Made by a program: the position numbers and the translations under genes. Under the pieces are notes generated by a model. That model did no database searches. It was not told the origin of the DNA and was given only the letters and a program-made list of their open reading frames with translations. This document shows, piece by piece, positions 1-64,000 of a stretch of DNA of 64,000 nt (position 1 is the stretch's first letter; each line of letters begins with the position of its first letter). Source of the DNA: Anaerolinea thermophila (GTDB lineage: Bacteria > Chloroflexota > Anaerolineae > Anaerolineales > Anaerolineaceae); NCBI RefSeq assembly GCF_020723905.1, contig NZ_DYHZ01000008.1:1-64000 (forward strand), in the 5' to 3' direction.

Positions 1-56
1 TCCGCGAAGGCGGTCTGACGGTCGGCGCGGGCGTCATCACCAAGATCCTCGAGTAA
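1..56 (+). CDS. tuf: Elongation factor Tu, C-terminal end only
   Basis: The last 17 codons are present, reading REGGLTVGAGVITKILE before a TAA stop. This matches the conserved end of EF-Tu domain III (REGGRTVGAGVVTKI). EF-Tu delivers aminoacyl-tRNA to the ribosome as a GTP complex. The rest of the gene lies upstream of the window. Only 13 bases separate it from rpsJ, so the str operon probably runs into the S10 operon. Confidence 0.93.
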   Translation, partial: REGGLTVGAGVITKILE

Positions 57-69
57 GAAAAGGTGAGAA

Positions 70-378
70 ATGGCCAAGCAACGTATTCGTATCCGCCTTA
101 AGGCATTTGATCATCGCGTACTGGATCAATCGGCGAAACGCATCGTGGAAACTGCAGAACGCAGTGGTGCGCGGGTGGTTGGTCCGGTTCCTCTGCCCAC
201 CAAGATTGAGCGCTACACGGTGCGCCGCTCGACCTTCATCGATAAAGATTCTCACGAGCACTTTGAGATTCGCACGCACAATCGTCTGATTGACGTGATT
301 GATCCGGATGCCAAGACGATTGATATGCTGATGCGGCTCAATCTGCCTGCGGGCGTAGATATCGAGATTAAGATCTAA
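70..378 (+). CDS. rpsJ: 30S ribosomal protein S10
   Basis: This 102-residue protein has full S10 length and begins [21 protein letters not shown], a hallmark S10 start. S10 binds the 3' domain of 16S rRNA in the small-subunit head and, as NusE, also joins NusB in antitermination. The RTHNRLIDV motif near residue 75 is conserved. The start follows an AAGGTGAG ribosome-binding site. It sits 13 bases after tuf, with 284 bases of non-coding sequence before rplC, which is unusually long for an S10 operon. Confidence 0.97.
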
Positions 379-399
379 CCAGGTTTTATGGACGATGAT

Positions 400-436
400 G
401 CCAGTTTGCACGGAGGTTTCCTCTGTGCAAACTGGC
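400..436 (+). other. Strong inverted repeat between rpsJ and rplC
   Basis: A 12-base arm (400-411) is perfectly repeated in inverse orientation at 425-436. The inner bases 412-416 and 420-424 extend it to a 17-bp stem (one G-T pair) with a TTT loop. It lacks the run of T residues of a classical intrinsic terminator. It may reduce read-through from tuf-rpsJ, stabilise the rpsJ 3' end, or be bound by a factor. It lies just upstream of a promoter. Confidence 0.7.
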
Positions 437-460
437 TGTGTGTGAAAACAGGATTTACTC

Positions 461-489
461 TGGACAGGATAAAGACGCTCTGGTAAAAT
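461..489 (+). promoter_or_regulatory. Sigma70-type promoter for rplC and the S10 operon
   Basis: The -35 box TGGACA (461-466) and the -10 box TAAAAT (484-489) are separated by exactly 17 bases. A transcript would begin near 496 and carry a leader of about 165 bases before rplC. The same TGGACA -35 box with a 17-base spacer recurs upstream of rpmJ, which supports it as a ribosomal-operon promoter. No experiment is available. Confidence 0.65.
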
Positions 490-495
490 AGAGCG

Positions 496-662
496 GTTTT
501 GGGCGCAAAGCCCGAACAGGTAGTGCAAGAGTTGGTGCGCTGGGCGCGTGAAAAGAGACCCGAGCGATGCCCTCCACGAACTGACTGCGCTACGGACGGG
601 GATGATGCAGCCGAGCCCAGGCTGACAGTCCCGACACTTTGAAGCAAGGAGACAACAGAGAT
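496..662 (+). promoter_or_regulatory. Structured 5' leader of rplC, candidate r-protein leader
   Basis: The leader can fold into several hairpins. One at 496-517 has GGGC/GCCC at its tip. A long interrupted stem pairs 531-545 with 569-581 (GTT, GTG and GGGC segments against AAC, CAC and GCCC). A third pairs CAGCC with GGCTG inside a GACTG/CAGTC closing stem. S10 operons in other phyla are autoregulated by L4 or other r-proteins binding such leaders, but this one matches no class I recognise. The rplC ribosome-binding site AAGGAG lies at 646-651. Confidence 0.45.
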
Positions 663-1292
663 ATGTTGAAAGGGCTGATTGGAAAGAAAATCGGTATGAC
701 CCAGATTTTCGATGAGAACGGTGTGGCTATTCCGGTCACCGTCATCGAGGCTGGGCCTTGTTACGTTACCCAGGTACGTACGCCGGAAAACGACGGTTAT
801 TCAGCCGTCCAGCTGGGGTTTGAAGAGGTGAAACCCAAGCGCCTCACAGGCGGCGAATTAGGCCACCTGAAACGCAACAACCTTCCGCCGTTGCGCTTTT
901 TGCGTGAATTTCGGGTCAAAAATCCAGAAGTCAAAGAAGGCGATAAAGTGACTGTGGAGTGCTTTGCTGTGGGCGAGCGCGTGGACGTGGTCGGCACCAG
1001 CAAAGGTAAGGGCTTCCAGGGTGGCGTGAAACGCTACCATTTTCGGGGTGGTCCAAAGACTCACGGTCAGTCAGATCGCCATCGCGCTCCCGGTTCGCGA
1101 AGCTCGGGCACGACACCGGGGCGTGTGTATAAAGGATCGCGGGGACCGGGTCATATGGGCAATGACCGCGTGACCGCGCAGGGCTTGAAAGTGGTCCTGG
1201 TGGATACCGAACGCAACCTGATTGGCGTCAAGGGCTCGGTGCCGGGCGCCAAAGGCGGCCTGGTCGTCATCAAAGAGGCGCGTAAACAGTAG
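663..1292 (+). CDS. rplC: 50S ribosomal protein L3
   Basis: The 209-residue protein starts [20 protein letters not shown], the standard L3 opening. L3 is one of the first proteins to nucleate 23S rRNA assembly, and its extension reaches the peptidyl transferase centre. The HGQSDRHR segment is the conserved loop that carries the methylated glutamine in E. coli. The ATG at 663 is chosen because AAGGAG lies 11 bases upstream. An in-frame TTG at 639 would place that site inside the gene. It opens the rplC-rplD-rplW-rplB run. Confidence 0.97.
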
Positions 1293-1326
1293 CTGGCTGC
1301 CTTAGCCTGAATGTAGGAGCGATGGT

Positions 1327-1953
1327 ATGTTAGTAGATGTAGTCAACATGCAAGGGCAGAAAGTCAGCTCTGTGGAACTTCCCGAGAGCATCTTTGAAGC
1401 CCCGATTTATATTGATCTGATGCACCAAGCGTATCTTCGCCAGATGGCGAATGCGCGTCTGGGAACCCACGACACCAAGACTCGCAATGAGGTCTCGGGT
1501 GGTGGGCGTAAGCCCTGGCGACAAAAGGGTACTGGTCGTGCCCGTCAGGGTTCCACTCGTTCGCCGATTTGGGCAAAGGGTGCCAAAGTGCACACGCCCC
1601 ATCCGCGTTCTTATGCCCAGTTGATGCCGCGCAAAATGCGCCGCGCCGCGTTGCGTTCGGCGCTCTCCGTCAAAGCGGCTGAAAACGCCATTGTAGTGGT
1701 GGATCAACTCACCCTGCCGGAAGCCAAGACCCGGCACATGGCGCAGGCGTTGAACACGCTGGTCGGCGATGCCAGTGCGCTGGTTCTCATTCCGGAAAAG
1801 GAAGCCTATGAGGGCGTCATTCGCTCTACCCGCAACCTGCCGGACGCCAAAATCCTGCTGGCAAATTACCTGAACATCCGCGATTTACTGGTGTTCGATA
1901 AGGTAGTTATGCCGTTGGCGGCGCTGGATGTGATCTCGGCGAACCTCGGGTAA
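1327..1953 (+). CDS. rplD: 50S ribosomal protein L4
   Basis: The 208-residue L4 contains the long positively charged loop (about residues 50-85, with GRKPWRQKGTGRARQG) that lines the exit tunnel. In gamma-proteobacteria L4 also represses its own operon; whether that holds here is unknown, although a structured leader precedes rplC. A GGAGCG ribosome-binding site precedes the ATG. The gap to rplC is 34 bases and to rplW 13 bases. Confidence 0.97.
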   Translation: MLVDVVNMQGQKVSSVELPESIFEAPIYIDLMHQAYLRQMANARLGTHDTKTRNEVSGGGRKPWRQKGTGRARQGSTRSPIWAKGAKVHTPHPRSYAQLMPRKMRRAALRSALSVKAAENAIVVVDQLTLPEAKTRHMAQALNTLVGDASALVLIPEKEAYEGVIRSTRNLPDAKILLANYLNIRDLLVFDKVVMPLAALDVISANLG

Positions 1954-1966
1954 ACAGGAGGACAGA

Positions 1967-2266
1967 ATGAGCACGATCTATGATGTACTTCGCCGCCCAT
2001 TGATTACGGAGAAAACCAACTATCAGGCTGGAAAACTTCATCAGTATGTATTTGAAGTTGCCGATGATGCAACCCGCACGCTGGTGAAGGATGCCGTTGA
2101 GAAAATTTTCAATGTGACAGTCCTGCGGGTGAACTTGATCAATGTTCCGGCAAAACAAAGCCGTCGTGGACGAGGTCGCCGCGTGGTAGTGACTCGCGAA
2201 GGGTACAAGAAAGCCATCGTGACGCTGGCGCCCGAGGACTCAATTCCGTTGTTTGAAGGGGTGTAG
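1967..2266 (+). CDS. rplW: 50S ribosomal protein L23
   Basis: This 99-residue protein has the L23 signature [12 protein letters not shown] at the N-terminus and the RRGRGRRV loop near residue 65. L23 surrounds the polypeptide exit and is the docking site for trigger factor and SRP. The start follows AGGAGG with a good spacer. The gene ends two bases before rplB, so the two are very probably translationally coupled. Confidence 0.96.
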
Positions 2267-2268
2267 CC

Positions 2269-3093
2269 ATGGCTGTTAAAGTCTACAAACCGGTAACCCC
2301 CGGTCTGCGCGGCATGACCGGTTACACATTCGAAGAAATTACCAAAACCAAGCCGGAGCGCTCCCTGATCGTCGTGCGCAAGAAGCACGCCGGGCGCAAC
2401 CACTTTGGGCGCATTACCGTGCGCCATCAGGGTGGCGGCAATCGCCAGTTCATCCGTCTGGTGGACTTCAAACGCGATAAGCGCGGCATTCCTGCCCGTG
2501 TTGCGGCTATTGAGTACGATCCGAACCGCACCGCGCGCATTGCTCTGCTGGTGTACGCGGATGGCGAGAAACGCTACATTGTGGCTCCGCTGGGCTTAAA
2601 GGTTGGTGATACCGTGCTGGCAGGGAAAGATGCGGAAATCCGCCCGGGCAACAGTCTGCCGATTGCCAATATCCCAGTGGGTACGATGATTCACAACATC
2701 GAACTCAAAGAGGGTCGGGGCGGTCAACTGGTGCGGGCTGCGGGCGCTGCGGCGCAATTGCTGGCAAAGGAAGGCGATTACGCACAGGTTCGCCTGCCCT
2801 CGGGTGAGGTGCGTCTGGTCCGCCAGACCTGCTACGCCACCATTGGGCAGGTAGGCAATCTGGATCATTCCAATGTCAAGTTGGGGAAAGCCGGGCGCAA
2901 GCGCCACATGGGCATTCGCCCGACGGTGCGCGGTACCGCGATGAGCCCGCGCGACCATCCGCATGGCGGTGGTGAAGGGCGTCAGCCGGTCGGTATGCCG
3001 GGTCCCAAATCGCCGTGGGGTAAACCCACCCGCGGTTACAAGACCCGCCGCAATAAGCAGACCGACAAGTACATTGTCCGCCGTCGTAAGTAG
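2269..3093 (+). CDS. rplB: 50S ribosomal protein L2
   Basis: The 274-residue protein carries the L2 RNA-binding domain and the C-terminal [13 protein letters not shown] motif, whose histidine is needed near the peptidyl transferase centre and for subunit association. The length is typical (about 275). The C-terminus is Arg/Lys-rich. It follows rplW by two bases and precedes rpsS by 56 bases, the order found in nearly all bacterial S10 operons. Confidence 0.97.
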
Positions 3094-3149
3094 AAGACGC
3101 GGTTTAGCGATTGGAATTGCGTTAGACCGGAAGAAAGAAGGACGAGACT

Positions 3150-3443
3150 ATGTCACGATCGTTGAAAAAAGGGCCGTACGTTGACCCAAAACTTCTCAAG
3201 AAAATCGAGTTGATGAACACCCGGGGCGAGAAAAAGGTGATTCGCACGTGGAGCCGGGCAAGTGTGATCTTCCCTCAGATGGTAGGGCACACCATTGCCG
3301 TCCATGATGGACGTCGCCATGTACCCATCTACATCACTGAGAACATGGTTGGGCATCGCCTGGGCGAATTTGCCCCCACGCGCCTGTTCCGCGGTCATGT
3401 CGCGGAGAAATCCTCTGGCGCCAAGGGTAAGGGAGGCAGATAA
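3150..3443 (+). CDS. rpsS: 30S ribosomal protein S19
   Basis: The 97-residue protein begins [18 protein letters not shown] and contains the TRLFRGH segment typical of S19. It binds the 16S rRNA head together with S13 near the A-site finger. The start is preceded by an AAGGACGAG ribosome-binding region. It is three bases from rplV. Confidence 0.96.
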
Positions 3444-3446
3444 ACC

Positions 3447-3788
3447 ATGGCAACGGATATTCGCGCTCAATTGAGATTTGCCGACACCTCCGCGCAAAAA
3501 GCGCGCCTGGTGGTGGATCTGGTGCGGGGAAAACCGGTGGTAGAAGCCTCCAATATCTTGCGCTTCACCCCTAAAAAAGCCGCGCGGATCATTAACAAAG
3601 TGCTGGACTCGGCGATTGCCAACGCAGAAGAAAACTTCGGCGTCAGCCGCGACAACCTGTACATCCATCAAATCGCCGCTGATGAAGGACCTACCCGGAA
3701 GTGGCGCCGTTTTGGGGCTCGCGGTCGCTTCAAGCCGATTTTACGCCGCACTTCTCACATTACGATTGTCCTGCGCGAGCGGGAGTAG
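3447..3788 (+). CDS. rplV: 50S ribosomal protein L22
   Basis: The 113-residue protein shows the L22 pattern: a conserved core (SAQKARLVVDLVRGK near residues 14-28) and the C-terminal hairpin region ADEGPTRKWRRFGARGRFKPILRR with ends in HITIVLRE. The hairpin lines the exit tunnel near the macrolide site. Spacing to rpsS (3 bases) and rpsC (18 bases) shows operon membership. Confidence 0.96.
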   Translation: MATDIRAQLRFADTSAQKARLVVDLVRGKPVVEASNILRFTPKKAARIINKVLDSAIANAEENFGVSRDNLYIHQIAADEGPTRKWRRFGARGRFKPILRRTSHITIVLRERE

Positions 3789-3806
3789 TAAGGACCAGGA
3801 GCAGAT

Positions 3807-4484
3807 ATGGGACGCAAAGTTAATCCCGTTGGTTTTCGTCTCGTCGTGAACAGGGCTTGGGAAAGCCGTTGGTTTGCTGACGGGAAAGAGTACACACAAA
3901 ATCTGCAACAGGATTTTCAGATCCGCAAACTGGTGCGGGAAATTGCAGAAAACGCTGGTGTTTCCCGTGTGGAAGTGGAACGCTTCCCCGGTAAGGTGCG
4001 CGTGATTGTCTTCACCGCCAAGCCTGGCATCCTCATCGGACGCAAAGGCGAAAGCGTGAAGAAACTCCGCCAGGATCTGGAAGCCCTGACCGGCAAGAAG
4101 ATTGACCTCGAAATCAAAGAGATCAAGAACCCCGACACCGATGCTTTACTGGTGGCTGAAAATCTGGCCTCCCAGATCGAGCGCCGTGTGAGTTATCGCC
4201 GGGCGATGAAACGTGCCCTTCAGCAAGCCATGCGCCAGGGAGCCAAGGGCATCAAGGTTGAAGTTCAGGGCCGCCTGAGCGGAGCAGAAATGTCCCGCAG
4301 TGTTTGGTTGCGCGAAGGCCGTGTCCCCCTGCAGACCCTGCGAGCCGACATTGATTTCGCTCGCGCTGAAGCGCTGACCACCTATGGACGCATTGGCGTG
4401 AAGGTGTGGGTCTATAAGGGTGAGATGGCGCCCGAGGTCGAAGAAAAAGCCGAGCCTACCGAAGGCGTGTACGTAAGCGAATAA
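3807..4484 (+). CDS. rpsC: 30S ribosomal protein S3
   Basis: The 225-residue protein has an N-terminal type II KH domain with GILIGRKG near residues 72-79 and the C-terminal S3 domain with YGRIGVKVW. S3 helps form the mRNA entry channel and has helicase activity with S4 and S5. An acidic tail follows. An AGGAGC ribosome-binding site lies upstream of the ATG. The order rplV-rpsC-rplP is canonical. Confidence 0.97.
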   Translation: MGRKVNPVGFRLVVNRAWESRWFADGKEYTQNLQQDFQIRKLVREIAENAGVSRVEVERFPGKVRVIVFTAKPGILIGRKGESVKKLRQDLEALTGKKIDLEIKEIKNPDTDALLVAENLASQIERRVSYRRAMKRALQQAMRQGAKGIKVEVQGRLSGAEMSRSVWLREGRVPLQTLRADIDFARAEALTTYGRIGVKVWVYKGEMAPEVEEKAEPTEGVYVSE

Positions 4485-4531
4485 CGATACCCCCTGACAG
4501 ATTGTCGGGATGAGAGAAAGAGGTAGCAACC

Positions 4532-4960
4532 ATGTTGATGCCAAAACGTGTCAAGTGGCGCAAACAACAGCGCGGAAACATGCGCGGTAAAGCCCTCCGC
4601 GGGGCAGAAATCGCCTTCGGCGAATATGCTCTGCAGGCGCTTGAACCCGGTTGGGTTTCGGCTCGCCAGATCGAGGCTGCCCGCCGCGCTATCGCGCGTG
4701 AAATGCGCCGCCGAGGAAAGATTTGGATTCGTATCTTCCCGGATAAACCCTACACCCATCGTCCGCCTGAAACCCGTATGGGTAAAGGGAAAGGGAATGT
4801 CGAGTACTGGGTGGCTGTGGTTCGCCCTGGGCGGATCATGTTCGAAGTGGGAGGCTTACCTGAAGACGTTGCCAAGAAAGCGCTTCATCAGGCTTCCTAT
4901 AAGTTCTCCATCAAGACCAAGGTCATTGCACGTGAGGAAGTGGAAGGAGAACAGGCATGA
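4532..4960 (+). CDS. rplP: 50S ribosomal protein L16
   Basis: The 142-residue protein starts [15 protein letters not shown] and has [21 protein letters not shown], diagnostic for L16. It binds 23S rRNA near the A-site tRNA. The second methionine (4538) is an alternative start giving MPKRVKW, as in many orthologues. Its TGA overlaps the rpmC start as ATGA, implying translational coupling. Confidence 0.97.
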
Positions 4961-5166
4961 AACCGTCTGAAATTCGACAACTGACGACTGAAGAATTGCG
5001 AGCCAAACTGATGGATGCTCGCCAGGAATTGATGAACCTGCGTTTCCAGATGACCACCGGTCAATTGACCGACACCAGTCGTCTGGGGAAGACGCGTCGC
5101 CTGATCGCTCGTTTCGAGACGATCCTGCGCGAACGCGAACTGGCAGAAGAAAGAGGTGAAAAATGA
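4957..5166 (+). CDS. rpmC: 50S ribosomal protein L29
   Basis: This 69-residue helical protein matches L29, with the segment [19 protein letters not shown] and a paired helix [19 protein letters not shown]. It sits near the exit tunnel next to L23. Both ends overlap neighbours by four bases (rplP and rpsQ), so the three genes are probably translated as a coupled set. Confidence 0.95.
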
Positions 5167-5435
5167 ACACGCGCCGTCGCATGACCGGTCTCGTGACCAG
5201 CAATAAGATGATGAAAACGGTTGTGGTTCAAATCACCCGCACCTTCCAGCACCCGCTGTACAAGAAAGTGGTGCACTCCATCAAAAAGGTCAAAGCCCAC
5301 GATGAACTGGGGTGCGAGGTAGGCGATGTGGTGCAAATCGTGGAAAGCCGCCCGCTTTCTGCGCAAAAACGCTGGGTGGTCGAGAAGATCATTCGCAAGT
5401 CCAGTGGCGCAGATGTGGTGGAGGAAGGAGCCTAA
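5163..5435 (+). CDS. rpsQ: 30S ribosomal protein S17
   Basis: This 90-residue OB-fold protein has the S17 core RRRMTGLVTSNKMMKTVVVQ and the HPLYKKVVHSIKKVKAHDE motif. It is a primary binder of 16S rRNA domain I. The C-terminus is extended slightly by an acidic tail ending DVVEEGA. The start overlaps the rpmC stop, and rplN follows after three bases. Confidence 0.96.
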   Translation: MNTRRRMTGLVTSNKMMKTVVVQITRTFQHPLYKKVVHSIKKVKAHDELGCEVGDVVQIVESRPLSAQKRWVVEKIIRKSSGADVVEEGA

Positions 5436-5438
5436 GCC

Positions 5439-5810
5439 ATGATTCAACAGGAAACCCGATTAAAGGTTGCCGATAACACGGGCGCTCGCGAACTGCTGGT
5501 GATTCACATCATGGGTGGGTCGACCCGCAAGTATGGCGAAGTGGGCGATATTGTGGTGGCGACGGTCAAATCGGCTGCACCGCAAGGCGCAGTAAAGAAA
5601 AGTGAGATCGTCAAAGCCGTGATCGTGCGCTGTGCAAAGGAATGGCGGCGAGAAGATGGTTCGACCATTCGGTTTGATGACAATGCCGCTGTGATCCTGG
5701 ACAGCTCTGGACAGAACCCGCGGGGTACCCGCATCTTCGGGCCTGTGGCGCGTGAACTGCGCGAAAAAGGCTTCATGAAGATTGTCTCGCTGGCGCCTGA
5801 AGTGCTCTAG
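5439..5810 (+). CDS. rplN: 50S ribosomal protein L14
   Basis: The 123-residue length equals the family norm. The N-terminal [16 protein letters not shown] and C-terminal [15 protein letters not shown] segments are near-invariant in L14. It forms inter-subunit bridge B8 and contacts ribosome silencing factor. It opens the spc part of the cluster. A GGAGCC site precedes the ATG. Confidence 0.97.
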
Positions 5811-5829
5811 GATCGATGAGGAGAGTGGT

Positions 5830-6162
5830 ATGAAGTTCAAGATTCATAAGGGCGATACGGTAGAGGTGATCAGCGGCCGTCGAGAAGACAAAGGCAAACG
5901 CGGTGAGGTCATTCGCGTTTTGCCCGACGAGGAGCGCGTGGTGGTGCAGGGTGTCAACCTGCGCACCAAGCATCAACGTCAGGTTCAGGCTCAGGGCCGC
6001 ACGATCAACCCCGGTCTGGTCAAATTTGAGGCGCCCATTCACATTTCCAATGTGATGCTGGTTTGCCCAAAGTGCGGGAAAGCCACCCGTGTGGGCGTCA
6101 ACCGGCAGGCAGATAAAGCCGTGCGCGTCTGCAAGAAATGCCAGGCGGTTATTGATGAATAA
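5830..6162 (+). CDS. rplX: 50S ribosomal protein L24
   Basis: The 110-residue protein has an N-terminal KOW domain ([19 protein letters not shown]) and initiates 50S assembly. The C-terminus contains two CxxC pairs (CPKC and CKKC), seen in many non-proteobacterial L24 proteins and probably zinc-binding. The ATG at 5830 is chosen because GAGGAGAG lies just upstream and the protein starts MKFKIHKGD as in orthologues. An upstream in-frame ATG at 5782 would overlap rplN. Confidence 0.95.
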
Positions 6163-6180
6163 GGCACCTGGAGTGATGCG

Positions 6181-6723
6181 ATGAACAGGTTGAAAGAATA
6201 CTATCAGAAAGAAGTTGTGCCTGCGTTGATGAAGTCGCTGGGGCTGGACAATGTCATGCAGGTGCCCAAAATCCAGAAGGTTGTGGTGAACATTGGTTTG
6301 GGCGAGGCATTGGACAACCCCAAAGCGCTGGAAACCGCTTCCGCAGACCTGATGGCGATTACCGGGCAGAAGCCGGTCATTACCAAAGCCCGCAAAAGCA
6401 TTGCGGCTTTCAAACTGCGCGAAGGACGTGCAATCGGCGCCAAGGTGACCCTGCGTGGTGAGCGCATGTGGTCCTTCCTGGATCGCCTCATGAACGTGGC
6501 TCTGCCGCGTGTGCGTGACTTCCGGGGTGTTTCCCGCGATGCCTTCGATGGACGTGGTAACTACACCCTTGGTCTGCGTGAGCAGTTGATCTTCCCTGAG
6601 ATCGAGTACGATAAAATCGACAAGATCCGCGGGATGGAGATCACCATTGTGACCACCGCCAAGAGCGACGATCATGCAGCGGCGCTGTTGGAAATGCTGG
6701 GTATGCCATTCAGAAAGGGTTAA
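6181..6723 (+). CDS. rplE: 50S ribosomal protein L5
   Basis: This 180-residue protein is the 5S rRNA-binding protein of the central protuberance. It shows [17 protein letters not shown] at the start and the [30 protein letters not shown] and [15 protein letters not shown] motifs of L5. rpsN begins one base after its stop. Confidence 0.97.
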
Positions 6724-6724
6724 T

Positions 6725-6907
6725 ATGGCGAAGAAATGCATGAAATACCGTGAGATGCGGCGAAAGTACGAAGTTCGTGTACGCAACCGCTGTGAGCGTT
6801 GCGGACGACCGCGCGGCTATATCCGCCGGTTTGGACTGTGCCGCATTTGTTTCCGCGAATTGGCACTGCAGGGCAAGATCCCTGGCGTGACAAAGGCTTC
6901 CTGGTAG
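6725..6907 (+). CDS. rpsN: 30S ribosomal protein S14, zinc type
   Basis: The short 60-residue form carries two CxxC pairs (CERC and CRIC), the zinc-binding C+ type of S14. Long zinc-free S14 proteins have about 90-100 residues. It binds the 16S rRNA head. The ATG at 6725 is chosen since the next upstream methionine would read back into rplE. The gene is followed by rpsH after 18 bases. Confidence 0.96.
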
Positions 6908-6925
6908 CCGGTTGGGAGGTAAGCG

Positions 6926-7342
6926 ATGAGCGTTAACGATCCAATTGCTGATATGTTGACCCGAATCCGCAACGGCATTATGGCCGGGCACGCCATGGTT
7001 GCCATGCCCTCTTCGAAGATCAAGGTTGAGATCGCTCGAATCCTCAAGGAAGAAGGTTACATCGAGGATTACGAGGTGGTTGAAGAGGCTGATAACTCGG
7101 CACGCAAAGTGTTGCGGTTGAAACTTAAATACGTGGGCGAACGGCGCCAGCGCAAACCCGTCATTACCGGGTTGGAGCGCGTGAGCAAGCCCGGACGCCG
7201 CATCTATACGCCCAAATCGGAAATTCCGTGGGTCCTCTCCGGAATGGGCATTGCCATCCTTTCCACTCCCAAGGGAGTGATGACGGGACAGCAGGCTCGC
7301 AAACTGGGCGTGGGCGGCGAGATCCTCTGCAAGGTCTGGTAG
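6926..7342 (+). CDS. rpsH: 30S ribosomal protein S8
   Basis: The 138-residue protein begins [21 protein letters not shown] and ends in [26 protein letters not shown], both diagnostic of S8. S8 binds helix 21 of 16S rRNA; in E. coli it also represses the spc operon through an L5 mRNA mimic. I see no such site here. A GGGAGGTAAG ribosome-binding site lies upstream. Confidence 0.97.
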
Positions 7343-7367
7343 CCTGCGACGTGAAGGAGGTAGAACT

Positions 7368-7928
7368 GTGTCTCGTATAGGACGTTTACCTGTGGTTATT
7401 CCCTCTGGCGTGCAGGTGGGGGTTGATGGGCTGAGTGTGACCGTCAAAGGTCCCCGTGGAACACTTGCTCGCACCTTCGCGCCGGGTGTCCAGATTACGC
7501 TGGAAGGCAATCAGGTGCAGGTGACGCGCGAATCGGATGAACCGCGCATCAGAGCCCTGCACGGAACAACCCGCGCATTGATTCAGAACATGGTGACCGG
7601 CGTAAGCACGGGGTTCACCAAAGTCCTGGAAATCGAAGGAGTGGGTTACCGCGCCAGCATGGATGGCAAGAATCTGGTGTTGAACGTGGGGTATTCACAC
7701 CCCGTTGTCGTGGAACCGCCTGCGGGCATTACCTTTGAGGTGGAAGAGCGCACCCGTCAAATTCGGGTCATTGGCGCCGATGCCGAGCAGGTGGGACAGA
7801 TAGCCGCGGATATCCGCAAGATCCGCCCGCCGGAACCCTATAAGGGCAAAGGCATCCACTATCTGGGTGAGAAGATTCGCCGCAAAGCCGGTAAGTCGGG
7901 CAAGGGCGGTAAAGGTGGCAAGAAATAG
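7368..7928 (+). CDS. rplF: 50S ribosomal protein L6
   Basis: The 186-residue protein begins with GTG after an AAGGAGG site and reads MSRIGRLPVVIPSGVQV. It has the two L6 domains and the conserved PPEPYKGKGIHYLGE motif near the C-terminus that contacts the sarcin-ricin loop region. The tail (KSGKGGKGGKK) is Gly/Lys-rich and probably RNA-binding. Confidence 0.97.
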   Translation: MSRIGRLPVVIPSGVQVGVDGLSVTVKGPRGTLARTFAPGVQITLEGNQVQVTRESDEPRIRALHGTTRALIQNMVTGVSTGFTKVLEIEGVGYRASMDGKNLVLNVGYSHPVVVEPPAGITFEVEERTRQIRVIGADAEQVGQIAADIRKIRPPEPYKGKGIHYLGEKIRRKAGKSGKGGKGGKK

Positions 7929-7938
7929 CAGGTGAGAT

Positions 7939-8304
7939 ATGGCAAAACGAACTCGTGCTGAAGGACGTTTACATCGGCATCGCCGCGTGCGCATGAAAGT
8001 GCAAGGCACGCCTGAGCGCCCTCGCCTCAGCGTTTATCGCAGTCTGGCGGAAATCTACGCTCAGGTGATTGATGACCAGGCTGGTCATACGCTGGCGGCG
8101 GCATCAAGTATTGATCACGAACTGCGCGAGAAAACCGCCGGTTTGAATAAGACCGAACAGGCAAAACTGGTTGGTAAACTGGTTGCCGAACGCGCCCTGG
8201 CGAAGGGCATTAAGCAGGTTGTCTTTGACCGTGGCGGTTTCCGCTACATGGGTCGCGTCAAGGCTCTGGCAGATGCTGCCCGCGAAGCCGGTCTGGATTT
8301 CTAA
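7939..8304 (+). CDS. rplR: 50S ribosomal protein L18
   Basis: The 121-residue protein has the L18 pattern [23 protein letters not shown] and the C-terminal [24 protein letters not shown]. It binds 5S rRNA with L5. It lies 10 bases after rplF and is followed by rpsE. Confidence 0.97.
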
Positions 8305-8323
8305 GGAAGGAAGGTCCTGATCC

Positions 8324-8860
8324 ATGATGGACATTATGGAATATCCAAGCATTGAAACCCAGTATGACGAGCGCGTGATTGAAATCGCGCGGGTTGCCAA
8401 AGTTGTCAAAGGTGGCCGCCGCTTTCAATTCCGTGTGACGGTTGTGGCTGGTGATAATAAAGGTCATGTGGGTTTAGGGGTTGGTAAAGCCAACGCCGTG
8501 CCGGATGCCATGCGCAAGGCTACGGAACGCGCCCGCAAGAATATGCGCAAGGTCAGCATGTACGGGACCACTATCCCGCATGAGGTGATCGGCAAAGTGG
8601 GTGGTTCCAAAGTTCTGCTCAAACCGGCATCCCCCGGTACCGGCGTTATTGCCGCGGGTGGCGTGCGCGCTGTGCTGGAAGCCGCGGGCATTCGCGATAT
8701 CCTCACCAAATCGTTGGGCAGTTCAAATGTGCTCAACGTGGTGCAGGCAACCTTTGAAGCCCTTGACCAGCTGAAATTCCTTGAAGTGGAAGCCGCCAAT
8801 CGTGGCAAGGCTGTGGAAGAGGTTTTACCGTTCTGGGAGCGGAGGAAGAAACATGACTGA
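8324..8860 (+). CDS. rpsE: 30S ribosomal protein S5
   Basis: The 178-residue protein has the N-terminal double-stranded RNA-binding domain ([15 protein letters not shown] and [18 protein letters not shown]) and the C-terminal domain with [20 protein letters not shown]5 contributes to decoding accuracy and the mRNA entry helicase. Three in-frame ATG codons (8324, 8327, 8336) are possible. The AAGGAAGG run upstream best fits the first. The end overlaps rpmD by eight bases. Confidence 0.97.
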
Positions 8861-9053
8861 AGCGACCGAACCGAAAATGTTGAAAATTACGCTGGTCAAA
8901 AGCCCCATCGGTTACTCCGAGAGGCATAAAGCCACGGTGCGTGCTCTGGGTCTGCGCAAAATGCACCAGAGCGTGGTACACCCCGATTCCCCATCCTTGC
9001 GGGGAATGCTTCTCAAAGTGAACCACTTGGTGAAAGTTGAGGAAGTGAAATGA
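8853..9053 (+). CDS. rpmD: 50S ribosomal protein L30
   Basis: The 66-residue protein contains [19 protein letters not shown] and the [14 protein letters not shown] motif of bacterial L30. Its start ATG (8853) lies inside the rpsE 3' end, after GGAGGAAG, a clear ribosome-binding site. It also overlaps the rplO start as ATGA. L30 is absent from some phyla, so its presence is mildly informative. Confidence 0.94.
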
Positions 9054-9502
9054 AACTTCACGATCTTTTCCCGAACGAAGGTGCAAAGAAAAAGCACAAA
9101 CGCAAGGGTATTGGTATCGCCGCGGGTCAGGGTAAAACCGCCGGTCGCGGTACCAAAGGCGAAGGGGCGCGCTCCGGTCAGGGTGGTAAACTCTACCGGC
9201 AGGGTGGTAACCTGCCTTTCTATCGCCGCTTACCCTTCATGCGTGGTGAAGGCTTTACTCCCCCCAATCAGGTGGAGTACAACGAGGTCAACGTTGAGCA
9301 GTTAGAACGTTTCCCGGAAGGAACGGTAGTTACTCCGGAACTGCTGGCGCAGGCGGGAATGCTGCACAAAAACAGCAATCCGGTCGTGATCCTCGGTCGT
9401 GGTGAGTTAACCCGCGCTTTGACTGTTAAGGCGCAACGCGTCACCAAAGGCGCGCGCGAAAAAATCGAAGCCGCCGGTGGTAAGGTGGAATTAATAGCCT
9501 AG
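9050..9502 (+). CDS. rplO: 50S ribosomal protein L15
   Basis: This 150-residue protein starts [20 protein letters not shown] and has the long Gly-rich basic N-terminal arm ([21 protein letters not shown]), followed by the globular domain. It is a late assembly protein of the large subunit. It overlaps rpmD by four bases and is followed by secY after 16 bases. Confidence 0.96.
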
Positions 9503-9518
9503 TTTCAGGAGACCCTCT

Positions 9519-10865
9519 ATGAAACGGTCTGCTTGGCGTTACCTGTGGAAGTCGGTCGATATCCGTCAGAAACTGTTAATTACGTTTCTGCTGTTGGTCA
9601 TCTACCGGCTGGCTGCCAATATCCCCGTGCCCGGGGTGAACACCGAGGTGATTCGCGGTTTACTGCAGGGGTCGAGTGGAGCCCAGTCTTTCCTGGGCTT
9701 ACTTGACCTGCTCTCGGGCGGTACGATTTCAAACTTCTCCATTCTAGCGATGGGAGTGTACCCCTACATTACCGCTCAAATTATCCTGCAACTGCTGGTC
9801 CCCATCATCCCGGCACTGGAACAGCGTCTGAAGGATAACCCGCGCGAGGGGCAAATCTGGATGGAAAAATGGACCATCATTCTCACCATCCCGATGGCGT
9901 TCCTTTCGGCAATCGGGCAGATTAACATCTTTGGTTCGCTGTTGCAGGGGGGCATTTCCGCAATCCTGCCCAACTATGGGTGGAGCGGTGCGAACCTCCT
10001 GCCAACCCTGACGGTCATTCTGACCATGATGGGTGGGACGATGTTCGGCATCTGGCTGGGACAACTCATTTCAGAGTACGGTATCCCCAAGCAAGGCCTG
10101 TCGTTGATCATCTTTGCCGGTATCGTTGCGCGCATCCCTGCAAACCTGCTCTCGATTTTGAGCGATCAGCAAAATGGTTGGTGGATGTTGCTGGTGATCC
10201 TTGCCATCCTTGTCCTGATCATTTTCGCCATCGTGTATGTTCAGCAGGGACGCCGCAACGTACCGGTGGTATTTCCGGGGCGGCGCGTGGGCAATCGCAT
10301 GTCCATGCCGGTGCACAGCAACCTGCCGCTGATGGTCAACATGGCGGGCATGATCCCGTTGATCTTTGCTCAGGCAATTTTGACCTTCCCCTCCATGCTT
10401 GCCAGTTACTTTATTTTGTCCAAGACGGAGTGGGTGGCAAATGCCGCGCGAGATATTCAACAGTTGTTCAGTTCGCAAAGCGCCCTGTACATCATCATCT
10501 ATTTCCTGATGGTGGTGTTGTTCACCTTCTTCTACACCGATGTGCTCTTCCAGCAGCAAAACTATGGCGAAAACTTGAAGAAGCAAGGGGCGCAGATTCA
10601 AGGTGTGTTACGGGGTGAAGCCACTCAACGCTATTTGAGCAAGGTGCAGCGTCGCATTACCCTGCCGGGGGCTCTCTTCCTGGGCATTGTGGCAGTCCTG
10701 CCTTACATTGTGCATGCACTGTTACCGGCAAACGCCGGGGCGGGCTTGCTGCTCATCTCTGCCGCAGGGTTGCTCATCGTGGTCGGGGTGGTGCGCGATA
10801 CCTTCACCATCATTGACACTGAGTTGAAATTGCACGGTTATCAGGAAAGCCTCATCAAAGGGTAG
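9519..10865 (+). CDS. secY: Preprotein translocase channel SecY
   Basis: The 448-residue membrane protein shows ten hydrophobic segments and the SecY motifs RLAANIPVPGVN near the start, FLGLLDLLSGG in the plug region, and PYI(T)AQIILQLL. SecY forms the protein-conducting pore with SecE and SecG. Its location after rplO is conserved in bacteria. AGGAGA lies upstream of the ATG. secE and secG are not in this window. Confidence 0.97.
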   Translation: MKRSAWRYLWKSVDIRQKLLITFLLLVIYRLAANIPVPGVNTEVIRGLLQGSSGAQSFLGLLDLLSGGTISNFSILAMGVYPYITAQIILQLLVPIIPALEQRLKDNPREGQIWMEKWTIILTIPMAFLSAIGQINIFGSLLQGGISAILPNYGWSGANLLPTLTVILTMMGGTMFGIWLGQLISEYGIPKQGLSLIIFAGIVARIPANLLSILSDQQNGWWMLLVILAILVLIIFAIVYVQQGRRNVPVVFPGRRVGNRMSMPVHSNLPLMVNMAGMIPLIFAQAILTFPSMLASYFILSKTEWVANAARDIQQLFSSQSALYIIIYFLMVVLFTFFYTDVLFQQQNYGENLKKQGAQIQGVLRGEATQRYLSKVQRRITLPGALFLGIVAVLPYIVHALLPANAGAGLLLISAAGLLIVVGVVRDTFTIIDTELKLHGYQESLIKG

Positions 10866-10871
10866 GGGCGT

Positions 10872-11534
10872 ATGGCAACGTACATTGTGCTGTTAGGTCC
10901 TCCGGGCGCGGGCAAGGGAACACAGGCCACTCAGATTGTGCAAACATTTGGGCTGACCCATGTCTCCACTGGCGATTTGTTCCGCGAAAACCTGCGCAAC
11001 CAGACCGAACTGGGGAAACTGGCGGCGAGTTATATGAACGCCGGAAAACTGGTCCCCGATGACGTCACCATTGCGATGGTGCGGGAACGCATTACCCGTC
11101 CTGATTGTGTGCAAGGGGTGCTCTTCGATGGCTTCCCGCGCACCGTGGCTCAGGCGGATGCGTTATCTGCCATGCTGGCAGAACTTTCGGGAAAGGTGGA
11201 TTGTGTCCCTTACATCTCCGTACCCGCTGAGGTACTGGTGGAGCGGTTGAGCGGGCGCATCAGTTGCCCAACCTGCGGACGGGTGTACCATGTGACCAAC
11301 AACCCGCCGAAACAGCCCGGTGTGTGTGATGCCGATGGCACTGCCCTGGTCCAGCGAGAGGACGACAAACCCGAAACCGTGCGAAAACGGATTGAAGAGT
11401 ACCTTAAAAATACTGCGCCGTTGATTGATTACTATCGTGAGCGCCACCTGCTGGTGGAAATTGATGGTACCCAGTCCATAGAGGCTGTCAGCGAACAGAT
11501 TCTCAACGCAATCCGAAAGGTGAAAACTTCGTGA
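10872..11534 (+). CDS. adk: Adenylate kinase, long zinc-LID form
   Basis: The enzyme interconverts ATP + AMP and two ADP. The 220-residue protein has the P-loop GPPGAGKGTQ (residues 9-18), the AMP-binding TGDLFRENL region and DGFPRT. The LID has CPTC and a later C-D pair, the Cys3-Asp zinc site of long-form enzymes, which is common in Gram-positive and thermophilic bacteria. Its stop overlaps the map start as GTGA. Confidence 0.96.
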   Translation: MATYIVLLGPPGAGKGTQATQIVQTFGLTHVSTGDLFRENLRNQTELGKLAASYMNAGKLVPDDVTIAMVRERITRPDCVQGVLFDGFPRTVAQADALSAMLAELSGKVDCVPYISVPAEVLVERLSGRISCPTCGRVYHVTNNPPKQPGVCDADGTALVQREDDKPETVRKRIEEYLKNTAPLIDYYRERHLLVEIDGTQSIEAVSEQILNAIRKVKTS

Positions 11535-12313
11535 GCTGGGATCGACAAATCACCATCAAAACCCCGCAGGAACTGGAGATCATGCGCGAGGCAGGAAAGA
11601 TCAATGCCGAAGCGCTGGCAGCCGCCCGTGCCGCCATTCAACCCGGTGCTACCACTGCCGATGTCAATGCGGCGGCGGAAAGCGTGCTGAAAAAATATGG
11701 GGCCTACTCCCCGTTTAAAAATTATCCGGGACCGTACCCCTATCCTGCCAGCACGTGTGTCAGCATCAATGATGAACTGGTGCACGGTATTCCCAGCAAG
11801 ACGCGCAAGATCAAGGAAGGGGATATCGTCACGGTGGATTGCGGCACGGTGTACCGGGGTTTTGTGGCAGATGCGGCATTCACGGTAGGCGTGGGGCAAA
11901 TCTCTGAGGTCGCCCGTAAATTGCTGGAAGTGACTGAAGGAGCGCTCTACGCAGGCATTCAACAGATGAAGCCGGGCAATCGCGTGGGAGACATTTCAGC
12001 GGCAATTCAACAGTATGTCGAAAGCCGTGGGTTTCACGTCACCCGTGAGTATACCGGACATGGTGTGGGACGGCGCATGCATGAAGGTCCACAAGTCCCC
12101 AATTATGGGGTTCCAGGACGCGGGTTGCTTCTTCGACCAGGATTGACCATTGCTCTGGAGCCAATGGTGCTGGTTGGAACCTGGCAGACCCGGGTGCTGG
12201 CAGATGAGTGGACGGTAGCCTCTGCCGATGGTTCGCTCACCGCACATTTTGAGCACACCATCGCAGTAACGGAAGATGGACCGGTCATCCTCACCCTGCC
12301 GGGAGAGGAATAA
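11531..12313 (+). CDS. map: Methionine aminopeptidase type I
   Basis: This 260-residue metalloprotease removes the initiator methionine from nascent proteins. The metal ligands are visible in VDCGTVYRGFVADAAFTV (two Asp), GHGVGRRMHEGP (His), ALEPM (Glu) and HFEHTIAVTEDGP (Glu follows the second His). It starts at GTG 11531, overlapping adk by four bases. The secY-adk-map order is widespread. Its end is only a few bases before the rpmJ promoter. Confidence 0.96.
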   Translation: MSWDRQITIKTPQELEIMREAGKINAEALAAARAAIQPGATTADVNAAAESVLKKYGAYSPFKNYPGPYPYPASTCVSINDELVHGIPSKTRKIKEGDIVTVDCGTVYRGFVADAAFTVGVGQISEVARKLLEVTEGALYAGIQQMKPGNRVGDISAAIQQYVESRGFHVTREYTGHGVGRRMHEGPQVPNYGVPGRGLLLRPGLTIALEPMVLVGTWQTRVLADEWTVASADGSLTAHFEHTIAVTEDGPVILTLPGEE

Positions 12314-12316
12314 ATC

Positions 12317-12345
12317 TGGACAAAAACGGGCAAGCGGCATATAAT
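12317..12345 (+). promoter_or_regulatory. Sigma70-type promoter for rpmJ and the alpha operon
   Basis: TGGACA (12317-12322) and a perfect TATAAT (12340-12345) have a 17-base spacer. Transcription would start near 12352, giving a 40-base leader before rpmJ with AAGGAG in it. The promoter sits where infA normally lies. It would let rpmJ-rpsM-rpsK-rpsD-rpoA-rplQ be expressed independently of secY-adk-map. Confidence 0.8.
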
Positions 12346-12393
12346 AGCAACTTTGGTTTGCCTGTTGCGATAATGACGAAGGAGTAAGGAATC

Positions 12394-12507
12394 ATGAGAG
12401 TTTCGCCATCTATCAAGAAACGCTGCGCAAAATGCAAAATCGTGAAACGCGGCGGACGGTTGTATGTCATTTGTGAAAATCCTAAGCACAAGCAGCGACA
12501 GGGGTAA
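12394..12507 (+). CDS. rpmJ: 50S ribosomal protein L36, zinc type
   Basis: This 37-residue protein is read directly from the sequence: [20 protein letters not shown] continues with a Cys27 and His32. The C-x2-C...C...H pattern is the zinc ribbon of type C+ L36. L36 is the smallest large-subunit protein and stabilises 23S rRNA domains. GAAGGAGTAAGG precedes the ATG. It is followed by rpsM six bases later. Confidence 0.95.
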
Positions 12508-12513
12508 TCAGTT

Positions 12514-12900
12514 ATGGCACGTATTGAAGGTGTAGATCTTCCGCGCAACAAGCGGGTCGAGGTCGCTCTGACCTACATTTATGGTATTGGCCCCACGCGG
12601 GCACGCGAGACACTGGCGGCTACGAAAGTCAACCCCGATACACGGGTGAAAGACCTGACCGAAGCCGAAGTGAACGCGCTGCGCGATTATATTGCCCGCA
12701 ATTACACTGTGGAGGGAGACCTCCGCCGCGAAGTTCAGATGAGCATTAAGCGGCTGATCGAAATCGGGTGTTATCGTGGTCTGCGTCACCGCCGCAATCT
12801 GCCGGTGCGTGGACAACGCACGCGCACCAACGCGCGCACCCGCAAAGGACCACGCAAGACGGTTGCGGGTCGTGGTCGCCGCCGTGGCGCCAAGAAGTAG
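12514..12900 (+). CDS. rpsM: 30S ribosomal protein S13
   Basis: The 128-residue protein starts [24 protein letters not shown] and ends with the basic tail [20 protein letters not shown] that contacts P-site tRNA. It is a head protein forming inter-subunit bridges. The gap to rpsK is 126 bases and contains a long inverted repeat. Confidence 0.97.
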
Positions 12901-12916
12901 TCTTTGGCACAGGATG

Positions 12917-12964
12917 GAGGACGGAGGTAGGGATCTTCCTCTCCCTCCGCGGCACTCCGTCCTC
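12917..12964 (+). other. Inverted repeat between rpsM and rpsK
   Basis: A perfect 10-base arm GAGGACGGAG (12917-12926) pairs with CTCCGTCCTC (12955-12964). Inside it AGGGA (12929-12933) can pair with TCCCT. The structure has no following T-run, so a simple terminator is unlikely. It may be an mRNA-processing or regulatory element that sets rpsM and rpsK apart. Confidence 0.6.
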
Positions 12965-13026
12965 GCCTGTTGTTCAAAGGTCCTTTTTGGCTGGAACCTG
13001 GATGTAACGTAAACAGGAAAGGGAGT

Positions 13027-13431
13027 ATGGCACAAAACGTACGTTCTGCACGAAGAGGTGGCTCGGCTAAAAAAGTCAAGCGAACGCTGACTTCCGGGCA
13101 AATCCACATTTACGCCTCTTTCAACAACACCATTGTGACCGTCACGGATCAACAGGGAAACACCGTCTGCTGGGGTTCCTCCGGGTCGGCTGGCTTCAAG
13201 GGGTCGCGCAAGAGCACGCCCTTTGCAGCGCGTCTGGCGGCAGAGCAGGCCGTGAAAGCCGCGATGGCAATGGGATTGCAAGAGGCAGATTTGATTGTTA
13301 AGGGGCCTGGCCCCGGTCGTGAGTCAGCCATCCGCGCTGTTCAGGCGATGGGTGTGCGGGTGCGCTCGATTGCTGATGTGACGCCGGTTCCGCATAACGG
13401 TTGCCGGCCTCCGAAGAAACGCCGCGTCTAA
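13027..13431 (+). CDS. rpsK: 30S ribosomal protein S11
   Basis: The 134-residue protein has [32 protein letters not shown] and [12 protein letters not shown], all S11 signatures, and ends [14 protein letters not shown]11 forms part of the platform and contacts mRNA near the E site. The ATG at 13027 follows AGGAAAGGGAG. An upstream in-frame start (12970) lies within the inverted repeat gap and has no support. Confidence 0.96.
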
Positions 13432-13445
13432 AAGGGGAAGGTAGT

Positions 13446-14084
13446 ATGGGTAAATATCTTGGGCCGGTTTGCAAACTTTGCCGGCGAGAAGGTGAAAAAC
13501 TGTTCCTCAAAGGGGAACGTTGCTATAGCCCCAAATGCTCGTTTGAAAAACGCGGTTTTGCTCCCGGTCAGCATGGCCGCACACAGCAGGGGCGTAGCGA
13601 GCGCGAATCGGATTATGCGCGTCAGTTGCGCGCAAAACAGAAGGCTCGCCGGGTCTACGGCATTTTTGAGCGTCAGTTCCGCCGCTACTTTGGTTTGGCG
13701 CTTCGCAAGAAAGGTTTGACCGGTTTGAACCTGTTGCAGACGCTGGAAATGCGTCTGGATAACGTGGTCTACCGCATGGGGTTTGCCTCCAGTCGGGCGC
13801 AGGCGCGTCAGTTGGTTAATCATGGCCACATTCTGGTCAACAACCACCGCGCGGATATTCCTTCCATGCTGGTCAAACCCGGAGATGTTGTCTCCGTAAA
13901 GGAAAACGCCCGCAGTCTGACCTACTGGAAAGATTTGCTGGATGTTGTTGACCGGCGCACTTGCCCGATGTGGATTGACCGCGATACCAAGAATCTTTCC
14001 GGTCGAATTCTGCGACTGCCGGAACGGTCTGAAATTGACGGCAACCTCAACGAGCAGTTGATCGTTGAGTACTACTCTCGCTAA
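13446..14084 (+). CDS. rpsD: 30S ribosomal protein S4, zinc-binding type
   Basis: This 212-residue protein binds the 5' domain of 16S rRNA and nucleates assembly. Its N-terminus has C9, C12, C26 and C31 (CKLC and a C-x4-C pair), a likely zinc site as in Thermus S4. The S4 domain is seen at [31 protein letters not shown]. The ATG at 13446 follows AAGGGGAAGG. Confidence 0.96.
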
Positions 14085-14132
14085 GGCTCGATGAAGTCCG
14101 GGGCGATAAGTTACGCCGGGAAGGGGTGAAAC

Positions 14133-15098
14133 GTGGCTGCTCTAACAAATATGGTAACGCCAAAAGTCGAGCGAGAAGCAGAGGCTCGCAATTATGGAAA
14201 ATTCATCATCGGGCCACTGGAAGGCGGTTACGGGGTGACCCTGGGAAACGCCCTGCGGCGTGTTCTGCTTTCCTCTCTGGAAGGCGCCGCGGTGACTTCT
14301 ATCCGCATCTCCGATGTCCTGCATGAGTTCAGCGATATCCCCGGAGTGCGCGAAGACGTCATTCAGGTGATGTTGAACATCAAACAACTGCGCCTGATTT
14401 TGCATGACGTGGAAACCACCCACATGCACCTGGAGGTGCGTGGCGAAGGTACTGTCACGGCGGCAGATATTGATGCGCCTGCTGAGGTGGAAATCGTCAA
14501 CCCTGAACTGGAACTGTTTACAGTGGATGACCCGAACACTCGCCTGGAGATCGATTTGACGGTCAGCCGCGGGCGGGGCTACTCGCCGGCTTCGGAGCGA
14601 AGCGGTCGCCTGCCAATTGGCGAACTGCCCGTGGACGCCATCTTCAGCCCGGTAAAACGTGTGAACTGGTCGGTCACTGCCGCGCGTGTTGGGCAAAGCA
14701 CCAACTACGACCGTCTGATTATGGAAATCTGGACCGATGGCACCATTACGCCGGAAAATGCTTTGAGCACTTCGGCAAAAATCCTGATTGACCACCTCCG
14801 CTACATCACCGGCGTGAGCGCCGAGAGCCTGGCGGTGGCGGTTGAGAAGGAAGTCACCGGCGGTCGTTTGACCAGTGAGGCGGCTGAAACGCCCATCGAG
14901 AATCTGGATCTCTCGGTGCGGGTGTTTAACTCCCTCAAACGCACGGGAATTACCACTGTGGGCGATGTGCTGGAGTTGCTGGAGAAAGGCGAAGATGCTG
15001 TGATGTCCATTCGCAACTTTGGCGAGAAGAGCCTGGATGAATTACGACAGAAAATGCGGGAAAAAGGTTTCCTGCGAGATGAAAAAACTGTGGAGTGA
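14133..15098 (+). CDS. rpoA: RNA polymerase alpha subunit
   Basis: The 321-residue protein has the N-terminal dimerisation domain with EGGYGVTLGNALRRVLLSSLEGAAVTSI and a C-terminal domain (residues about 250-321, ENLDLSVRVFNSLKRTGITTVGDVLEL) that binds UP elements and activators. GTG is used as start after GGAAGGGGTG. An internal ATG at 14151 is an alternative. The rpsD-rpoA-rplQ order is canonical. Confidence 0.97.
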   Translation: MAALTNMVTPKVEREAEARNYGKFIIGPLEGGYGVTLGNALRRVLLSSLEGAAVTSIRISDVLHEFSDIPGVREDVIQVMLNIKQLRLILHDVETTHMHLEVRGEGTVTAADIDAPAEVEIVNPELELFTVDDPNTRLEIDLTVSRGRGYSPASERSGRLPIGELPVDAIFSPVKRVNWSVTAARVGQSTNYDRLIMEIWTDGTITPENALSTSAKILIDHLRYITGVSAESLAVAVEKEVTGGRLTSEAAETPIENLDLSVRVFNSLKRTGITTVGDVLELLEKGEDAVMSIRNFGEKSLDELRQKMREKGFLRDEKTVE

Positions 15099-15104
15099 GC
15101 GAAT

Positions 15105-15482
15105 ATGCGACATGCTGTAGCCGGTTACAAACTTGGACGTTCAAAAGGACAGCGCAACAGCCTGCGGCGTACGCTCATCAATCAGCTGTTTACTCACGAG
15201 CGTATTCGCACCACCCGCGCCAAGGCGCTTGCCATTCGCGGGGATGCTGAACGATTGATTACGCTGGCGCGCAACAGTAGCAAAGGCACCGACATTGACA
15301 AGGTGAATGCTCGCCGCCGTGCCGCCGCTCGCCTGGGAAACCCGGCGACCGTGCGCAAGCTGTTTGATGATATTGCCCCGCGGTATGCCAATCGCAATGG
15401 CGGGTACACCCGCATTGTGAAACTGGGACCCCGCCTGGGCGATGCCGCCGAAATGGTCTTGATTGAACTGGTAGAAGGGTAA
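15105..15482 (+). CDS. rplQ: 50S ribosomal protein L17
   Basis: The 125-residue protein reads MRHAVAGYKLGRSKGQRNSLRR, a slight variant of the usual MRHRKAGRKLGR start, and has LFDDIAPRYANRNGGYTRIVKLGPRLGDAAEM. It sits near the exit tunnel. It lies six bases after rpoA. Confidence 0.96.
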   Translation: MRHAVAGYKLGRSKGQRNSLRRTLINQLFTHERIRTTRAKALAIRGDAERLITLARNSSKGTDIDKVNARRRAAARLGNPATVRKLFDDIAPRYANRNGGYTRIVKLGPRLGDAAEMVLIELVEG

Positions 15483-15508
15483 AACCATCCGGTTCATACC
15501 GGGGTGGT

Positions 15509-16288
15509 ATGGCACGTTACAAAGCGATTATTGCCTACGACGGCACGCACTTTCAGGGTTTTCAGCGACAGGCTGGCGCCCGAACGGTGCAGGCAGAGGT
15601 AGAAGAAGCGTTGCGTTCGCTGGGTTGGAGGGGAGATTCTCTCCTCTCCAGCGGGCGGACGGATACAGGGGTGCATGCCAGCGGTCAGGTGATTGCCTTT
15701 GATCTGGATTGGCGGCACTCTCATGAAGCCCTGCGCAACGCTCTGAATGCCCGTCTTGCAGAAGATGTGGCGGTCCGGCAGGTGGAAGAAGTAGCGGAGG
15801 ATTTCCATCCGCGCTTCAACGCCATCGAGCGGGCATACCTCTACCGCATTATCGTGGCAGAAACCCGAGACCCGCTCCGAGAGCGGTACGCGTGGCGCCT
15901 CTGGCCCCCACTGCAAGCCCCTGAAGCCTTGCAGTGCGCCGCGCAAGCCCTGTGCGGAAGTCACGATTTCGCCGCCTTTGGTATGCCGCCCATTGCGGGA
16001 GGCAGTACTCTCCGCCACATCTATCAGGCGGAATGGCGGGTTCATGCGGATGAATGGGTCTTTGAGGTGCGCGGAAATGCCTTCCTGTACCATATGGTGC
16101 GTCGGATGGTGTGGGCGCAGGTGCAGGTTGGGCAGAACCGGTTGAGTTTGAGGGACTTCCTGGAAGCCATTCATCAGGCTCGACCGTTACCGCCCGGTCT
16201 GGCACCCGCTCATGGGCTGGTGTTGACCGAGGTGCGTTACGCCGAAAACAGGCAGGAAGCAAAAAACTGGATAAGATCCTTGCTATAA
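15509..16288 (+). CDS. truA: tRNA pseudouridine(38-40) synthase TruA
   Basis: The 259-residue enzyme converts uridines 38-40 of the tRNA anticodon arm into pseudouridine. The catalytic aspartate is in SSGRTDTGVHASGQV (near residue 52), and RAYLYRI and the C-terminal FLYHMVRRM motif are typical. The position between rplQ and rplM is conserved in many Gram-positive and Chloroflexota genomes. Confidence 0.95.
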   Translation: MARYKAIIAYDGTHFQGFQRQAGARTVQAEVEEALRSLGWRGDSLLSSGRTDTGVHASGQVIAFDLDWRHSHEALRNALNARLAEDVAVRQVEEVAEDFHPRFNAIERAYLYRIIVAETRDPLRERYAWRLWPPLQAPEALQCAAQALCGSHDFAAFGMPPIAGGSTLRHIYQAEWRVHADEWVFEVRGNAFLYHMVRRMVWAQVQVGQNRLSLRDFLEAIHQARPLPPGLAPAHGLVLTEVRYAENRQEAKNWIRSLL

Positions 16289-16297
16289 GGTGAGACA

Positions 16298-16729
16298 ATG
16301 GCAGTGGAAAAAACTTTTGTATTGAAAGGAAAACCCGAATCGCAATGGCTCCTGGTGGATGCCACCGGTAAGGGCTTGGGGCGATTGGCTACGCAAATTG
16401 CCCACTATCTGATGGGCAAGCATAAGCCGACCTATACCCCTGGGGTAGATATGGGCGATTATGTGGTCGTAATCAACGCTCTGCAAATGGATATTCCCAA
16501 AGAGCGCTTGACAACCAAGATTTACTATCGCCATTCCAACTATCCGGGTGGCTTGAAAGCAATCAGTCTGCGTGACCAGTTGCAGAAGAACCCCGAACGG
16601 GTCATTCGCGCGGCTGTATGGGGAATGCTCCCGCATAACAAACTGGGACGTCGCCTGATCGAAAAACTCAAGGTGTACCCCGGCAGTGAGCACCCGCACA
16701 CCGCACAGAAGCCAACCCCGGTTGCGTAG
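16298..16729 (+). CDS. rplM: 50S ribosomal protein L13
   Basis: This 143-residue protein has WLLVDATGKGLGRLATQIAHYL, GDYVVVINA and MLPHNKLGRRLIEKLKVYPG, defining L13. It is an early assembly protein of the large subunit. It is paired with rpsI as in almost all bacteria, with a gap of 15 bases carrying GGAGTGGAGG. Confidence 0.97.
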   Translation: MAVEKTFVLKGKPESQWLLVDATGKGLGRLATQIAHYLMGKHKPTYTPGVDMGDYVVVINALQMDIPKERLTTKIYYRHSNYPGGLKAISLRDQLQKNPERVIRAAVWGMLPHNKLGRRLIEKLKVYPGSEHPHTAQKPTPVA

Positions 16730-16744
16730 GAGAGTGGAGGAATT

Positions 16745-17140
16745 ATGTCCGTTCAGTATTATGAAGGTGTTGGGCGCCGTAAAGAAGCTACTGCACGCGT
16801 TCGCGTGATGAGCGGTAACGGCAAGTTCATCGTCAACGATAAACCCGTTGAAGATTACTTCACCCGCCTGGGCGATCTGGAAGCCATTCTGGCGCCGCTG
16901 TCGGCGGCTGGTGAGGATCGCTCTCGCCTCGATATCACCGTTCAGGTAACGGGCGGTGGCGTCACGGGGCAGACCGATGCGGTCAAACTGGGCATGGCGC
17001 GCGCGTTGGTGAAGATGAATGCCGATCTGGTTGCCGTGATGCGCAAGTACGGCTTCCTGACCCGGGATGCTCGTGTCAAGGAACGCAAGAAACCCGGTCT
17101 CAAACGCGCTCGTAAGGCCCCTACCTACACCAAACGTTAA
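16745..17140 (+). CDS. rpsI: 30S ribosomal protein S9
   Basis: The 131-residue protein starts with YYEGVGRRKEATARVRVM and has GGGVTGQTDAVKLGMARALV. Its tail (KKPGLKRARKAPTYTKR) ends in the conserved KR that contacts the P-site tRNA anticodon loop. It is the last gene of the ribosomal cluster and is followed by a strong terminator. Confidence 0.97.
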   Translation: MSVQYYEGVGRRKEATARVRVMSGNGKFIVNDKPVEDYFTRLGDLEAILAPLSAAGEDRSRLDITVQVTGGGVTGQTDAVKLGMARALVKMNADLVAVMRKYGFLTRDARVKERKKPGLKRARKAPTYTKR

Positions 17141-17160
17141 GCCGATTCTTTCGGAAATCA

Positions 17161-17195
17161 AAAAAACCGCCAGTTCTCTGGAATTGGCGGTTTTT
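17161..17195 (+). terminator. Bidirectional intrinsic terminator after rpsI
   Basis: A perfect 11-bp stem (17162-17172 with 17185-17195) extends inward by four more pairs including one G-T, with loop TCTG. It ends in TTTTT on the plus strand and has AAAAAA on the other side. It lies between convergent genes (rpsI and the minus-strand DUF302 gene), so it can serve both. Confidence 0.9.
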
Positions 17196-17225
17196 GTGTT
17201 TGCCGTGGTAACAGCGATAAAAAGA

Positions 17226-17690
17226 TTATTCCAGTGTTTCTGCGTTCAGGCGTTTCCAGCCTTTTTCCGGATCGCTGTGGACAAAATTTCCATCTCTCAG
17301 TCGCTGTGCCACACGCAAGAGCACTTGCTGGATTTCTTCAGCGATCTCACGGGCAGTTTCGTCTTCCAGGGCACTGCACGAAACCACGTCCAGAGGATCG
17401 GCAAAGCGTACAATCACCCGATCCCCTAACGACTCCACCGAAATATTGCAGGGAAGCATAAGTCCAATGCGCGGGTCGTGTTGTAAGGCGCGATGGACAA
17501 TGGGAGGGTTGTAGGCGCCCAGGATGGAATAAGGATGAAAATCTACGTTCATTTTCTTTTTCAGCGCGGTGGACAGGTCAATATGCGTGACCACACCAAA
17601 CCCCTCTTCTTTCAGCACTCTGGAAACGACTTCCAGCGCCTGGGGGTAAGTAAGGGAAAGAACTACTTCAAAAGGATTCTCAGGAGGCAT
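17226..17690 (-). CDS. DUF302 domain protein
   Basis: This 154-residue protein has the DUF302 layout: an N-terminal strand-helix (YPQALEVVSRVLKEEGFGVVTHIDL), KKKMNVDFHPYSILGAYNPPIVHRAL, then GLMLPCNISVE and a strand ending in a helix. The family is small, cytosolic and of unknown function. Two cysteines (in LPCN and SCSA) are present. It points towards rpsI and shares a terminator with it. AAAAGGTG is a plausible ribosome-binding site for the ATG at 17690. Confidence 0.85.
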   Translation of the reverse strand: MPPENPFEVVLSLTYPQALEVVSRVLKEEGFGVVTHIDLSTALKKKMNVDFHPYSILGAYNPPIVHRALQHDPRIGLMLPCNISVESLGDRVIVRFADPLDVVSCSALEDETAREIAEEIQQVLLRVAQRLRDGNFVHSDPEKGWKRLNAETLE

Positions 17691-17770
17691 GCACCTTTTC
17701 CATCTGGTAAAATGTCTATGCTAATTTTACCCGATTTCCTGCTATTTTGAGATTGGAGGTCAACGAAGAT

Positions 17771-19234
17771 ATGAATGAGCAGGGCATTACCATCCTCGGG
17801 TTGGGACCGGGAGCGCCCCAACTGTTGACGCTGGAAGCCTGGCAACATTTGCAGTCCATTCCTGAGATTTACCTGCGCACCCGGGCGCACCCTGTCATTG
17901 CGGGGTTTCCCTCCACCTTACAGGTGCACTCTTTTGACGAAATCTATGATCAAAACCATGATTTTTCTGAGGTTTACCGTCAGATTGTTGAAAGAGTATT
18001 GGAACATGCTCAAAAAATGGGTGCGGTGACCTATGCAGTACCGGGGCATCCCTTCGTTGCTGAGGCAACTGCACCGGAAATTGTGCGCCGTGCCGGTGAA
18101 ATGGGCATCCCTGTGCGGGTAATTGAAGGCATCAGTTTTCTGGAGCCAGTTTTTTCAGCCCTCCAAATGGATCCTTTCCCGCGTGCCGTGCTGGTTGATG
18201 CGCTGGAGCTGGGCGCTCTCCATGTTCCCAATTTCCCTCCCGATTCTCCAGCCCTGATTGCGCAGATTTACAGCCGTCAGATTGCGTCCGAGGTGAAATT
18301 GACGCTGAACGCTTTCTATCCGGATGAATTTCCCGTTCGGCTGGTCCATGCAGCAGGGACTCCCCAGCAAAAAGTGGAAGACCTGGCTCTCTATGAGATT
18401 GATCGCAGTCCTCATATCGGGTTGTTGACTGCATTGTACGTTCCTCCGCTGGATGAAGATACCTCAATGGAGGCATTTCTTGAGATTGTGGCTCATCTCC
18501 GCGCTCCAGACGGCTGTCCATGGGATCGCGAGCAGACCTTGCAAAGTTTAGGTCCACATCTCCTTGAAGAGACATATGAGGCTCTGGAGGCACTGGATCA
18601 GGAGCAAATTGATAATTTGCGGGAAGAACTGGGAGATTTGCTCCTGCTGGTTTCCATGCTCAGCCAGATTGCCAGCGAAGAGGGATTTTTTACCTTCCCG
18701 GAAGTGGTTCAGGGCATTCACCGCAAAATTGTCCGCCGTCATCCGCATGTCTTTGGCAATGTGGACTTAAAGGATGCCCGTGGAGTATTGCGGAACTGGG
18801 AAAAACTCAAAGAAGCCGAACGGAAAGAAAACGGTACTGCCGGGCAGAAGGGGATTCTGGATGGCGTGTCAAAGGCATTGCCATCGCTCATCCGTGCGCA
18901 GGAGTACCAGAGCCGTGCCGCGCATGTAGGCTTTGATTGGAGCAACATTCAGGGCGTTCGTGAAAAGGTCATGGAAGAATGGGAAGAACTCCAGCAGGCA
19001 GGCTCTCCAGAGGAAATCGAAAAAGAGATAGGTGATTTATTGTTTGCGGTGGTCAATCTTTCGCGCTGGTATAAGGTCGATGCCGAGACGGCTCTTCGAA
19101 AAGCCAGCGAGCGGTTTATGGCGCGCTTCAAGCACATTGAACAGGAAGCCCGTGTTATGGGAAAATCCCTGGGAGATCTTTCTATGGATGAGATGGAGGC
19201 TCTCTGGCAACAAGCCAAACGTCAGGGAAAGTAA
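17771..19234 (+). CDS. mazG: Tetrapyrrole-methylase-like/MazG pyrophosphohydrolase fusion
   Basis: The 487-residue protein resembles YabN. Residues about 1-225 form a tetrapyrrole (SAM-dependent) methylase-like domain with ITILGLGPGAPQLLTLEA and VPGHPFVAEAT. Then come two MazG domains: CPWDREQTLQSLGPHLLEETYEALEAL with a downstream REELGDLLLLV, and EEWEELQQAG with EKEIGDLLF. The ExxE...ExxD metal pattern for NTP-pyrophosphate hydrolysis is visible. MazG clears non-canonical or damaged NTPs; the role of the methylase part is unknown. The ATG at 17771 is chosen because GGAGGT precedes it; a TTG at 17747 is upstream of that site. Confidence 0.92.
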   Translation: MNEQGITILGLGPGAPQLLTLEAWQHLQSIPEIYLRTRAHPVIAGFPSTLQVHSFDEIYDQNHDFSEVYRQIVERVLEHAQKMGAVTYAVPGHPFVAEATAPEIVRRAGEMGIPVRVIEGISFLEPVFSALQMDPFPRAVLVDALELGALHVPNFPPDSPALIAQIYSRQIASEVKLTLNAFYPDEFPVRLVHAAGTPQQKVEDLALYEIDRSPHIGLLTALYVPPLDEDTSMEAFLEIVAHLRAPDGCPWDREQTLQSLGPHLLEETYEALEALDQEQIDNLREELGDLLLLVSMLSQIASEEGFFTFPEVVQGIHRKIVRRHPHVFGNVDLKDARGVLRNWEKLKEAERKENGTAGQKGILDGVSKALPSLIRAQEYQSRAAHVGFDWSNIQGVREKVMEEWEELQQAGSPEEIEKEIGDLLFAVVNLSRWYKVDAETALRKASERFMARFKHIEQEARVMGKSLGDLSMDEMEALWQQAKRQGK

Positions 19235-19256
19235 AGGTCTGTCACGGGAGCCCGCA

Positions 19257-19292
19257 CCAGAGGAGCCAAAACCGGCTCCTCTGGCGGTTTTT
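19257..19292 (+). terminator. Intrinsic terminator after mazG
   Basis: A perfect 11-bp stem (19257-19267 with 19274-19284; arm CCAGAGGAGCC) is followed by CGGTTTTTAAATT. It ends the mazG transcript before the promoter of the next gene. Confidence 0.85.
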
Positions 19293-19334
19293 AAATTAAA
19301 TTAAAGGTTGATATTAAAAAAATCAAAATACCTG

Positions 19335-19362
19335 TTGACAAAAATAAATTTCGGTGTATGAT
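19335..19362 (+). promoter_or_regulatory. Sigma70-type promoter for the GD-repeat protein gene
   Basis: A perfect TTGACA (19335-19340) and TATGAT (19357-19362) have a 16-base spacer in an A+T-rich stretch. Transcription would begin near 19369. The gene at 19391 then has AAAGGAGAT as its ribosome-binding site. Confidence 0.75.
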
Positions 19363-19390
19363 TATTAAAGATTATTGAAAGGAGATTGGC

Positions 19391-20599
19391 ATGAGTGCTT
19401 TTGAACAGCGCTTTCCTTTTCCGGCAAACGGGTTAATTGTCATTCAAAGTACGGGAGACCTCCGTGTTCAGGGTTGGGAACAAAAGGAGGTGCTGGTACG
19501 CACCCCTGAGGCAGATGCGGCTCTGGCCCAGGCTCAGTCGGATCGGCTTTCTGTTCTTTCCCGGTCGGACGTTGAGGTTTTTGCGCCAAAGCAGGCAAGA
19601 ATTCGCATAGAGAATACCAGCGGGGATGCAGTGATTGTGGACATGGCGGGCTACATGGAAATTTCAAGGGTCAGTGGCGATTTAGCCGTACAATCCTGCA
19701 GGAAAGTGGATGTGGGCATTGTCAATGGAGATGCCGAATTGCTCCAGGTGGAAGGACCTGCTGGACTTCGCCGTGTAGGTGGTGATTTGCTCATCGAGTG
19801 CCGCAATCGGGTGATTGCCGAGCAGGTCGGTGGCGATGCGACTATTATCGCCGATGCGCTGGTGCGAGTCAAATCGGGTGGAGATTTGAGTATCCGATTG
19901 CTATCGGTGGAAGTAGAAGAAGTCAATGCCCGGTGTGGTGGCGATCTTTCCCTGTTTGCTTTGCCCGGACTTGGGGCTCAGGTAGATGTGAATAGCGGGG
20001 GGCATTCCATTGTGATGCGCTTACCCGATCAAACGTTGCATCTCGACCAGGGACATTACAGTGCCACTCTGGGAAGTGGAAAGACTCTCCTGCGCCTCTC
20101 TGCAGGTGGAGATGTGCAAATTGAACTGGGTGAAGCGGTAGACCGCGAAGTTGATGCTTCTCGTCATTCCATGGGGTCGAAATTTGTTTCTACAGGCGAG
20201 GTAGATATGACCGGATTTTCCCCCCAGATAGAAGAAAAAATTCGTCAAAAGATGGAATTTGCCACGCGGAAAGCCGAAGAACGGGCGCGCCGGGCGGAAG
20301 AGCGGGTGCGTCGTGCCATGGAACGGGTTGAACAGGTACAACGCCATGCCGGACATCGAAAGTTTAACTGGTTTGGCATTCGCTCCGGGTGGGAAGATAA
20401 GCCTGCCGAGCCATTGGACCCCCAACCGCCCGAAGCCCCGGAGGCTCCAGAAACCAGCGCTTTTTCAGACCGTTCTTTTTCGCAGGTATCAAATGAAGAG
20501 CGTCTGTTGGTGCTGAAAATGCTTCAGGAGCATAAAATTACTGTTGAAGAAGCCGAACAATTGCTTGCCGCGCTGGATGGTGATCTGGACGTGGAGTAA
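19391..20599 (+). CDS. GD-repeat (DUF4097-like) protein with SHOCT-like C-terminus
   Basis: The 402-residue protein has no signal peptide. Residues 20-245 contain repeats with a Gly-Asp at 22, 79, 97, 114, 131, 149, 165, 184 and 240, mostly 16-19 residues apart and each followed by a short hydrophobic strand, as expected for a beta-helix or DUF4097-type fold. Residues about 280-320 are a charged coiled coil (repeated RAEER). The last 35 residues (EERLLVLKMLQEHKITVEEAEQLL) match the short SHOCT-like helix pair found at the ends of YvlB/LiaX-type proteins, often linked to envelope stress. No partner gene is adjacent, and function is unknown. Confidence 0.7.
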   Translation: MSAFEQRFPFPANGLIVIQSTGDLRVQGWEQKEVLVRTPEADAALAQAQSDRLSVLSRSDVEVFAPKQARIRIENTSGDAVIVDMAGYMEISRVSGDLAVQSCRKVDVGIVNGDAELLQVEGPAGLRRVGGDLLIECRNRVIAEQVGGDATIIADALVRVKSGGDLSIRLLSVEVEEVNARCGGDLSLFALPGLGAQVDVNSGGHSIVMRLPDQTLHLDQGHYSATLGSGKTLLRLSAGGDVQIELGEAVDREVDASRHSMGSKFVSTGEVDMTGFSPQIEEKIRQKMEFATRKAEERARRAEERVRRAMERVEQVQRHAGHRKFNWFGIRSGWEDKPAEPLDPQPPEAPEAPETSAFSDRSFSQVSNEERLLVLKMLQEHKITVEEAEQLLAALDGDLDVE

Positions 20600-20637
20600 A
20601 CAGCCATTCTTTAGCATTCCCATCACCGGGTTGATCT

Positions 20638-20667
20638 CTCCTCGCCTGAAAAGGCGGGGAGTTTGTT
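20638..20667 (+). terminator. Intrinsic terminator overlapping the next promoter
   Basis: A 10-bp stem (20638-20647 with 20652-20661, one G-T pair, GAAA loop) is followed by TTTGTTT. The T-tract runs directly into the TATAAT of the next gene, so terminator and promoter share bases. Confidence 0.75.
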
Positions 20668-20673
20668 TATAAT
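20668..20673 (+). promoter_or_regulatory. -10 box of a probable leaderless promoter
   Basis: A perfect TATAAT ends six bases before the ATG at 20680, so transcription should start at or next to the start codon. No Shine-Dalgarno sequence is present. No good -35 box is seen at 16-18 bases; that region is the arm of the upstream terminator. Confidence 0.6.
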
Positions 20674-20679
20674 CGGTCT

Positions 20680-21258
20680 ATGCAGAAGATGAGGAAAGTC
20701 TGGTTTTTTATCGGCTTTGCAATTTTAGCGGTGCTGTTTTTGTGGGTCTCCCTGCCTGCGCCTGTGGAGCGGGTGAGCGTTTCTCTGGAAGGAGATCCGC
20801 AATTGTTTACTGAGGTGGTACTTTTGGTTCCTCGCTGGGGGTGGGTAGGACGTTCTGTAGAAATTCAGACTGTCATGTATAAAGCCACCCCCGAGAAGAT
20901 GGTGGTGCGCGCAAGATTGGAGACATCACCCGGTGTGCTGGGGAGCGGGGAAGAGTCGCAGGTTGTCCAGGGAACATCTCCGGTGCAGTGGACTTTTCCA
21001 CTGACCAGTATGACTCCCGGGCACAAGGCCTGGAGGGTGTGGCTGTGGGCAGGGGATTCCCCGGCAGTTGAAAACCTGTACCTGGTGCGCGGGGGTAAAG
21101 TGCGCATTCTGGGCATCTCAGGCATTCCAGTGTCCTTGCTTCAGGGTGGATTAGCCCTTGTAATGGTTTTGTTGATCCTTGCCCGGGTATTGTTTCAGTC
21201 TCAATATCCTCCTCGAAAAGGGAATTGGATGAATTGTGATAAAATAAACAGAAATTGA
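20680..21258 (+). CDS. Small membrane protein of unknown function
   Basis: The 192-residue protein has an N-terminal hydrophobic segment (residues about 7-25, FFIGFAILAVLFLWVSL), an extracytoplasmic Ig-like beta domain of about 120 residues with many W residues, and a second membrane segment near residues 150-172. The C-terminus is short and basic. I recognise no family. It lies just before nuoA on the same strand, but a candidate promoter at its end argues against obligatory co-expression. A second start (20689) is possible. Confidence 0.65.
   Translation: MQKMRKVWFFIGFAILAVLFLWVSLPAPVERVSVSLEGDPQLFTEVVLLVPRWGWVGRSVEIQTVMYKATPEKMVVRARLETSPGVLGSGEESQVVQGTSPVQWTFPLTSMTPGHKAWRVWLWAGDSPAVENLYLVRGGKVRILGISGIPVSLLQGGLALVMVLLILARVLFQSQYPPRKGNWMNCDKINRN
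21237..21245 (+). promoter_or_regulatory. Possible extended -10 promoter for the nuo operon
   Basis: TGATAAAAT combines the TGn extension with a TAAAAT -10 box at the end of the preceding gene, about 86 bases before nuoA. No convincing -35 box is visible, which extended -10 promoters can tolerate. Confidence 0.35.
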
Positions 21259-21330
21259 ATACGCTGAAAACGGGATGGGGTCACTGCATGGCAGGAAATC
21301 CCGAAAAATTTTCTCGCTAGAGGAGATTTC

Positions 21331-21687
21331 ATGTTGACTGCGTGGCTGTATGTAGGCATATTCCTTGTCGTTGCGGTGCTCTTGCCGGCGGTGGCGATTG
21401 CTCTGGCAGGTATTCTGGCGCCCAAGAAATCCAACCCGATTAAAACCTCCGTTTACGAATGCGGTATCGAAGTTGTCGGTCCAGCCCGAGTCCAGATTAA
21501 GGCTCAATATTATATTTACGCAATGGTGTTTCTCGTCTTTGACGTAGAAATGGTGCTGCTTTTCCCCTGGGCAGTTGCATTCAAGCAACTGCCTCTTTTT
21601 GCGGTGTTTGAGGGCATTCTTTTCCTGCTGATTTTGCTGGGTGGTCTGTTCTACGCCTGGCGAAAAGGTGCGCTGGAATGGTTTTAA
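21331..21687 (+). CDS. nuoA: NADH-quinone oxidoreductase subunit A
   Basis: The 118-residue, three-helix protein has KKSNPIKTSVYECGIEVVGPARVQIKAQYYIYAM and VFDVEMVLLFPWA, diagnostic of NuoA. The conserved cysteine loop (YECG) is the ND3 loop near the quinone site of complex I, and Glu/Asp in FDVEM lie in the membrane. AGAGGAG precedes the ATG. It is directly followed by nuoH, with nuoB, C, D missing from between. Confidence 0.96.
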   Translation: MLTAWLYVGIFLVVAVLLPAVAIALAGILAPKKSNPIKTSVYECGIEVVGPARVQIKAQYYIYAMVFLVFDVEMVLLFPWAVAFKQLPLFAVFEGILFLLILLGGLFYAWRKGALEWF

Positions 21688-21699
21688 ACGGGGAGGCGT

Positions 21700-22917
21700 A
21701 TGACGAACTGGCTTGAAGATCCGATTCGCTGGATTGCTGAGTGGCTGTACAGTGTGCTTGTCGGCTGGGGGATCCTTCCCTCAGTAGCCGATGTCATTCT
21801 GATGATTACAGGTGCGGCTATCCTTTCAACGCTGGCACTGCTCTGGGTGCTCTTCCTCATCTGGTTCGAGCGCAAACTCATTGGACGCATCCAGGACCGC
21901 TTTGGGCCCAATCGAGTTGGTCCATGGGGTATATTCCAGTCCGTTGCGGACATGATAAAGATTTTTACCAAAGAGTACATTACGCCTCAAGGCGCAGATA
22001 AGGTTCTCTACAATCTGGCGCCTGTTCTGGCGGTGGCTTCCGTTTTGCTCATCTGGGCGGTTTTGCCATTTACCCGAAGCATAATGGGTGTCAATCTGAA
22101 TGTCGGCGTGGTGTACATTGTTGCCGTTGGTGGCGGTGGTGTCCTTGCCATTCTCATGGCCGGGTATGCCTCGAACAACAAGTATGCCTTTCTGGGGGCT
22201 TCTCGCGCTGTAGCGCAATTGATTTCCTATGAAGTGCCGATGGTCATCTCGCTTCTCGTTCCGGTCCTTCTGGCGGGCTCAATGGGGCTGAACGATATTG
22301 TCCAGGCTCAATCTGTTCCCTATCTGGTGATGGCTCCCGTTGCTGCTCTGGTGTTCTTCATCACTTCCATGGCGGAAACCGGCAGAGCGCCGTTTGATCT
22401 GGTAGAAGCCGAATCTGAACTGGTGGCAGGGTACAATACCGAGTATTCCGGGTTGAAATTTGGCATGTTCTTTGTGGGGGAATTCCTCCATTCTTTTACC
22501 GCTGCGCTGTTGTTTGCTGTGTTGTTCTTGGGAGGATGGCGTGGACCCTTTGTGGATCAGGTGCCCCTGCTGGGATTGGTGTACCTCTTTATCAAAACCA
22601 TGGTGATTTATTTCCTGATCATCCTGGTACGGGCATCGGTGCCGCGTTTCCGCATTGACCAAATGATGGATTTAAACTGGAAGGTGCTTACACCGCTTTC
22701 CATTTTATCTTTTCTGGTGACCGCTGTCATTGCTAAAGTCCTCGAAGGACAATTCCTTTTCCAGGTTCTGGGTTTGCTGGCAGGCAATGTGATCCTGCTG
22801 GTTCTGTTTATGGAATGGGGAGAACGCCGTAACAAGAGAAACCGCCGTCCTATGGTCAGCCAGCCCCGTCCGCTGGCTACACCGGCATCTGATGAAACCT
22901 CGATGGCTCAGTCCTGA
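21700..22917 (+). CDS. nuoH: NADH-quinone oxidoreductase subunit H
   Basis: This 405-residue protein has eight to nine membrane helices and the NuoH motifs WFERKLIGRIQDRFGPNRVGP and AETGRAPFDLVEAESELVAGYNTEYSG. The latter loop lines the quinone chamber. NuoH anchors the peripheral arm. The C-terminus is extended by a hydrophilic tail of about 30 residues (RNKRNRRPMVSQPRP...). nuoI, which often follows nuoH, is absent. Confidence 0.97.
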   Translation: MTNWLEDPIRWIAEWLYSVLVGWGILPSVADVILMITGAAILSTLALLWVLFLIWFERKLIGRIQDRFGPNRVGPWGIFQSVADMIKIFTKEYITPQGADKVLYNLAPVLAVASVLLIWAVLPFTRSIMGVNLNVGVVYIVAVGGGGVLAILMAGYASNNKYAFLGASRAVAQLISYEVPMVISLLVPVLLAGSMGLNDIVQAQSVPYLVMAPVAALVFFITSMAETGRAPFDLVEAESELVAGYNTEYSGLKFGMFFVGEFLHSFTAALLFAVLFLGGWRGPFVDQVPLLGLVYLFIKTMVIYFLIILVRASVPRFRIDQMMDLNWKVLTPLSILSFLVTAVIAKVLEGQFLFQVLGLLAGNVILLVLFMEWGERRNKRNRRPMVSQPRPLATPASDETSMAQS

Positions 22918-22931
22918 AACGGGAGTGCTTC

Positions 22932-23450
22932 ATGAGTGCTTTCCAAATTGTTTTCCTGTTGATTGCCCTGCTCACCCTGTTTTCTGCGCTGATGGTCGTC
23001 TTTGCCCGAAAGACCATTCATTCTGCGTTCTGGTTGATTCTGGCATTGTTCGGGGTAGCCGCTACCTTTGCCACGCTGGCGGCTTCGTTTTTTGTGGTGA
23101 TTCAGGTAGCCGTGTACATTGGCGCCATTGCCATTCTCATCATTTTCACCGTCATGTTGACCCGTCGCTCCATGGAAGAGAGCGGCGATCAATTGCTTCC
23201 GGGGTGGGGATGGGCGGCTCTGGTGGTCCTCATTGTTTTTGGCGGGCTGGTGTTTATGCTTTTGCAATGGCAGGGGATTTTCCAGCCACCCCAGGTGCTG
23301 ACGGCTGGCGGGGAAAATCTGGAAAATTTGGGCATGGCGCTGGTGATGCCCGATCGCTATGTCATTCCCTTTGAAGTGGCTTCTGTTTTGCTGGTTGCTG
23401 CCATGATTGGGGCAATATATGTGGCGGGTGACCACAAAAAACGTTCCTGA
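22932..23450 (+). CDS. nuoJ: NADH-quinone oxidoreductase subunit J
   Basis: This 172-residue protein has five hydrophobic segments. HSAFWLILALFGVAATF, VAVYIGAIAILIIFTVMLTRR and FEVASVLLVAAMIGAIY are the NuoJ (ND6) core; the YxGAI segment contains the pi-bulge helix of complex I. AGTGCTTC separates it from nuoH by only 14 bases. Confidence 0.95.
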   Translation: MSAFQIVFLLIALLTLFSALMVVFARKTIHSAFWLILALFGVAATFATLAASFFVVIQVAVYIGAIAILIIFTVMLTRRSMEESGDQLLPGWGWAALVVLIVFGGLVFMLLQWQGIFQPPQVLTAGGENLENLGMALVMPDRYVIPFEVASVLLVAAMIGAIYVAGDHKKRS

Positions 23451-23459
23451 GGAGGACAC

Positions 23460-23768
23460 GTGATCCCACTGGCTTGGTACTTAATCTTTTCTGCAGGTTT
23501 GTTTTCCATTGGCTTGCTCGGGGTACTGGTGCGTAAAAATGCCGTGTCCATTTTGATGGGCGTGGAATTAATGCTGAATGCCGTCAATATCAACCTGCTG
23601 GCATTCTGGCGCTACCTGTGGGCACCCGAAGTGGATGCTCAGGTCTTTGTGGCAGTGGTTTTAATCGCCGCTGCTGCGGAGGCTGTGGTGGGATTGGCGC
23701 TGATTATTTCCGCTTATCGCCGCCGCCAGACTGTGGTGGTGGATGAAATGAATCTTCTCAAAGGGTAG
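23460..23768 (+). CDS. nuoK: NADH-quinone oxidoreductase subunit K
   Basis: This 102-residue, three-helix protein contains GLLGVLVRKNAVSILMGVELMLNAVNINLLAF, with the conserved glutamate in MGVELMLNAVN (about residue 39) that carries protons in the membrane E-channel, and a second in AAEAVVGLAL. It begins with GTG after TGAGGAGG. It is 14 bases upstream of nuoL. Confidence 0.96.
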   Translation: MIPLAWYLIFSAGLFSIGLLGVLVRKNAVSILMGVELMLNAVNINLLAFWRYLWAPEVDAQVFVAVVLIAAAAEAVVGLALIISAYRRRQTVVVDEMNLLKG

Positions 23769-23782
23769 GAGGGGTACATCGC

Positions 23783-25960
23783 ATGACTTCAGAAGTGCTT
23801 CTCTGGTTAATCCCGTTCCCTCCATTGCTGGCTTTTGGTCTCATCGCTTTGTTTACCCATCGCCAACGAGCGCTCAGTCACTCTCTGGCAATCGCATCTG
23901 TAGCGCTCTCATGGCTGTTGGCGATGGTGGTATTTTTCCGGGCGGTGAGTCAGCCTCACTTGAGCGAAGAACCTTTTGTCTCTGCGTTGAACTGGTTACC
24001 GCTTGGCGGGGACTGGTTGAAGATCGGGGTATTGATGGACCCCGTCAGTGCGGTGACGCTGTTTTTTGTCGCCTGGACGATTTTGATGATTTTCATCTAC
24101 AGCGTGGGGTATCACAATTTCGGTCAACCTGAGGGTGACCATGACCAGCCCGGGCTTCCTCCCCATGGCGCTATTGTTCGCGATGCGCATGGGCATACCC
24201 ATCGAGTACCATCGATTGAACCCATGTATTCGCGTTTCTTTGCGCTGAGCAGCCTTTTTGCTTTTGCCATGTTCCTGCTGGTGATTACGGACAATTTGCT
24301 GACCCTGTACATCGGCTGGGAAATCATGGGCTTCTGCTCCTACATGTTAATCGGCTTCTGGTATGGCAAAGAATCAGCGCGTAAAGCCGCTATCAAGGCG
24401 TTCCTGACCACCCGTGTTGGTGATGTGTTCATGCTGCTGGGGATTGTGGGGGTTTACACTGCGACTGGCAGTTTGAATTATCGTGAAGCCTTGATGAATC
24501 CCGATGTGCTCCGTGTTCTGGCTGAAACGCCTTCGGGCGTGCTTAACCTTTCGGTAGCCGGACTGTTGGGACTGCTGTTGTTCATTGGTACGGTAGGCAA
24601 GAGCGCGCAATTCCCACTGCATGTCTGGTTGCCTGACGCCATGGAGGGCCCTACGCCTGTTTCAGCAATGATTCATGCCGCAACCATGGTCTCGGCAGGC
24701 GTTTATCTGACGGTACGCATTTACCCGTTGCTCTCTGCGGGGCAGGAAGGGGGAGCGCTTACACCGGCAATGTCCGTGGTGGCGCTGATTGGCACCTTTA
24801 CCGCGCTTTTTGCCGCAACCATTGCTCTGGCACAGAACGATATCAAGCGGGTGCTGGCGTATTCCACGATCTCACAGTTGGGGTACATGATCGCTGCGGT
24901 AGGGATTGGCGCCTACGTCGCTGCGGTCTTCCATCTTGTCACCCATGCGTTTTTCAAGGCGCTTCTCTTCCTGAGTTCGGGTTCCGTGATTCATGGCATG
25001 GAACATGGCGTTTTGCACACCGATGAGAAAATTGACCCTCAGGATATGTTCAACATGGGGGGCTTGAAAGCCAGAATGCCCGTGACCTTCTGGACATTCC
25101 TTATCGGTGGACTGGCGCTTTCCGGGTTCCCTGTCCTGACGGCGGGGTTCTGGTCAAAGGATGAAATCCTTACAGGCGCATTTGCCGGACACCACTGGTG
25201 GGTGTTTGGAACTCTGGCGCTTGCCGCTTTCCTGACCGCTTTTTACACCATGCGCCAGATCACACTCACTTTCCTGGGAACTCCCCGTACCCATGCCGCG
25301 GAGCATGCTGTAGAAAGCCGTGCGGTCATGACAGCGCCGCTGGTGGTGCTTTCCATTTTTGCGGTTGCCTTTGGGTGGAGTGGCATTCCTGAAAAATTCC
25401 CTCTCCTCGGTGGTCTGATTCCGAACTGGTTTGGTGGGTTTGTTGGCAGCATGGTTCACGCAGAAGGGGAGCACACGGTAGAAAGTCTGCTTCCTCTTTT
25501 GACCTCTCTGGTGGTATCGCTGGGTGGTTTGACTCTGGGATGGCTGGTTTACCGCAATGTCCGTGCTGGCGATCCTGACCCGCTTCAAAAACCGCTGGGA
25601 GCGCTCTACAGGGTATTTAAGTACAAATATGGCATCGATGAACTCTATGACGCCGTGTTTGTCCGTCCTTCCATCTGGTTAGCCGAGGTCTTTACCTACC
25701 GCTTCCTTGATAAGATGGTGCTGGACGGTATCATTGAAGGGGTGGCGCGTGGCACATGGAATCTCGGACTGGCGCTTCGCCGTTACTTTGATCTGGCGGT
25801 GATTAACTGGTTCGGGGATGCTGTGGTGAGCGGCGGAACGCGCAGGGGGGGCGAGGCATTAAAACCCATCCAGAGTGGTCGTGTCCAGCAGTATCTGATT
25901 GTTACTTTTGTGGGCGCGATTTTGCTCGGTATCGTCCTGTACCTGATGTTCGTCGGATAG
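23783..25960 (+). CDS. nuoL: NADH-quinone oxidoreductase subunit L with long lateral helix
   Basis: The 725-residue antiporter-like subunit is longer than E. coli NuoL (about 613). The TM5 glutamate (YIGWEIMGFCSYMLIGF), TM7 lysine (GTVGKSAQFPLHVWLPDAMEGPTP) and HAATMVSAGVYL are conserved. A hydrophilic insert of about 35 residues rich in His (GDHDQPG, DAHGHTHR) lies between TM3 and TM4. The C-terminal stretch between YDAVFVRP and the last membrane helix is about 35 residues longer than I recall for E. coli, fitting a longer lateral helix that could clasp an extra antiporter subunit. Confidence 0.96.
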   Translation: MTSEVLLWLIPFPPLLAFGLIALFTHRQRALSHSLAIASVALSWLLAMVVFFRAVSQPHLSEEPFVSALNWLPLGGDWLKIGVLMDPVSAVTLFFVAWTILMIFIYSVGYHNFGQPEGDHDQPGLPPHGAIVRDAHGHTHRVPSIEPMYSRFFALSSLFAFAMFLLVITDNLLTLYIGWEIMGFCSYMLIGFWYGKESARKAAIKAFLTTRVGDVFMLLGIVGVYTATGSLNYREALMNPDVLRVLAETPSGVLNLSVAGLLGLLLFIGTVGKSAQFPLHVWLPDAMEGPTPVSAMIHAATMVSAGVYLTVRIYPLLSAGQEGGALTPAMSVVALIGTFTALFAATIALAQNDIKRVLAYSTISQLGYMIAAVGIGAYVAAVFHLVTHAFFKALLFLSSGSVIHGMEHGVLHTDEKIDPQDMFNMGGLKARMPVTFWTFLIGGLALSGFPVLTAGFWSKDEILTGAFAGHHWWVFGTLALAAFLTAFYTMRQITLTFLGTPRTHAAEHAVESRAVMTAPLVVLSIFAVAFGWSGIPEKFPLLGGLIPNWFGGFVGSMVHAEGEHTVESLLPLLTSLVVSLGGLTLGWLVYRNVRAGDPDPLQKPLGALYRVFKYKYGIDELYDAVFVRPSIWLAEVFTYRFLDKMVLDGIIEGVARGTWNLGLALRRYFDLAVINWFGDAVVSGGTRRGGEALKPIQSGRVQQYLIVTFVGAILLGIVLYLMFVG

Positions 25961-26002
25961 CCATGCAGAAGAACGAGGCTTGATTCAGGAGGTCTCCACA
26001 AC

Positions 26003-27520
26003 ATGGATTTTCTCAGTAATCATCTGCTTTCTCTGATCCTGTTCATTCCAACCGGGGCGGCGCTCTTGCTTCTGCTGATTCCTCGCCAGCGGTTGACGCT
26101 CATCCGCTGGTTCAGTCTGATTGCCAGCCTCATCCCACTGATTCTGTCGGTTATTTTGTGGCTTCGTTTTGATCCGCAGGGCGCAAAGTTTCAGTTTGTA
26201 GAAGAAGCAGTCTGGTATCCGGCTATTCATTCCTCGTACCATGTAGGCGTGGATGGTATTGCTCTGACCATGGTTTTGCTCACCACCTTGCTGACGCCGC
26301 TTGCCATTCTTGCCTCTTTCAGCATTCAGGAAAATGTTCGCACATACATGGTGCTGTTCCTGCTGCTGGAGACGGGTATGCTGGGCGTCTTTATGGCGCT
26401 GGATTTGCTCCTCTTCTTTGTTTTCTGGGAAGTGGGGCTGGTACCCATGTACTTCCTGATTGCGCAGTGGGGTGGTGCGAATCGCAACTATGCCTCACTG
26501 AAGTTTATTCTGTACACCATGGCAGGTTCGCTCGGCCTGTTGCTGGCAATCCAGTTGATTGGCGTGGTCACCCGAACGTATGACATCACCCGGTTGATTG
26601 AAATCTGGCCTCAACTGGATTTGCCCGGTGGGGTCCTGCTGGGCATGCCACTGGCTACGGTCAAGGCGGTTGCCTTCTGGGCGTTTGTGGTGGCATTTGC
26701 CATCAAAGTGCCTGTCTGGCCCTTCCACACGTGGCTTCCCGATGCTCACACAGAAGCGCCCACGGCTGGTTCGATGATCCTGGCGGGAGTGCTTTTGAAA
26801 CTGGGAGCGTTTGGTTTCATTCGCCTGGTTCTGCCGCTGTATCCTGTCGAGTCAAAACAGTATGCCCTGTGGCTTGCCGGGCTGGCGACACTGGCAATCA
26901 TTTTTGGCGCGCTGGGAGCCTTTGGGCAGGATGACTTCAAGCGTCTGGTTGCCTACTCGTCCATTAACCATATGGGGTTTGTGGTTCTGGGCGTGGCGGC
27001 AATGGCGGCGGCTCCCGGTACCTTGGATGCCAATATCGCCCTGAACGGCGCTGTTCTTCAAATGTTCAACCACGGGTTATATTCAGCAGGCATGTTTTTC
27101 CTCGTCGGGGTCATTTATGAACGGGCTCACACCCGCGATTTGAATGCCTTTGGTGGTCTGTATGCCATCTTACCGGTTTATGGTTCGATTCTCATCTTTA
27201 CCTCGATGGCTTCGTTAGGATTGCCAGGGCTGAACGGTTTTGTCTCTGAATTCATGGTGGTGCGTGGCGCTTGGGGCGTGTTGACTGTCTTCACCGTGCT
27301 TTCGATGATTGGGTTGTTCTTCACCGGCGCATACACACTTAAAGCCCTGTGGAAGGTTCTGCATGGTCCTCTCAACGAGCACTGGAAGGGACATGTGAGT
27401 GAAATGAACGTGCGGGAAATGCTGGTCATTACGCCGTTGATGGTGCTCATTCTGGTCATTGGAGTCATGCCTGGCTGGATCGTGGATGTGATCAACCGGG
27501 CAGTCATGTTGTGGTTCTAA
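26003..27520 (+). CDS. nuoM: NADH-quinone oxidoreductase subunit M, first copy
   Basis: This 505-residue protein is a standard NuoM with about 14 membrane helices. The proton-pathway residues are all visible: Glu143 (FFVFWEVGLVPMYF), Lys235 (AFAIKVPVWPFHTWLPDAH), Lys266 (GVLLKLGAF) and the TM12 glutamate in GLNGFVSEFMV. AGGAGG precedes the ATG. It is followed 10 bases later by a second, divergent NuoM. Confidence 0.96.
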   Translation: MDFLSNHLLSLILFIPTGAALLLLLIPRQRLTLIRWFSLIASLIPLILSVILWLRFDPQGAKFQFVEEAVWYPAIHSSYHVGVDGIALTMVLLTTLLTPLAILASFSIQENVRTYMVLFLLLETGMLGVFMALDLLLFFVFWEVGLVPMYFLIAQWGGANRNYASLKFILYTMAGSLGLLLAIQLIGVVTRTYDITRLIEIWPQLDLPGGVLLGMPLATVKAVAFWAFVVAFAIKVPVWPFHTWLPDAHTEAPTAGSMILAGVLLKLGAFGFIRLVLPLYPVESKQYALWLAGLATLAIIFGALGAFGQDDFKRLVAYSSINHMGFVVLGVAAMAAAPGTLDANIALNGAVLQMFNHGLYSAGMFFLVGVIYERAHTRDLNAFGGLYAILPVYGSILIFTSMASLGLPGLNGFVSEFMVVRGAWGVLTVFTVLSMIGLFFTGAYTLKALWKVLHGPLNEHWKGHVSEMNVREMLVITPLMVLILVIGVMPGWIVDVINRAVMLWF

Positions 27521-27530
27521 GGAGCGCAGG

Positions 27531-29006
27531 ATGGGTTTTCCAGTCTTGAGCCTGATTATCTTTATCCCGCTGATTGCCGGATTGATCATTCTGGCACTTC
27601 CGGCAGAACGGAAACAAGCCATCCGGGTGGTCGCCCTGGTTGCCAGTCTGATGGATCTGGTGCTGGCATTTTGGGTGTATTTTACTTATGATGTTCAAGC
27701 CGGCGGCTACCAGTTCGTGGAGCGCATGGACTGGGTGAAGTCTCTAGGGATTGCGTACTTCACCGGCGTGAACGGTGTCAGTGTGCCGCTGGTGCTTTTA
27801 GGCGCGGTGGTACTGACTTCCGGGGTGATGGTCTCCTGGAAGGTGGAAGAACGTCCCCGCGAGTTCTTTGCCTTTTATATGTTTCTGGGGAGCAGCGTTC
27901 AGGGTGTTTTCTGTTCGCTGGATCTGTTCATGTTGTTCTTCTTCTTTGAACTGGCAGTATTCCCCAAGTACCTGATGATTGCGATCTGGGGCTATCCCAA
28001 AACCCGCGATTATGGTTCCATGAAACTCACCCTGTATCTTTTCCTGGGGTCGGTGTTATCGCTGGTGGGTGTGCTGGCAATGTGGAGTGCCGGCGGTCAC
28101 ACTTTCGACATGCTGGAACTGGAAAAGGCAGGGTTCAGCCGTGCTTTCCAGACAGGCTGGTTCCTGGTGGTGTTTGGTGGTTTTGCCATTCTGGGGGGTA
28201 TTTTCCCCTTCCATTCCTGGGCACCCGATGGTCATGTTGCCGCGCCAACCGCCGTCTCGATGATGCTGGCTGGGGTGGAGATGAAAGTTGGGGCGTTTGC
28301 CGCTCTTCGCGTAGCCATTACCCTCATGCCGGATGGAGCACGCTTTTATGCACCGCTGATTCTGGCGCTGGGCACGGTGAACGTGGTATATGGCGCGTTA
28401 ATTGCCATGATTCAGAGCGATTTCAAGTACGTCATCGGTTTCTCTTCTGTATCACACATGGGGCTGGTGATGATTGGCTTCGCCACTCTGAATCGGGAAG
28501 GCTTGCTTGGCGCGGGCTTGCAAATGTTCTCCCACGGCATCATGACGGCTCTCTTCTTTGCTGTTGTGGGCATGGTCTATGACCGCGCGCACACCCGCCA
28601 CATTCCTGAACTGGGGGGCTTATCTCAAAAGATGCCCCTGGCAGCGCTGGGATTTATCATTGCGGGCCTGGTTTCCATGGGAATGCCCGGTTTTTCCGGC
28701 TTCGTGGCAGAATTTCCTATCTTCATGGGTGCCTGGCAGGTCATGCCCATTGTGGCAATCATTGCCATTCTGGGCGTGATTGTCACCGCCGGGTACATTT
28801 TACTGGTTGTCCGGCGGGTATTTTATGGAAACCTGCCAGAGCAATTGAATGCACTGGTGGGAGATGTGTCCACAATGGATAAAATTGTCATTGTGGGGCT
28901 TTCTGCGATGATGGTTTTGATGGGCATTCTACCGACATGGACGCGGATGGTGCCTCTGATCGAATCGGGTATTGCCCAAATTCTGGTATTGTTGGGAGGA
29001 GCCTAA
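27531..29006 (+). CDS. nuoM2: Second NuoM-like antiporter subunit
   Basis: The 491-residue protein is clearly a NuoM homologue (FFFFELAVFPKYLMIAIWG, GIFPFHSWAPDGHVAAPTA, MPGFSGFVAEFPIFMGAW) but differs widely from the first copy. Glu140 and Lys252 are kept. The TM7 lysine of NuoM (Lys235 of the first copy) aligns with Leu221 in the segment GGFAILGGIFPFHSW, so a usual proton-relay residue is missing. Tandem NuoM genes are the hallmark of 2M-type complex I, which may pump one extra proton set. It ends one base before nuoN. Confidence 0.9.
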   Translation: MGFPVLSLIIFIPLIAGLIILALPAERKQAIRVVALVASLMDLVLAFWVYFTYDVQAGGYQFVERMDWVKSLGIAYFTGVNGVSVPLVLLGAVVLTSGVMVSWKVEERPREFFAFYMFLGSSVQGVFCSLDLFMLFFFFELAVFPKYLMIAIWGYPKTRDYGSMKLTLYLFLGSVLSLVGVLAMWSAGGHTFDMLELEKAGFSRAFQTGWFLVVFGGFAILGGIFPFHSWAPDGHVAAPTAVSMMLAGVEMKVGAFAALRVAITLMPDGARFYAPLILALGTVNVVYGALIAMIQSDFKYVIGFSSVSHMGLVMIGFATLNREGLLGAGLQMFSHGIMTALFFAVVGMVYDRAHTRHIPELGGLSQKMPLAALGFIIAGLVSMGMPGFSGFVAEFPIFMGAWQVMPIVAIIAILGVIVTAGYILLVVRRVFYGNLPEQLNALVGDVSTMDKIVIVGLSAMMVLMGILPTWTRMVPLIESGIAQILVLLGGA

Positions 29007-30452
29007 ATGAATCCTGCTCCTTTTGAACTTTCCATGTTACTTGCCATCCTTCCGGAAATCCTCCTGGTTGTTCTGGCAGCGCTGGTTCTTCTCTTAAACC
29101 TTGGCGTGCGCCATCGGGCAGAAGGAGTTTTAGGATGGTTAACTGCCATTGGACTGGCGGTGATTGCTGTGCTGAGCGCGGTATTTGCTCGCCCCGGGGA
29201 TACTCCGCAGTTGATTTTCGGGGGAATGTTGCGGCTGGATTGGGTATCTTTCAGTTTCCGGTTGCTTTTCCTGCTGGGTGCGGCAATTACCGTACTGGTT
29301 TCTTTAGAACATGCCCGAACCATTACGGGAGAATACCTTGCGCTGCTTCTGGTTTCGACGCTGGGAATGAGTCTGATGGCATCCTCGGCAAATCTTATCA
29401 TGCTTTATCTGGCAATTGAAACCACCTCGCTCCCTCTTTACCTTCTTGCCGGTTACTATGTCGAAAATCAGAAATCGGTGGAATCGGGCATTAAGTATAT
29501 GCTGTACGGGGCCGTCACCTCGGCAGTGATGCTGTACGGTTTCAGTCTGCTCTTTGGATTGAGCGGAACAGCAAACCTCGCCATGATTCCGTTCCGTCTC
29601 ACCCAGACCGGCGTTTCTCCTCTTCTGGTTGGCGGGGCGCTTTTCCTGACGCTGGTCGGGTTTGGTTTCAAGGTTTCTGCTGCGCCGTTCCATTTCTGGG
29701 CGCCAGACGTGTATGAAGGCGCGCCGACACCCATTGCCGGATTCCTTTCCACTGCCTCAAAGGCGGCGGGATTTGCTGTGCTGGTGCGGGTCTTGCTGGT
29801 GACCTTCCCACAACTGGCTTCCTTCTGGACACTGGTGGTTGCCATTCTGGCGGCGTTGAGCATGATTGTCGGGAACTTGCTGGCGCTTACTCAGCGCAAC
29901 ATCAAACGTCTGCTGGCATACTCATCCATTGCTCAGGCGGGTTATATTCTGGTTGGGGTTGCTGCCGATTCTCCGCTGGGTGTGGCGGGGATGGTGTACT
30001 ACCTGACCTCTTATCTGGTCACCAATCTGGCGGCGTTTGCCATTGTCTGGCTGGTTGCTCAGCAGGTCGGTTCAGAAGATCTGGACGCCTTTTCAGGTTT
30101 AGGCAAACGGAATCCTGCCATTGCCCTGGCTATGCTGATCAGTCTGCTTTCCCTGGGCGGGATTCCTCCGTTGAGCGGGTTTATTGGTAAAGTTCTGGTA
30201 TTTGCCGCCGCGGTCGAGGCAGGGCAGGTGGCACTTGCAATTATCGGGGTGCTGACCTCCGTGATTGGATTGTACTACTACCTTACAGTGATGAAAATTC
30301 TCTATCGCCCTGCTGTAGACGAGGCGCCGCTGAAGCCTTCCTTATCCTGGCGAACCGCCATGCTGATTTGCGTGGTGCTCATGCTGGCATTGGGGGTGAT
30401 TGTGGCGCCCTGGTACGGGCAATCCCTCGCTGCGGCATCTGCGCTGTTCTAG
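29007..30452 (+). CDS. nuoN: NADH-quinone oxidoreductase subunit N
   Basis: The 481-residue protein has about 14 membrane helices. NuoN features are GEYLALLLVSTLGMSLMASS, ESGIKYMLYGAVTSAVMLYG, GFGFKVSAAPFHFWAPDVYEGAPTP (TM7 lysine kept) and SIAQAGYILVG. It is the antiporter-like subunit nearest NuoK. Its ATG abuts the nuoM2 stop. A terminator follows within 20 bases, closing the operon. Confidence 0.96.
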   Translation: MNPAPFELSMLLAILPEILLVVLAALVLLLNLGVRHRAEGVLGWLTAIGLAVIAVLSAVFARPGDTPQLIFGGMLRLDWVSFSFRLLFLLGAAITVLVSLEHARTITGEYLALLLVSTLGMSLMASSANLIMLYLAIETTSLPLYLLAGYYVENQKSVESGIKYMLYGAVTSAVMLYGFSLLFGLSGTANLAMIPFRLTQTGVSPLLVGGALFLTLVGFGFKVSAAPFHFWAPDVYEGAPTPIAGFLSTASKAAGFAVLVRVLLVTFPQLASFWTLVVAILAALSMIVGNLLALTQRNIKRLLAYSSIAQAGYILVGVAADSPLGVAGMVYYLTSYLVTNLAAFAIVWLVAQQVGSEDLDAFSGLGKRNPAIALAMLISLLSLGGIPPLSGFIGKVLVFAAAVEAGQVALAIIGVLTSVIGLYYYLTVMKILYRPAVDEAPLKPSLSWRTAMLICVVLMLALGVIVAPWYGQSLAAASALF

Positions 30453-30470
30453 AAGAAACGGCACTTTACC

Positions 30471-30509
30471 AGACAGCAGAGGAACCGCAAGGGGAATCTG
30501 CTGTCTTTT
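30471..30509 (+). terminator. Intrinsic terminator after nuoN
   Basis: AGACAGCAG (30471-30479) pairs with CTGCTGTCT (30498-30506), enclosing 18 bases, and is followed by TTTTT. It lies just before the GH13-like gene, which therefore probably has its own or read-through expression. Confidence 0.75.
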
Positions 30510-30525
30510 TACTCAGGATGCGCTT

Positions 30526-32628
30526 ATGGAATTTTTTGAGAGTTTTGATTCTTATCAGGAAGCATGGCGAAATCGTCAGAGAGCGGAAGAGTGGCTGGAT
30601 TATTACCGCTTTCGCCGGCTTTCTTTCGTGCCGAATCTCCTGCCCGAGCAGGCGTTAGCGATGCCCGCTGAGGAAGTGATTGGAATCCTCAGGGCGCGGT
30701 TTGGAAAAGCCATAGACCTTGCTTTAAGCGAGACCTGGACAAGCCCTGAACCTTTTGAGCCGTTGCCGCCAGAACTGATGAGTCCGGTACAATCTTTCCC
30801 GGATTCTGACTGGCTTAAACGAACCCGTATGGTTGGTGTCAATATCCGAACCATCGGCAACTTTTTCAATCTGGTGAAATACTGCCTCACTCTGCCTGAT
30901 TTTTACGATTCCATCCACATCCTGCCTGTGTGGGAACCCGGGGTCGTAGCCAGCATTTATGGTATGAGTTCATGGCAGATCAATCGGGAGTTTTACAGCA
31001 TGGAACTGGCGGAACTGTTCCCGTGGCTGAATCGGGTGGAGAGGCAACTTAAAGCCGTGATTCACCTGCTCCATGTAATGGGGCGGGCTGTGGGAATGGA
31101 TGTGATCCCGCACACCGACCGTTTTTCAGAAATGGCGCTGGCTTTCCCGGAATACTTTGAGTGGATGCAGAGGCGTGGGCTGGAGATTGTGGATCATTCC
31201 ACCGGCTTGATTCATCGGGTGCAGGCGTGCATCTGGAAGTTTGTGCAGGATCATGGTTCTGCCGTGGAAGGTTTGGCAATCCCGGAAAGTGCGGAAGAAT
31301 TTTTCTCCCCACATACTGGCGAGAAGGAACGAAACCTGATTCTTTTTGGATTGCCCGAAGATTTCTGGGGACGTTTGAATCGGCGTATGGCAATCATCCA
31401 GGAATTGTATGCCCGGGGATTTGAGACCGTTCCTGCAACCATGGCGCCACCCTTTCGGGGGATTGAGGTTGACCCTTCCCCTGAAGCGGAAGTGGTGGAT
31501 GAATTTGGCATGGTATGGCGCGACTTTCGGATGATTCGTCCGACGCCCATGTCGCGTGTGTTTAATCCTCTGGCACGGTATCGCCTGTATGAACACAAGG
31601 AAAACGGGGAAGACTGGGAACTGGATTTCAATCAGCCAGTTAAACCGGTGTGGGAGTACGTTTGTTCCCATTATGCGGAAGTGCAGAGGTGCTTCGGGTT
31701 TGATTTTATGCGCGGCGATATGTCTCACGTGCAGATGCGCCCAGAGGGAGTGCCCGATCAGGTGGATGATTATTACGATTTGCTTGGTGCGGTGAAAGAG
31801 ACCATCCGACAGCGTAATCATGTGCCGTTCTTCGGGTATTTTGCTGAATCTTTCCTGCCGCCGCGGGATGTAATGGGATATGGCGAGGAAATGGATCATC
31901 TGGAAGCCTCGCACGCTGATGTCACCCTGGGGGATTTGCAGTCTACCTGTATGGGTACGGCGGAATTTCTACAGCGCTTTCGATATTACGATGATTTACT
32001 GCGTACCCGAAAATGTGCGCCGTCTTTCACCGTCATGACTTCGGATAAGGATGATCCCCGTTTTGACCGTTTTTATCTGGATGGGAATGAAGCGCGGGCT
32101 TTTCTTTCTCTCTTTCTTACGGATATGCCCTCGTATGTGGCATTAGGATTTGAAACCCGCGATCCGCACCCCGAGCCGGCACCGAATGAGTATTACACGA
32201 AACTGTATGTGTTTCAGGAAAAACGGGGAAATAAAGTAACCCGTGGAGCGTTTCAGTGGGGAAGGAATACGCGGTTATTTGCCAATCTTCAGCGCATTCG
32301 CCTGTTTTATGAGAGAATCCGCGAAGACATTGCGGATTCCACCACGCGCTGGTTGATTCCTCCGGATGCTACCGGCATGAATCCGGTGGTGGCTTGGACA
32401 CAGATGGGCGATCATCCCGTGTTTGTGTTTGTGGTGAACACCTGCCCGCACTGTAAAGCAGGTAGATTCGGATTACCATTGTCCCCCGCGTTCCGCCTGA
32501 GGTTGTGTTTTGCTCTGCCTGCTTCTTCAGATGAGGAACTGGTTTACAATGGCGTCCATTTTGTGGTACCGGGATTGATGCCTGGCGAAGTGCGGGCATA
32601 TCAGGTTGAGACTTACAGGGAGGGGTAG
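30526..32628 (+). CDS. Divergent GH13-like (alpha-amylase fold) protein
   Basis: The 700-residue protein has no signal peptide. Its motifs fit a TIM-barrel glycoside hydrolase of the GH13 clan: PVWEPGVVASIYGMSSW (134-150), GMDVIPHTDRF (190-200), the nucleophile motif FDFMRGDMSHV (Arg396, Asp398, His401), an acid/base Glu441 in FFGYFAESFL, and TSD (Asp507) in the last region. The remaining sequence is unlike amylases I know. A PfkB sugar kinase follows after three bases, so the pair may split and phosphorylate a sugar such as sucrose; the substrate is inference. The ATG at 30526 is used since upstream starts lie in nuoN. Confidence 0.6.
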   Translation: MEFFESFDSYQEAWRNRQRAEEWLDYYRFRRLSFVPNLLPEQALAMPAEEVIGILRARFGKAIDLALSETWTSPEPFEPLPPELMSPVQSFPDSDWLKRTRMVGVNIRTIGNFFNLVKYCLTLPDFYDSIHILPVWEPGVVASIYGMSSWQINREFYSMELAELFPWLNRVERQLKAVIHLLHVMGRAVGMDVIPHTDRFSEMALAFPEYFEWMQRRGLEIVDHSTGLIHRVQACIWKFVQDHGSAVEGLAIPESAEEFFSPHTGEKERNLILFGLPEDFWGRLNRRMAIIQELYARGFETVPATMAPPFRGIEVDPSPEAEVVDEFGMVWRDFRMIRPTPMSRVFNPLARYRLYEHKENGEDWELDFNQPVKPVWEYVCSHYAEVQRCFGFDFMRGDMSHVQMRPEGVPDQVDDYYDLLGAVKETIRQRNHVPFFGYFAESFLPPRDVMGYGEEMDHLEASHADVTLGDLQSTCMGTAEFLQRFRYYDDLLRTRKCAPSFTVMTSDKDDPRFDRFYLDGNEARAFLSLFLTDMPSYVALGFETRDPHPEPAPNEYYTKLYVFQEKRGNKVTRGAFQWGRNTRLFANLQRIRLFYERIREDIADSTTRWLIPPDATGMNPVVAWTQMGDHPVFVFVVNTCPHCKAGRFGLPLSPAFRLRLCFALPASSDEELVYNGVHFVVPGLMPGEVRAYQVETYREG

Positions 32629-32631
32629 GAT

Positions 32632-33603
32632 ATGGAAGAAGATGTAGGTCTGGTAGCCATTGGAGAAATTCTGGTGGATCTCATTGGGGCTGAGCCTGCA
32701 GAAAGTCTCGATTCCACCGAATGCTTTTGCCGTTTTCAGGGCGGTTCGCCAGCCAATCTGGCGGTGAATGTGGCGCGATTGGGCGGTCGTTCGGCATTGA
32801 TTGCCTGTGTGGGCAATGATGCTTTTGGTAGATTTCTCGAAAGCCACGTGGCTCAAGGCGGGGTTAACACCCGCTGGTTGCGCCATGAGGATCAGGCACC
32901 TACCAGTCTGGTGTTCGTCTCCCGCACCTCTGGCACTCCCGATTTCCAACCCTACCGGGGCGCAGATTACCGCATTACACCGCAGGATGTTCCGGATGAG
33001 GCAATTCGGGCGGCAAAAGTGCTTCATTTCACCACCTGGCCTCTTTCCATGGAACCTTCGCGTTCCGCAGTAATCAGCGCCATTGAACGGGCTAAATCAT
33101 GGGGAAAAGTCGTCTCGTTCGATCCCAATTTCAGCCCGAAAATCTGGCAAAACCAGCCCGAAGCCCTGGAGGTCATTCGTGAAGTGTATCGTTCGGTGAC
33201 GCTTACCAAAGCCTCGCTGGTGGATTGTCACCGCCTGTTTGGTCCAGGTGATACCCCTGCCGGTTACATCCGCCGTTTCCATGAATGGGGCGCTGAGGTT
33301 GTCCTTTTCACCATGGGAGAGCAAGGTTCTCTGCTCTCTCAACGTGGCAAAGCGGTGCTTCGTTTACCTGTGCGCCCGGTTCAGGTAGTGGATGCCACAG
33401 GTGCGGGGGATGCATTCTGGGCAGGTTTCCTGACCGCCTGGATGGATGGAAAATCCCCAGAAGAATGTTTGCTCTTTGCCCGCGAAGTAGTGGAAGCCAA
33501 ACTCAGGGTGGTGGGACCGCTTCGGGAAGGGCTGGATCGTTGGAAAATCTACACTCAAATGCCCCGTCCGGACGGGGAATTTGTCCTCTGGGATGGCAAA
33601 TGA
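32632..33603 (+). CDS. PfkB-family sugar kinase, probably fructokinase
   Basis: This 323-residue protein begins VGLVAIGEILVDLIG and has the PfkB signatures GGSPANLAVNVARLGG (near residue 40) and DATGAGDAFWAGF (near residue 255) with the catalytic aspartate. Overall it looks like bacterial fructokinases, but ribokinase-like or 2-keto-3-deoxygluconate activity cannot be excluded. Its ATG lies three bases after the GH13-like gene stop and follows GGGAGGGG, so the two are co-transcribed and probably function in one sugar pathway. Confidence 0.85.
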   Translation: MEEDVGLVAIGEILVDLIGAEPAESLDSTECFCRFQGGSPANLAVNVARLGGRSALIACVGNDAFGRFLESHVAQGGVNTRWLRHEDQAPTSLVFVSRTSGTPDFQPYRGADYRITPQDVPDEAIRAAKVLHFTTWPLSMEPSRSAVISAIERAKSWGKVVSFDPNFSPKIWQNQPEALEVIREVYRSVTLTKASLVDCHRLFGPGDTPAGYIRRFHEWGAEVVLFTMGEQGSLLSQRGKAVLRLPVRPVQVVDATGAGDAFWAGFLTAWMDGKSPEECLLFAREVVEAKLRVVGPLREGLDRWKIYTQMPRPDGEFVLWDGK

Positions 33604-33666
33604 CTGTAGCCCACTGTAGATTTGGTGAGTATTTTGGTCAATGCTGTCCAATCTTTGTTGGGCTGG

Positions 33667-33696
33667 TTGACGCATTAAATTTGGTTATGTTATAAT
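33667..33696 (+). promoter_or_regulatory. Leaderless promoter of the ATP synthase F0 operon
   Basis: TTGACG (33667-33672) and a perfect TATAAT (33691-33696) have an 18-base spacer. The ATG at 33704 is seven bases after the -10 box, so the transcript should begin at the start codon. No Shine-Dalgarno sequence lies between. Confidence 0.75.
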
Positions 33697-33703
33697 CCTT
33701 CTC

Positions 33704-34006
33704 ATGAGCCAGACCAATACCCCGAAGCCCGATCGTAGCCGTTACTGGCTGAATCTGACTCTGGCAGGTTTTGCCGCTCAGGCGGGGTGTGTGACCCTGT
33801 TGATTGTGTTAGGGGCTGTTCTGGGGGGATTGTGGTTAGATGCTCGTTTTCAGACCCGTCCGTTATTGACTTTGATCCTTGTCTTCGCCAGCATTCCTGT
33901 TTCTTTGCTGGTGATGTTTTTTATTGTGCGCTTAACAACTGCAAAAATTAAGAGCAATCTGAAACATCAAAATGGAGAGGAGGCAGGCATTGGAAAAACC
34001 AGTTAA
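33704..34006 (+). CDS. AtpZ/AtpI-like protein
   Basis: The 100-residue protein has two membrane segments (about residues 22-44 and 55-78) and a conserved FAAQAGCVTLLIVLGAVLGGLWLD segment typical of AtpZ/AtpI-like gene products at the start of atp operons. These assist assembly of the c-ring or act as small cation channels. The gene overlaps the atpB ribosome-binding site and start. Confidence 0.8.
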   Translation: MSQTNTPKPDRSRYWLNLTLAGFAAQAGCVTLLIVLGAVLGGLWLDARFQTRPLLTLILVFASIPVSLLVMFFIVRLTTAKIKSNLKHQNGEEAGIGKTS

Positions 34007-34982
34007 TCGCGGACCGCTGGGTATTCGACACCGATGGTGGGTTTTACTTTTTATCATCCTCAACGTTGTTGCGGTGATTTTCGTTAAACCCGTTCAGCCG
34101 CATATTCAGGTTGCCCCTGAAAAGATCACCCACGAACCTCTTTTCACCTTACCCGTTGTAGGGGAGTTTTATCTGACCAATACTCTGCTCATGCTGGTGC
34201 TGGTGTTGCTGGTCATCTTCTGGCTGGCATACGCTGTGCGTCGGGAGGTCAAGAGTGGTACGCTGGTTCCTAAAGGGGTGGCTGGATTGATGGAAGCGCT
34301 GGTGGAGATTCTCTACAATCTCACCGAGTCTTCTGCCGGGAAGTATGCCAAAACAATCTTTCCCTGGTTTGCTACCATCCTCGTCTTTGTGCTGGTGGGC
34401 AACCTGATGAAACTGACCCCCATTGTGGAGACGTTTGGTCTGGTGCATGAAATGAAAGAAGGCGGGCATGCCCTTCAGGAACTTCTTCCGGGGGTGTACA
34501 ACATTCTGCCTGGTGAGGTGCACGAAGGGGAAAAAGGCTATCACATTACCCCGTTCTTTCGCGGTATTCCCACCGATTTGAACTTCACCCTGGCGCTGGC
34601 GTTAATTTCGGTGGTGATGACACAGGTGATTGGTGTGCGAGCGCAAGGAGGGGCATACTTCTATAAATTCTTCAACGTGTTGAATTTATTCAAAAAGCCA
34701 TTTTTTGGCGCCATGGACTTTCTGGTTGGACTGCTGGAATTGATTTCGGAGTTTGCCAAAATCCTCTCATTTGCATTCCGGTTGTTCGGAAATATGTTTG
34801 CCGGTGCGGTTCTGCTCTTTTTGGTGGGCTCGTTGATTCCGGTATTCATGCAGTCCTTTGTGGTGCTTTTTGAAGTATTTGTAGGCTTGATTCAAGCCTT
34901 TGTATTTGGCATGCTGACCATGGTCTTTATGGCACAGGCTACCCGTGGACATGGCGGGGAACATGGAGAAAGTGCTCACTGA
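33990..34982 (+). CDS. atpB: ATP synthase F0 subunit a
   Basis: The 330-residue protein has six to seven membrane helices. ELISEFAKILSFAFRLFGNMFAGAVLL contains the essential arginine of subunit a (in FRLFGN), which exchanges protons with the c-ring. TTG at 33990 is chosen since GGAGAGGAGG (33974-33983) lies seven bases upstream; an ATG at 33972 would lie inside that site. The start overlaps the AtpZ/I-like gene by 17 bases. A long loop (residues about 155-195) between helices is hydrophilic. Confidence 0.94.
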   Translation: MEKPVNRGPLGIRHRWWVLLFIILNVVAVIFVKPVQPHIQVAPEKITHEPLFTLPVVGEFYLTNTLLMLVLVLLVIFWLAYAVRREVKSGTLVPKGVAGLMEALVEILYNLTESSAGKYAKTIFPWFATILVFVLVGNLMKLTPIVETFGLVHEMKEGGHALQELLPGVYNILPGEVHEGEKGYHITPFFRGIPTDLNFTLALALISVVMTQVIGVRAQGGAYFYKFFNVLNLFKKPFFGAMDFLVGLLELISEFAKILSFAFRLFGNMFAGAVLLFLVGSLIPVFMQSFVVLFEVFVGLIQAFVFGMLTMVFMAQATRGHGGEHGESAH

Positions 34983-35037
34983 GCCCTGTGTTCTCTGAAA
35001 AGGCGATTGACATCATTCTGGAGGAGGTATTCAAACA

Positions 35038-35274
35038 ATGACCGGGGATATTATCGAAGCAGCAAAATTCATTGGTGCGGGGCTGTCCATGATTGGCGCT
35101 CTGGGTGCGGGAATTGGCATCGGCTTGAGTGTTCAGGGAGCGCTTGAAGGGATGGCTCGCAACCCTGATACGTACGGAAATCTGCTCACCAACATGATTC
35201 TGGGGATTGCTTTCTCGGAAGCCATCGCCATTTATTGTCTGGTGATTGCGTTCCTCATGCTCTTCGTGCTGTAA
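35038..35274 (+). CDS. atpE: ATP synthase F0 subunit c
   Basis: This 78-residue hairpin protein has the Gly-rich first helix (GALGAGIGIGLSVQG), the MARNPD loop and the ion-binding glutamate in GIAFSEAIAIYCLVIAF. Na+-type c subunits carry a glutamine in the first helix and Ser/Thr after the glutamate; here these are Ile and Ala, so proton coupling is most likely. AGGAGGT is the ribosome-binding site. Confidence 0.95.
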   Translation: MTGDIIEAAKFIGAGLSMIGALGAGIGIGLSVQGALEGMARNPDTYGNLLTNMILGIAFSEAIAIYCLVIAFLMLFVL

Positions 35275-35286
35275 AAGGAGGGGGCT

Positions 35287-36027
35287 TTGGAAGCACTAGG
35301 TATCAACCTCGGCTATTTGCTGGTCTATATTTTCTCTTTCGCGATTGTGTTTATCACCCTGCGAGCCTGGGTTTTCGTTCCCCTTTCGGAGATGATGGAA
35401 AAGCGGCGCAAAACCATTGCACAGGGACTTGAAGATGCCCGTGTTGCTGCCGAAGCCCGTGCAAACGCTGAGAAAGAAGCGCAGGCAATCCTCGCCGAAG
35501 CCCAGCAGAAAGCCGCTGAGATTGTCCGCGAGGCTACCCTGCGTGCCCAGAAAGTAGAAGAAGAGATTCGCGCGCAAGCCGAAATTGAAGCCAGCAAAGC
35601 CCGATCACAGGCGCTGGCAGACCTGGAGGCAGAACGGAACCGCATGCTCTCTGAACTGCGCGGTCAGGTTGGGGCGCTGGCAATTGCTGCCGCACAAAAG
35701 TTGATTGGTGAGAGCCTGGATGAAAAGCGCCAGCACGCTTTGCTCAACGAGTTTTTTGCCGGTGTACGTGGCGGAAAAGTAGTGGTGCTGGAAGGTGTGG
35801 AAAGCGTTGTCGCCGATCAGGCAGAGGTTATCAGCGCTTTGCCGTTGACTGAAGAAGAGCAGGATCTGGTGAAACGCGAAGTCCTTTCCCGTCTGGGTAC
35901 GGCGGCGGCGGTTTCCTTCCGCGTGGATCCCTCCATCCTTGGCGGTCTGATTGTCCGTCTGGGCAACCGTGTGGTGGATGGCTCGCTGGCAGGACAATTG
36001 GAGAGTTTGCGTCAGTCCTTGCGCTAG
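35287..36027 (+). CDS. atpF: ATP synthase b-delta fusion subunit
   Basis: The 246-residue protein has an N-terminal membrane helix (about 8-32) and long Ala/Glu-rich coiled coil (35-160) of subunit b. Residues about 180-246 match the C-terminal part of the delta subunit: ISALPLTEEEQDLVKREV, then FRVDPSILGGLIVRLGNRVVDGS. The delta N-terminal helix bundle seems missing. Mycobacterial b-delta fusions are known, but with a different layout. TTG is the start after AAAAGGAGGGGG. A terminator follows at once, so no F1 gene is linked. Confidence 0.88.
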   Translation: MEALGINLGYLLVYIFSFAIVFITLRAWVFVPLSEMMEKRRKTIAQGLEDARVAAEARANAEKEAQAILAEAQQKAAEIVREATLRAQKVEEEIRAQAEIEASKARSQALADLEAERNRMLSELRGQVGALAIAAAQKLIGESLDEKRQHALLNEFFAGVRGGKVVVLEGVESVVADQAEVISALPLTEEEQDLVKREVLSRLGTAAAVSFRVDPSILGGLIVRLGNRVVDGSLAGQLESLRQSLR

Positions 36028-36053
36028 GACTCCTGGGCTTTTTAGAAAAACAC

Positions 36054-36088
36054 AAAACCTCTCAGGGAAAAAGCCCTGAGAGGTTTTA
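36054..36088 (+). terminator. Intrinsic terminator ending the F0 operon
   Basis: A perfect 14-bp stem (36054-36067 with 36074-36087; AAAACCTCTCAGGG and its complement) encloses a six-base loop. The right arm ends in TTTT. It lies 26 bases after the b-delta stop. Confidence 0.85.
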
Positions 36089-36209
36089 GATTTAACACAA
36101 ATGATAGAATATTGAGAACTGTGACAAACGGGTTCCAATGGTAAAAAACAGGCTTCCCCTTTTTGAAACGCAACCAAAATTTCTTTGCAGGGCTTGAATA
36201 TGAAAAGGG

Positions 36210-36215
36210 TATAAT
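36210..36215 (+). promoter_or_regulatory. -10 box of the murE promoter
   Basis: A perfect TATAAT. A weak TTGCAG lies 19 bases upstream. Transcription would begin near 36222, leaving a 16-base leader with GAAGGA before the murE ATG at 36238. Confidence 0.5.
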
Positions 36216-36237
36216 CAGAATGGAAGGATGTAGCCTT

Positions 36238-37806
36238 ATGATTGGTTTTGTGCGTCGGAATTTACCTGAGTTGATTCGTCACCTTCCCATACCGGTATCC
36301 TGGGAAGGCACTCTTCCGGATATTCCCGTGACCGGCATTACCTATAACCATCGAGAAGCTCAACCTGGATATATCTTTGTCGCTTTTCCCGGCACCCGGG
36401 TGGATGGACATGCTTTCATCCCTCACGCCATTGAACGTGGAGTGATTGCTGTCGTGGGAATGCATGACCTCTCGGGTCTATCTGTGCCCTACCTCAGGGT
36501 GACAAATTCTCGCGAAGCCCTGGCATATCTTTCGGCGGCTTTTTACAATTTTCCCGCTCACGACATGACGGTGATTGGCGTCACTGGAACGGATGGGAAA
36601 ACAACCACCTCCAACCTTATTTACCAGATTTTACTTGCTGCGGGTTTCAATGCGGGCATTGTCTCGACTGTAAATGCGGTGATTGGAGACGAGGTTGTGG
36701 ACACCGGCTTTCACGTTACCACGCCCGAAGCGCCTGAAGTACAGCGGTACTTATCCCGCATGCGCGCCGCAGGGTTGACTCATGTCGTGCTTGAAGCCAC
36801 TTCTCACGGACTGGAACAACACCGCGTCAGCGCGTGTGAGTTTGACATTGGCGTGGTGACCAATATCACCCATGAACATCTGGATTACCACGGTTCCTAT
36901 GAAGCTTATCGAGCGGCAAAAGGGCGTCTTTTCCAAATGCTGGCGGAAACGCCTGAGAAATCCCATGGTAACCCCCGCCTTGCCGTTTTGAATCGGGATG
37001 ATTCATCCTTTGAATACTTGCAGGGTATTGTCCAGGTCCCTGCGGTGAGTTATGGCTTGACCCCGGAAGCAGATCTACACGCTGAGAATATTCGTTACGA
37101 AGCCGGCTGTCTCCAATTCGACGTAGTTGGCGCAGAGTTTCGTCAACCTGTGGAAACCTCCCTGGTGGGCAATTACAATGTCAGCAATTGTCTGGCGGCG
37201 TTTGCTGCCACGGTGATAGGACTGGGGATTGACCCACAGCAGGCGGCGCAAGGGATTGCCAGTATGAGTGGAGTGCCGGGACGCATGGAGCGTATCCACA
37301 TGGGACAGCCATTTCATGCCATTGTGGATTTCGCTCACACGCCTAACGCGCTCAAACAAGCCCTTCTGACTGCGCGAGAAATGACTTCTGGGCGGGTAAT
37401 CGTGGTTTTCGGTTCGGCGGGTCTCCGGGATCGCGAGAAACGCCGCCTGATGGCGGAAGTGGCGGCTCAATTAGCCGATATCTCCATTTTTACGGCTGAG
37501 GACCCGCGCACGGAATCGCTCGAAGAGATTTTAGAAGAAATGGCGCGCGGGGCAGAATCACAGGGGGCTGTGCGTGGCAGGCAGTTTTATCTGGTTCCTG
37601 ATCGTGGGGATGCCATCCGTATGGCGGTTCAGATGGCAAACCCGGAGGATCTGGTGATTGCCTGCGGCAAGGGACACGAGCAGTCCATGTGCTTTGGGGA
37701 GACGGAATATCCATGGGATGATCGTGTAGCCATGCGTGCAGCGCTGGCAGAACGGCTGGGTGTGCCCGGACCTGCCATGCCGTACCTGCCTACACAGGAG
37801 CATTGA
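36238..37806 (+). CDS. murE: UDP-N-acetylmuramoyl-peptide ligase MurE-like
   Basis: The 522-residue Mur ligase adds the third amino acid to the peptidoglycan precursor. The P-loop GVTGTDGKTTTS, TTPEAPEVQ, NITHEHLDYHGSYEAYRAAKGRLF (with the lysine that is carbamylated) and the C-terminal domain are present. The amino-acid selectivity motif DNPR of diaminopimelate enzymes appears as EDPR in FTAEDPRTES, so the third-residue specificity is uncertain. ATG 36238 follows GAAGGA; an ATG at 36220 is only four bases after the -10 box. No other mur gene is linked. Confidence 0.9.
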   Translation: MIGFVRRNLPELIRHLPIPVSWEGTLPDIPVTGITYNHREAQPGYIFVAFPGTRVDGHAFIPHAIERGVIAVVGMHDLSGLSVPYLRVTNSREALAYLSAAFYNFPAHDMTVIGVTGTDGKTTTSNLIYQILLAAGFNAGIVSTVNAVIGDEVVDTGFHVTTPEAPEVQRYLSRMRAAGLTHVVLEATSHGLEQHRVSACEFDIGVVTNITHEHLDYHGSYEAYRAAKGRLFQMLAETPEKSHGNPRLAVLNRDDSSFEYLQGIVQVPAVSYGLTPEADLHAENIRYEAGCLQFDVVGAEFRQPVETSLVGNYNVSNCLAAFAATVIGLGIDPQQAAQGIASMSGVPGRMERIHMGQPFHAIVDFAHTPNALKQALLTAREMTSGRVIVVFGSAGLRDREKRRLMAEVAAQLADISIFTAEDPRTESLEEILEEMARGAESQGAVRGRQFYLVPDRGDAIRMAVQMANPEDLVIACGKGHEQSMCFGETEYPWDDRVAMRAALAERLGVPGPAMPYLPTQEH

Positions 37807-37809
37807 TTA

Positions 37810-38253
37810 ATGCTGGAACCCGAATTCTGGAAGAAGAAATCCCTCGAAGAGATGAACCAGGAGGAGTGGGAAGCCCTGTGTGATGGCTGTGCCCGCTGTT
37901 GCCTGTATAAATTGCAGGATGAAGATACCGGCGAGGTGTTTTATACCAATGTGGTCTGCCGTTTGCTGGATCTGGAACGTTGCCGGTGTACTGCCTATGC
38001 CGAACGGGCTATCAAGATGCCTACCTGTCTGGTTCTGGATCCAAAGCAAGTACGAGACCTTGCATGGATGCCAAAGACCTGTGCCTACCGTTTGCTGGCG
38101 GAGGGAAAGCCTCTGGAGTGGTGGCATCCGTTGGTGTCAGGCGATCCCAATACGGTTCATCTGGCGGGAATTTCTGTGCGTTACCGGGTTATTGAAGAGC
38201 AAGATGCGGATATGGAGGATCTCGAATCCTACATCGTAGACTGGCTTGGGTGA
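37810..38253 (+). CDS. YkgJ/YcgN-type cysteine-cluster protein
   Basis: The 147-residue protein has CDGCARCC near residues 24-31, then C-x2-L..RCRCTAYAER with P-TCLVLD, the pattern of the UPF0260/YkgJ family. These proteins probably bind a zinc or Fe-S cluster; function is not known. YcgN has HPLVSGDPNTVH-like and WWHPLVSGDP segments, which are present here. It begins four bases after murE. Confidence 0.88.
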   Translation: MLEPEFWKKKSLEEMNQEEWEALCDGCARCCLYKLQDEDTGEVFYTNVVCRLLDLERCRCTAYAERAIKMPTCLVLDPKQVRDLAWMPKTCAYRLLAEGKPLEWWHPLVSGDPNTVHLAGISVRYRVIEEQDADMEDLESYIVDWLG

Positions 38254-38263
38254 TTTCCAGACG

Positions 38264-38303
38264 AAAAAGCAGGGGCTGCCCCATTTTCAGGACAGCCCCT
38301 GCT
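38264..38303 (-). terminator. Terminator of pnp (shared with the YcgN-like gene)
   Basis: An 11-bp perfect stem (38268-38278 with 38293-38303; AGCAGGGGCTG) lies between convergent genes. The AAAAA at 38264-38268 gives the U-tract on the minus-strand RNA of pnp. In the plus direction the tail is only weakly T-rich. Confidence 0.8.
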
Positions 38304-38327
38304 GGTTATAACTCAGAGGTCCTTCGG

Positions 38328-40598
38328 TTATCTGCGGCGCTGGGGACCACGGCTGGAGTCGTTGCGATTGCCTCCGCCGCGTGACTCGTTACCGGGGCGC
38401 CCACCACTGCGGGGTCCACTGCCAGGGCGGGATGGACCGGAGCGTCCGCCGCCGTTTGTGCTTCGAGATCCGCCTGGACGATCGCGTCCCTGCGCTTCCT
38501 CAGGGGTCCAGCCTTCCAGCACGGCTTGCCGCGAGAGGCGAATCTTACCGTCGGGATCAATATTGGTGACCATCACGGTGACCTCATCGCCCACGTTGAC
38601 CACGTCTTCTACGCGGTTGACGCGGTCGGAATCCAGTTGGGAAATATGCACCATGCCGTCCACATTGGGCAGGATTTCGACAAAGGCGCCGAAATCAGTT
38701 ACCCGCACCACCTTACCGGTGTAAATGCGTCCCACCTGCGGAATCTCCGTGACGGCTTCAATGCGTTCGCGTGCTGCCATTTCCCCCGCCTTATCGGTCG
38801 AGGCGATGTACACCGTGCCGTCGTCTTCAATATCAATGCGGGTGTTGGTTTCTTCCTGCAAGGCGCGGATTAATTTACCGCCCGGACCGATGATCGCTCC
38901 GATTTTATCTACAGGCACTTTGATGATGGTAATGCGCGGCACGTGCGGCTTCAGTTCAGGCCGTGGTGCTGGAATGACTGCCAGCATTTTCTTGAGAATA
39001 TCCAGGCGGGCTTCTCGGGCTTGCGCCAGAGCACGGGACATCAATTCGGGTGTGATCCCCTTAATCTTGATATCCATTTGCAGGGCAGTGATGCCCTTTT
39101 CTGTGCCTGCCACTTTGAAGTCCATGTCGCCGAGATGATCTTCCAGACCCTGAATGTCGGTCAAAATCACGGCGTTATCGCCTTCTTTGATCAACCCCAT
39201 GGCAACGCCAGCCACGGGCGCTTTGATGGGCACGCCGGTATCCATCAGAGCCAGCGTGGAGCCACAGACGGAAGCCATGGAGGTAGAGCCATTTGAGGAC
39301 AGCACTTCCGAGACCAGCCGCAGGGTGTAAGGGAATTCATCTTCCGACGGAATCACCGGTTCGAGGGCGCGTTCTGCCAGCGCTCCATGCCCAATTTCCC
39401 GACGGGACTGTCCGCGCAGGGGTTTGACCTCGCCGGTGGAGTAGGGTGGGAAGTTGTAATGGTGCATGTAGCGTTTGGTTTCGATGGGAACCAGCGAATC
39501 CAGTTCCTGCGCCTCTCTGGGGGTTCCCAGGGTTGCCAGTGTGAGCACCTGTGTCTCACCGCGGGTGAACAATCCGGACCCATGCGCGCGCGGGCTGATG
39601 CCCACTTCGCACCAGATGGGGCGGATTTCGGTGGGTGTGCGGTGATCGGGGCGGATGCCTTTTTCCAGAATGCGGCGGCGCACCACCTTTTTGTACACTT
39701 CAGTGAAAGCGTTTTTGAGTGGTTCTACCAGGGTTTCATCCCCTGCCGACATTTCTTCGACAATTTGTTTTTGCAGAGCATCTACGGCTTCGTTCAGTTG
39801 TGCCTTGTCGTGGGGTGCATCCAGTGCGGCTTCCAAAGCACCGGCGGCTTTTTCGTAAACCTGATCCACCAGCGCTGGATCAAGCGGGAAGAGCGGAACT
39901 TCTCGTTTGGGTTTGCCCACCTCAGCCGCCATTTGCAGTTGCGCGTCAACTAAGGGTTGCAAGGCTTCGTGGCCAAACTGCAAAGCCTGCACCATCACGT
40001 CCTCTTCGACCTCTTTAGCGCCGCATTCCACCATCAAAATGGCATCGCGGGTACCGGCAATGCGCAAATCCAGGTCGGACACTTCCAGTTGAGAAAAGGT
40101 AGGGTTGACGATAAACTGTCCATCAATCCGACCGATGCGCACTGCACCAACCGGACCACCCCACGGGATGTCTGAAATCATCAATGCTGCTGAGGCAGCA
40201 TTGATGCACAGGATGTCCAGTGGATTTTCCTGATCGGCGGAGAGAGAGAACAGGATGACCTGCACCTCGTTACGCATCTCTTTGTTGAAGAGAGGGCGCA
40301 GCGGGCGGTCGGTCAACCGTGCGGTGAGGATGGCTTCAGTAGAAGGTTTGCCTTCTCGACGGAAGTAGGATCCCGGGATCCGTCCTCCCGCGTAGAGACG
40401 CTCTTCATACTCCACTGAGAGGGGGAAGAAATCAATCCCTTCCCGCGGTTCCGGAGACATGGTTGCGGCGGCGAACACCATGGAGTCGCCAAGACGCACA
40501 GTCACGGCACCGCCAGCCTGACCGGCAAGTTTGCCGGTTTCAAATACGACAGATTGCCCTCCCACGAGGGCGGTAAAAACTTTTGATTCTGGTTGCAT
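38328..40598 (-). CDS. pnp: Polynucleotide phosphorylase with RG-rich tail
   Basis: This 756-residue enzyme degrades RNA 3' to 5' using phosphate. Two RNase PH domains (about 10-230 and 320-540) are joined by a helical domain. The KH domain has [18 protein letters not shown], and the S1 domain [20 protein letters not shown]. The final 55 residues after the S1 domain are low-complexity and rich in Arg, Gly and Ser, and may bind RNA or partners. It lies downstream of rpsO, the usual order. Confidence 0.96.
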
Positions 40599-40645
40599 GA
40601 TACATCCCCTTTGGCGCCCCCTGGCTCGATCAGGGACTGAAGCCT

Positions 40646-40666
40646 GAGGAGGAAAACTTCCTCTTC
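40646..40666 (-). other. Hairpin in the pnp leader
   Basis: GAGGAGGAA (40646-40654) pairs with TTCCTCTTC (40658-40666), with a three-base loop and one G-T pair. It lies about 50 bases before the pnp start. In enterobacteria a pnp leader hairpin is an RNase III/PNPase autoregulation site; a similar role here is only a guess. Confidence 0.5.
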
Positions 40667-40726
40667 ACGATTCAATTCCTAATCGTCACACAGGGGTGCG
40701 CCCGAAATAGAATTAGAATGATTTTT

Positions 40727-40771
40727 CAAAAAAAGAGTAGATGGGCTTCGCTTTCCTGCACCATCTACTCT
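40727..40771 (-). terminator. Terminator or attenuator after rpsO
   Basis: A perfect 11-bp stem (40734-40744 with 40761-40771; AGAGTAGATGG) is followed on the minus strand by a run of Us (A residues at 40728-40734). It lies between rpsO and pnp, so it would uncouple them partly or fully. Confidence 0.8.
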
Positions 40772-40785
40772 ATTATGCCTTGATG

Positions 40786-41058
40786 TTATTTGGTGCGCAA
40801 GTTCAGGCGTTCTGCCAGGGCTATATAACGCCTGTAGTCCTTCTTCCGCAGGTAGGCGAGAAGCCGGCGGCGCTGTCCAACCAGCATCAACAACCCACGG
40901 CGGGAAGATTCATCGTGTTTGTGAATGCGCAGGTGGTCGGTCAGTTGATTGATGCGCTCAGTCAACAGTGCCACCTGAACTTCCGGTGAACCAGTATCGC
41001 CTTCGTGGCGTTGGAACTGGTTGATCAACGAGTCTTTCTTTTCTTTTGTTAAAGTCAT
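40786..41058 (-). CDS. rpsO: 30S ribosomal protein S15
   Basis: The 90-residue protein has [46 protein letters not shown] and [19 protein letters not shown], all signatures of S15, a primary 16S rRNA central-domain binder. The ATG at 41058 is preceded by AAAGGAGAG; a longer start at 41130 coincides with the transcript start and lacks family similarity. rpsO-pnp linkage is common. Confidence 0.96.
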
Positions 41059-41138
41059 GACGTCTGCTCTCCTTTCATGATGGTGCAGGTCTCCAGATCG
41101 CCAGCCGTAGCCAGCCATCGGACCAGTCAACGTCCCGA

Positions 41139-41144
41139 ATTATA
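41139..41144 (-). promoter_or_regulatory. Extended -10 promoter of rpsO
   Basis: On the minus strand, TGGTATAAT gives a perfect TATAAT with a TGn extension. Transcription would begin near 41131 with a leader of about 73 bases that contains GGTC/GACC and two copies of GGCTGGC. A TTGACA lies 22 bases upstream, too far for a normal -35 box. Confidence 0.55.
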
Positions 41145-41229
41145 CCACAAAATATTTAACCTTCTTTGTCAAGAGCATGCGGGCTGGGCGTGCCGGAGAT
41201 CCGTATGACTGAAAAAGGCAAAATGGGCA

Positions 41230-41235
41230 TATAAT
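41230..41235 (+). promoter_or_regulatory. -10 box of a probable leaderless promoter
   Basis: A perfect TATAAT ends seven bases before the ATG at 41243, with no Shine-Dalgarno sequence between. A weak ATGACT occurs 19 bases upstream. Confidence 0.55.
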
Positions 41236-41242
41236 ACCCCGC

Positions 41243-41717
41243 ATGCTTCCAGAGATGCAATTTACGCTTTGTTTTCTAACCCGTGGAGATGATGTGCTGA
41301 TGATCCATCGGAACCGTCCCCCCAATGCCGGGCTTTGGAACGGCATCGGGGGGCACTGGGAAGAAGGAGAAAGCGCCCTGGAAGGGGTGCTCCGTGAAGT
41401 CAAAGAAGAAACCGGTTACCACCTGACCAACGCTCGATTTTGCGGGATTCTTACCTGGGAAGGGTTCGAGATTCCTTCGGGCGGGCTGGTACTGTTCGTG
41501 GCGCAGGCACCTGAAGGCGAGCCGCAGGATTGTGGAGAAGGGCAACTGGCATGGAAGCCCAGGGAGTGGGTGTTTCAATCCCCTGAGGTGGTTTCCAATA
41601 TCCATGTGTTTGCTCCCTATATCTTAAACGGAGCCAAACCGTTGCATTATCACTTTATTTATGAAGATGGGCAGATCCGTGCGTACAAAATTTCTCCGTT
41701 ATCGGCGGAGTTGCGGT

Positions 41718-41722
<5 letters not shown>
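41243..41722 (+). CDS. Nudix hydrolase
   Basis: The 159-residue protein contains a perfect Nudix box: G-x5-E-x7-REVKEETGY, in the segment starting GGHWEEGE (near residue 34). Nudix enzymes hydrolyse nucleoside diphosphates linked to X. The N-terminal FTLCFLTRGDDVLMIHR is like MutT/8-oxo-dGTP pyrophosphatases, but the exact substrate is not predictable. It precedes proS on the same strand by a small gap that has its own -10 box. Confidence 0.9.
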
Positions 41723-43195
<1,473 letters not shown>

Positions 43196-43205
43196 TAGGT
43201 CATCA

Positions 43206-43236
43206 GGTGCGGATGAAAGCCATCCGCACCTTTTTT
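43206..43236 (+). terminator. Intrinsic terminator after proS
   Basis: GGTGCGGATG (43206-43215) pairs perfectly with CATCCGCACC (43221-43230), with a five-base loop and TTTTTT. Confidence 0.9.
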
Positions 43237-43248
43237 CTCAGGGGAGTT

Positions 43249-44064
43249 ATGCCAGCCGTCTCAGTTGTTCGCTTACAGGAACAGATTACCACATTAATCG
43301 GGCGCATGAACCGCCCCCTGGATTTCTACCGTGCTCTGGCAGATTTACTGGACACCTACGGCGATCATGCTTATCGGGCCGGTGAGAGTGTGACCGGAGT
43401 TTCCATTTTCCCTTCTTACCATGTACCACCGCTGGTCTGGCGGCAAATGGAAGTTGCTCTGGCTCAGGCGGCAAAACGGTTCCCCCGGCAGGCGCTGGAT
43501 GTCATTCCCCTTCTCTGGGCAGATGAACATCGTGAAATGCGGCAAATTGCTGCGTGGATGCTGGGTCATATCCCGATCTCCGAGGCAGGTGCGGTGGTTG
43601 AAATACTCCAGCAACTGGTCATTTCGAATGTGGATTTAACCCTTCTGAGGATGTTGCTGGACAAAGGAACACTGACCCTTCGAAGGGAGGGAGAAGAAAC
43701 TTTACTCCGTTTAATCGAAAACTGGCATAACCATGAACAGCCCATCTATCACCGGGCGGGGTTGTTCCTCTGTGAGGTGTTGGTTTCAGATCCAGCCTGG
43801 GAAAATCTACCGGCAATTTTTCGTCTTTTGCAACCTTTGACAGAAAAACCGGAACCCGCCTGGTTGAATGACCTGGTAGTGGTTTTTCAGAAACTGGCTG
43901 AGCGATCGCCTTCAGAGGTCTCTTATTTCCTCAGACAGGTTCTCTCTAGAGGAGAAAACCCCATGACCGGGCGTCTGGCACGCAAAGTTGCCTCTTTTTT
44001 GCCCGAGCAAATGGGAGAAAGACTAAAAAAAGCCGCACGTCAAACCTCCCGCGCGTCAGACTGA
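43249..44064 (+). CDS. HEAT-like helical repeat protein
   Basis: The 271-residue protein is all-helical, with repeating helical pairs (ALDVIPLLWADEHREMRQIAAWML, VVEILQQLVISNVDLTLLRMLL and so on) that suggest an alpha-solenoid such as HEAT or AlkD-like proteins. I see no catalytic motif. The ATG at 43249 follows AGGGGAG. It lies between proS and a promoter for the DHH fusion gene. Function is unknown. Confidence 0.55.
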   Translation: MPAVSVVRLQEQITTLIGRMNRPLDFYRALADLLDTYGDHAYRAGESVTGVSIFPSYHVPPLVWRQMEVALAQAAKRFPRQALDVIPLLWADEHREMRQIAAWMLGHIPISEAGAVVEILQQLVISNVDLTLLRMLLDKGTLTLRREGEETLLRLIENWHNHEQPIYHRAGLFLCEVLVSDPAWENLPAIFRLLQPLTEKPEPAWLNDLVVVFQKLAERSPSEVSYFLRQVLSRGENPMTGRLARKVASFLPEQMGERLKKAARQTSRASD

Positions 44065-44098
44065 GCGCGGATGGGAACGCATTTTTCCCACGCATGGA

Positions 44099-44104
44099 TA
44101 TAAT
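44099..44104 (+). promoter_or_regulatory. -10 box of a probable leaderless promoter
   Basis: A perfect TATAAT ends six bases before the ATG at 44111, with no Shine-Dalgarno sequence. A good -35 box is not seen. Confidence 0.55.
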
Positions 44105-44110
44105 GGATTT

Positions 44111-46789
44111 ATGCACCTCATCATGACCCACGAGCAGGCAGATTTTGATGCCCTGGCGGCGATGCTGGGCGCATATCTGATGCACGAGCACGCCTATCCG
44201 GTCTTACCTCGCCGTCTCAATCGAAACGTGCGAGCCTTTCTCAATCTTTATGGCAGTGAATTACCTTTTGTGGAGATTGAGGACTTGCCCAATGAGCAGG
44301 TAGAGACGGTGACGCTGGTAGATACTCAATCTCTGGTTACCCTTCGAGGGGTGAGCGCAAAATCCCGGGTGCACGTGGTGGATCACCATGCTCGCCGCGA
44401 AAATCTCCCTTCTCACTGGGAAGTGCAAATTGAGCCGGTGGGTTCCTGTACCTGTCTTTTTGTGGAAGGGCTTCGAGAGCACAACGGGAATCTCAGCCCT
44501 TTGCATGCCACCTTGTTATTATTGGGTATCTACGAGGATACCGGTTGCCTGACATATCCCAGCACGACCGCTCGGGATGCTCAGGCGGTGGGGTATTTGC
44601 TGGAACGAGGGGCAAACCTCGAGGTGGCAAATAAATTCCTGAACCCTGCGCTTTCAGCCGAGCAAAGGCGTGTTTACGATCTCCTGCTCAGTGTGGCTGA
44701 AACGGTTGAAATTGGTGGACTTCAAATCATCATCTCAGCGGCGGATGCTGGCGAGATGGTGGATGAAATTTCCAGCGTTGCCCATAAAATCCGCGATTTG
44801 CTGGACCCTGCGGCATTGTTCTTGCTGGTGCGTACCCCTGAAGGGATTCGTCTGGTGGCGCGTTCGACTACGGATCGGGTGGATGTATCCAGTATTGCCT
44901 CCCGGTTTGGCGGTGGCGGTCATGGACGAGCCGCCGCGGCTTTAATCCGCATTCCTCAAGGTGGAAAACTTCCCTATCAGGAAGCAGATGAAGATCCTCT
45001 GGATGCCATCAAGCGGGAGATTCTCCACATTTTGCCGCGCTTTGTCCAGCCGGCGGTATCTGTGAGTCAAATTATGTCCTCCAATCCCTTAACCGTCCCG
45101 CCGCATATGACCGCAGGTGAAGCCCTCAGGTGGATGGAGCGCTATGGTTTTGAGGGGTATCCGGTTGTGGAAGATGGCAAAGTTGTGGGGTTGCTCAACC
45201 GCCGGGCTGTCGAGCGCGCAGTTTCTCACAAACTCAGTTCTCTGACTGTAGCCAGTCTGATGGAAGTTGGTTCGGTTTTTGTCTATCCCGACGACTCCAT
45301 TGAGCGGGTGCGCGATGTGATGGCGCAATCTGGATGGGGGCAGGTGCCGGTGGTGGATCGCCAGACCGGAAGTGTGATTGGAATTGTCACCCGCACCGAT
45401 CTTTTGCGCCACATCAGCGGGGAAGTTCCTGTACCGGGCAGGCGCAATCTGGCGAAGGAACTGGAAGAATCCATCCCTAAAGGCAGGTTGTTGTTGATTA
45501 AAGTCATTGCTGCAGAAGCCCGCCGTTTACATCAGGCGGCGTACATTGTTGGCGGTTTTGTTCGTGATTTGCTTCTGGGGCGTCCCAGTCTGGATTTTGA
45601 TATTGTGGTAGAAGGGGATGCCATTCAACTGGCTCGCTCGCTGGAAAAACGTTTTGGTGGTCGGATTCTGCCTCACGCCCGGTTTGGCACGGCAAAGTGG
45701 ACAATTGCTCCCGTTCGGGAGAAATTAGCGGTAATGCTTTCGGAGGGGAATTCGATCAAACCGGACGAGTTACCCGAATCGCTGGATCTGATCAGCGCTC
45801 GCCGGGAGTTCTATGATTATCCCACCGCTCTTCCAACAGTGGAACGCAGCAGCATCAAACTGGACTTGCATCGCCGGGATTTCACCATTAACACCATGGC
45901 AGTGCGTCTGGATGGGCATCACTTTGGGGATTTGTACGATTACTGGGGCGGACTGCGCGATTTGGAGCAAAAAATAGTGCGGGTGTTGCACTCTCTTTCC
46001 TTTGTGGATGACCCCACCCGTCAGTTAAGGGCAGTGCGATTTGAACAGCGTTTTGATTTCCGAATTGAACAACGCACGCTCCAACTTATGGATGAGGGGC
46101 GCCCGCTCATCCGTCATCTCTCCGGTGATCGCCTGCGCCACGAATTGAACCTGATTTTGCAGGAAGAAAAAGTTTTCGCCATGCTTGCACGCCTGGAGGA
46201 ACTGGGATTGCTGGCAGCAATTCATCCTGCTCTTCACTGGGATCCGGGGATGCATCCCCCCATGCACCATGTGTTGAAAGAATCCCTCCCCGAATCATGG
46301 AAACTGCCCGAAAAAGTTGCCAATCTTCCCATCCGACTCGCGCTGGCGTATCTGGTGTGGTTATTGCCTAATCCGGAGGGGAAAAACATTGCAGAACGCC
46401 TGCGCCTGCCTGCATCCCTGCAGAACCACTGGCTGGATGCCCGCCGATTGCTTGAAGACAATCTGACATTTCAGGATGCTTTTCCCAGTCAGGTCGTCAG
46501 TGTGTTGGACCAGATAGCCGTACCTGCCCTGTACGCAGTCTTTCTGCTCAACCGGGAGGTTCACATGAAGAACATCCTGGAAAAATATGTGCATCAATGG
46601 CGTTTTGTCTTTCCATACACTACCGGTGATACCTTGAAGCATATGGGAATACCACCTGGTCCGGGGTACCGCAATATTCTCTGGCAACTGCGGGCGGCGT
46701 GGCTGGATGGAACGGTGACTACTCTGCAGGAGGAACAGGCGTTGTTGCAAACCTTGCTTTCCTCGCCTGCGGGTCAGAGAGATGCATGA
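44111..46789 (+). CDS. DHH phosphoesterase-CBS-tRNA nucleotidyltransferase fusion
   Basis: This 892-residue protein joins three modules. Residues 1-300 are a DHH/DHHA1 phosphoesterase (DFD 11-13, VDTQS 70-74, DHH 91-93, GGGGH 267-271). Residues about 315-440 hold two CBS domains. From about 465 a class II tRNA nucleotidyltransferase follows (GGFVRD 481-486, DFD 495-497, RRDFTINTMAV, FVDDPTRQLRAVRFEQR). Such fusions occur in Aquificota, Thermotogota and others, and may be A- or CCA-adding enzymes for tRNA 3' ends with an added exonuclease-like function. It overlaps the next gene as ATGA. Confidence 0.9.
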   Translation: MHLIMTHEQADFDALAAMLGAYLMHEHAYPVLPRRLNRNVRAFLNLYGSELPFVEIEDLPNEQVETVTLVDTQSLVTLRGVSAKSRVHVVDHHARRENLPSHWEVQIEPVGSCTCLFVEGLREHNGNLSPLHATLLLLGIYEDTGCLTYPSTTARDAQAVGYLLERGANLEVANKFLNPALSAEQRRVYDLLLSVAETVEIGGLQIIISAADAGEMVDEISSVAHKIRDLLDPAALFLLVRTPEGIRLVARSTTDRVDVSSIASRFGGGGHGRAAAALIRIPQGGKLPYQEADEDPLDAIKREILHILPRFVQPAVSVSQIMSSNPLTVPPHMTAGEALRWMERYGFEGYPVVEDGKVVGLLNRRAVERAVSHKLSSLTVASLMEVGSVFVYPDDSIERVRDVMAQSGWGQVPVVDRQTGSVIGIVTRTDLLRHISGEVPVPGRRNLAKELEESIPKGRLLLIKVIAAEARRLHQAAYIVGGFVRDLLLGRPSLDFDIVVEGDAIQLARSLEKRFGGRILPHARFGTAKWTIAPVREKLAVMLSEGNSIKPDELPESLDLISARREFYDYPTALPTVERSSIKLDLHRRDFTINTMAVRLDGHHFGDLYDYWGGLRDLEQKIVRVLHSLSFVDDPTRQLRAVRFEQRFDFRIEQRTLQLMDEGRPLIRHLSGDRLRHELNLILQEEKVFAMLARLEELGLLAAIHPALHWDPGMHPPMHHVLKESLPESWKLPEKVANLPIRLALAYLVWLLPNPEGKNIAERLRLPASLQNHWLDARRLLEDNLTFQDAFPSQVVSVLDQIAVPALYAVFLLNREVHMKNILEKYVHQWRFVFPYTTGDTLKHMGIPPGPGYRNILWQLRAAWLDGTVTTLQEEQALLQTLLSSPAGQRDA

Positions 46790-47322
46790 ACGCAACGAAT
46801 ATGGATAAAGAAGAATTGCTTTCGCGAATCACCGTGCGGCATTTGCGTGAAGAGGATTTGCCTGCTCTGGAATGGGAAGGGGAGTATGTGCATTTTCGTC
46901 GCATGTATGCCGATGCCTACCAGCGCATGAAGCACGGCTTAACCCTGATGTGGGTTGCTGAACTGGAAGGCGCAGGCATTATCGGGCAGGTGTTTGTTCA
47001 GTTTATTTGCGATCGTCCCGAACTGTGTAATGGCATTGATCGGGCCTATTTATATGCATTCCGGGTTCGTGCGCCTTATCGCGGTCACGGAGTGGGAGCA
47101 TTCATTCTTGCTACAGTGGAAGAAGATTTGCGCCGACGTGGCTTCCGTTATGTGACGTTGAATGTTGCCCGCGATAATCCCCGGGCGCAAGCCTTTTACG
47201 AACGCCATGGTTTCCATGTCGTAGCGCCGGAGCCAGGGCGGTGGCAATATATCAATCATCTCGGCAGGCTGGTGGAGGTGGTGGAACCCGCCTGGCGCAT
47301 GGAAAAGAGCCTGAACCCCTAG
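46786..47322 (+). CDS. GNAT-family N-acetyltransferase
   Basis: This 178-residue protein has GNAT motif A (RVRAPYRGHGVGAFIL, with the acetyl-CoA loop RGHGVG) and motif B (YVTLNVARDNPRAQAFYERHGF). The substrate is unknown. The start overlaps the previous stop by four bases, so it may be co-translated with the DHH fusion; ATG 46801 is an alternative. Its TAG overlaps the stop of a convergent lipoprotein gene. Confidence 0.88.
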   Translation: MNATNMDKEELLSRITVRHLREEDLPALEWEGEYVHFRRMYADAYQRMKHGLTLMWVAELEGAGIIGQVFVQFICDRPELCNGIDRAYLYAFRVRAPYRGHGVGAFILATVEEDLRRRGFRYVTLNVARDNPRAQAFYERHGFHVVAPEPGRWQYINHLGRLVEVVEPAWRMEKSLNP

Positions 47323-47948
47323 GGCTTCGATTGCAGTTTCAGGAAGAGCGCGCTCCCGCGCAATCCGTTTTCCAGGGCTTTGAGCCCATCTTCAATCGGA
47401 AACCACAGGCGAACCTGTCCCTCTCCGTTCTCAAAGAGAATGCTCATATAGCCCCGTGTGGTGCCGGGAAGGTCTTCCCGGGGAATCTGTTCAGCCACTT
47501 GCAGAAGACGCTCAGCCCAAAAGCCCATTTCGTCCTGCCGGGATAAACTGGATAGGGGTACTGTGAAGTAGAAATCCGTTTGCAAAGGGGTGAAGCGCAC
47601 CACCCGATTGGTGCTGACATCCAGACAATTTTCTCCGTAAGCCATCAGCATGCCCTGCACGCTTCCCCAACCATTTTTGACCAGTACGTCCTGCAGACGA
47701 GCCGTTTCTTCTTCTAACGGCTGATTCGTCCAGGCAAAGGCACAGGGGATAGGCGTAGGCGTAAATGTGGGTACCGGTGTGGGTGAAGGAACAGGGGTGT
47801 TGCTTGGTAAAGGCGTTTTCCCCAATTGTTTGGGAGGGGGGACATTCGGAGAAAAGAAATATTCCGTTGGGAACTGGCAGGATACCAGAAACGCCAGCGC
47901 ACCTAACGAAAGCATTTCCAGGAATAGGGAAAAGGAAATCCTTTTCAT
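47319..47948 (-). CDS. Lipoprotein with Pro/Thr-rich linker, unknown function
   Basis: The 209-residue protein starts MKRISFSLFLEM with a hydrophobic segment and a lipobox FLVSC (Cys24). A Pro/Thr/Ser-rich linker (about 48-75, with TPVPSPTPVPTFTPTP) tethers a C-terminal domain of about 135 residues that contains two cysteines (CAFAW and NCLDV). Such linkers are common in surface lipoproteins of Anaerolineae. The start overlaps the methyltransferase stop (TGA/ATG), suggesting an operon. Confidence 0.75.
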   Translation of the reverse strand: MKRISFSLFLEMLSLGALAFLVSCQFPTEYFFSPNVPPPKQLGKTPLPSNTPVPSPTPVPTFTPTPIPCAFAWTNQPLEEETARLQDVLVKNGWGSVQGMLMAYGENCLDVSTNRVVRFTPLQTDFYFTVPLSSLSRQDEMGFWAERLLQVAEQIPREDLPGTTRGYMSILFENGEGQVRLWFPIEDGLKALENGLRGSALFLKLQSKP

Positions 47949-48523
47949 CGGTTGTACTCCAGCCAGATCGTCAAACGTTCCCAGCGATCTTGACATTCCT
48001 GAATGCGGACAGGCGTGAATAAATTATTGAAGATTTCAATTTCCTGACGGGTTATACCGGTGTTCATACTTTGATCCACTTCCTTAAGATGGGCATACAG
48101 CAAAAAAGTTCCCGCTGGCGCAAGAAATTTGAGCAAGTTTTTCCGGTAACGTTCCCGATCCTCTTGAGGAAGTCCATGGTAACAACCGATATCAAGAATC
48201 AGGTTGAAAGAAGGAGAGAGACGGGAAAGGTCAATGACACTTCCTGAAAGCACCTCCCCTTTCATGCCCGCTCTGCGCAGTCGTTGGCGGGCTCGCCAGA
48301 CAGCCAGAAGGGAGAGATCCACACCCGCTACCTGCCAGCCCGCTTTTGCCAGTGTTAGCAGATTTGTTCCGCTTCCACAGCCAAGATCCAGCGCTCGACC
48401 GGGGGGATGGGTCTGGATAAACGCTATTAATTCTGGAGGCGAAACCTGTGTATCCCATGGCGGGCGTTTCAGGTACCAGAGATTGAAGGTGACCCAGCGC
48501 AACAGGCGTTCCAGCCATACCAT
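47945..48523 (-). CDS. SAM-dependent methyltransferase
   Basis: This 192-residue class I methyltransferase has motif I RALDLGCGSGTN (near residues 43-54), an acidic residue after the second strand (VAGVDLS), and ILDIGCYHGLP in motif IV. This resembles small TPMT/UbiE-like proteins; substrate unknown. The minus-strand ATG at 48523 is six bases after a -10 box, so the mRNA is probably leaderless. Confidence 0.85.
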   Translation of the reverse strand: MVWLERLLRWVTFNLWYLKRPPWDTQVSPPELIAFIQTHPPGRALDLGCGSGTNLLTLAKAGWQVAGVDLSLLAVWRARQRLRRAGMKGEVLSGSVIDLSRLSPSFNLILDIGCYHGLPQEDRERYRKNLLKFLAPAGTFLLYAHLKEVDQSMNTGITRQEIEIFNNLFTPVRIQECQDRWERLTIWLEYNR

Positions 48524-48529
48524 ATTTGA

Positions 48530-48558
48530 ATCTTACTTTTGAACAGCATATCCGTCAA
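48530..48558 (-). promoter_or_regulatory. Leaderless promoter of the methyltransferase-lipoprotein unit
   Basis: On the minus strand TTGACG (48553-48558) and TAAGAT (48530-48535) have a 17-base spacer. The -10 box ends six bases before the ATG at 48523, with no Shine-Dalgarno. Confidence 0.7.
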
Positions 48559-48647
48559 ATCTAAATTTCTCAACCGGTCTCTTTCTTGAATGAAGGTGCC
48601 AGTAGATGGCTGAAAGGCAAAGGCATAGCGACGAGGGCAAATTTTGC

Positions 48648-48676
48648 TTGACAAGCCGTCTTCTCTCGGTTAAAAT
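48648..48676 (+). promoter_or_regulatory. Sigma70-type promoter for the tRNA-Ala/leuS unit
   Basis: A perfect TTGACA (48648-48653) and TAAAAT (48671-48676) are separated by 17 bases. Transcription would begin near 48683, 17 bases before the first tRNA. It is the only strong promoter seen before leuS. Confidence 0.85.
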
Positions 48677-48699
48677 GGCGTCACTCCTTGGGTAACCGG

Positions 48700-48772
48700 G
48701 GGCCTGTGGCTCAGTTGGGAGAGCGCCTCAATCGCACTGAGGAGGTCAGGGGTTCGAATCCCCTCAGGTCCA
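48700..48772 (+). tRNA. tRNA-Ala (anticodon CGC)
   Basis: The 73-base gene folds into a cloverleaf: acceptor GGGCCTG pairs with CAGGTCC including the G3-T70 wobble that identifies alanine tRNA. The anticodon loop ATCGCAC gives CGC, reading GCG codons. GGTTCGAATCC forms the T arm. CCA is not encoded. Confidence 0.96.
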
Positions 48773-48820
48773 CTCGGGCTGAAGCGATTGAGCGCAAATC
48801 AGCCGGGCAATTCCAAAAAG

Positions 48821-48893
48821 GGGCCCATAGCGCAGTTGGGAGCGCGTCTCAATGGCATTGAGAAGGTCGGGGGTTCGAATCCCCCTGGGTCCA
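48821..48893 (+). tRNA. tRNA-Ala (anticodon GGC)
   Basis: The 73-base cloverleaf has acceptor GGGCCCA with TGGGTCC (G3-T70 again), anticodon loop ATGGCAT (anticodon GGC, reading GCC/GCU) and T-loop GGTTCGAATCC. CCA is not encoded. It lies 48 bases after the other tRNA-Ala and about 47 bases before the T-box leader. Confidence 0.96.
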
Positions 48894-48940
48894 CACGAAG
48901 ACAGGGGCGGGCTGAAAAGCCATGCCCTTGAGAATTTAAG

Positions 48941-49206
48941 AACAAAGCCAGGGCAGGAGTAGTAAGCCATCTGCCAGCGAGTCGGGAGAGCGTGGTGTGA
49001 GCCCGGCAAGGCGCCTGCAGAGCGCCAGTCAAGGCTGAACTCGCCTGTCACCCCTGAGGGGGAGGCTGGGCAGGTGAACGCGTAAGTAGCCTGCAACGGG
49101 TTTCGCCCGTTATCGCGACCCAAAGCGACCTGCAGAAGCAGGTAAGCAGGGTGGTACCGCGGAGGTTCATGTCACCTTCGTCCCTGAGGGGCGAAGGTGT
49201 TTTTTT
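48941..49206 (+). promoter_or_regulatory. T-box riboswitch leader for leuS
   Basis: The leader contains the canonical T-box AGGGTGGTACCGCGG (49148-49162) followed by a terminator hairpin (49173-49199) and seven Ts. In stem I there is a GAGTAGTAA element near 48957-48965, and the specifier region GAACTC (49037-49042) offers CTC, a leucine codon, which agrees with the downstream gene. Uncharged tRNA-Leu would stabilise the antiterminator and switch on leuS. Confidence 0.93.
49173..49206 (+). terminator. Regulated terminator of the leuS T-box
   Basis: CACCTTCG (49173-49180) pairs with CGAAGGTG (49192-49199), extended inward by four pairs (one G-T), with loop TGA, and followed by TTTTTTT. It competes with the T-box antiterminator. 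Confidence 0.9.
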
Positions 49207-49243
49207 ATCTGAGGCATGAAGGATAATTGAGGAGGATTGAGGT

Positions 49244-51700
49244 ATGACCGAAGCCAAAGTTCGCATTTACAACCCGGCAGAAATTGAGGCGCGCTGGCAA
49301 GAGCGTTGGGAGCGCGATGGGCTGTATCATGCAGATATTGACCCCAACAAGCCCAAACATTATGCCCTGACCATGCTTCCCTATCCCTCAGGAAATTTAC
49401 ATATCGGGCACTGGTATGCCATGACGCCCTCGGATGCCCGGGCGCGGTTTATGCGTATGCGCGGTTACAATGTGCTTTTCCCGATGGGGTTTGATGCTTT
49501 TGGGCTTCCAGCAGAAAATGCAGCCATTAAACGCAACATTCACCCCAAGGAATGGACCTATCAGAACATTGCCAATATGCGCAGGCAGTTGAAGAGCATG
49601 GGGGCGATGTTCGATTGGAGACGGGAAGCCATTTCCTCAGATCCAGAATACTACCGCTGGACGCAGTGGTTCTTTATTCAGTTTTATAAACATGGTTTGG
49701 CTTACCGCAAGATGTCGCCGGTGGATTGGTGTCCGACCTGCAATACCACACTGGCACGCGAGCAGGTATGGGGTGAAGATCGCCACTGCGAACGTTGTGG
49801 AACACCGGTCATCAAGAAAAATCTGGAGCAGTGGTTCTTCAAAACCACGGCTTATGCAGAAGAGTTGCTCCGATATGATGGCATGGACTGGCCCGAAAAA
49901 GTCCGTGAGATGCAGATTAACTGGATTGGAAAATCTGAGGGAGCATCGGTAATCTTCTCAACCGAACAGGGTGATCCATTGGAAGTTTTTACCACCCGTC
50001 CAGATACCCTGTGGGGGGTGACCTTCATGGTGCTGGCGCCGGAGCATCCTCTGGTGGAAAGGGTAACCACACCCGACCGCAAAGCCGAAGTCGAGGCTTA
50101 TGTGGCTCAGGCGATTCGCCAATCCGATATCCAGCGTGAGTCTACCGAGAAAGAGAAAACCGGTGTATTCACCGGGGGGTATGCCATTAACCCGGTCAAC
50201 GGCGAGCGCGTGCCAATCTGGATTGCTGATTATGTGCTGATGTCTTATGGCACGGGCGCCATCATGGCTGTTCCAGCCCATGATCAACGCGATTTTGAGT
50301 TTGCGCGCAAATATGGTTTGCCGGTGCGGGTGGTAATTCAACCGGAAGATATGGAACCGCTGGATGGCGATGCGCTCACTGCGGCAGTGCCTGCCAGGGG
50401 AAAGATGGTGAATTCCGGTTCTCTAACAGGCACACCCGGCGACAAATCCTTTGAGGCGGCAGTGGCGTATGTGGAGCAAATTGGCAAGGGGAAGCGTGCG
50501 GTGAATTACCGCCTGCGTGATTGGTTGATTTCCCGCCAGCGCTACTGGGGGGCGCCCATCCCAATGATTTACTGTGAGAAGTGCGGTGTCCTCCCCGTTC
50601 CGGAGGATCAACTGCCGGTTTTGCTGCCAGATGATGTGGAATGGCGTCCTACCGGCGAAAGCCCGTTGAAACTGCATCCTACCTGGCGCTTTACCACCTG
50701 TCCAAACTGTGGCGGCAAAGCGGAGCGCGAGACCGATACCATGGATACCTTCATGTGTTCTTCCTGGTATCACCTGCGTTACCTCAGTCCGCATTATGAC
50801 CAGGGACCCTTTGACCCCAGAGAATACGATTACTGGATGCCGGTGGATACCTATACGGGTGGTGCCGAGCATGCCACCATGCACCTGATTTATACGCGCT
50901 TCTTCCATAAAGCCTGCCGGGATATTGGCATTACAAAAGGCAACGAGCCGATGATTCAACTGCGCAACCAGGGACAGATTCTGGGACCTGACGGACAGCG
51001 CATGAGCAAGTCGCGCGGGAATGTGGTGGACCCCGATGAACAGGTGCGGTTGTACGGCGCCGACACGGTACGTGCCTTCCTGATGTTTGGGTATCGCTGG
51101 GCAGAAGGTGGCCCATGGGGAACGGAAAACATTCAAGGGGTCAATCGCTGGTTGCGCCGGGTATGGTCTCTGTTTTTGGAAGAAGCCGAGGGCGGTAAGG
51201 CGGATGAAGCCACTTACAAACGTTTGCGCCGCAAAGTCCACCAGACTCTGCGCTCGGTGACACGCGACTTTGAAGAATTTGAGTTCAACACCATTGTCTC
51301 AGCGTTGATGGAACTGGCTAACGAAATGAGCCGCGCCAAACAGAACGGAGCCTTTGGTACGCCCGTCTGGGATGAAGCCGTGGAAATTTACCTGAAGATG
51401 CTCGCTCCGGTTGCTCCGCACATTTCCGAGGAAATTTGGGCGCAGTTGGGTAAACCTTATTCGATCCATCTGCAATCCTGGCCTCAGGTGGATGAGGAGG
51501 CTGCCAGAGAAGAAGAAATTACGCTGGCAGTCCAGGTGAATGGGAAAGTGCGCGATCGTCTGGTGGTTCCAGCGGAAATCGACCGCGAGACGGTGGAAAA
51601 AATGGCACTGGCAAGTCCTGCGGTGCAAAAATTCCTGGAAGGGCGTGCTCCCAAACAGGTCATCTACGTGCCGGGTAAACTGGTCAGCATCGTTGGGTAG
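49244..51700 (+). CDS. leuS: Leucyl-tRNA synthetase
   Basis: The 818-residue class I synthetase has the HIGH box (GNLHIGHWYAMTPSD), the CP1 editing domain (VFTTRPDTLWGVTFMVLAPEHP) and the KMSKS box (GPDGQRMSKSRGNVVDP). The last 60 residues are the C-terminal tRNA-binding domain (LAVQVNGKVRDRLVVPAE). A ZN-like CPTC/CERC pair is in the zinc-1 domain. It is controlled by the T-box leader. GAGGAGGATTGAGG precedes the ATG. Confidence 0.97.
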   Translation: MTEAKVRIYNPAEIEARWQERWERDGLYHADIDPNKPKHYALTMLPYPSGNLHIGHWYAMTPSDARARFMRMRGYNVLFPMGFDAFGLPAENAAIKRNIHPKEWTYQNIANMRRQLKSMGAMFDWRREAISSDPEYYRWTQWFFIQFYKHGLAYRKMSPVDWCPTCNTTLAREQVWGEDRHCERCGTPVIKKNLEQWFFKTTAYAEELLRYDGMDWPEKVREMQINWIGKSEGASVIFSTEQGDPLEVFTTRPDTLWGVTFMVLAPEHPLVERVTTPDRKAEVEAYVAQAIRQSDIQRESTEKEKTGVFTGGYAINPVNGERVPIWIADYVLMSYGTGAIMAVPAHDQRDFEFARKYGLPVRVVIQPEDMEPLDGDALTAAVPARGKMVNSGSLTGTPGDKSFEAAVAYVEQIGKGKRAVNYRLRDWLISRQRYWGAPIPMIYCEKCGVLPVPEDQLPVLLPDDVEWRPTGESPLKLHPTWRFTTCPNCGGKAERETDTMDTFMCSSWYHLRYLSPHYDQGPFDPREYDYWMPVDTYTGGAEHATMHLIYTRFFHKACRDIGITKGNEPMIQLRNQGQILGPDGQRMSKSRGNVVDPDEQVRLYGADTVRAFLMFGYRWAEGGPWGTENIQGVNRWLRRVWSLFLEEAEGGKADEATYKRLRRKVHQTLRSVTRDFEEFEFNTIVSALMELANEMSRAKQNGAFGTPVWDEAVEIYLKMLAPVAPHISEEIWAQLGKPYSIHLQSWPQVDEEAAREEEITLAVQVNGKVRDRLVVPAEIDRETVEKMALASPAVQKFLEGRAPKQVIYVPGKLVSIVG

Positions 51701-51721
51701 GTTGATTCAGGAAATCTGTAT

Positions 51722-51758
51722 GAAGCGGGAAGAACTCTAACTTCCCGCTTCTTTCTTT
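51722..51758 (+). terminator. Intrinsic terminator after leuS
   Basis: GAAGCGGGAAG (51722-51732) pairs perfectly with CTTCCCGCTTC (51741-51751), followed by TTTCTTT. Confidence 0.85.
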
Positions 51759-51839
51759 ATTTACCAATCTTATCGGAAATGTTAAGTGAAAGAATACGGG
51801 GATGAATTAAAATTACAATACACAAATCAGGGGTTTTTC

Positions 51840-53579
51840 ATGTCCTCAGATGCAACATTGCTTCAGCGTTTAAGAAAATTCGTAATAGAAGAAGCAGATG
51901 CTCAACGTGAGGCGTTAGAACGCCAGTGGAGTACTCCTTTATCCCAGAGAGTTGCAAAAGGATGGGCAATTGAAGGAATCCGCATTTTGAAGGTGGATAA
52001 ATTTCTGGTGCAAATGCGTTGTTATACCAATCAATCCCGTTTCCGCGAGGGAGATTTGGTTGTTCTGCACCGTGGAAACCCCAAGGATCCTGATGCTATT
52101 CACCTTGATCTTTATTACGATGGAGGAAACGATCTCGAAGCCGGTCTGATCCGCGGAAACCCTTACCTTTTACAGGCAGAACCGGACGGGTGGATTTTAG
52201 ATCAAGATTGGTTTGATACGAGTGAATTTTATCTTGCTGCAATTGATCAGATTGCGGATTCTCGTCGAGGGCGTTCAATTATTTTACCTGTTATTCAGGG
52301 AAACCTGTATCCTCAAATAGACTATGCTCGTTACCAGCGAGCGCGAGAATGGGCTTCTCACAGGGATTTAAACGAGAGCCAGATTGAGGCAATTTCTACC
52401 TCTTATGCCACGAATTTATACCATCTTATTCAAGGACCTCCTGGAACTGGAAAGACCCTGGTTCTGGCACATTTATCCGATCTCTTGGTTCAGGAAGGAA
52501 GTCGGGTTCTGATCACTGGATTGACGCATCGTGCAATTCATAATGCTCTTAATAAGGTTCATCAGGTGAATGCCAACTTACCTGTTTGTAAAATTGGGGA
52601 TCAACGACACGCGGGAGATTTGAAAGTTCCTAATTTTGAAACGTTTGATGAATCGGGGTTTGGAGATCTGAATAACGGGTATGTGGTTGGTGCTACTCCG
52701 TTTGCCTTGCAAACTCAACGCTTGATGAACGTTGAATTTGATGTGGTTATATTTGATGAGGCTTCTCAAGTTACACTTACTTTGGCATTAATGGGGATGT
52801 TAGCGGGAAATAAATACATTTTTGTTGGAGATGATAAACAGTTACCGCCTGTGACAGTTTTTGCTCAATCTAAAGATGAAGTTAGTTCAATTTTCTCGTT
52901 ACTTTCCGGGCGTGCCCAGGAGACGATATTAGACATTACCTACCGCCTAAATGATGTGCTTACAGAATGGCCCAGTAAGACTTTTTATGGAGGAAAACTG
53001 AAATCTAGCGAATCCTCGAGGAAAAGACGACTACATTTGATAGGAGAGCCAAGTCGGTGGGATATTATTTTCGATCCAGAGGCTCCAGCGGTATTTGTAG
53101 ATTTAGACCATAAAAATGCCACCACCAGAAGTATGTTAGAAGCAGAGATTGTTGCCGATTTAGTGGTTTCGCTGATTCTTCGAGGAATTCCCCCAAAAGA
53201 AATAGGTGTGGTTACGCCTTTCCGCGCTCAAAGTCGCTTGATTCGCACAATGTTATGGCGGATGATTGATGATGAAGAAATCCGCCGAGAAATTATCGTA
53301 GATACTGTTGAACGCATGCAGGGTCAGGAGAGAGAAGTAGTTTTAGTATCCTTAGCCACCTCAAGTCCTTCATTTGCTGCTCAGATTGCAGACTTTTTAT
53401 TTTCTCCACAACGTTTAAATGTGGCCATTACTCGACCTCGAACCAAGTTAATTCTTTTAGGAAGTAAACATGTCCTGTTATCAGAAAAATACGATCCAGA
53501 ACTGAAAGATCGTATTGATATGCTTCGTGATTTAATTAATTTCTGTACGAATATCCCTCTACAGGGAGGACTCCTATAA
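51840..53579 (+). CDS. Upf1/Dna2-type SF1B helicase
   Basis: The 579-residue protein has a poorly conserved N-terminal 170 residues (beta-rich, OB-like in part), then an SF1 helicase core: GPPGTGKT (199-206), GLTHRAIHNAL, DEAS (306-309), GDDKQLPP (330-337), VERMQGQEREVVLVS and RLNVAITRPRTKLIL. It lacks an obvious nuclease domain. A -10-like TACAAT lies at 51814-51819 and AGGGG precedes the ATG at 51840; a GTG at 51786 is possible. The gene is more A+T-rich than its neighbours. It is followed by a UvrD-like helicase four bases later. Confidence 0.88.
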   Translation: MSSDATLLQRLRKFVIEEADAQREALERQWSTPLSQRVAKGWAIEGIRILKVDKFLVQMRCYTNQSRFREGDLVVLHRGNPKDPDAIHLDLYYDGGNDLEAGLIRGNPYLLQAEPDGWILDQDWFDTSEFYLAAIDQIADSRRGRSIILPVIQGNLYPQIDYARYQRAREWASHRDLNESQIEAISTSYATNLYHLIQGPPGTGKTLVLAHLSDLLVQEGSRVLITGLTHRAIHNALNKVHQVNANLPVCKIGDQRHAGDLKVPNFETFDESGFGDLNNGYVVGATPFALQTQRLMNVEFDVVIFDEASQVTLTLALMGMLAGNKYIFVGDDKQLPPVTVFAQSKDEVSSIFSLLSGRAQETILDITYRLNDVLTEWPSKTFYGGKLKSSESSRKRRLHLIGEPSRWDIIFDPEAPAVFVDLDHKNATTRSMLEAEIVADLVVSLILRGIPPKEIGVVTPFRAQSRLIRTMLWRMIDDEEIRREIIVDTVERMQGQEREVVLVSLATSSPSFAAQIADFLFSPQRLNVAITRPRTKLILLGSKHVLLSEKYDPELKDRIDMLRDLINFCTNIPLQGGLL

Positions 53580-53583
53580 GACT

Positions 53584-55599
53584 ATGGCACACATTTTGCC
53601 TCCGCAGCCTCCCACGAAATTGCCCAAAGAAACCCTAAAGGTATTCGAGGCACTTAAGGCTTTACCTGATCGATATTTTATCTGGCATCACCTTGCTCCA
53701 TGGGACCCTCTTAGCCCAGACTTTTTGATTCTGACCTACGAAGGACAGGCATTACTGGTTAAGGTTTGCCCTACTACGATATCAGAGGCTTCTTCTTCAT
53801 TGCAAATGCGTCTCTTTGGAGAGTCGGTTTTACCGATAGGTAAAAAAGAAACAGAAATACTTGAAGGGTTTATTGAAAAAATAAATTTACCTCAAGGGTT
53901 TAATATTGGGGCTTTAATTATCTTTCCAAACCTTCCAAATACTCGAGTACAGGAAATATATCAGACTGTTTTGCCAAATTCTGTGTCATGGAGTGGAAAG
54001 GAAGTTCTTGAAGAGAATGAAGATGCGTGGAAACCTTTTTTCTCAAAGAATCCTTTACCTGCATTCTTAATTGAAAAAATCCGTCAGTGTTTTTCACCTG
54101 AAATTGTTGTACCAAGCAGTATGACGGTCCGTCCAGAAATTCAGCGGAGAGTAGAGGCTGGTCTTACGGAATATTTACTGGATTATGATCAGGAAAAGGC
54201 TGTTAAGTCCGATCTTGACCTTTCCAATGAAGATATGCCGTTGCTTTCAGATTTTCGGTTGAATATTATCAACGGAGTAGCAGGAAGTGGAAAAACCCTC
54301 ATCCTCATTTATCGTTTGCGTTTACTCTACAATATTTATCCACAAAAACGATATCTGGTCTTAACGCATAACCGCCCATTGAATTATGATATGCAATCTC
54401 GGTTTGCTCGATTAAATGGTGGAAAATTACCAGAAAATATTGAATGGTTCACATTTAATGGTTGGTGTTACCATTATTGGCCCAGAGAACGCGAGAAATG
54501 GATAGAACCCATAAGGATAAAATACCGTGAGCAAATTGCTGATGAAATAAGAAAAAGATATCTTCAAGACATGTCGATATCTACCGCGATGTTTCTGAGC
54601 GAAATTGATTGGATTAAGGATCAACTTCCAATGTCGCAAGAAGCATATCTCCAAATGGAGCGTCGTGGTAGAGGTTTTGGGTTAACCGTTGAACAGCGGC
54701 GTCGGGTTTATGAGGCTTTCCTGGCTTACCAGCAAAAGTTAGCAGAACAGGGAATATTGGATTGGGGCGAAGTTCCTCAAAAAATGTGGCAATATCTTGA
54801 GAATGGAGTGGTCATGCCTCCCTATTACGATGTGGTGATGATTGACGAGGCGCAATTTTTTGCCCCGCTTTGGATGCACATTGTCAAGAAACTGTTAAAA
54901 CCAGGGAATAGTCATTTATTTATTGTGGCAGATCCTACTCAGGGGTTTTTAGGTCGGGGTGGTTCATGGAAATCTCTGGGGCTCCAGGCACGAGGTCGAA
55001 CACACACTCTTCGTAAAAGTTATCGCACGACGTTCGAAATTTTGCAATTTGCTACATTGTTTTATCGTTTTCGACTTGGTGAAGATGACGAAGAGGGCAT
55101 CCTTGCTCCTGATTTGTTGAATATGCCTAATGGAGTGTTGCCTGAAATCCTTTTAATGCCCAGCCCTCAAGATGAAATTGTAAGAGTTGCGAACGAGGTG
55201 AAAGAATTTGTTGCCAGAGGTCTTCCCAAGAAACACCTGCTTCTGCTTCATACTTCTCAACAGGGGGTGAATGCCTTAATCAATGCGATAAATTCTCGAC
55301 TTGGAAAAGATGCTGCGCGTGACGCTAAAAGCGATTACCCCGGGGATTACGTGCGGGTTACTACGCTGAATGCTGGTGCAGGATTGGAGAGTCCCATAGT
55401 TTTCCTGGTTGGATTACGGGATTTATTTGAGCAGGAACAATCTTTACGTCTCTCTGATGAAGAAAGAGAAATGCTGATCAAGGACAATACCCGGAAATTA
55501 TATATGGCAATTACCAGAGCGGGACAACGGTTGGTTTTAACCCATGTAGGTGAGTTGCCGGAGGTATTGGCACAGGTTCAATCTAAAGTAAAGTCGTAA
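53584..55599 (+). CDS. UvrD/Rep-like SF1A helicase with NERD-like N-terminus
   Basis: The 671-residue protein has a core with GVAGSGKT (231-238), THNRPLNYD, IDEAQFFAP, the DPTQGF and RKSYRTTFEI segments and MAITRAGQRLVL at the end, all of UvrD-type SF1A helicases. Residues about 15-165 resemble NERD (PD-(D/E)XK nuclease-like) domains: SPDFLILTYEGQALLVKVC offers Asp46 and Lys60, but the usual E-x-K appears as L-V-K. It may therefore be inactive or highly divergent. It is coupled to the SF1B helicase and is A+T-rich. The job of the pair is unknown. Confidence 0.8.
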   Translation: MAHILPPQPPTKLPKETLKVFEALKALPDRYFIWHHLAPWDPLSPDFLILTYEGQALLVKVCPTTISEASSSLQMRLFGESVLPIGKKETEILEGFIEKINLPQGFNIGALIIFPNLPNTRVQEIYQTVLPNSVSWSGKEVLEENEDAWKPFFSKNPLPAFLIEKIRQCFSPEIVVPSSMTVRPEIQRRVEAGLTEYLLDYDQEKAVKSDLDLSNEDMPLLSDFRLNIINGVAGSGKTLILIYRLRLLYNIYPQKRYLVLTHNRPLNYDMQSRFARLNGGKLPENIEWFTFNGWCYHYWPREREKWIEPIRIKYREQIADEIRKRYLQDMSISTAMFLSEIDWIKDQLPMSQEAYLQMERRGRGFGLTVEQRRRVYEAFLAYQQKLAEQGILDWGEVPQKMWQYLENGVVMPPYYDVVMIDEAQFFAPLWMHIVKKLLKPGNSHLFIVADPTQGFLGRGGSWKSLGLQARGRTHTLRKSYRTTFEILQFATLFYRFRLGEDDEEGILAPDLLNMPNGVLPEILLMPSPQDEIVRVANEVKEFVARGLPKKHLLLLHTSQQGVNALINAINSRLGKDAARDAKSDYPGDYVRVTTLNAGAGLESPIVFLVGLRDLFEQEQSLRLSDEEREMLIKDNTRKLYMAITRAGQRLVLTHVGELPEVLAQVQSKVKS

Positions 55600-55609
55600 G
55601 GAGTCTTTC

Positions 55610-56290
55610 ATGCGGATAGAAGATCTTAACTGGATGGATGTTGAAGCCTACCTTCAACAGGAAGATCGGCTGATTCTGGTACTGGGGACAATTGAACAGC
55701 ACGGTTACCTGAGCCTTGCAACTGATGTGCGCATTCCGATGGCGCTGGCAGATGCCGCCAGTCAGCGCACCGGGGTGCTGGTAGCACCGCCAGTCCATTA
55801 TGGCGTTTCACCCTATTTCATCACATACCCGGGCACCTTTAGCCTTCGCCTTTCTACATTTCTGGATACTGTGGAAGATATTGTGCGCTCGGCGTATGCG
55901 CAGGGGTTTCGGCGCATTCTGGTGTTGAACGGACATGGAGGCAATGATCCTGCACGGGGTAGATTGGTGGAACTGATGAATCAACTGCCGGGGTTAAAAA
56001 TCGCCTGGTATGCCTGGTGGACTTCGCACAGCGTGGAAGCCTTTGCGATTGAGCATCAGTTAGAGCGCAATCATGCCAACTGGATGGAAGCCTTCCCTTT
56101 TACGAGAGTCAGCCCGCTTCCAGATGGGGAGAAAGTTTCTCCCTCGGTGAAAGGTTTGTTGAACGCTGAAGAGACCCGCGCGGTTTATGGAGACGGCTCT
56201 TTCGGCGGTCCCTATCAGGTGCCGGCAGAACTTATGGATGAACTCTTTGCGGTTTGCTTACAGGATGTGCTTTACCTGCTGGAGTTTTAA
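55610..56290 (+). CDS. Creatininase-family amidohydrolase
   Basis: The 226-residue protein has the family motifs LVLGTIEQHGYLSLATD (metal ligands Glu and His) and ILVLNGHGGNDPARG. Members include creatinine amidohydrolase and MftE-type peptidases. The usual EQHGPHLPLGTD spacing is one residue shorter here, and the second histidine is missing, so metal coordination may differ. It starts 10 bases after the UvrD-like gene but has codon use like the chromosome, and AAGGAG as ribosome-binding site. Confidence 0.82.
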   Translation: MRIEDLNWMDVEAYLQQEDRLILVLGTIEQHGYLSLATDVRIPMALADAASQRTGVLVAPPVHYGVSPYFITYPGTFSLRLSTFLDTVEDIVRSAYAQGFRRILVLNGHGGNDPARGRLVELMNQLPGLKIAWYAWWTSHSVEAFAIEHQLERNHANWMEAFPFTRVSPLPDGEKVSPSVKGLLNAEETRAVYGDGSFGGPYQVPAELMDELFAVCLQDVLYLLEF

Positions 56291-56320
56291 GTTTGCGGAA
56301 TCCCTGAGAGATAAAATTCT

Positions 56321-56360
56321 GCAGTCTTTCTTTTCAGGTGGAAAAGAAGGACTGCTTTTA
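56321..56360 (+). terminator. Terminator between convergent genes
   Basis: A 15-bp stem (56321-56335 with 56341-56355, one G-T pair, five-base loop) is followed by TTTTA that overlaps the stop of the minus-strand UbiB-like gene. In the other direction the upstream ATAAAATTCT gives a short U-rich tail, so it may act both ways. Confidence 0.8.
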
Positions 56361-58046
56361 TGTTCTTCCTGTGCGAATGATAGACCAGATCAGCCAGATG
56401 CCAAATATGATGGACGAAATTAACGCAAAGCCAAAAATGAATTCTCCGATGGGTTGCCAGGTTTCGGGTTTATAAACTACCAGCACAAGGCTAAGAGCAA
56501 CGATGACTGCCGAAAGAATCATCCCAAGCGTCAGGCGATTGGTCATCTTCTGAAATTTACTCACCAGATCGTTCAATTCTTCGGTATTAATGTTCACCTC
56601 TAATTGTCCGCGTTCGAGCCGACTTAACAACCGGGTCACCCGGCGGGGTAATTCCATGGTCAGTTCCATACCATCCATGGCGGCGGCGGAAATGCGCGGG
56701 AGCATGTTTCGCATCGAGCGTTCTTCCTGCCAGAAACGTTTGACGTAGGGAGCGGCAAAGGTAAACAACTGAAACCCCGGGTAGAGCATCATCCCTGTAC
56801 CTTCGCTGATGATGATTGCCCGTGTCATGGCTACCAGTTCGCCGGGGAGTTGCAGGTGATTTCTCATGACCAGTTCCATGATTTCCCCCATGACCTGAGC
56901 GCCAGTCAGGTCTTTTAACGATAGTCCGGTGAAGCGGTCAAAAAGACGTTCCATTTCACGAGTAAAGGCGCGTCGGTCTAAATCGCGGTAAAAGATATTC
57001 GCGCTGATCAGTTCATCTACAAGAATTTCCGTGTCTCTTCTGGAAATGGCTTCCGCAATGCCCAAAAAGGTGCGTTTCATGCTCGGGGTTAACCTGCCAA
57101 TCATGCCGAAATCCATCACTGCCAGCGAGCCATCGGGTTGGACGAAGAAGTTTCCGGCGTGTGGATCAGCGTGATACAGCCCAAATTCGAAAATCTGGCG
57201 GAGTGCGAAATGCATCAGATTTTCGGCTACCGTGCGGCGGTCTATTCCCGCAGCATCCAGACTTTGCAGGTCGTTTAACTTGATTCCCGAGAAACGTTCC
57301 ATGGTGATGACCTGATGGGTGGTGTAATCCCAGTACACTTTGGGAATGTGCACCACCGGGTCATCGGCAAAGTTGGTACGGAATGCCTCGATATTTTGTC
57401 CCTCCCGCAGGTAATCGAATTCAGCCCGTACTGTGAAAGCAAATTCATCTACCAGCATTCGCAGGTCGTAGTATCGTCCAATTACGGTATGGTTGCTTGC
57501 CCAGTTCGCCAGATCGGTAAGGATTTGAATGTCCTGCTCGAATACCTCTCTGGCACCCGGACGGACAATTTTGATGACCACTTCTTCTCCTGACCACAGT
57601 GTTGCTCCGTACACCTGTCCGATAGATGCTGACGCCAGCGGCTGCGGATCCAGATGAATGAAGATATCTTGGGGATCTCGTTTGAGTTCACTCTTGAGGA
57701 CGGTCAAAATTTGCTCGTAAGGGGTGGGCGGGACGAGATCCTGGAGCTTACTCAATTCAGCAATGTATTCAGGAGGGAGCAGATCCAGCCGGGAAGAAAG
57801 CGCCTGTCCAAATTTGATGAACGTCGGTCCCAGTTCAACCAGGGCATCTACAAATTCTTCCGCAGGGGTTCTCCTTGCACGGGAAAACACCCGCCTTGCC
57901 AGTTGGGATTCATCCACGCCAGGGGCAAAGCGGGTGAAGATCCAGTCCATGCCATGCCGGATCAATGTGGCAAGGATTTGCTGGGAACGCAGAAACACAT
58001 TACGCCGGATTAACCAGGGCAGGCGGGGATAAGGTGGGCGCGCCAT
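56358..58046 (-). CDS. UbiB/ABC1-family atypical kinase
   Basis: The 562-residue protein has the ADCK/UbiB features: the KxGQ motif (GPTFIKFGQALSSRLDLLP), Ala-rich loop ASASIGQVYGA, lysine VVIKIVRPG, catalytic HADPHAGNF and DFG in MDFGMIG. Two hydrophobic helices end the protein (about 500-555). Homologues support quinone biosynthesis or lipid metabolism, with weak ATPase activity. The ATG at 58046 is six bases after a -10 box, so it is probably leaderless. Confidence 0.93.
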   Translation of the reverse strand: MARPPYPRLPWLIRRNVFLRSQQILATLIRHGMDWIFTRFAPGVDESQLARRVFSRARRTPAEEFVDALVELGPTFIKFGQALSSRLDLLPPEYIAELSKLQDLVPPTPYEQILTVLKSELKRDPQDIFIHLDPQPLASASIGQVYGATLWSGEEVVIKIVRPGAREVFEQDIQILTDLANWASNHTVIGRYYDLRMLVDEFAFTVRAEFDYLREGQNIEAFRTNFADDPVVHIPKVYWDYTTHQVITMERFSGIKLNDLQSLDAAGIDRRTVAENLMHFALRQIFEFGLYHADPHAGNFFVQPDGSLAVMDFGMIGRLTPSMKRTFLGIAEAISRRDTEILVDELISANIFYRDLDRRAFTREMERLFDRFTGLSLKDLTGAQVMGEIMELVMRNHLQLPGELVAMTRAIIISEGTGMMLYPGFQLFTFAAPYVKRFWQEERSMRNMLPRISAAAMDGMELTMELPRRVTRLLSRLERGQLEVNINTEELNDLVSKFQKMTNRLTLGMILSAVIVALSLVLVVYKPETWQPIGEFIFGFALISSIIFGIWLIWSIIRTGRT

Positions 58047-58052
58047 ATCACC

Positions 58053-58058
58053 ATTATA
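58053..58058 (-). promoter_or_regulatory. -10 box of a probable leaderless promoter (UbiB-like gene)
   Basis: On the minus strand TATAAT ends six bases before the ATG at 58046. It is divergent from the cydD -10 box 36 bases away, so the two promoters overlap in their upstream parts. Confidence 0.6.
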
Positions 58059-58093
58059 GAGTTTTTCCCTTACAGATGGATGAATTTCGTCGC

Positions 58094-58099
58094 TATAAT
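58094..58099 (+). promoter_or_regulatory. -10 box of the leaderless cydD promoter
   Basis: A perfect TATAAT ends seven bases before the ATG at 58107. TTACAG lies 18 bases upstream as a fair -35 box. No Shine-Dalgarno sequence is present. Confidence 0.65.
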
Positions 58100-58106
58100 A
58101 TGCCCC

Positions 58107-59840
58107 ATGTACATGGATCGCCGTTTACTGCGCCTTGCCGTTCCACTGGCAGGTTTTCTGGCAGGAGGTATTTTCCTTGCGGTACTGGGCGGGGGAACGA
58201 CTATTTTACAGGCATTGTTTTTCAGCCGGTTTGTGGCAGGGGTATTTCTTCCGCAGTCTTCTCAGGAGCCGGTTGCCCGCTGGTTGATTCTATTGCTTGT
58301 GGTTGTCCTTCTGCGGGGAATGTTTTCTTTTTTCAGTGACTGGCTGAATGCCATCGCCTCAGCACGGATTCGTGCTCGTTTACGGGAAAGGCTGTTTGCT
58401 CATCTGTTCCGTCTGGGACCGGCGTACACCTCTCAGCGACCTGCAGGTGAGGTGGTGACAACCCTGGTGGAGGGTGTGGATGCCCTGGAGGGGTATTTCA
58501 GTCAATATTTGCCGCAGGTAGTTCTCTCTGCCCTGCTTCCTTTGCTGGTTTTAGCCACAGTGTTTCCACTGGATCCGCTTTCGGGAGTGATCCTGGCGCT
58601 CACGGGTCCGTTGATTCCGGTGTTCATGATGTTAATCGGCACCACCGGGGAGCGTTTAACCCGGCGTCAGTTTGGGGCGTTGCGGCGTCTGAGTGCTGTG
58701 TTGTTAGACCTGCTTCAGGGATTACGTACGCTAAAAGAGTTGGGAAGAAGTCGAGAACAGGCACAACGGGTTGCCCGTCTTGGAGAAGAGTACCGGAGGA
58801 TTACTTTAGAGGTATTGCGTCTTACCTTTCTCTCTGCCCTGGCGCTGGAGTGGTTGGGTACTATCAGTACCGCGCTGATCGCCGTTCAGGTGGGTTTGCG
58901 TTTGTTGTATGGGCATCTGGAATTTTCTCAGGCGTTTTTTGTCCTTGTCATTGCGCCCGATTTTTACCTTCCCTTGCGTACGCTGGGATTGCGTTTCCAC
59001 GCTGCTATGAACGGGATCTCTGCGGCGCACAAAATTTTTGAGGTGCTGGAACAACCCGTCTGGGAGGAAAAACCTTTACCAGCGATGAGGCAGACAGCCC
59101 CGGTGAGGGGAGATATCCGTCTGGAAAAGGTTACCTTTACCTACCCGGGAAGAGAGCAACCGGCATTGAATCAGATCACTTGCAGAATACCGGAAGGAAA
59201 AGTCACGGCTCTGGTTGGGCGGAGCGGTTCCGGTAAAAGTACGCTGGCACACCTGATTTTGCGTTTCCTGACCTGCCAGGAGGGCGACATCTGGATGGGG
59301 GATCTTCCCTTAAGTTCCATACCTCTGGAGGAATGGCGGAAAGCCTGTGCCTGGGTTCCCCAGCGTCCAACTATCCTGTTTGGCAGTGTTGCCGATAACC
59401 TGCGCTTTGCAGATCCAAATGCCGGGGAAGAGCGCCTTCAATGGGCGCTGGAACAGGTGCATCTCTGGGACTGGGTGAAACATTTACCCCAGGGACTGCA
59501 CACCCCTGTGGGAGAGCGGGGGGCTCAGTTAAGCGGTGGACAGGCTCAGCGTCTGGCACTGGCGCGGGTCATGTTGCGAAACCCATCCTGCCTGGTTTTG
59601 GATGAACCTACCTCTCATCTGGATTTGGTGGAAGAAGCCCTGCTTCAGCAGGTATTTCTGCGCCTGTTTGAAGGCAGAACGGTTTTGTTGATTGCTCATC
59701 GTTTACCCATTTTGCGCATTGCCGATCAAATCCTGGTTTTGGAGAAGGGCAATCTGGAGGAAACAGGCAATCTGGATGAACTTCTGCAAAGAGGTGGACA
59801 ACTGGCGCAGTGGGTTCGCCAGTATGGAGGGCTTGCATGA
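58107..59840 (+). CDS. cydD: ABC exporter, CydD-type
   Basis: The 577-residue protein has a six-helix membrane domain (about 1-310) and an ATPase (Walker A GRSGSGKST, signature LSGGQAQRLALARV, Walker B CLVLDEPTSHLD, H-loop IAHR). It forms a heterodimer with CydC that exports cysteine/glutathione or haem for cytochrome bd assembly. The ATG at 58107 is favoured by the -10 box; a longer in-frame start at 58080 is upstream of that box. cydAB are not in the window. Confidence 0.88.
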   Translation: MYMDRRLLRLAVPLAGFLAGGIFLAVLGGGTTILQALFFSRFVAGVFLPQSSQEPVARWLILLLVVVLLRGMFSFFSDWLNAIASARIRARLRERLFAHLFRLGPAYTSQRPAGEVVTTLVEGVDALEGYFSQYLPQVVLSALLPLLVLATVFPLDPLSGVILALTGPLIPVFMMLIGTTGERLTRRQFGALRRLSAVLLDLLQGLRTLKELGRSREQAQRVARLGEEYRRITLEVLRLTFLSALALEWLGTISTALIAVQVGLRLLYGHLEFSQAFFVLVIAPDFYLPLRTLGLRFHAAMNGISAAHKIFEVLEQPVWEEKPLPAMRQTAPVRGDIRLEKVTFTYPGREQPALNQITCRIPEGKVTALVGRSGSGKSTLAHLILRFLTCQEGDIWMGDLPLSSIPLEEWRKACAWVPQRPTILFGSVADNLRFADPNAGEERLQWALEQVHLWDWVKHLPQGLHTPVGERGAQLSGGQAQRLALARVMLRNPSCLVLDEPTSHLDLVEEALLQQVFLRLFEGRTVLLIAHRLPILRIADQILVLEKGNLEETGNLDELLQRGGQLAQWVRQYGGLA

Positions 59841-61588
59841 GGACAATTTACCGCCTTCTGGGTTTTCTCAAACCTTTTGCTGCCCGTGTTTTGCTTTCCA
59901 TTCTTCTTTCCTTTGGGACAGTTGCCAGCGGGGTAGGATTGCTGGGAACCTCAGCCTTCCTGATTGCTTCGGCGGCTTTACATCCCTCCATTGCCGAACT
60001 TCAGGTAGCCATCGTCGGGGTGAGGTTTTTCGGCATTGTCAGAGGGCTTTTACGCTATCTCGAGCGACTGGTTTCACACGATATCAACTTAAGACTGCTG
60101 GCGGGATTAAGGGTATGGCTGTATGGCATGATCGAACCGCTGGCGCCGGCTGGTCTGGAACTGGATCAGGGCGGAGATTTACTTCAGCGTATGGTGGGCG
60201 AACTGGAAACGCTGGAGAATTTCTTTGTGCGGGTGGTTTCTCCAGTTGTCAACGCCGGGCTGATCACGCTGGGAATTTCCCTGTTTTGCGGCAGAATGGT
60301 ACCGGTTTTGGGGTGGGTGGTTGCCTCTGGAATGTTCCTGACAGGAATGGTGGTGCCCATTGTGCAGATGCGTCTTTCCCATCAAGCCGGAAGGCAGTGG
60401 ATTGAATCCCGCTCGCAATTAAGCGCCTTTTCCATTCAGGCCATTCAGGGCATGAGTGACTGGATCATGTTTGGACAGGTTGAAAAAGGACAGGAACAGT
60501 TTCACCGGATCAATCGGAAACTATCGCAGACGCAGGAGAGGATGGCAAAAGTACAGGCACTGGGTGCTTCTGCGGGACTTTGGGGAAGCGGGTTAACCGT
60601 TTGGATGCTTCTTTTCCTGGGTGGACAGGCGGTTCTTCAGCGGCAGATGAGTGGGGTGGACCTGGCTGTCCTTTCATTAATGGTGATGGCTTCATTTGAG
60701 GCAGTTACCCCGTTGCATCAGGCGGCGGCTCAGTTTGAGGCTACCCTGCAGGCAGGAAAAAGAATATTTGAATGGGTGGACCGCCCGAATGTGGCGCCTG
60801 AGCCAGAAGTTCCCTCTCCATCCCTTTCGGAACAGATCAATGTGCGCTTTGAGGCGGCCTCGCTGACCTACCCCGGACGTTCCGAACCCGCATTGCAGGA
60901 TTTCTGGCTGGATTTACCTTCTGGCAGGCGGGTGGCACTGGTGGGGGAGAGCGGTGCAGGCAAGAGCACAGTAGGTCAGTTGCTCCTGCGTTTCCGTTTT
61001 CCCTCAGGCGGAAGGGTACTGATAAATGGCTGGGATATTCGCGCTCTGCGAGGGGAAGAGGTACGGTCACGGATTGCAGTGGTTTCCCAGCAAACAACCC
61101 TGTTCAGCGGAACGTTGAGGGAAAATTTGCTTCTGGCGGCACCTCATGTCTCCGATGAAGATCTATGGAATGTGATGGAACAGGTGGAACTGGGATCGTG
61201 GCTTCGTCGTTTACCCAGAGGACTGGATACCTGGATTGGCGCTCAGGGAGAAATGATTTCTGGTGGAGAACGTCAGCGCCTTGCCCTGGCGCGGGCATTG
61301 CTGAAGCCATCTTCGCTCTGGCTGTTGGATGAGCCTGTCAGCGGGTTGGATGCTGAAACTGCCCGTACTCTCTTGCGCAGGTTGTGGCAATATGCAGGTT
61401 CCCGCTCAATTCTCTATATGACCCACTATCTCGCTGAACTGGAAACTTTTGATGAAATTGTCGTCTTGCAAAATGGACGGATCATCGAACGAGGTACGCA
61501 CATGGAGTTAATCCGGGCTGGTGGATGGTACGCTCAGGCCTGGCAGTTCCAGCGTTCCCTGCTGGATGAGGGGGAACTGTTACATTGA
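59837..61588 (+). CDS. cydC: ABC exporter, CydC-type
   Basis: The 583-residue partner has six helices and an ATPase (Walker A GESGAGKST, signature ISGGERQRLALARAL, Walker B LWLLDEPVSGLD, H-loop MTHYL). The N-terminal GLLGTSAFLIASAA segment is typical of CydC. Its ATG overlaps the cydD stop (ATGA), so the subunits are translated together. Confidence 0.88.
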   Translation: MRTIYRLLGFLKPFAARVLLSILLSFGTVASGVGLLGTSAFLIASAALHPSIAELQVAIVGVRFFGIVRGLLRYLERLVSHDINLRLLAGLRVWLYGMIEPLAPAGLELDQGGDLLQRMVGELETLENFFVRVVSPVVNAGLITLGISLFCGRMVPVLGWVVASGMFLTGMVVPIVQMRLSHQAGRQWIESRSQLSAFSIQAIQGMSDWIMFGQVEKGQEQFHRINRKLSQTQERMAKVQALGASAGLWGSGLTVWMLLFLGGQAVLQRQMSGVDLAVLSLMVMASFEAVTPLHQAAAQFEATLQAGKRIFEWVDRPNVAPEPEVPSPSLSEQINVRFEAASLTYPGRSEPALQDFWLDLPSGRRVALVGESGAGKSTVGQLLLRFRFPSGGRVLINGWDIRALRGEEVRSRIAVVSQQTTLFSGTLRENLLLAAPHVSDEDLWNVMEQVELGSWLRRLPRGLDTWIGAQGEMISGGERQRLALARALLKPSSLWLLDEPVSGLDAETARTLLRRLWQYAGSRSILYMTHYLAELETFDEIVVLQNGRIIERGTHMELIRAGGWYAQAWQFQRSLLDEGELLH

Positions 61589-61630
61589 TGCCAGCGTCTT
61601 ATTCTTAGCAGGAATTGCTGAGGAGGGCGT

Positions 61631-64000
61631 ATGGCAAAAAGAATCGGGCTTTTGATAGCATTGCTGGCGGGGCTTCTGTTTGGATGGACGCTACCGGTTC
61701 AAGCCGATGGTATTATCATCCCGCCACCGTGTCCGCCTGAGGGGTGTCCACCTGTTCCCTGTATCCCTGAATTTTGCCCCCCGGTCCCTCCGCGACCGAT
61801 GTCGCAACTGGTCATTCGCTATCATCATGTCAACGTCACCATTCAGAATCAACTGGCAACCACGCGGGTGGATCAGGTTTTCTACAACCCCAACCGGTGG
61901 GCGGTGGAAGGGGTGTATCTCTTTCCTTTGCCGGCAGGCGCAGTGGTAAGTGATTTCAAACTCTGGGTGGATGACCAGCCTGTTGAGGGCAAAATTCTCA
62001 ATGCGGAAGAAGCCAGAAAACTCTATGAGGACACGGTTCGCTCGCTCAAAGATCCTGGTTTGCTGGAATACGTGGGACGAGGAGCCGTGCAGGCGCGAGT
62101 ATTTCCAATAGATCCCGGGGAGGAAAGGCGCATTGCGCTGGAATATCAGCAAGTCCTGGTCACAGATCATGAAGTCATACGGTATGCTTACCCCCTCAAT
62201 ACCGAAAAATACTCGGCACTTCCTCTGGAAGATGTGTCCATTGAGGTTCAGATTCGCGATCAACGTCCTGTCCGCACAGTGTATTCCTCTTCTCATGCAG
62301 TTCAAATTGAACGAAAGAATGACAACGAGGTCAATGTCCGTTATACAGACAAAAATGTGCTTCCGGATCGAGATTTTGAATTGCTCATCTCACTGGGCGA
62401 GGGAGAAGCCCTGCACCTTTTTTCCTATCGTGATCCCGGAGATGTGGACGATGCCGATGGCTTTTTCCTGATGTTGCTTGCACCGCGTATTCAATCCCCT
62501 GAAGCAGTGATTCCCAAAGATGTGATATTTGTTCTGGATCGGTCTGGCAGCATGGAGGGGGTAAAATTTCAGCAGGCAAAGCAGGCTCTGGAAGCCATTT
62601 TGACCCGTCTTAATTCTCAGGACCGCTTTAACTTAATCAGTTTCAGCAATCAGGTAGAACTGTTAGCACCTGAATTGGCAGGAGTAGATGCCATACCCGC
62701 AGCCCGGAGATGGCTCTCAGGTTTGAGCGCTGCGGGTGGAACAAATATCCATAGGGCGTTGCTGGAAGCCGCCGGTATGGTTCAGGCAGGGCGTCCGGCG
62801 TATTTGATTTTCCTTACCGACGGCTTGCCAACGGTTGGCATCACCGACCGGGATCAAATTCTGGATGATTTTGCCCGCAAGGCTCCGGAAAATCTCCGTC
62901 TCTTTGTCTTTGGGGTGGGATATGACGTGGACACCTTCTTACTGGATCGGCTGGTGTCTGAACACCACGGATTGAGTCTGTATGTGCGCCCGGAAGAGGA
63001 CTTAAACAAAGCCGTTGCCAGTTTTTATGAGAAGATCAGCACGCCGGTTCTGACCGACCTGAGGTTGACGGTCGAAGGTACAGAAATTTACGATGTGTAT
63101 CCTCAACCCATACCCGATTTATTCGCTGGCACGCAGGTGGTGATTACCGGGCGTTACCGCCAGCCGGGCAGGGTAACGGTGGTATTGACTGGCAATGTTT
63201 CCGGTGAACCCCGTACCTACCGGTTTTCTTCGCTCTCGCTGGTGGAGGACAGCCGTTTTCAAATCACTGAAAGCGAAATCCAGTTACCGCGCCTGTGGGC
63301 AACCCGAAAAATCGGCTATCTCCTGGAACAGATTCGCCTGAATGGCGCGGATCCCGAGACAATCGAGCAGATTGTGCGCCTCAGTATTCGATATGGAATC
63401 ATCACCCCATATACATCTTATCTGGTGACCGAATCCATGCCGCTGGGTGCAGAAGCGCAGTCGAAGATCGCCGGGGAGGCTTACCGTCAGTCTCTCTCCC
63501 TGCCCACGGTAGTCAGCGGTGAAGGAGCGTTCAACCGTGCCATGCAGGAAGGCGCCATGCAGCGAGCAGAATCTGTTCCTGCCAGCCCCGCCGGGGTGGG
63601 TGTTTCCCAAACCTCTGCCGTTCGTCTGGCAGGTAATCGCACGTTTGTCTGGAAAGATAACGAATGGGTGGACACTTTGTTTGATCCCAATACCATGAAA
63701 CCGGTTGAAATTCCTTTCCTCTCAGACGCCTATTTCCAGTTAGCGCAGTATGACCCGCAGGTGGCGTCGGCTCTGGCAGTTGGCGATCGGGTACTGGTAG
63801 TCATCGGCGGAAAAGCCTATCGCATCATTCCAGAGGCTGAACCGGGCACGCTTGTGCCTGGGGTGGAACTCCCCACAGTGCCTCCTGCAGAGGAAACGGA
63901 AACTGTTCCTTCCACTCCTTTACCATCCTCAGAATCCTTGCCCGGAATAGGAGTTTGCCCATCCATTGGATTATTCCCCCTTGGAGTGCTTCTGGCGTTT
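61631..64000 (+). CDS. Secreted VIT/von Willebrand factor A domain protein (partial)
   Basis: An open frame of 790 codons runs off the window end with no stop. Residues 1-26 are a signal peptide (cut likely after VQA). A Pro-rich stretch has cysteines at 34, 39, 44 and 49, exactly five residues apart. A VIT domain follows (about 55-185), then a vWA domain (about 297-475) with the metal-binding DRSGS (303-307) and TDGLP. A Pro/Thr/Ser-rich segment ends near a hydrophobic stretch, likely a membrane anchor. It resembles inter-alpha-trypsin-inhibitor-like bacterial surface proteins. AGGAGG precedes the ATG. Confidence 0.88.
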   Translation, partial: MAKRIGLLIALLAGLLFGWTLPVQADGIIIPPPCPPEGCPPVPCIPEFCPPVPPRPMSQLVIRYHHVNVTIQNQLATTRVDQVFYNPNRWAVEGVYLFPLPAGAVVSDFKLWVDDQPVEGKILNAEEARKLYEDTVRSLKDPGLLEYVGRGAVQARVFPIDPGEERRIALEYQQVLVTDHEVIRYAYPLNTEKYSALPLEDVSIEVQIRDQRPVRTVYSSSHAVQIERKNDNEVNVRYTDKNVLPDRDFELLISLGEGEALHLFSYRDPGDVDDADGFFLMLLAPRIQSPEAVIPKDVIFVLDRSGSMEGVKFQQAKQALEAILTRLNSQDRFNLISFSNQVELLAPELAGVDAIPAARRWLSGLSAAGGTNIHRALLEAAGMVQAGRPAYLIFLTDGLPTVGITDRDQILDDFARKAPENLRLFVFGVGYDVDTFLLDRLVSEHHGLSLYVRPEEDLNKAVASFYEKISTPVLTDLRLTVEGTEIYDVYPQPIPDLFAGTQVVITGRYRQPGRVTVVLTGNVSGEPRTYRFSSLSLVEDSRFQITESEIQLPRLWATRKIGYLLEQIRLNGADPETIEQIVRLSIRYGIITPYTSYLVTESMPLGAEAQSKIAGEAYRQSLSLPTVVSGEGAFNRAMQEGAMQRAESVPASPAGVGVSQTSAVRLAGNRTFVWKDNEWVDTLFDPNTMKPVEIPFLSDAYFQLAQYDPQVASALAVGDRVLVVIGGKAYRIIPEAEPGTLVPGVELPTVPPAEETETVPSTPLPSSESLPGIGVCPSIGLFPLGVLLAF

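Follow-up and report, generated by a model that had tools for sequence, protein, structure and literature searches.

A horizontally spread pair of SF1B and SF1A helicase genes as a candidate for an undescribed defence system

Two helicase genes between leuS and a creatininase-family gene

The window, the whole stretch of 64,000 nucleotides that we analysed, carries two helicase genes, P1 and P2, in an insert between leuS and a gene for a creatininase-family hydrolase (PF02633), the latter described in the first-pass annotation as housekeeping-like. The two ORFs are co-directional with 4 nt between them, as that annotation had reported (Table 1). An in-frame GTG at 51786 offers an alternative start for P1, which would give a protein of 597 aa; relatives align from the ATG instead. 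A terminator-like hairpin is present 3′ of leuS, where a terminator had been proposed, and such hairpins show no excess in the scanned region (4 sites versus a shuffle mean of 4.2).

Table 1. Features of the insert and its downstream boundary
Feature	Coordinates	Strand	Description
Whole insert	51701..55609	+	leuS stop to creatininase-family start codon; 3909 bp, G+C 0.42; bounds set by flanking genes
Terminator-like hairpin 3′ of leuS	51722..51751	+	11 pairs, T-rich tail
P1, Upf1/IGHMBP2/Dna2-type SF1B helicase	51840..53579	+	579 aa, ATG start
P2, UvrD-type SF1A helicase	53584..55599	+	671 aa; helicase part residues ~168-671
P2 N-terminal NERD-like domain	53584..54099	+	residues 1-172; hhalign to active NERD domains
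Creatininase-family gene	55610..56290	+	closes the insertion site, outside the module; PF02633, E 2e-42; adjoins leuS in relatives

The G+C content of the insert compares with 0.54 in its surroundings. The counts behind the earlier description of an A+T-rich unit (27 and 22 G+C of 60 within the pair, 37 of 60 outside it) are exact, and the lowest-G+C 3760-bp stretch of the window begins at 51752 (0.419), stretches of this length clear of the pair having a mean of 0.539, a standard deviation of 0.016 and a minimum of 0.509. Third-position G+C is 0.34 and 0.37 in the pair genes, as against 0.60 in leuS and 0.55 in the downstream gene. Insertion by a recognisable element was considered and rejected, as no long repeat stands out at the insert ends.

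P1 contains a complete helicase core of the Upf1/IGHMBP2-type SF1B family; other domains were not recognised, and searches of P1 for kinase, NERD and PLD domains gave no match. With each whole protein as the query in fold searches, the nearest folds to the P1 AF2 model (pLDDT 90.7) are IGHMBP2, Upf1 and Dna2 (IGHMBP2 4b3g: Z 32.3, rmsd 3.0, 533 residues aligned). The P2 AF2 model (pLDDT 85.4) is nearest to UvrD and PcrA (UvrD 2is4: Z 29.2, rmsd 4.5, 435 residues aligned), with HelD and AddAB among the matches as well. Among the domain models, RecD and RecD2 match P1 weakly (E 1e-8 and 1e-12). These domain and fold matches bear out the first-pass assignment of a Upf1/Dna2-type SF1B and a UvrD-type SF1A helicase, which had missed the NERD-like domain of P2 and its degenerate active site.

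This N-terminal domain aligns with active NERD domains in hhalign (96.4% probability, E 1.4e-9), and the Pfam NERD model gives P2 no score at E 1. Specifically, the ExK glutamate is replaced by leucine in the window copy and is lost in 77 of 78 P2 homologues, the single glutamate sitting in a gapped, misaligned stretch, and ExK is kept in five of five solo NERD-UvrD relatives. The P2 motor residues K237, D421, E422, Q424, Q453 and R481 are present in all 78 homologues. Judged from sequence, the NERD-like domain looks like a catalytically dead nuclease, while the motors of P1 and P2 both look active. An active nuclease domain was not recognised in the pair, and by the ExK counts the pair appears to lack an active PD-(D/E)XK nuclease, so that the analogy first drawn with nuclease-paired anti-phage systems calls for correction.

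Pairing, distribution and horizontal transfer

The gene order P1 then P2, both on one strand, recurs in 74 of 80 genome-scan loci from several phyla (73 plus L058, in which a solo NERD-UvrD relative also lies ~1.6 kb upstream of the pair); three of the remaining six loci are truncated by a contig end. The pair is also present in nine of nine loci read separately, seven of them new genomes, and on three Vibrio plasmids. Among 151 genomes of the host phylum, orthologue-range matches for P1 and for P2 occur in the same two genomes, and P1 and P2 tree distances are correlated (r 0.88 over 40 pairs; maximum among 2000 shuffles, 0.37). Separated members are a P1-like protein without P2 in one genome (G008) and P2 without P1 at two loci (L113 and L119). 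The pair behaves as a patchy, horizontally spread, co-inherited gene set.

Carriers are found in Chloroflexota, in Verrucomicrobiota/Kiritimatiellota, in Kistimonas and elsewhere in its order, and among Vibrio plasmids. They are rare: in the host phylum 2 of 151 genomes carry the pair, and in two further groups 5 of 390 and 7 of 288 do. These counts are rough, as scoring took in the top few initial candidates of each genome and known carriers were included. A search of E. coli genomes at the DNA level gave no match. The leuS-creatininase site is empty, with short gaps, in three of four genomes of the same genus (G001, G003 and G004) and in one of another genus (G007), and the pair was not found in the four same-genus genomes, two of which are 84% and 61% complete. 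Furthermore, the flanking genes are unrelated between loci, a third gene beside the pair is not generally common, and the window copy, but not three near homologues, has a foreign base composition.

Taken together, the empty sites, the failure to find the pair in the four same-genus genomes, the unrelated flanks, the foreign composition and the presence in distant groups and on plasmids make it well supported that a compact two-gene module has spread by horizontal transfer, as first suggested. The always vertical, syntenic distribution expected of a core repair unit is contradicted by the empty sites and the same-genus absence. Because the P1 and P2 trees group by phylum, the history within a phylum may largely be inheritance with loss.

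Gene neighbourhoods and possible roles

Defence genes accompany the pair at several loci. On a Vibrio plasmid, complete Gabija and Septu systems flank it, one on each side (E 1e-93 to 1e-266); a type I restriction enzyme and PDC-S02 lie near it in L165, Cas_NE0113 and Cas10 in L060, and an OLD/GajA-like protein in L066. In L117, a DISARM case, DrmA and DrmB adjoin a P2 fragment, and P1 is absent. In the window itself, nothing next to the pair was recognised as a defence gene; of 20 neighbours scanned singly, 15 lacked a PADLOC match at E 1e-8, and the surrounding genes look ordinary by eye in L163 and L164. Some of the singly scanned neighbours (those on the Vibrio plasmid, in L165 and L117, and the 20) were chosen by eye, which means that the match rates of these sets are not estimates, and all PADLOC matches are to single-protein models, not system rules.

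We also compared neighbours in bulk. For the near set we took, from the 377 neighbour ORFs of 69 loci, the 110 closest to the pair; removal of one 1,990-aa ORF left 109 proteins. The set excluded 11 loci (syntenic copies, plasmids, the window and L094) and contains a P1 remnant (L115:9512-9991). For the control set, 18 stretches were chosen arbitrarily from relatives, some of which carry the pair; 109 of their 229 ORFs were used, with ORFs above 1,700 aa dropped. The near set matched 184 PADLOC families and the control 65, a difference that we do not count as enrichment, since a single OLD-type protein alone matches 82 families and the figures are families, not proteins with a match. The commonest matches near the pair were AbiEi (3 of 109), DrmD-type (2, both from one MAG) and PDC-S01 (2), and in the control the generic mad3 (5) and mad8 (4); among the Pfam matches in the near set, WD40 models from four proteins predominate, and this tally is uninformative. 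Thus, the suggestion of a defence role draws on the context of single loci (Gabija and Septu, type I restriction, type III CRISPR), and the bulk comparison shows no clear enrichment.

Helicases are common in bacterial immunity, and the pair makes, in our view, a good candidate for a defence system not yet described. With moderate confidence, we favour the reading that it is a mobile two-gene, two-motor system directed against phages or plasmids. SF1B helicases such as those of the P1 family move 5′-to-3′, and SF1A helicases such as those of the P2 family move 3′-to-5′. P1 and P2 would accordingly be motors of opposite polarity within one complex, much as RecD and RecB each take one strand at a DNA end, except that the NERD domain would no longer cut and would probably serve as a structural or nucleic-acid-binding module. 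Such a complex could be loaded onto the DNA of phages or plasmids, at ends or at replication intermediates, and unwind or clear it; the DNA would then be destroyed by host nucleases or by neighbouring systems, or its replication would stall.

A more specific form of this reading, which we put forward tentatively, is nuclease-free immunity, in which translocation by RecBD-like motors of opposite polarity would be enough to stop phage or plasmid DNA, whether by unwinding it, by dislodging replication or packaging proteins, or by supplying DNA to host nucleases, with the dead NERD domain kept for DNA reading or docking. To our knowledge, the helicases of the immune systems compared here all act together with a nuclease or some other effector. 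If the proposal is true, a strictly paired two-motor module, present in several phyla and with a decayed nuclease, would make protection by translocation alone directly testable.

It is somewhat doubtful that the pair is instead an accessory module for DNA repair or replication conflicts (stalled forks, R-loops) whose gain and loss have causes unrelated to phages. Its motors would then restructure damaged DNA or clear away protein and RNA. The nearest folds of both proteins fit such a role, as do the several copies, including that of the window, among ordinary-looking genes, and motors so employed need no nuclease. However, the rare, patchy distribution, the foreign composition and the plasmid copy between Gabija and Septu argue against it. 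In addition, AddA-like proteins of ~1,100 aa are missing, by one AddA model, from 11 of 15 relatives, and none of the four genomes with a long AddA-like protein has the pair; since the 11 comprise seven pair-less relatives besides four carriers, the pair does not simply replace AddAB.

It is unlikely that the pair, instead of acting on its own, assists nearby defence systems such as type III CRISPR or Gabija. On the P2 strand in Ornatilinea apprima, Cas_NE0113 comes 129 nt after P2 and precedes Cas10, and the NERD-UvrD model C3a187 of PADLOC, whose C3a label presumably denotes type III accessory proteins, matches P2 at 2e-34; however, the neighbouring system changes between loci with no third gene generally common, and the window copy has no recognised defence neighbour. 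More improbable is that the pair is cargo aiding the replication or spread of mobile elements, as the copies on mobilizable and conjugative plasmids, the integrase and VapE-like gene near another plasmid copy and one cluster of integrase-like ORFs in 5 of 83 loci might suggest. Against this, mobile-element genes were not noticed in most loci, whose flanks are short and partly annotated, a scan of viral contigs for P2 gave 151 pattern matches and no confirmed case, and phage records gave just two weak partial matches. Finally, helicases are widespread and solo relatives occur in either family, but the pairing counts across several phyla and the matched trees leave hardly any room for chance adjacency as a by-product of local insertion.

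Comparison with known systems

The literature covered, which includes PMC10952713, PMC10910872 and PMC12839542 and has most subscription papers outside it, yielded no description of the P1-P2 pair. Mokosh types I and II share with P1 the Upf1/Dna2-type SF1 helicase core, and MkoA models match P1 at 2e-54 and 2e-42, the best match covering the C-terminal part of the core. In PMC10952713, NERD is listed for Mokosh type I and a PLD nuclease, as a separate gene or a domain, for Mokosh. By contrast, neither P1 nor P2 has a PLD match, no PLD gene accompanies the pair, and its second gene encodes a UvrD-type helicase. The helicase core of P1 also occurs in long SF1 defence proteins (NCBIfam PLuB_AAA NF040671, Hhe and ProA; PADLOC DpdJ), with E values of 2.5e-62 for PLuB_AAA and 5e-41 for DpdJ. 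These models span 1,256 to 2,112 positions, whereas P1 is a bare helicase of 579 aa that falls far under the NCBIfam cut-offs (211 versus 999 bits for PLuB_AAA).

Gabija (GajA and GajB) is likewise a two-gene unit with a UvrD-type helicase, but its partner GajA is an OLD-type ATPase/Toprim protein and that of P2 an SF1B helicase. No GajA gene was seen beside the pair in the window, and the pair copy that adjoins a complete Gabija system forms a separate unit from it. RecBCD, AddAB and AdnAB, which are among the P2 fold matches (Z 17 to 23), resemble P2 in their SF1A motor, and RecBCD has a second SF1 motor too. However, neither an active nuclease nor a RecC/AddB-like partner is seen here, and P1 is Upf1-like.

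The solo NERD-UvrD proteins represented by C3a187 share with P2 a NERD domain fused to a UvrD-type helicase, in that order, and their model matches P2 much better than do the GajB models, whose matches to P2 are weak (best 1e-14). They differ from P2 in that ExK is intact in the five relatives, and none of their loci (L042-L046) has an adjoining P1, whereas P2 is without ExK and is paired with a Upf1-type helicase. The solo proteins with ExK and the paired proteins without it thus provide a defined contrast for how a nuclease-helicase becomes a pure motor.

The A+T-rich gene pair and its insertion site

The first-pass annotation had described an A+T-rich unit of two helicase genes, and our analysis bears this out: its G+C counts are exact on recount, and the insert between leuS and a creatininase-family gene has a G+C content of 0.42, as compared with 0.54 in the rest of the window. 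The insert carries the genes for P1, an Upf1/IGHMBP2-type SF1B helicase, and P2, a UvrD-type SF1A helicase with a NERD-like N-terminal domain, which are co-directional and separated by 4 nt. The G+C minimum of the 64 kb, calculated over 3760-bp windows, coincides with the pair, and none of the windows that do not overlap it falls below 0.508. The P1 and P2 genes have a third-position G+C of 0.34 and 0.37, as against 0.60 for leuS and 0.55 for the gene downstream. Because three homologous pairs have a G+C content of 0.53 to 0.57, the low value is a trait of the window copy, and this composition fits recent acquisition from an A+T-rich donor.

Coordinates of the paired genes in the window
Feature	Positions	Strand	Type
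P1	51840-53579	same as P2	ORF
P2	53584-55599	same as P1	ORF

In G001, G003 and G004, three of the four same-genus genomes, leuS is followed directly by the creatininase-family gene, and the empty site is also present in G007, which belongs to another genus. The fourth, G002, has ~4.5 kb of unrelated genes at this position, and since this insert is a different one, the site may be permissive for insertion. By eye, the G002 insert (L050 1048-5597) includes a gene for a PadR-like regulator and genes for membrane proteins, among others. None of the four same-genus genomes yielded the pair (two of them are 84% and 61% complete); its carriers are 4 of the 61 genomes searched (G000, the own genome, G005, G007 and G016). 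Among 95 other P2 loci, a few of which are repeats of one place, the available flanks contain no match to leuS or the creatininase gene at E 1e-20, and the sole match to the genes neighbouring the pair in the window is an ABC1-kinase (31%, L059).

Pairing, hosts and rarity of the module

Co-occurrence of the homologues as neighbours in other phyla, proposed initially as a check, was found. In a scan of genome contigs, P1 lies upstream of P2 on the same strand in 74 of the best 80 of 168 P2 relatives, including L058, which also holds a paralogue, L090 and L115, where P1 is matched at its end only, and L067, where the contig stops within P1. The two genes are closely spaced in all but L052, L080, L091 and L105, where the gap measures ~350 to 1,400 nt. 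Of the remaining six, L081, L094 and L124 are cut by contig ends, L113 and L119 contain P2 without P1, and L117 holds a fragment of P2. All nine loci read further are paired, two being re-reads of L118 and L120.

The P2 homologue of L113 (2966-4912, Kiritimatiellia) has unrelated genes on either side. That of L119 (1003-5202) is a single ORF with a long N-terminal part, methyltransferase-like by eye but lacking Pfam matches at E 1e-4, and is possibly a single-gene variant. The G005 P1 contains an in-frame stop (L054; a TAA near residue 70 in L038 766-2508), attributable to either gene decay or an assembly error. P1-like helicases without P2 occur in G008 (L041 8879-10732, 41% identity), which is outside the 151-genome sample, and on a Bacteroides fragilis plasmid (L018 7950-9728), adjoining an AbiD-like gene (PADLOC E 1e-75).

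P1 and P2 distances correlate with r of 0.88 over 40 pairs (0.90 within Chloroflexota), with none of 2000 shuffles above 0.37, and both trees group by phylum. The correlation shows that P1 and P2 stayed together and does not tell this apart from shared host history. Going by record titles, the hosts are mainly Chloroflexota, and also Verrucomicrobiota, Kiritimatiellota, the gammaproteobacterium Kistimonas and one contig labelled Gracilibacteria. The module is paired and mobile. Vibrio plasmids also bear it; four such records matched, and three of the regions were read. The pair is rare, being present, known carriers included, in 2/151 genomes of its own phylum, 5/390 of the order of Kistimonas and 7/288 of the phylum of a Verrucomicrobiota carrier. 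In the 151 genomes, the orthologues score well clear of other matches (980 versus 239 bits for P2 and 860 versus 296 for P1), and those of both genes fall in the same two genomes.

Intact motors and a degenerate nuclease site

P1 matches Pfam AAA_11/AAA_12 and IGHMBP2-type helicases. Its predicted structure (pLDDT 90.7) aligns with IGHMBP2 over 533 of 579 residues (Z 32.3, rmsd 3.0), and with Upf1 and Dna2 over near-full length. P2 belongs to the UvrD family by family search, and its predicted structure (pLDDT 85.4) aligns with UvrD from residue 168 on (Z 29.2, 435 residues, rmsd 4.5). Pfam NERD gives no score for the first 172 residues of P2 at E 1; these residues match the active NERD domains of solo NERD-UvrD proteins, relatives of P2 without an adjacent P1, in a profile comparison (96.4%, E 1.4e-9). 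The predicted helix-strand-strand-strand-helix order, in our reading, agrees with a NERD fold.

The NERD catalytic motif ExK is kept in 5/5 solo relatives, one of them in the own genome, and Pfam NERD scores all four that were scanned. The own-genome protein (contig C12, L042 8168-10240) adjoins a RadC-like gene, assigned by eye. Among 78 P2 homologues of at least 500 aa, with two solo-type paralogues and shorter ORFs left out, the ExK glutamate position is non-acidic in 77, the lone E (L016) lying in a gapped, misaligned stretch; the lysine is retained in 48 and the aspartate in 56. The P2 motor residues K237, D421, E422, Q424, Q453 and R481 are present in 78/78, E602 in 75 (3 gaps) and R645 in 71 (6 gaps, one C), and nine P1 motor residues are all kept in 41/41. 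Judged by residue conservation, the P2 nuclease site is degenerate and the motors of the pair are intact.

Genomic context, putative role and known systems

A location in defence islands, also put forward as a check, is seen at single loci. On Vibrio coralliilyticus pOCN014, complete Gabija and Septu systems lie 2.3 kb upstream and 4.0 kb downstream of the pair, respectively, and in L165 its surroundings include a type I restriction enzyme as well as PDC-S02 and PDC-S05 candidates. In Ornatilinea apprima (L060 12149-15607), P1-P2 is followed after 129 nt by Cas_NE0113 and then Cas10 on the same strand. The copy on a plasmid of Vibrio parahaemolyticus adjoins an HNH gene, which gives a type IV restriction match, and an AbiP-like gene lies farther on. 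DrmA and DrmB adjoin the L117 fragment, and OLD/GajA-like and NACHT proteins are neighbours in L066 and L054, respectively. In bulk, defence matches in 109 near and 109 control proteins give no clean enrichment, 15 of 20 neighbours scanned singly have no match, and the window copy, like some others, lies among ordinary-looking genes. P1 and P2 aside, no gene cluster found next to the pair recurs in more than 7 of 83 loci, many of these being close relatives. The Cas_NE0113 protein of L060 has a C-terminal sigma-70/LuxR-like helix-turn-helix match.

As the module is rare, mobile and strictly paired, with some copies in defence islands, action against phages or plasmids would be its most economical role. 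Upf1-type SF1B helicases move 5′ to 3′ and UvrD-type SF1A helicases 3′ to 5′. We infer the complex, its polarity, substrate and outcome as follows: P1 and P2 in one complex would track the two strands of a duplex in a common direction and, since the NERD active site is gone, would unwind or clear DNA instead of cutting it.

Among the single protein models of PADLOC-DB (2023), P1 matches MkoA best and P2 matches C3a187 best. No description of the pair was found in open-access literature, and a name for it may exist in later or closed-access publications. P1 resembles Mokosh, and P2 resembles Gabija and solo NERD-UvrD; each of the three has a defining feature that the pair, on testing, was found to lack. 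As two motors on two strands moving in the same direction, P1 and P2 may be likened to RecB and RecD.
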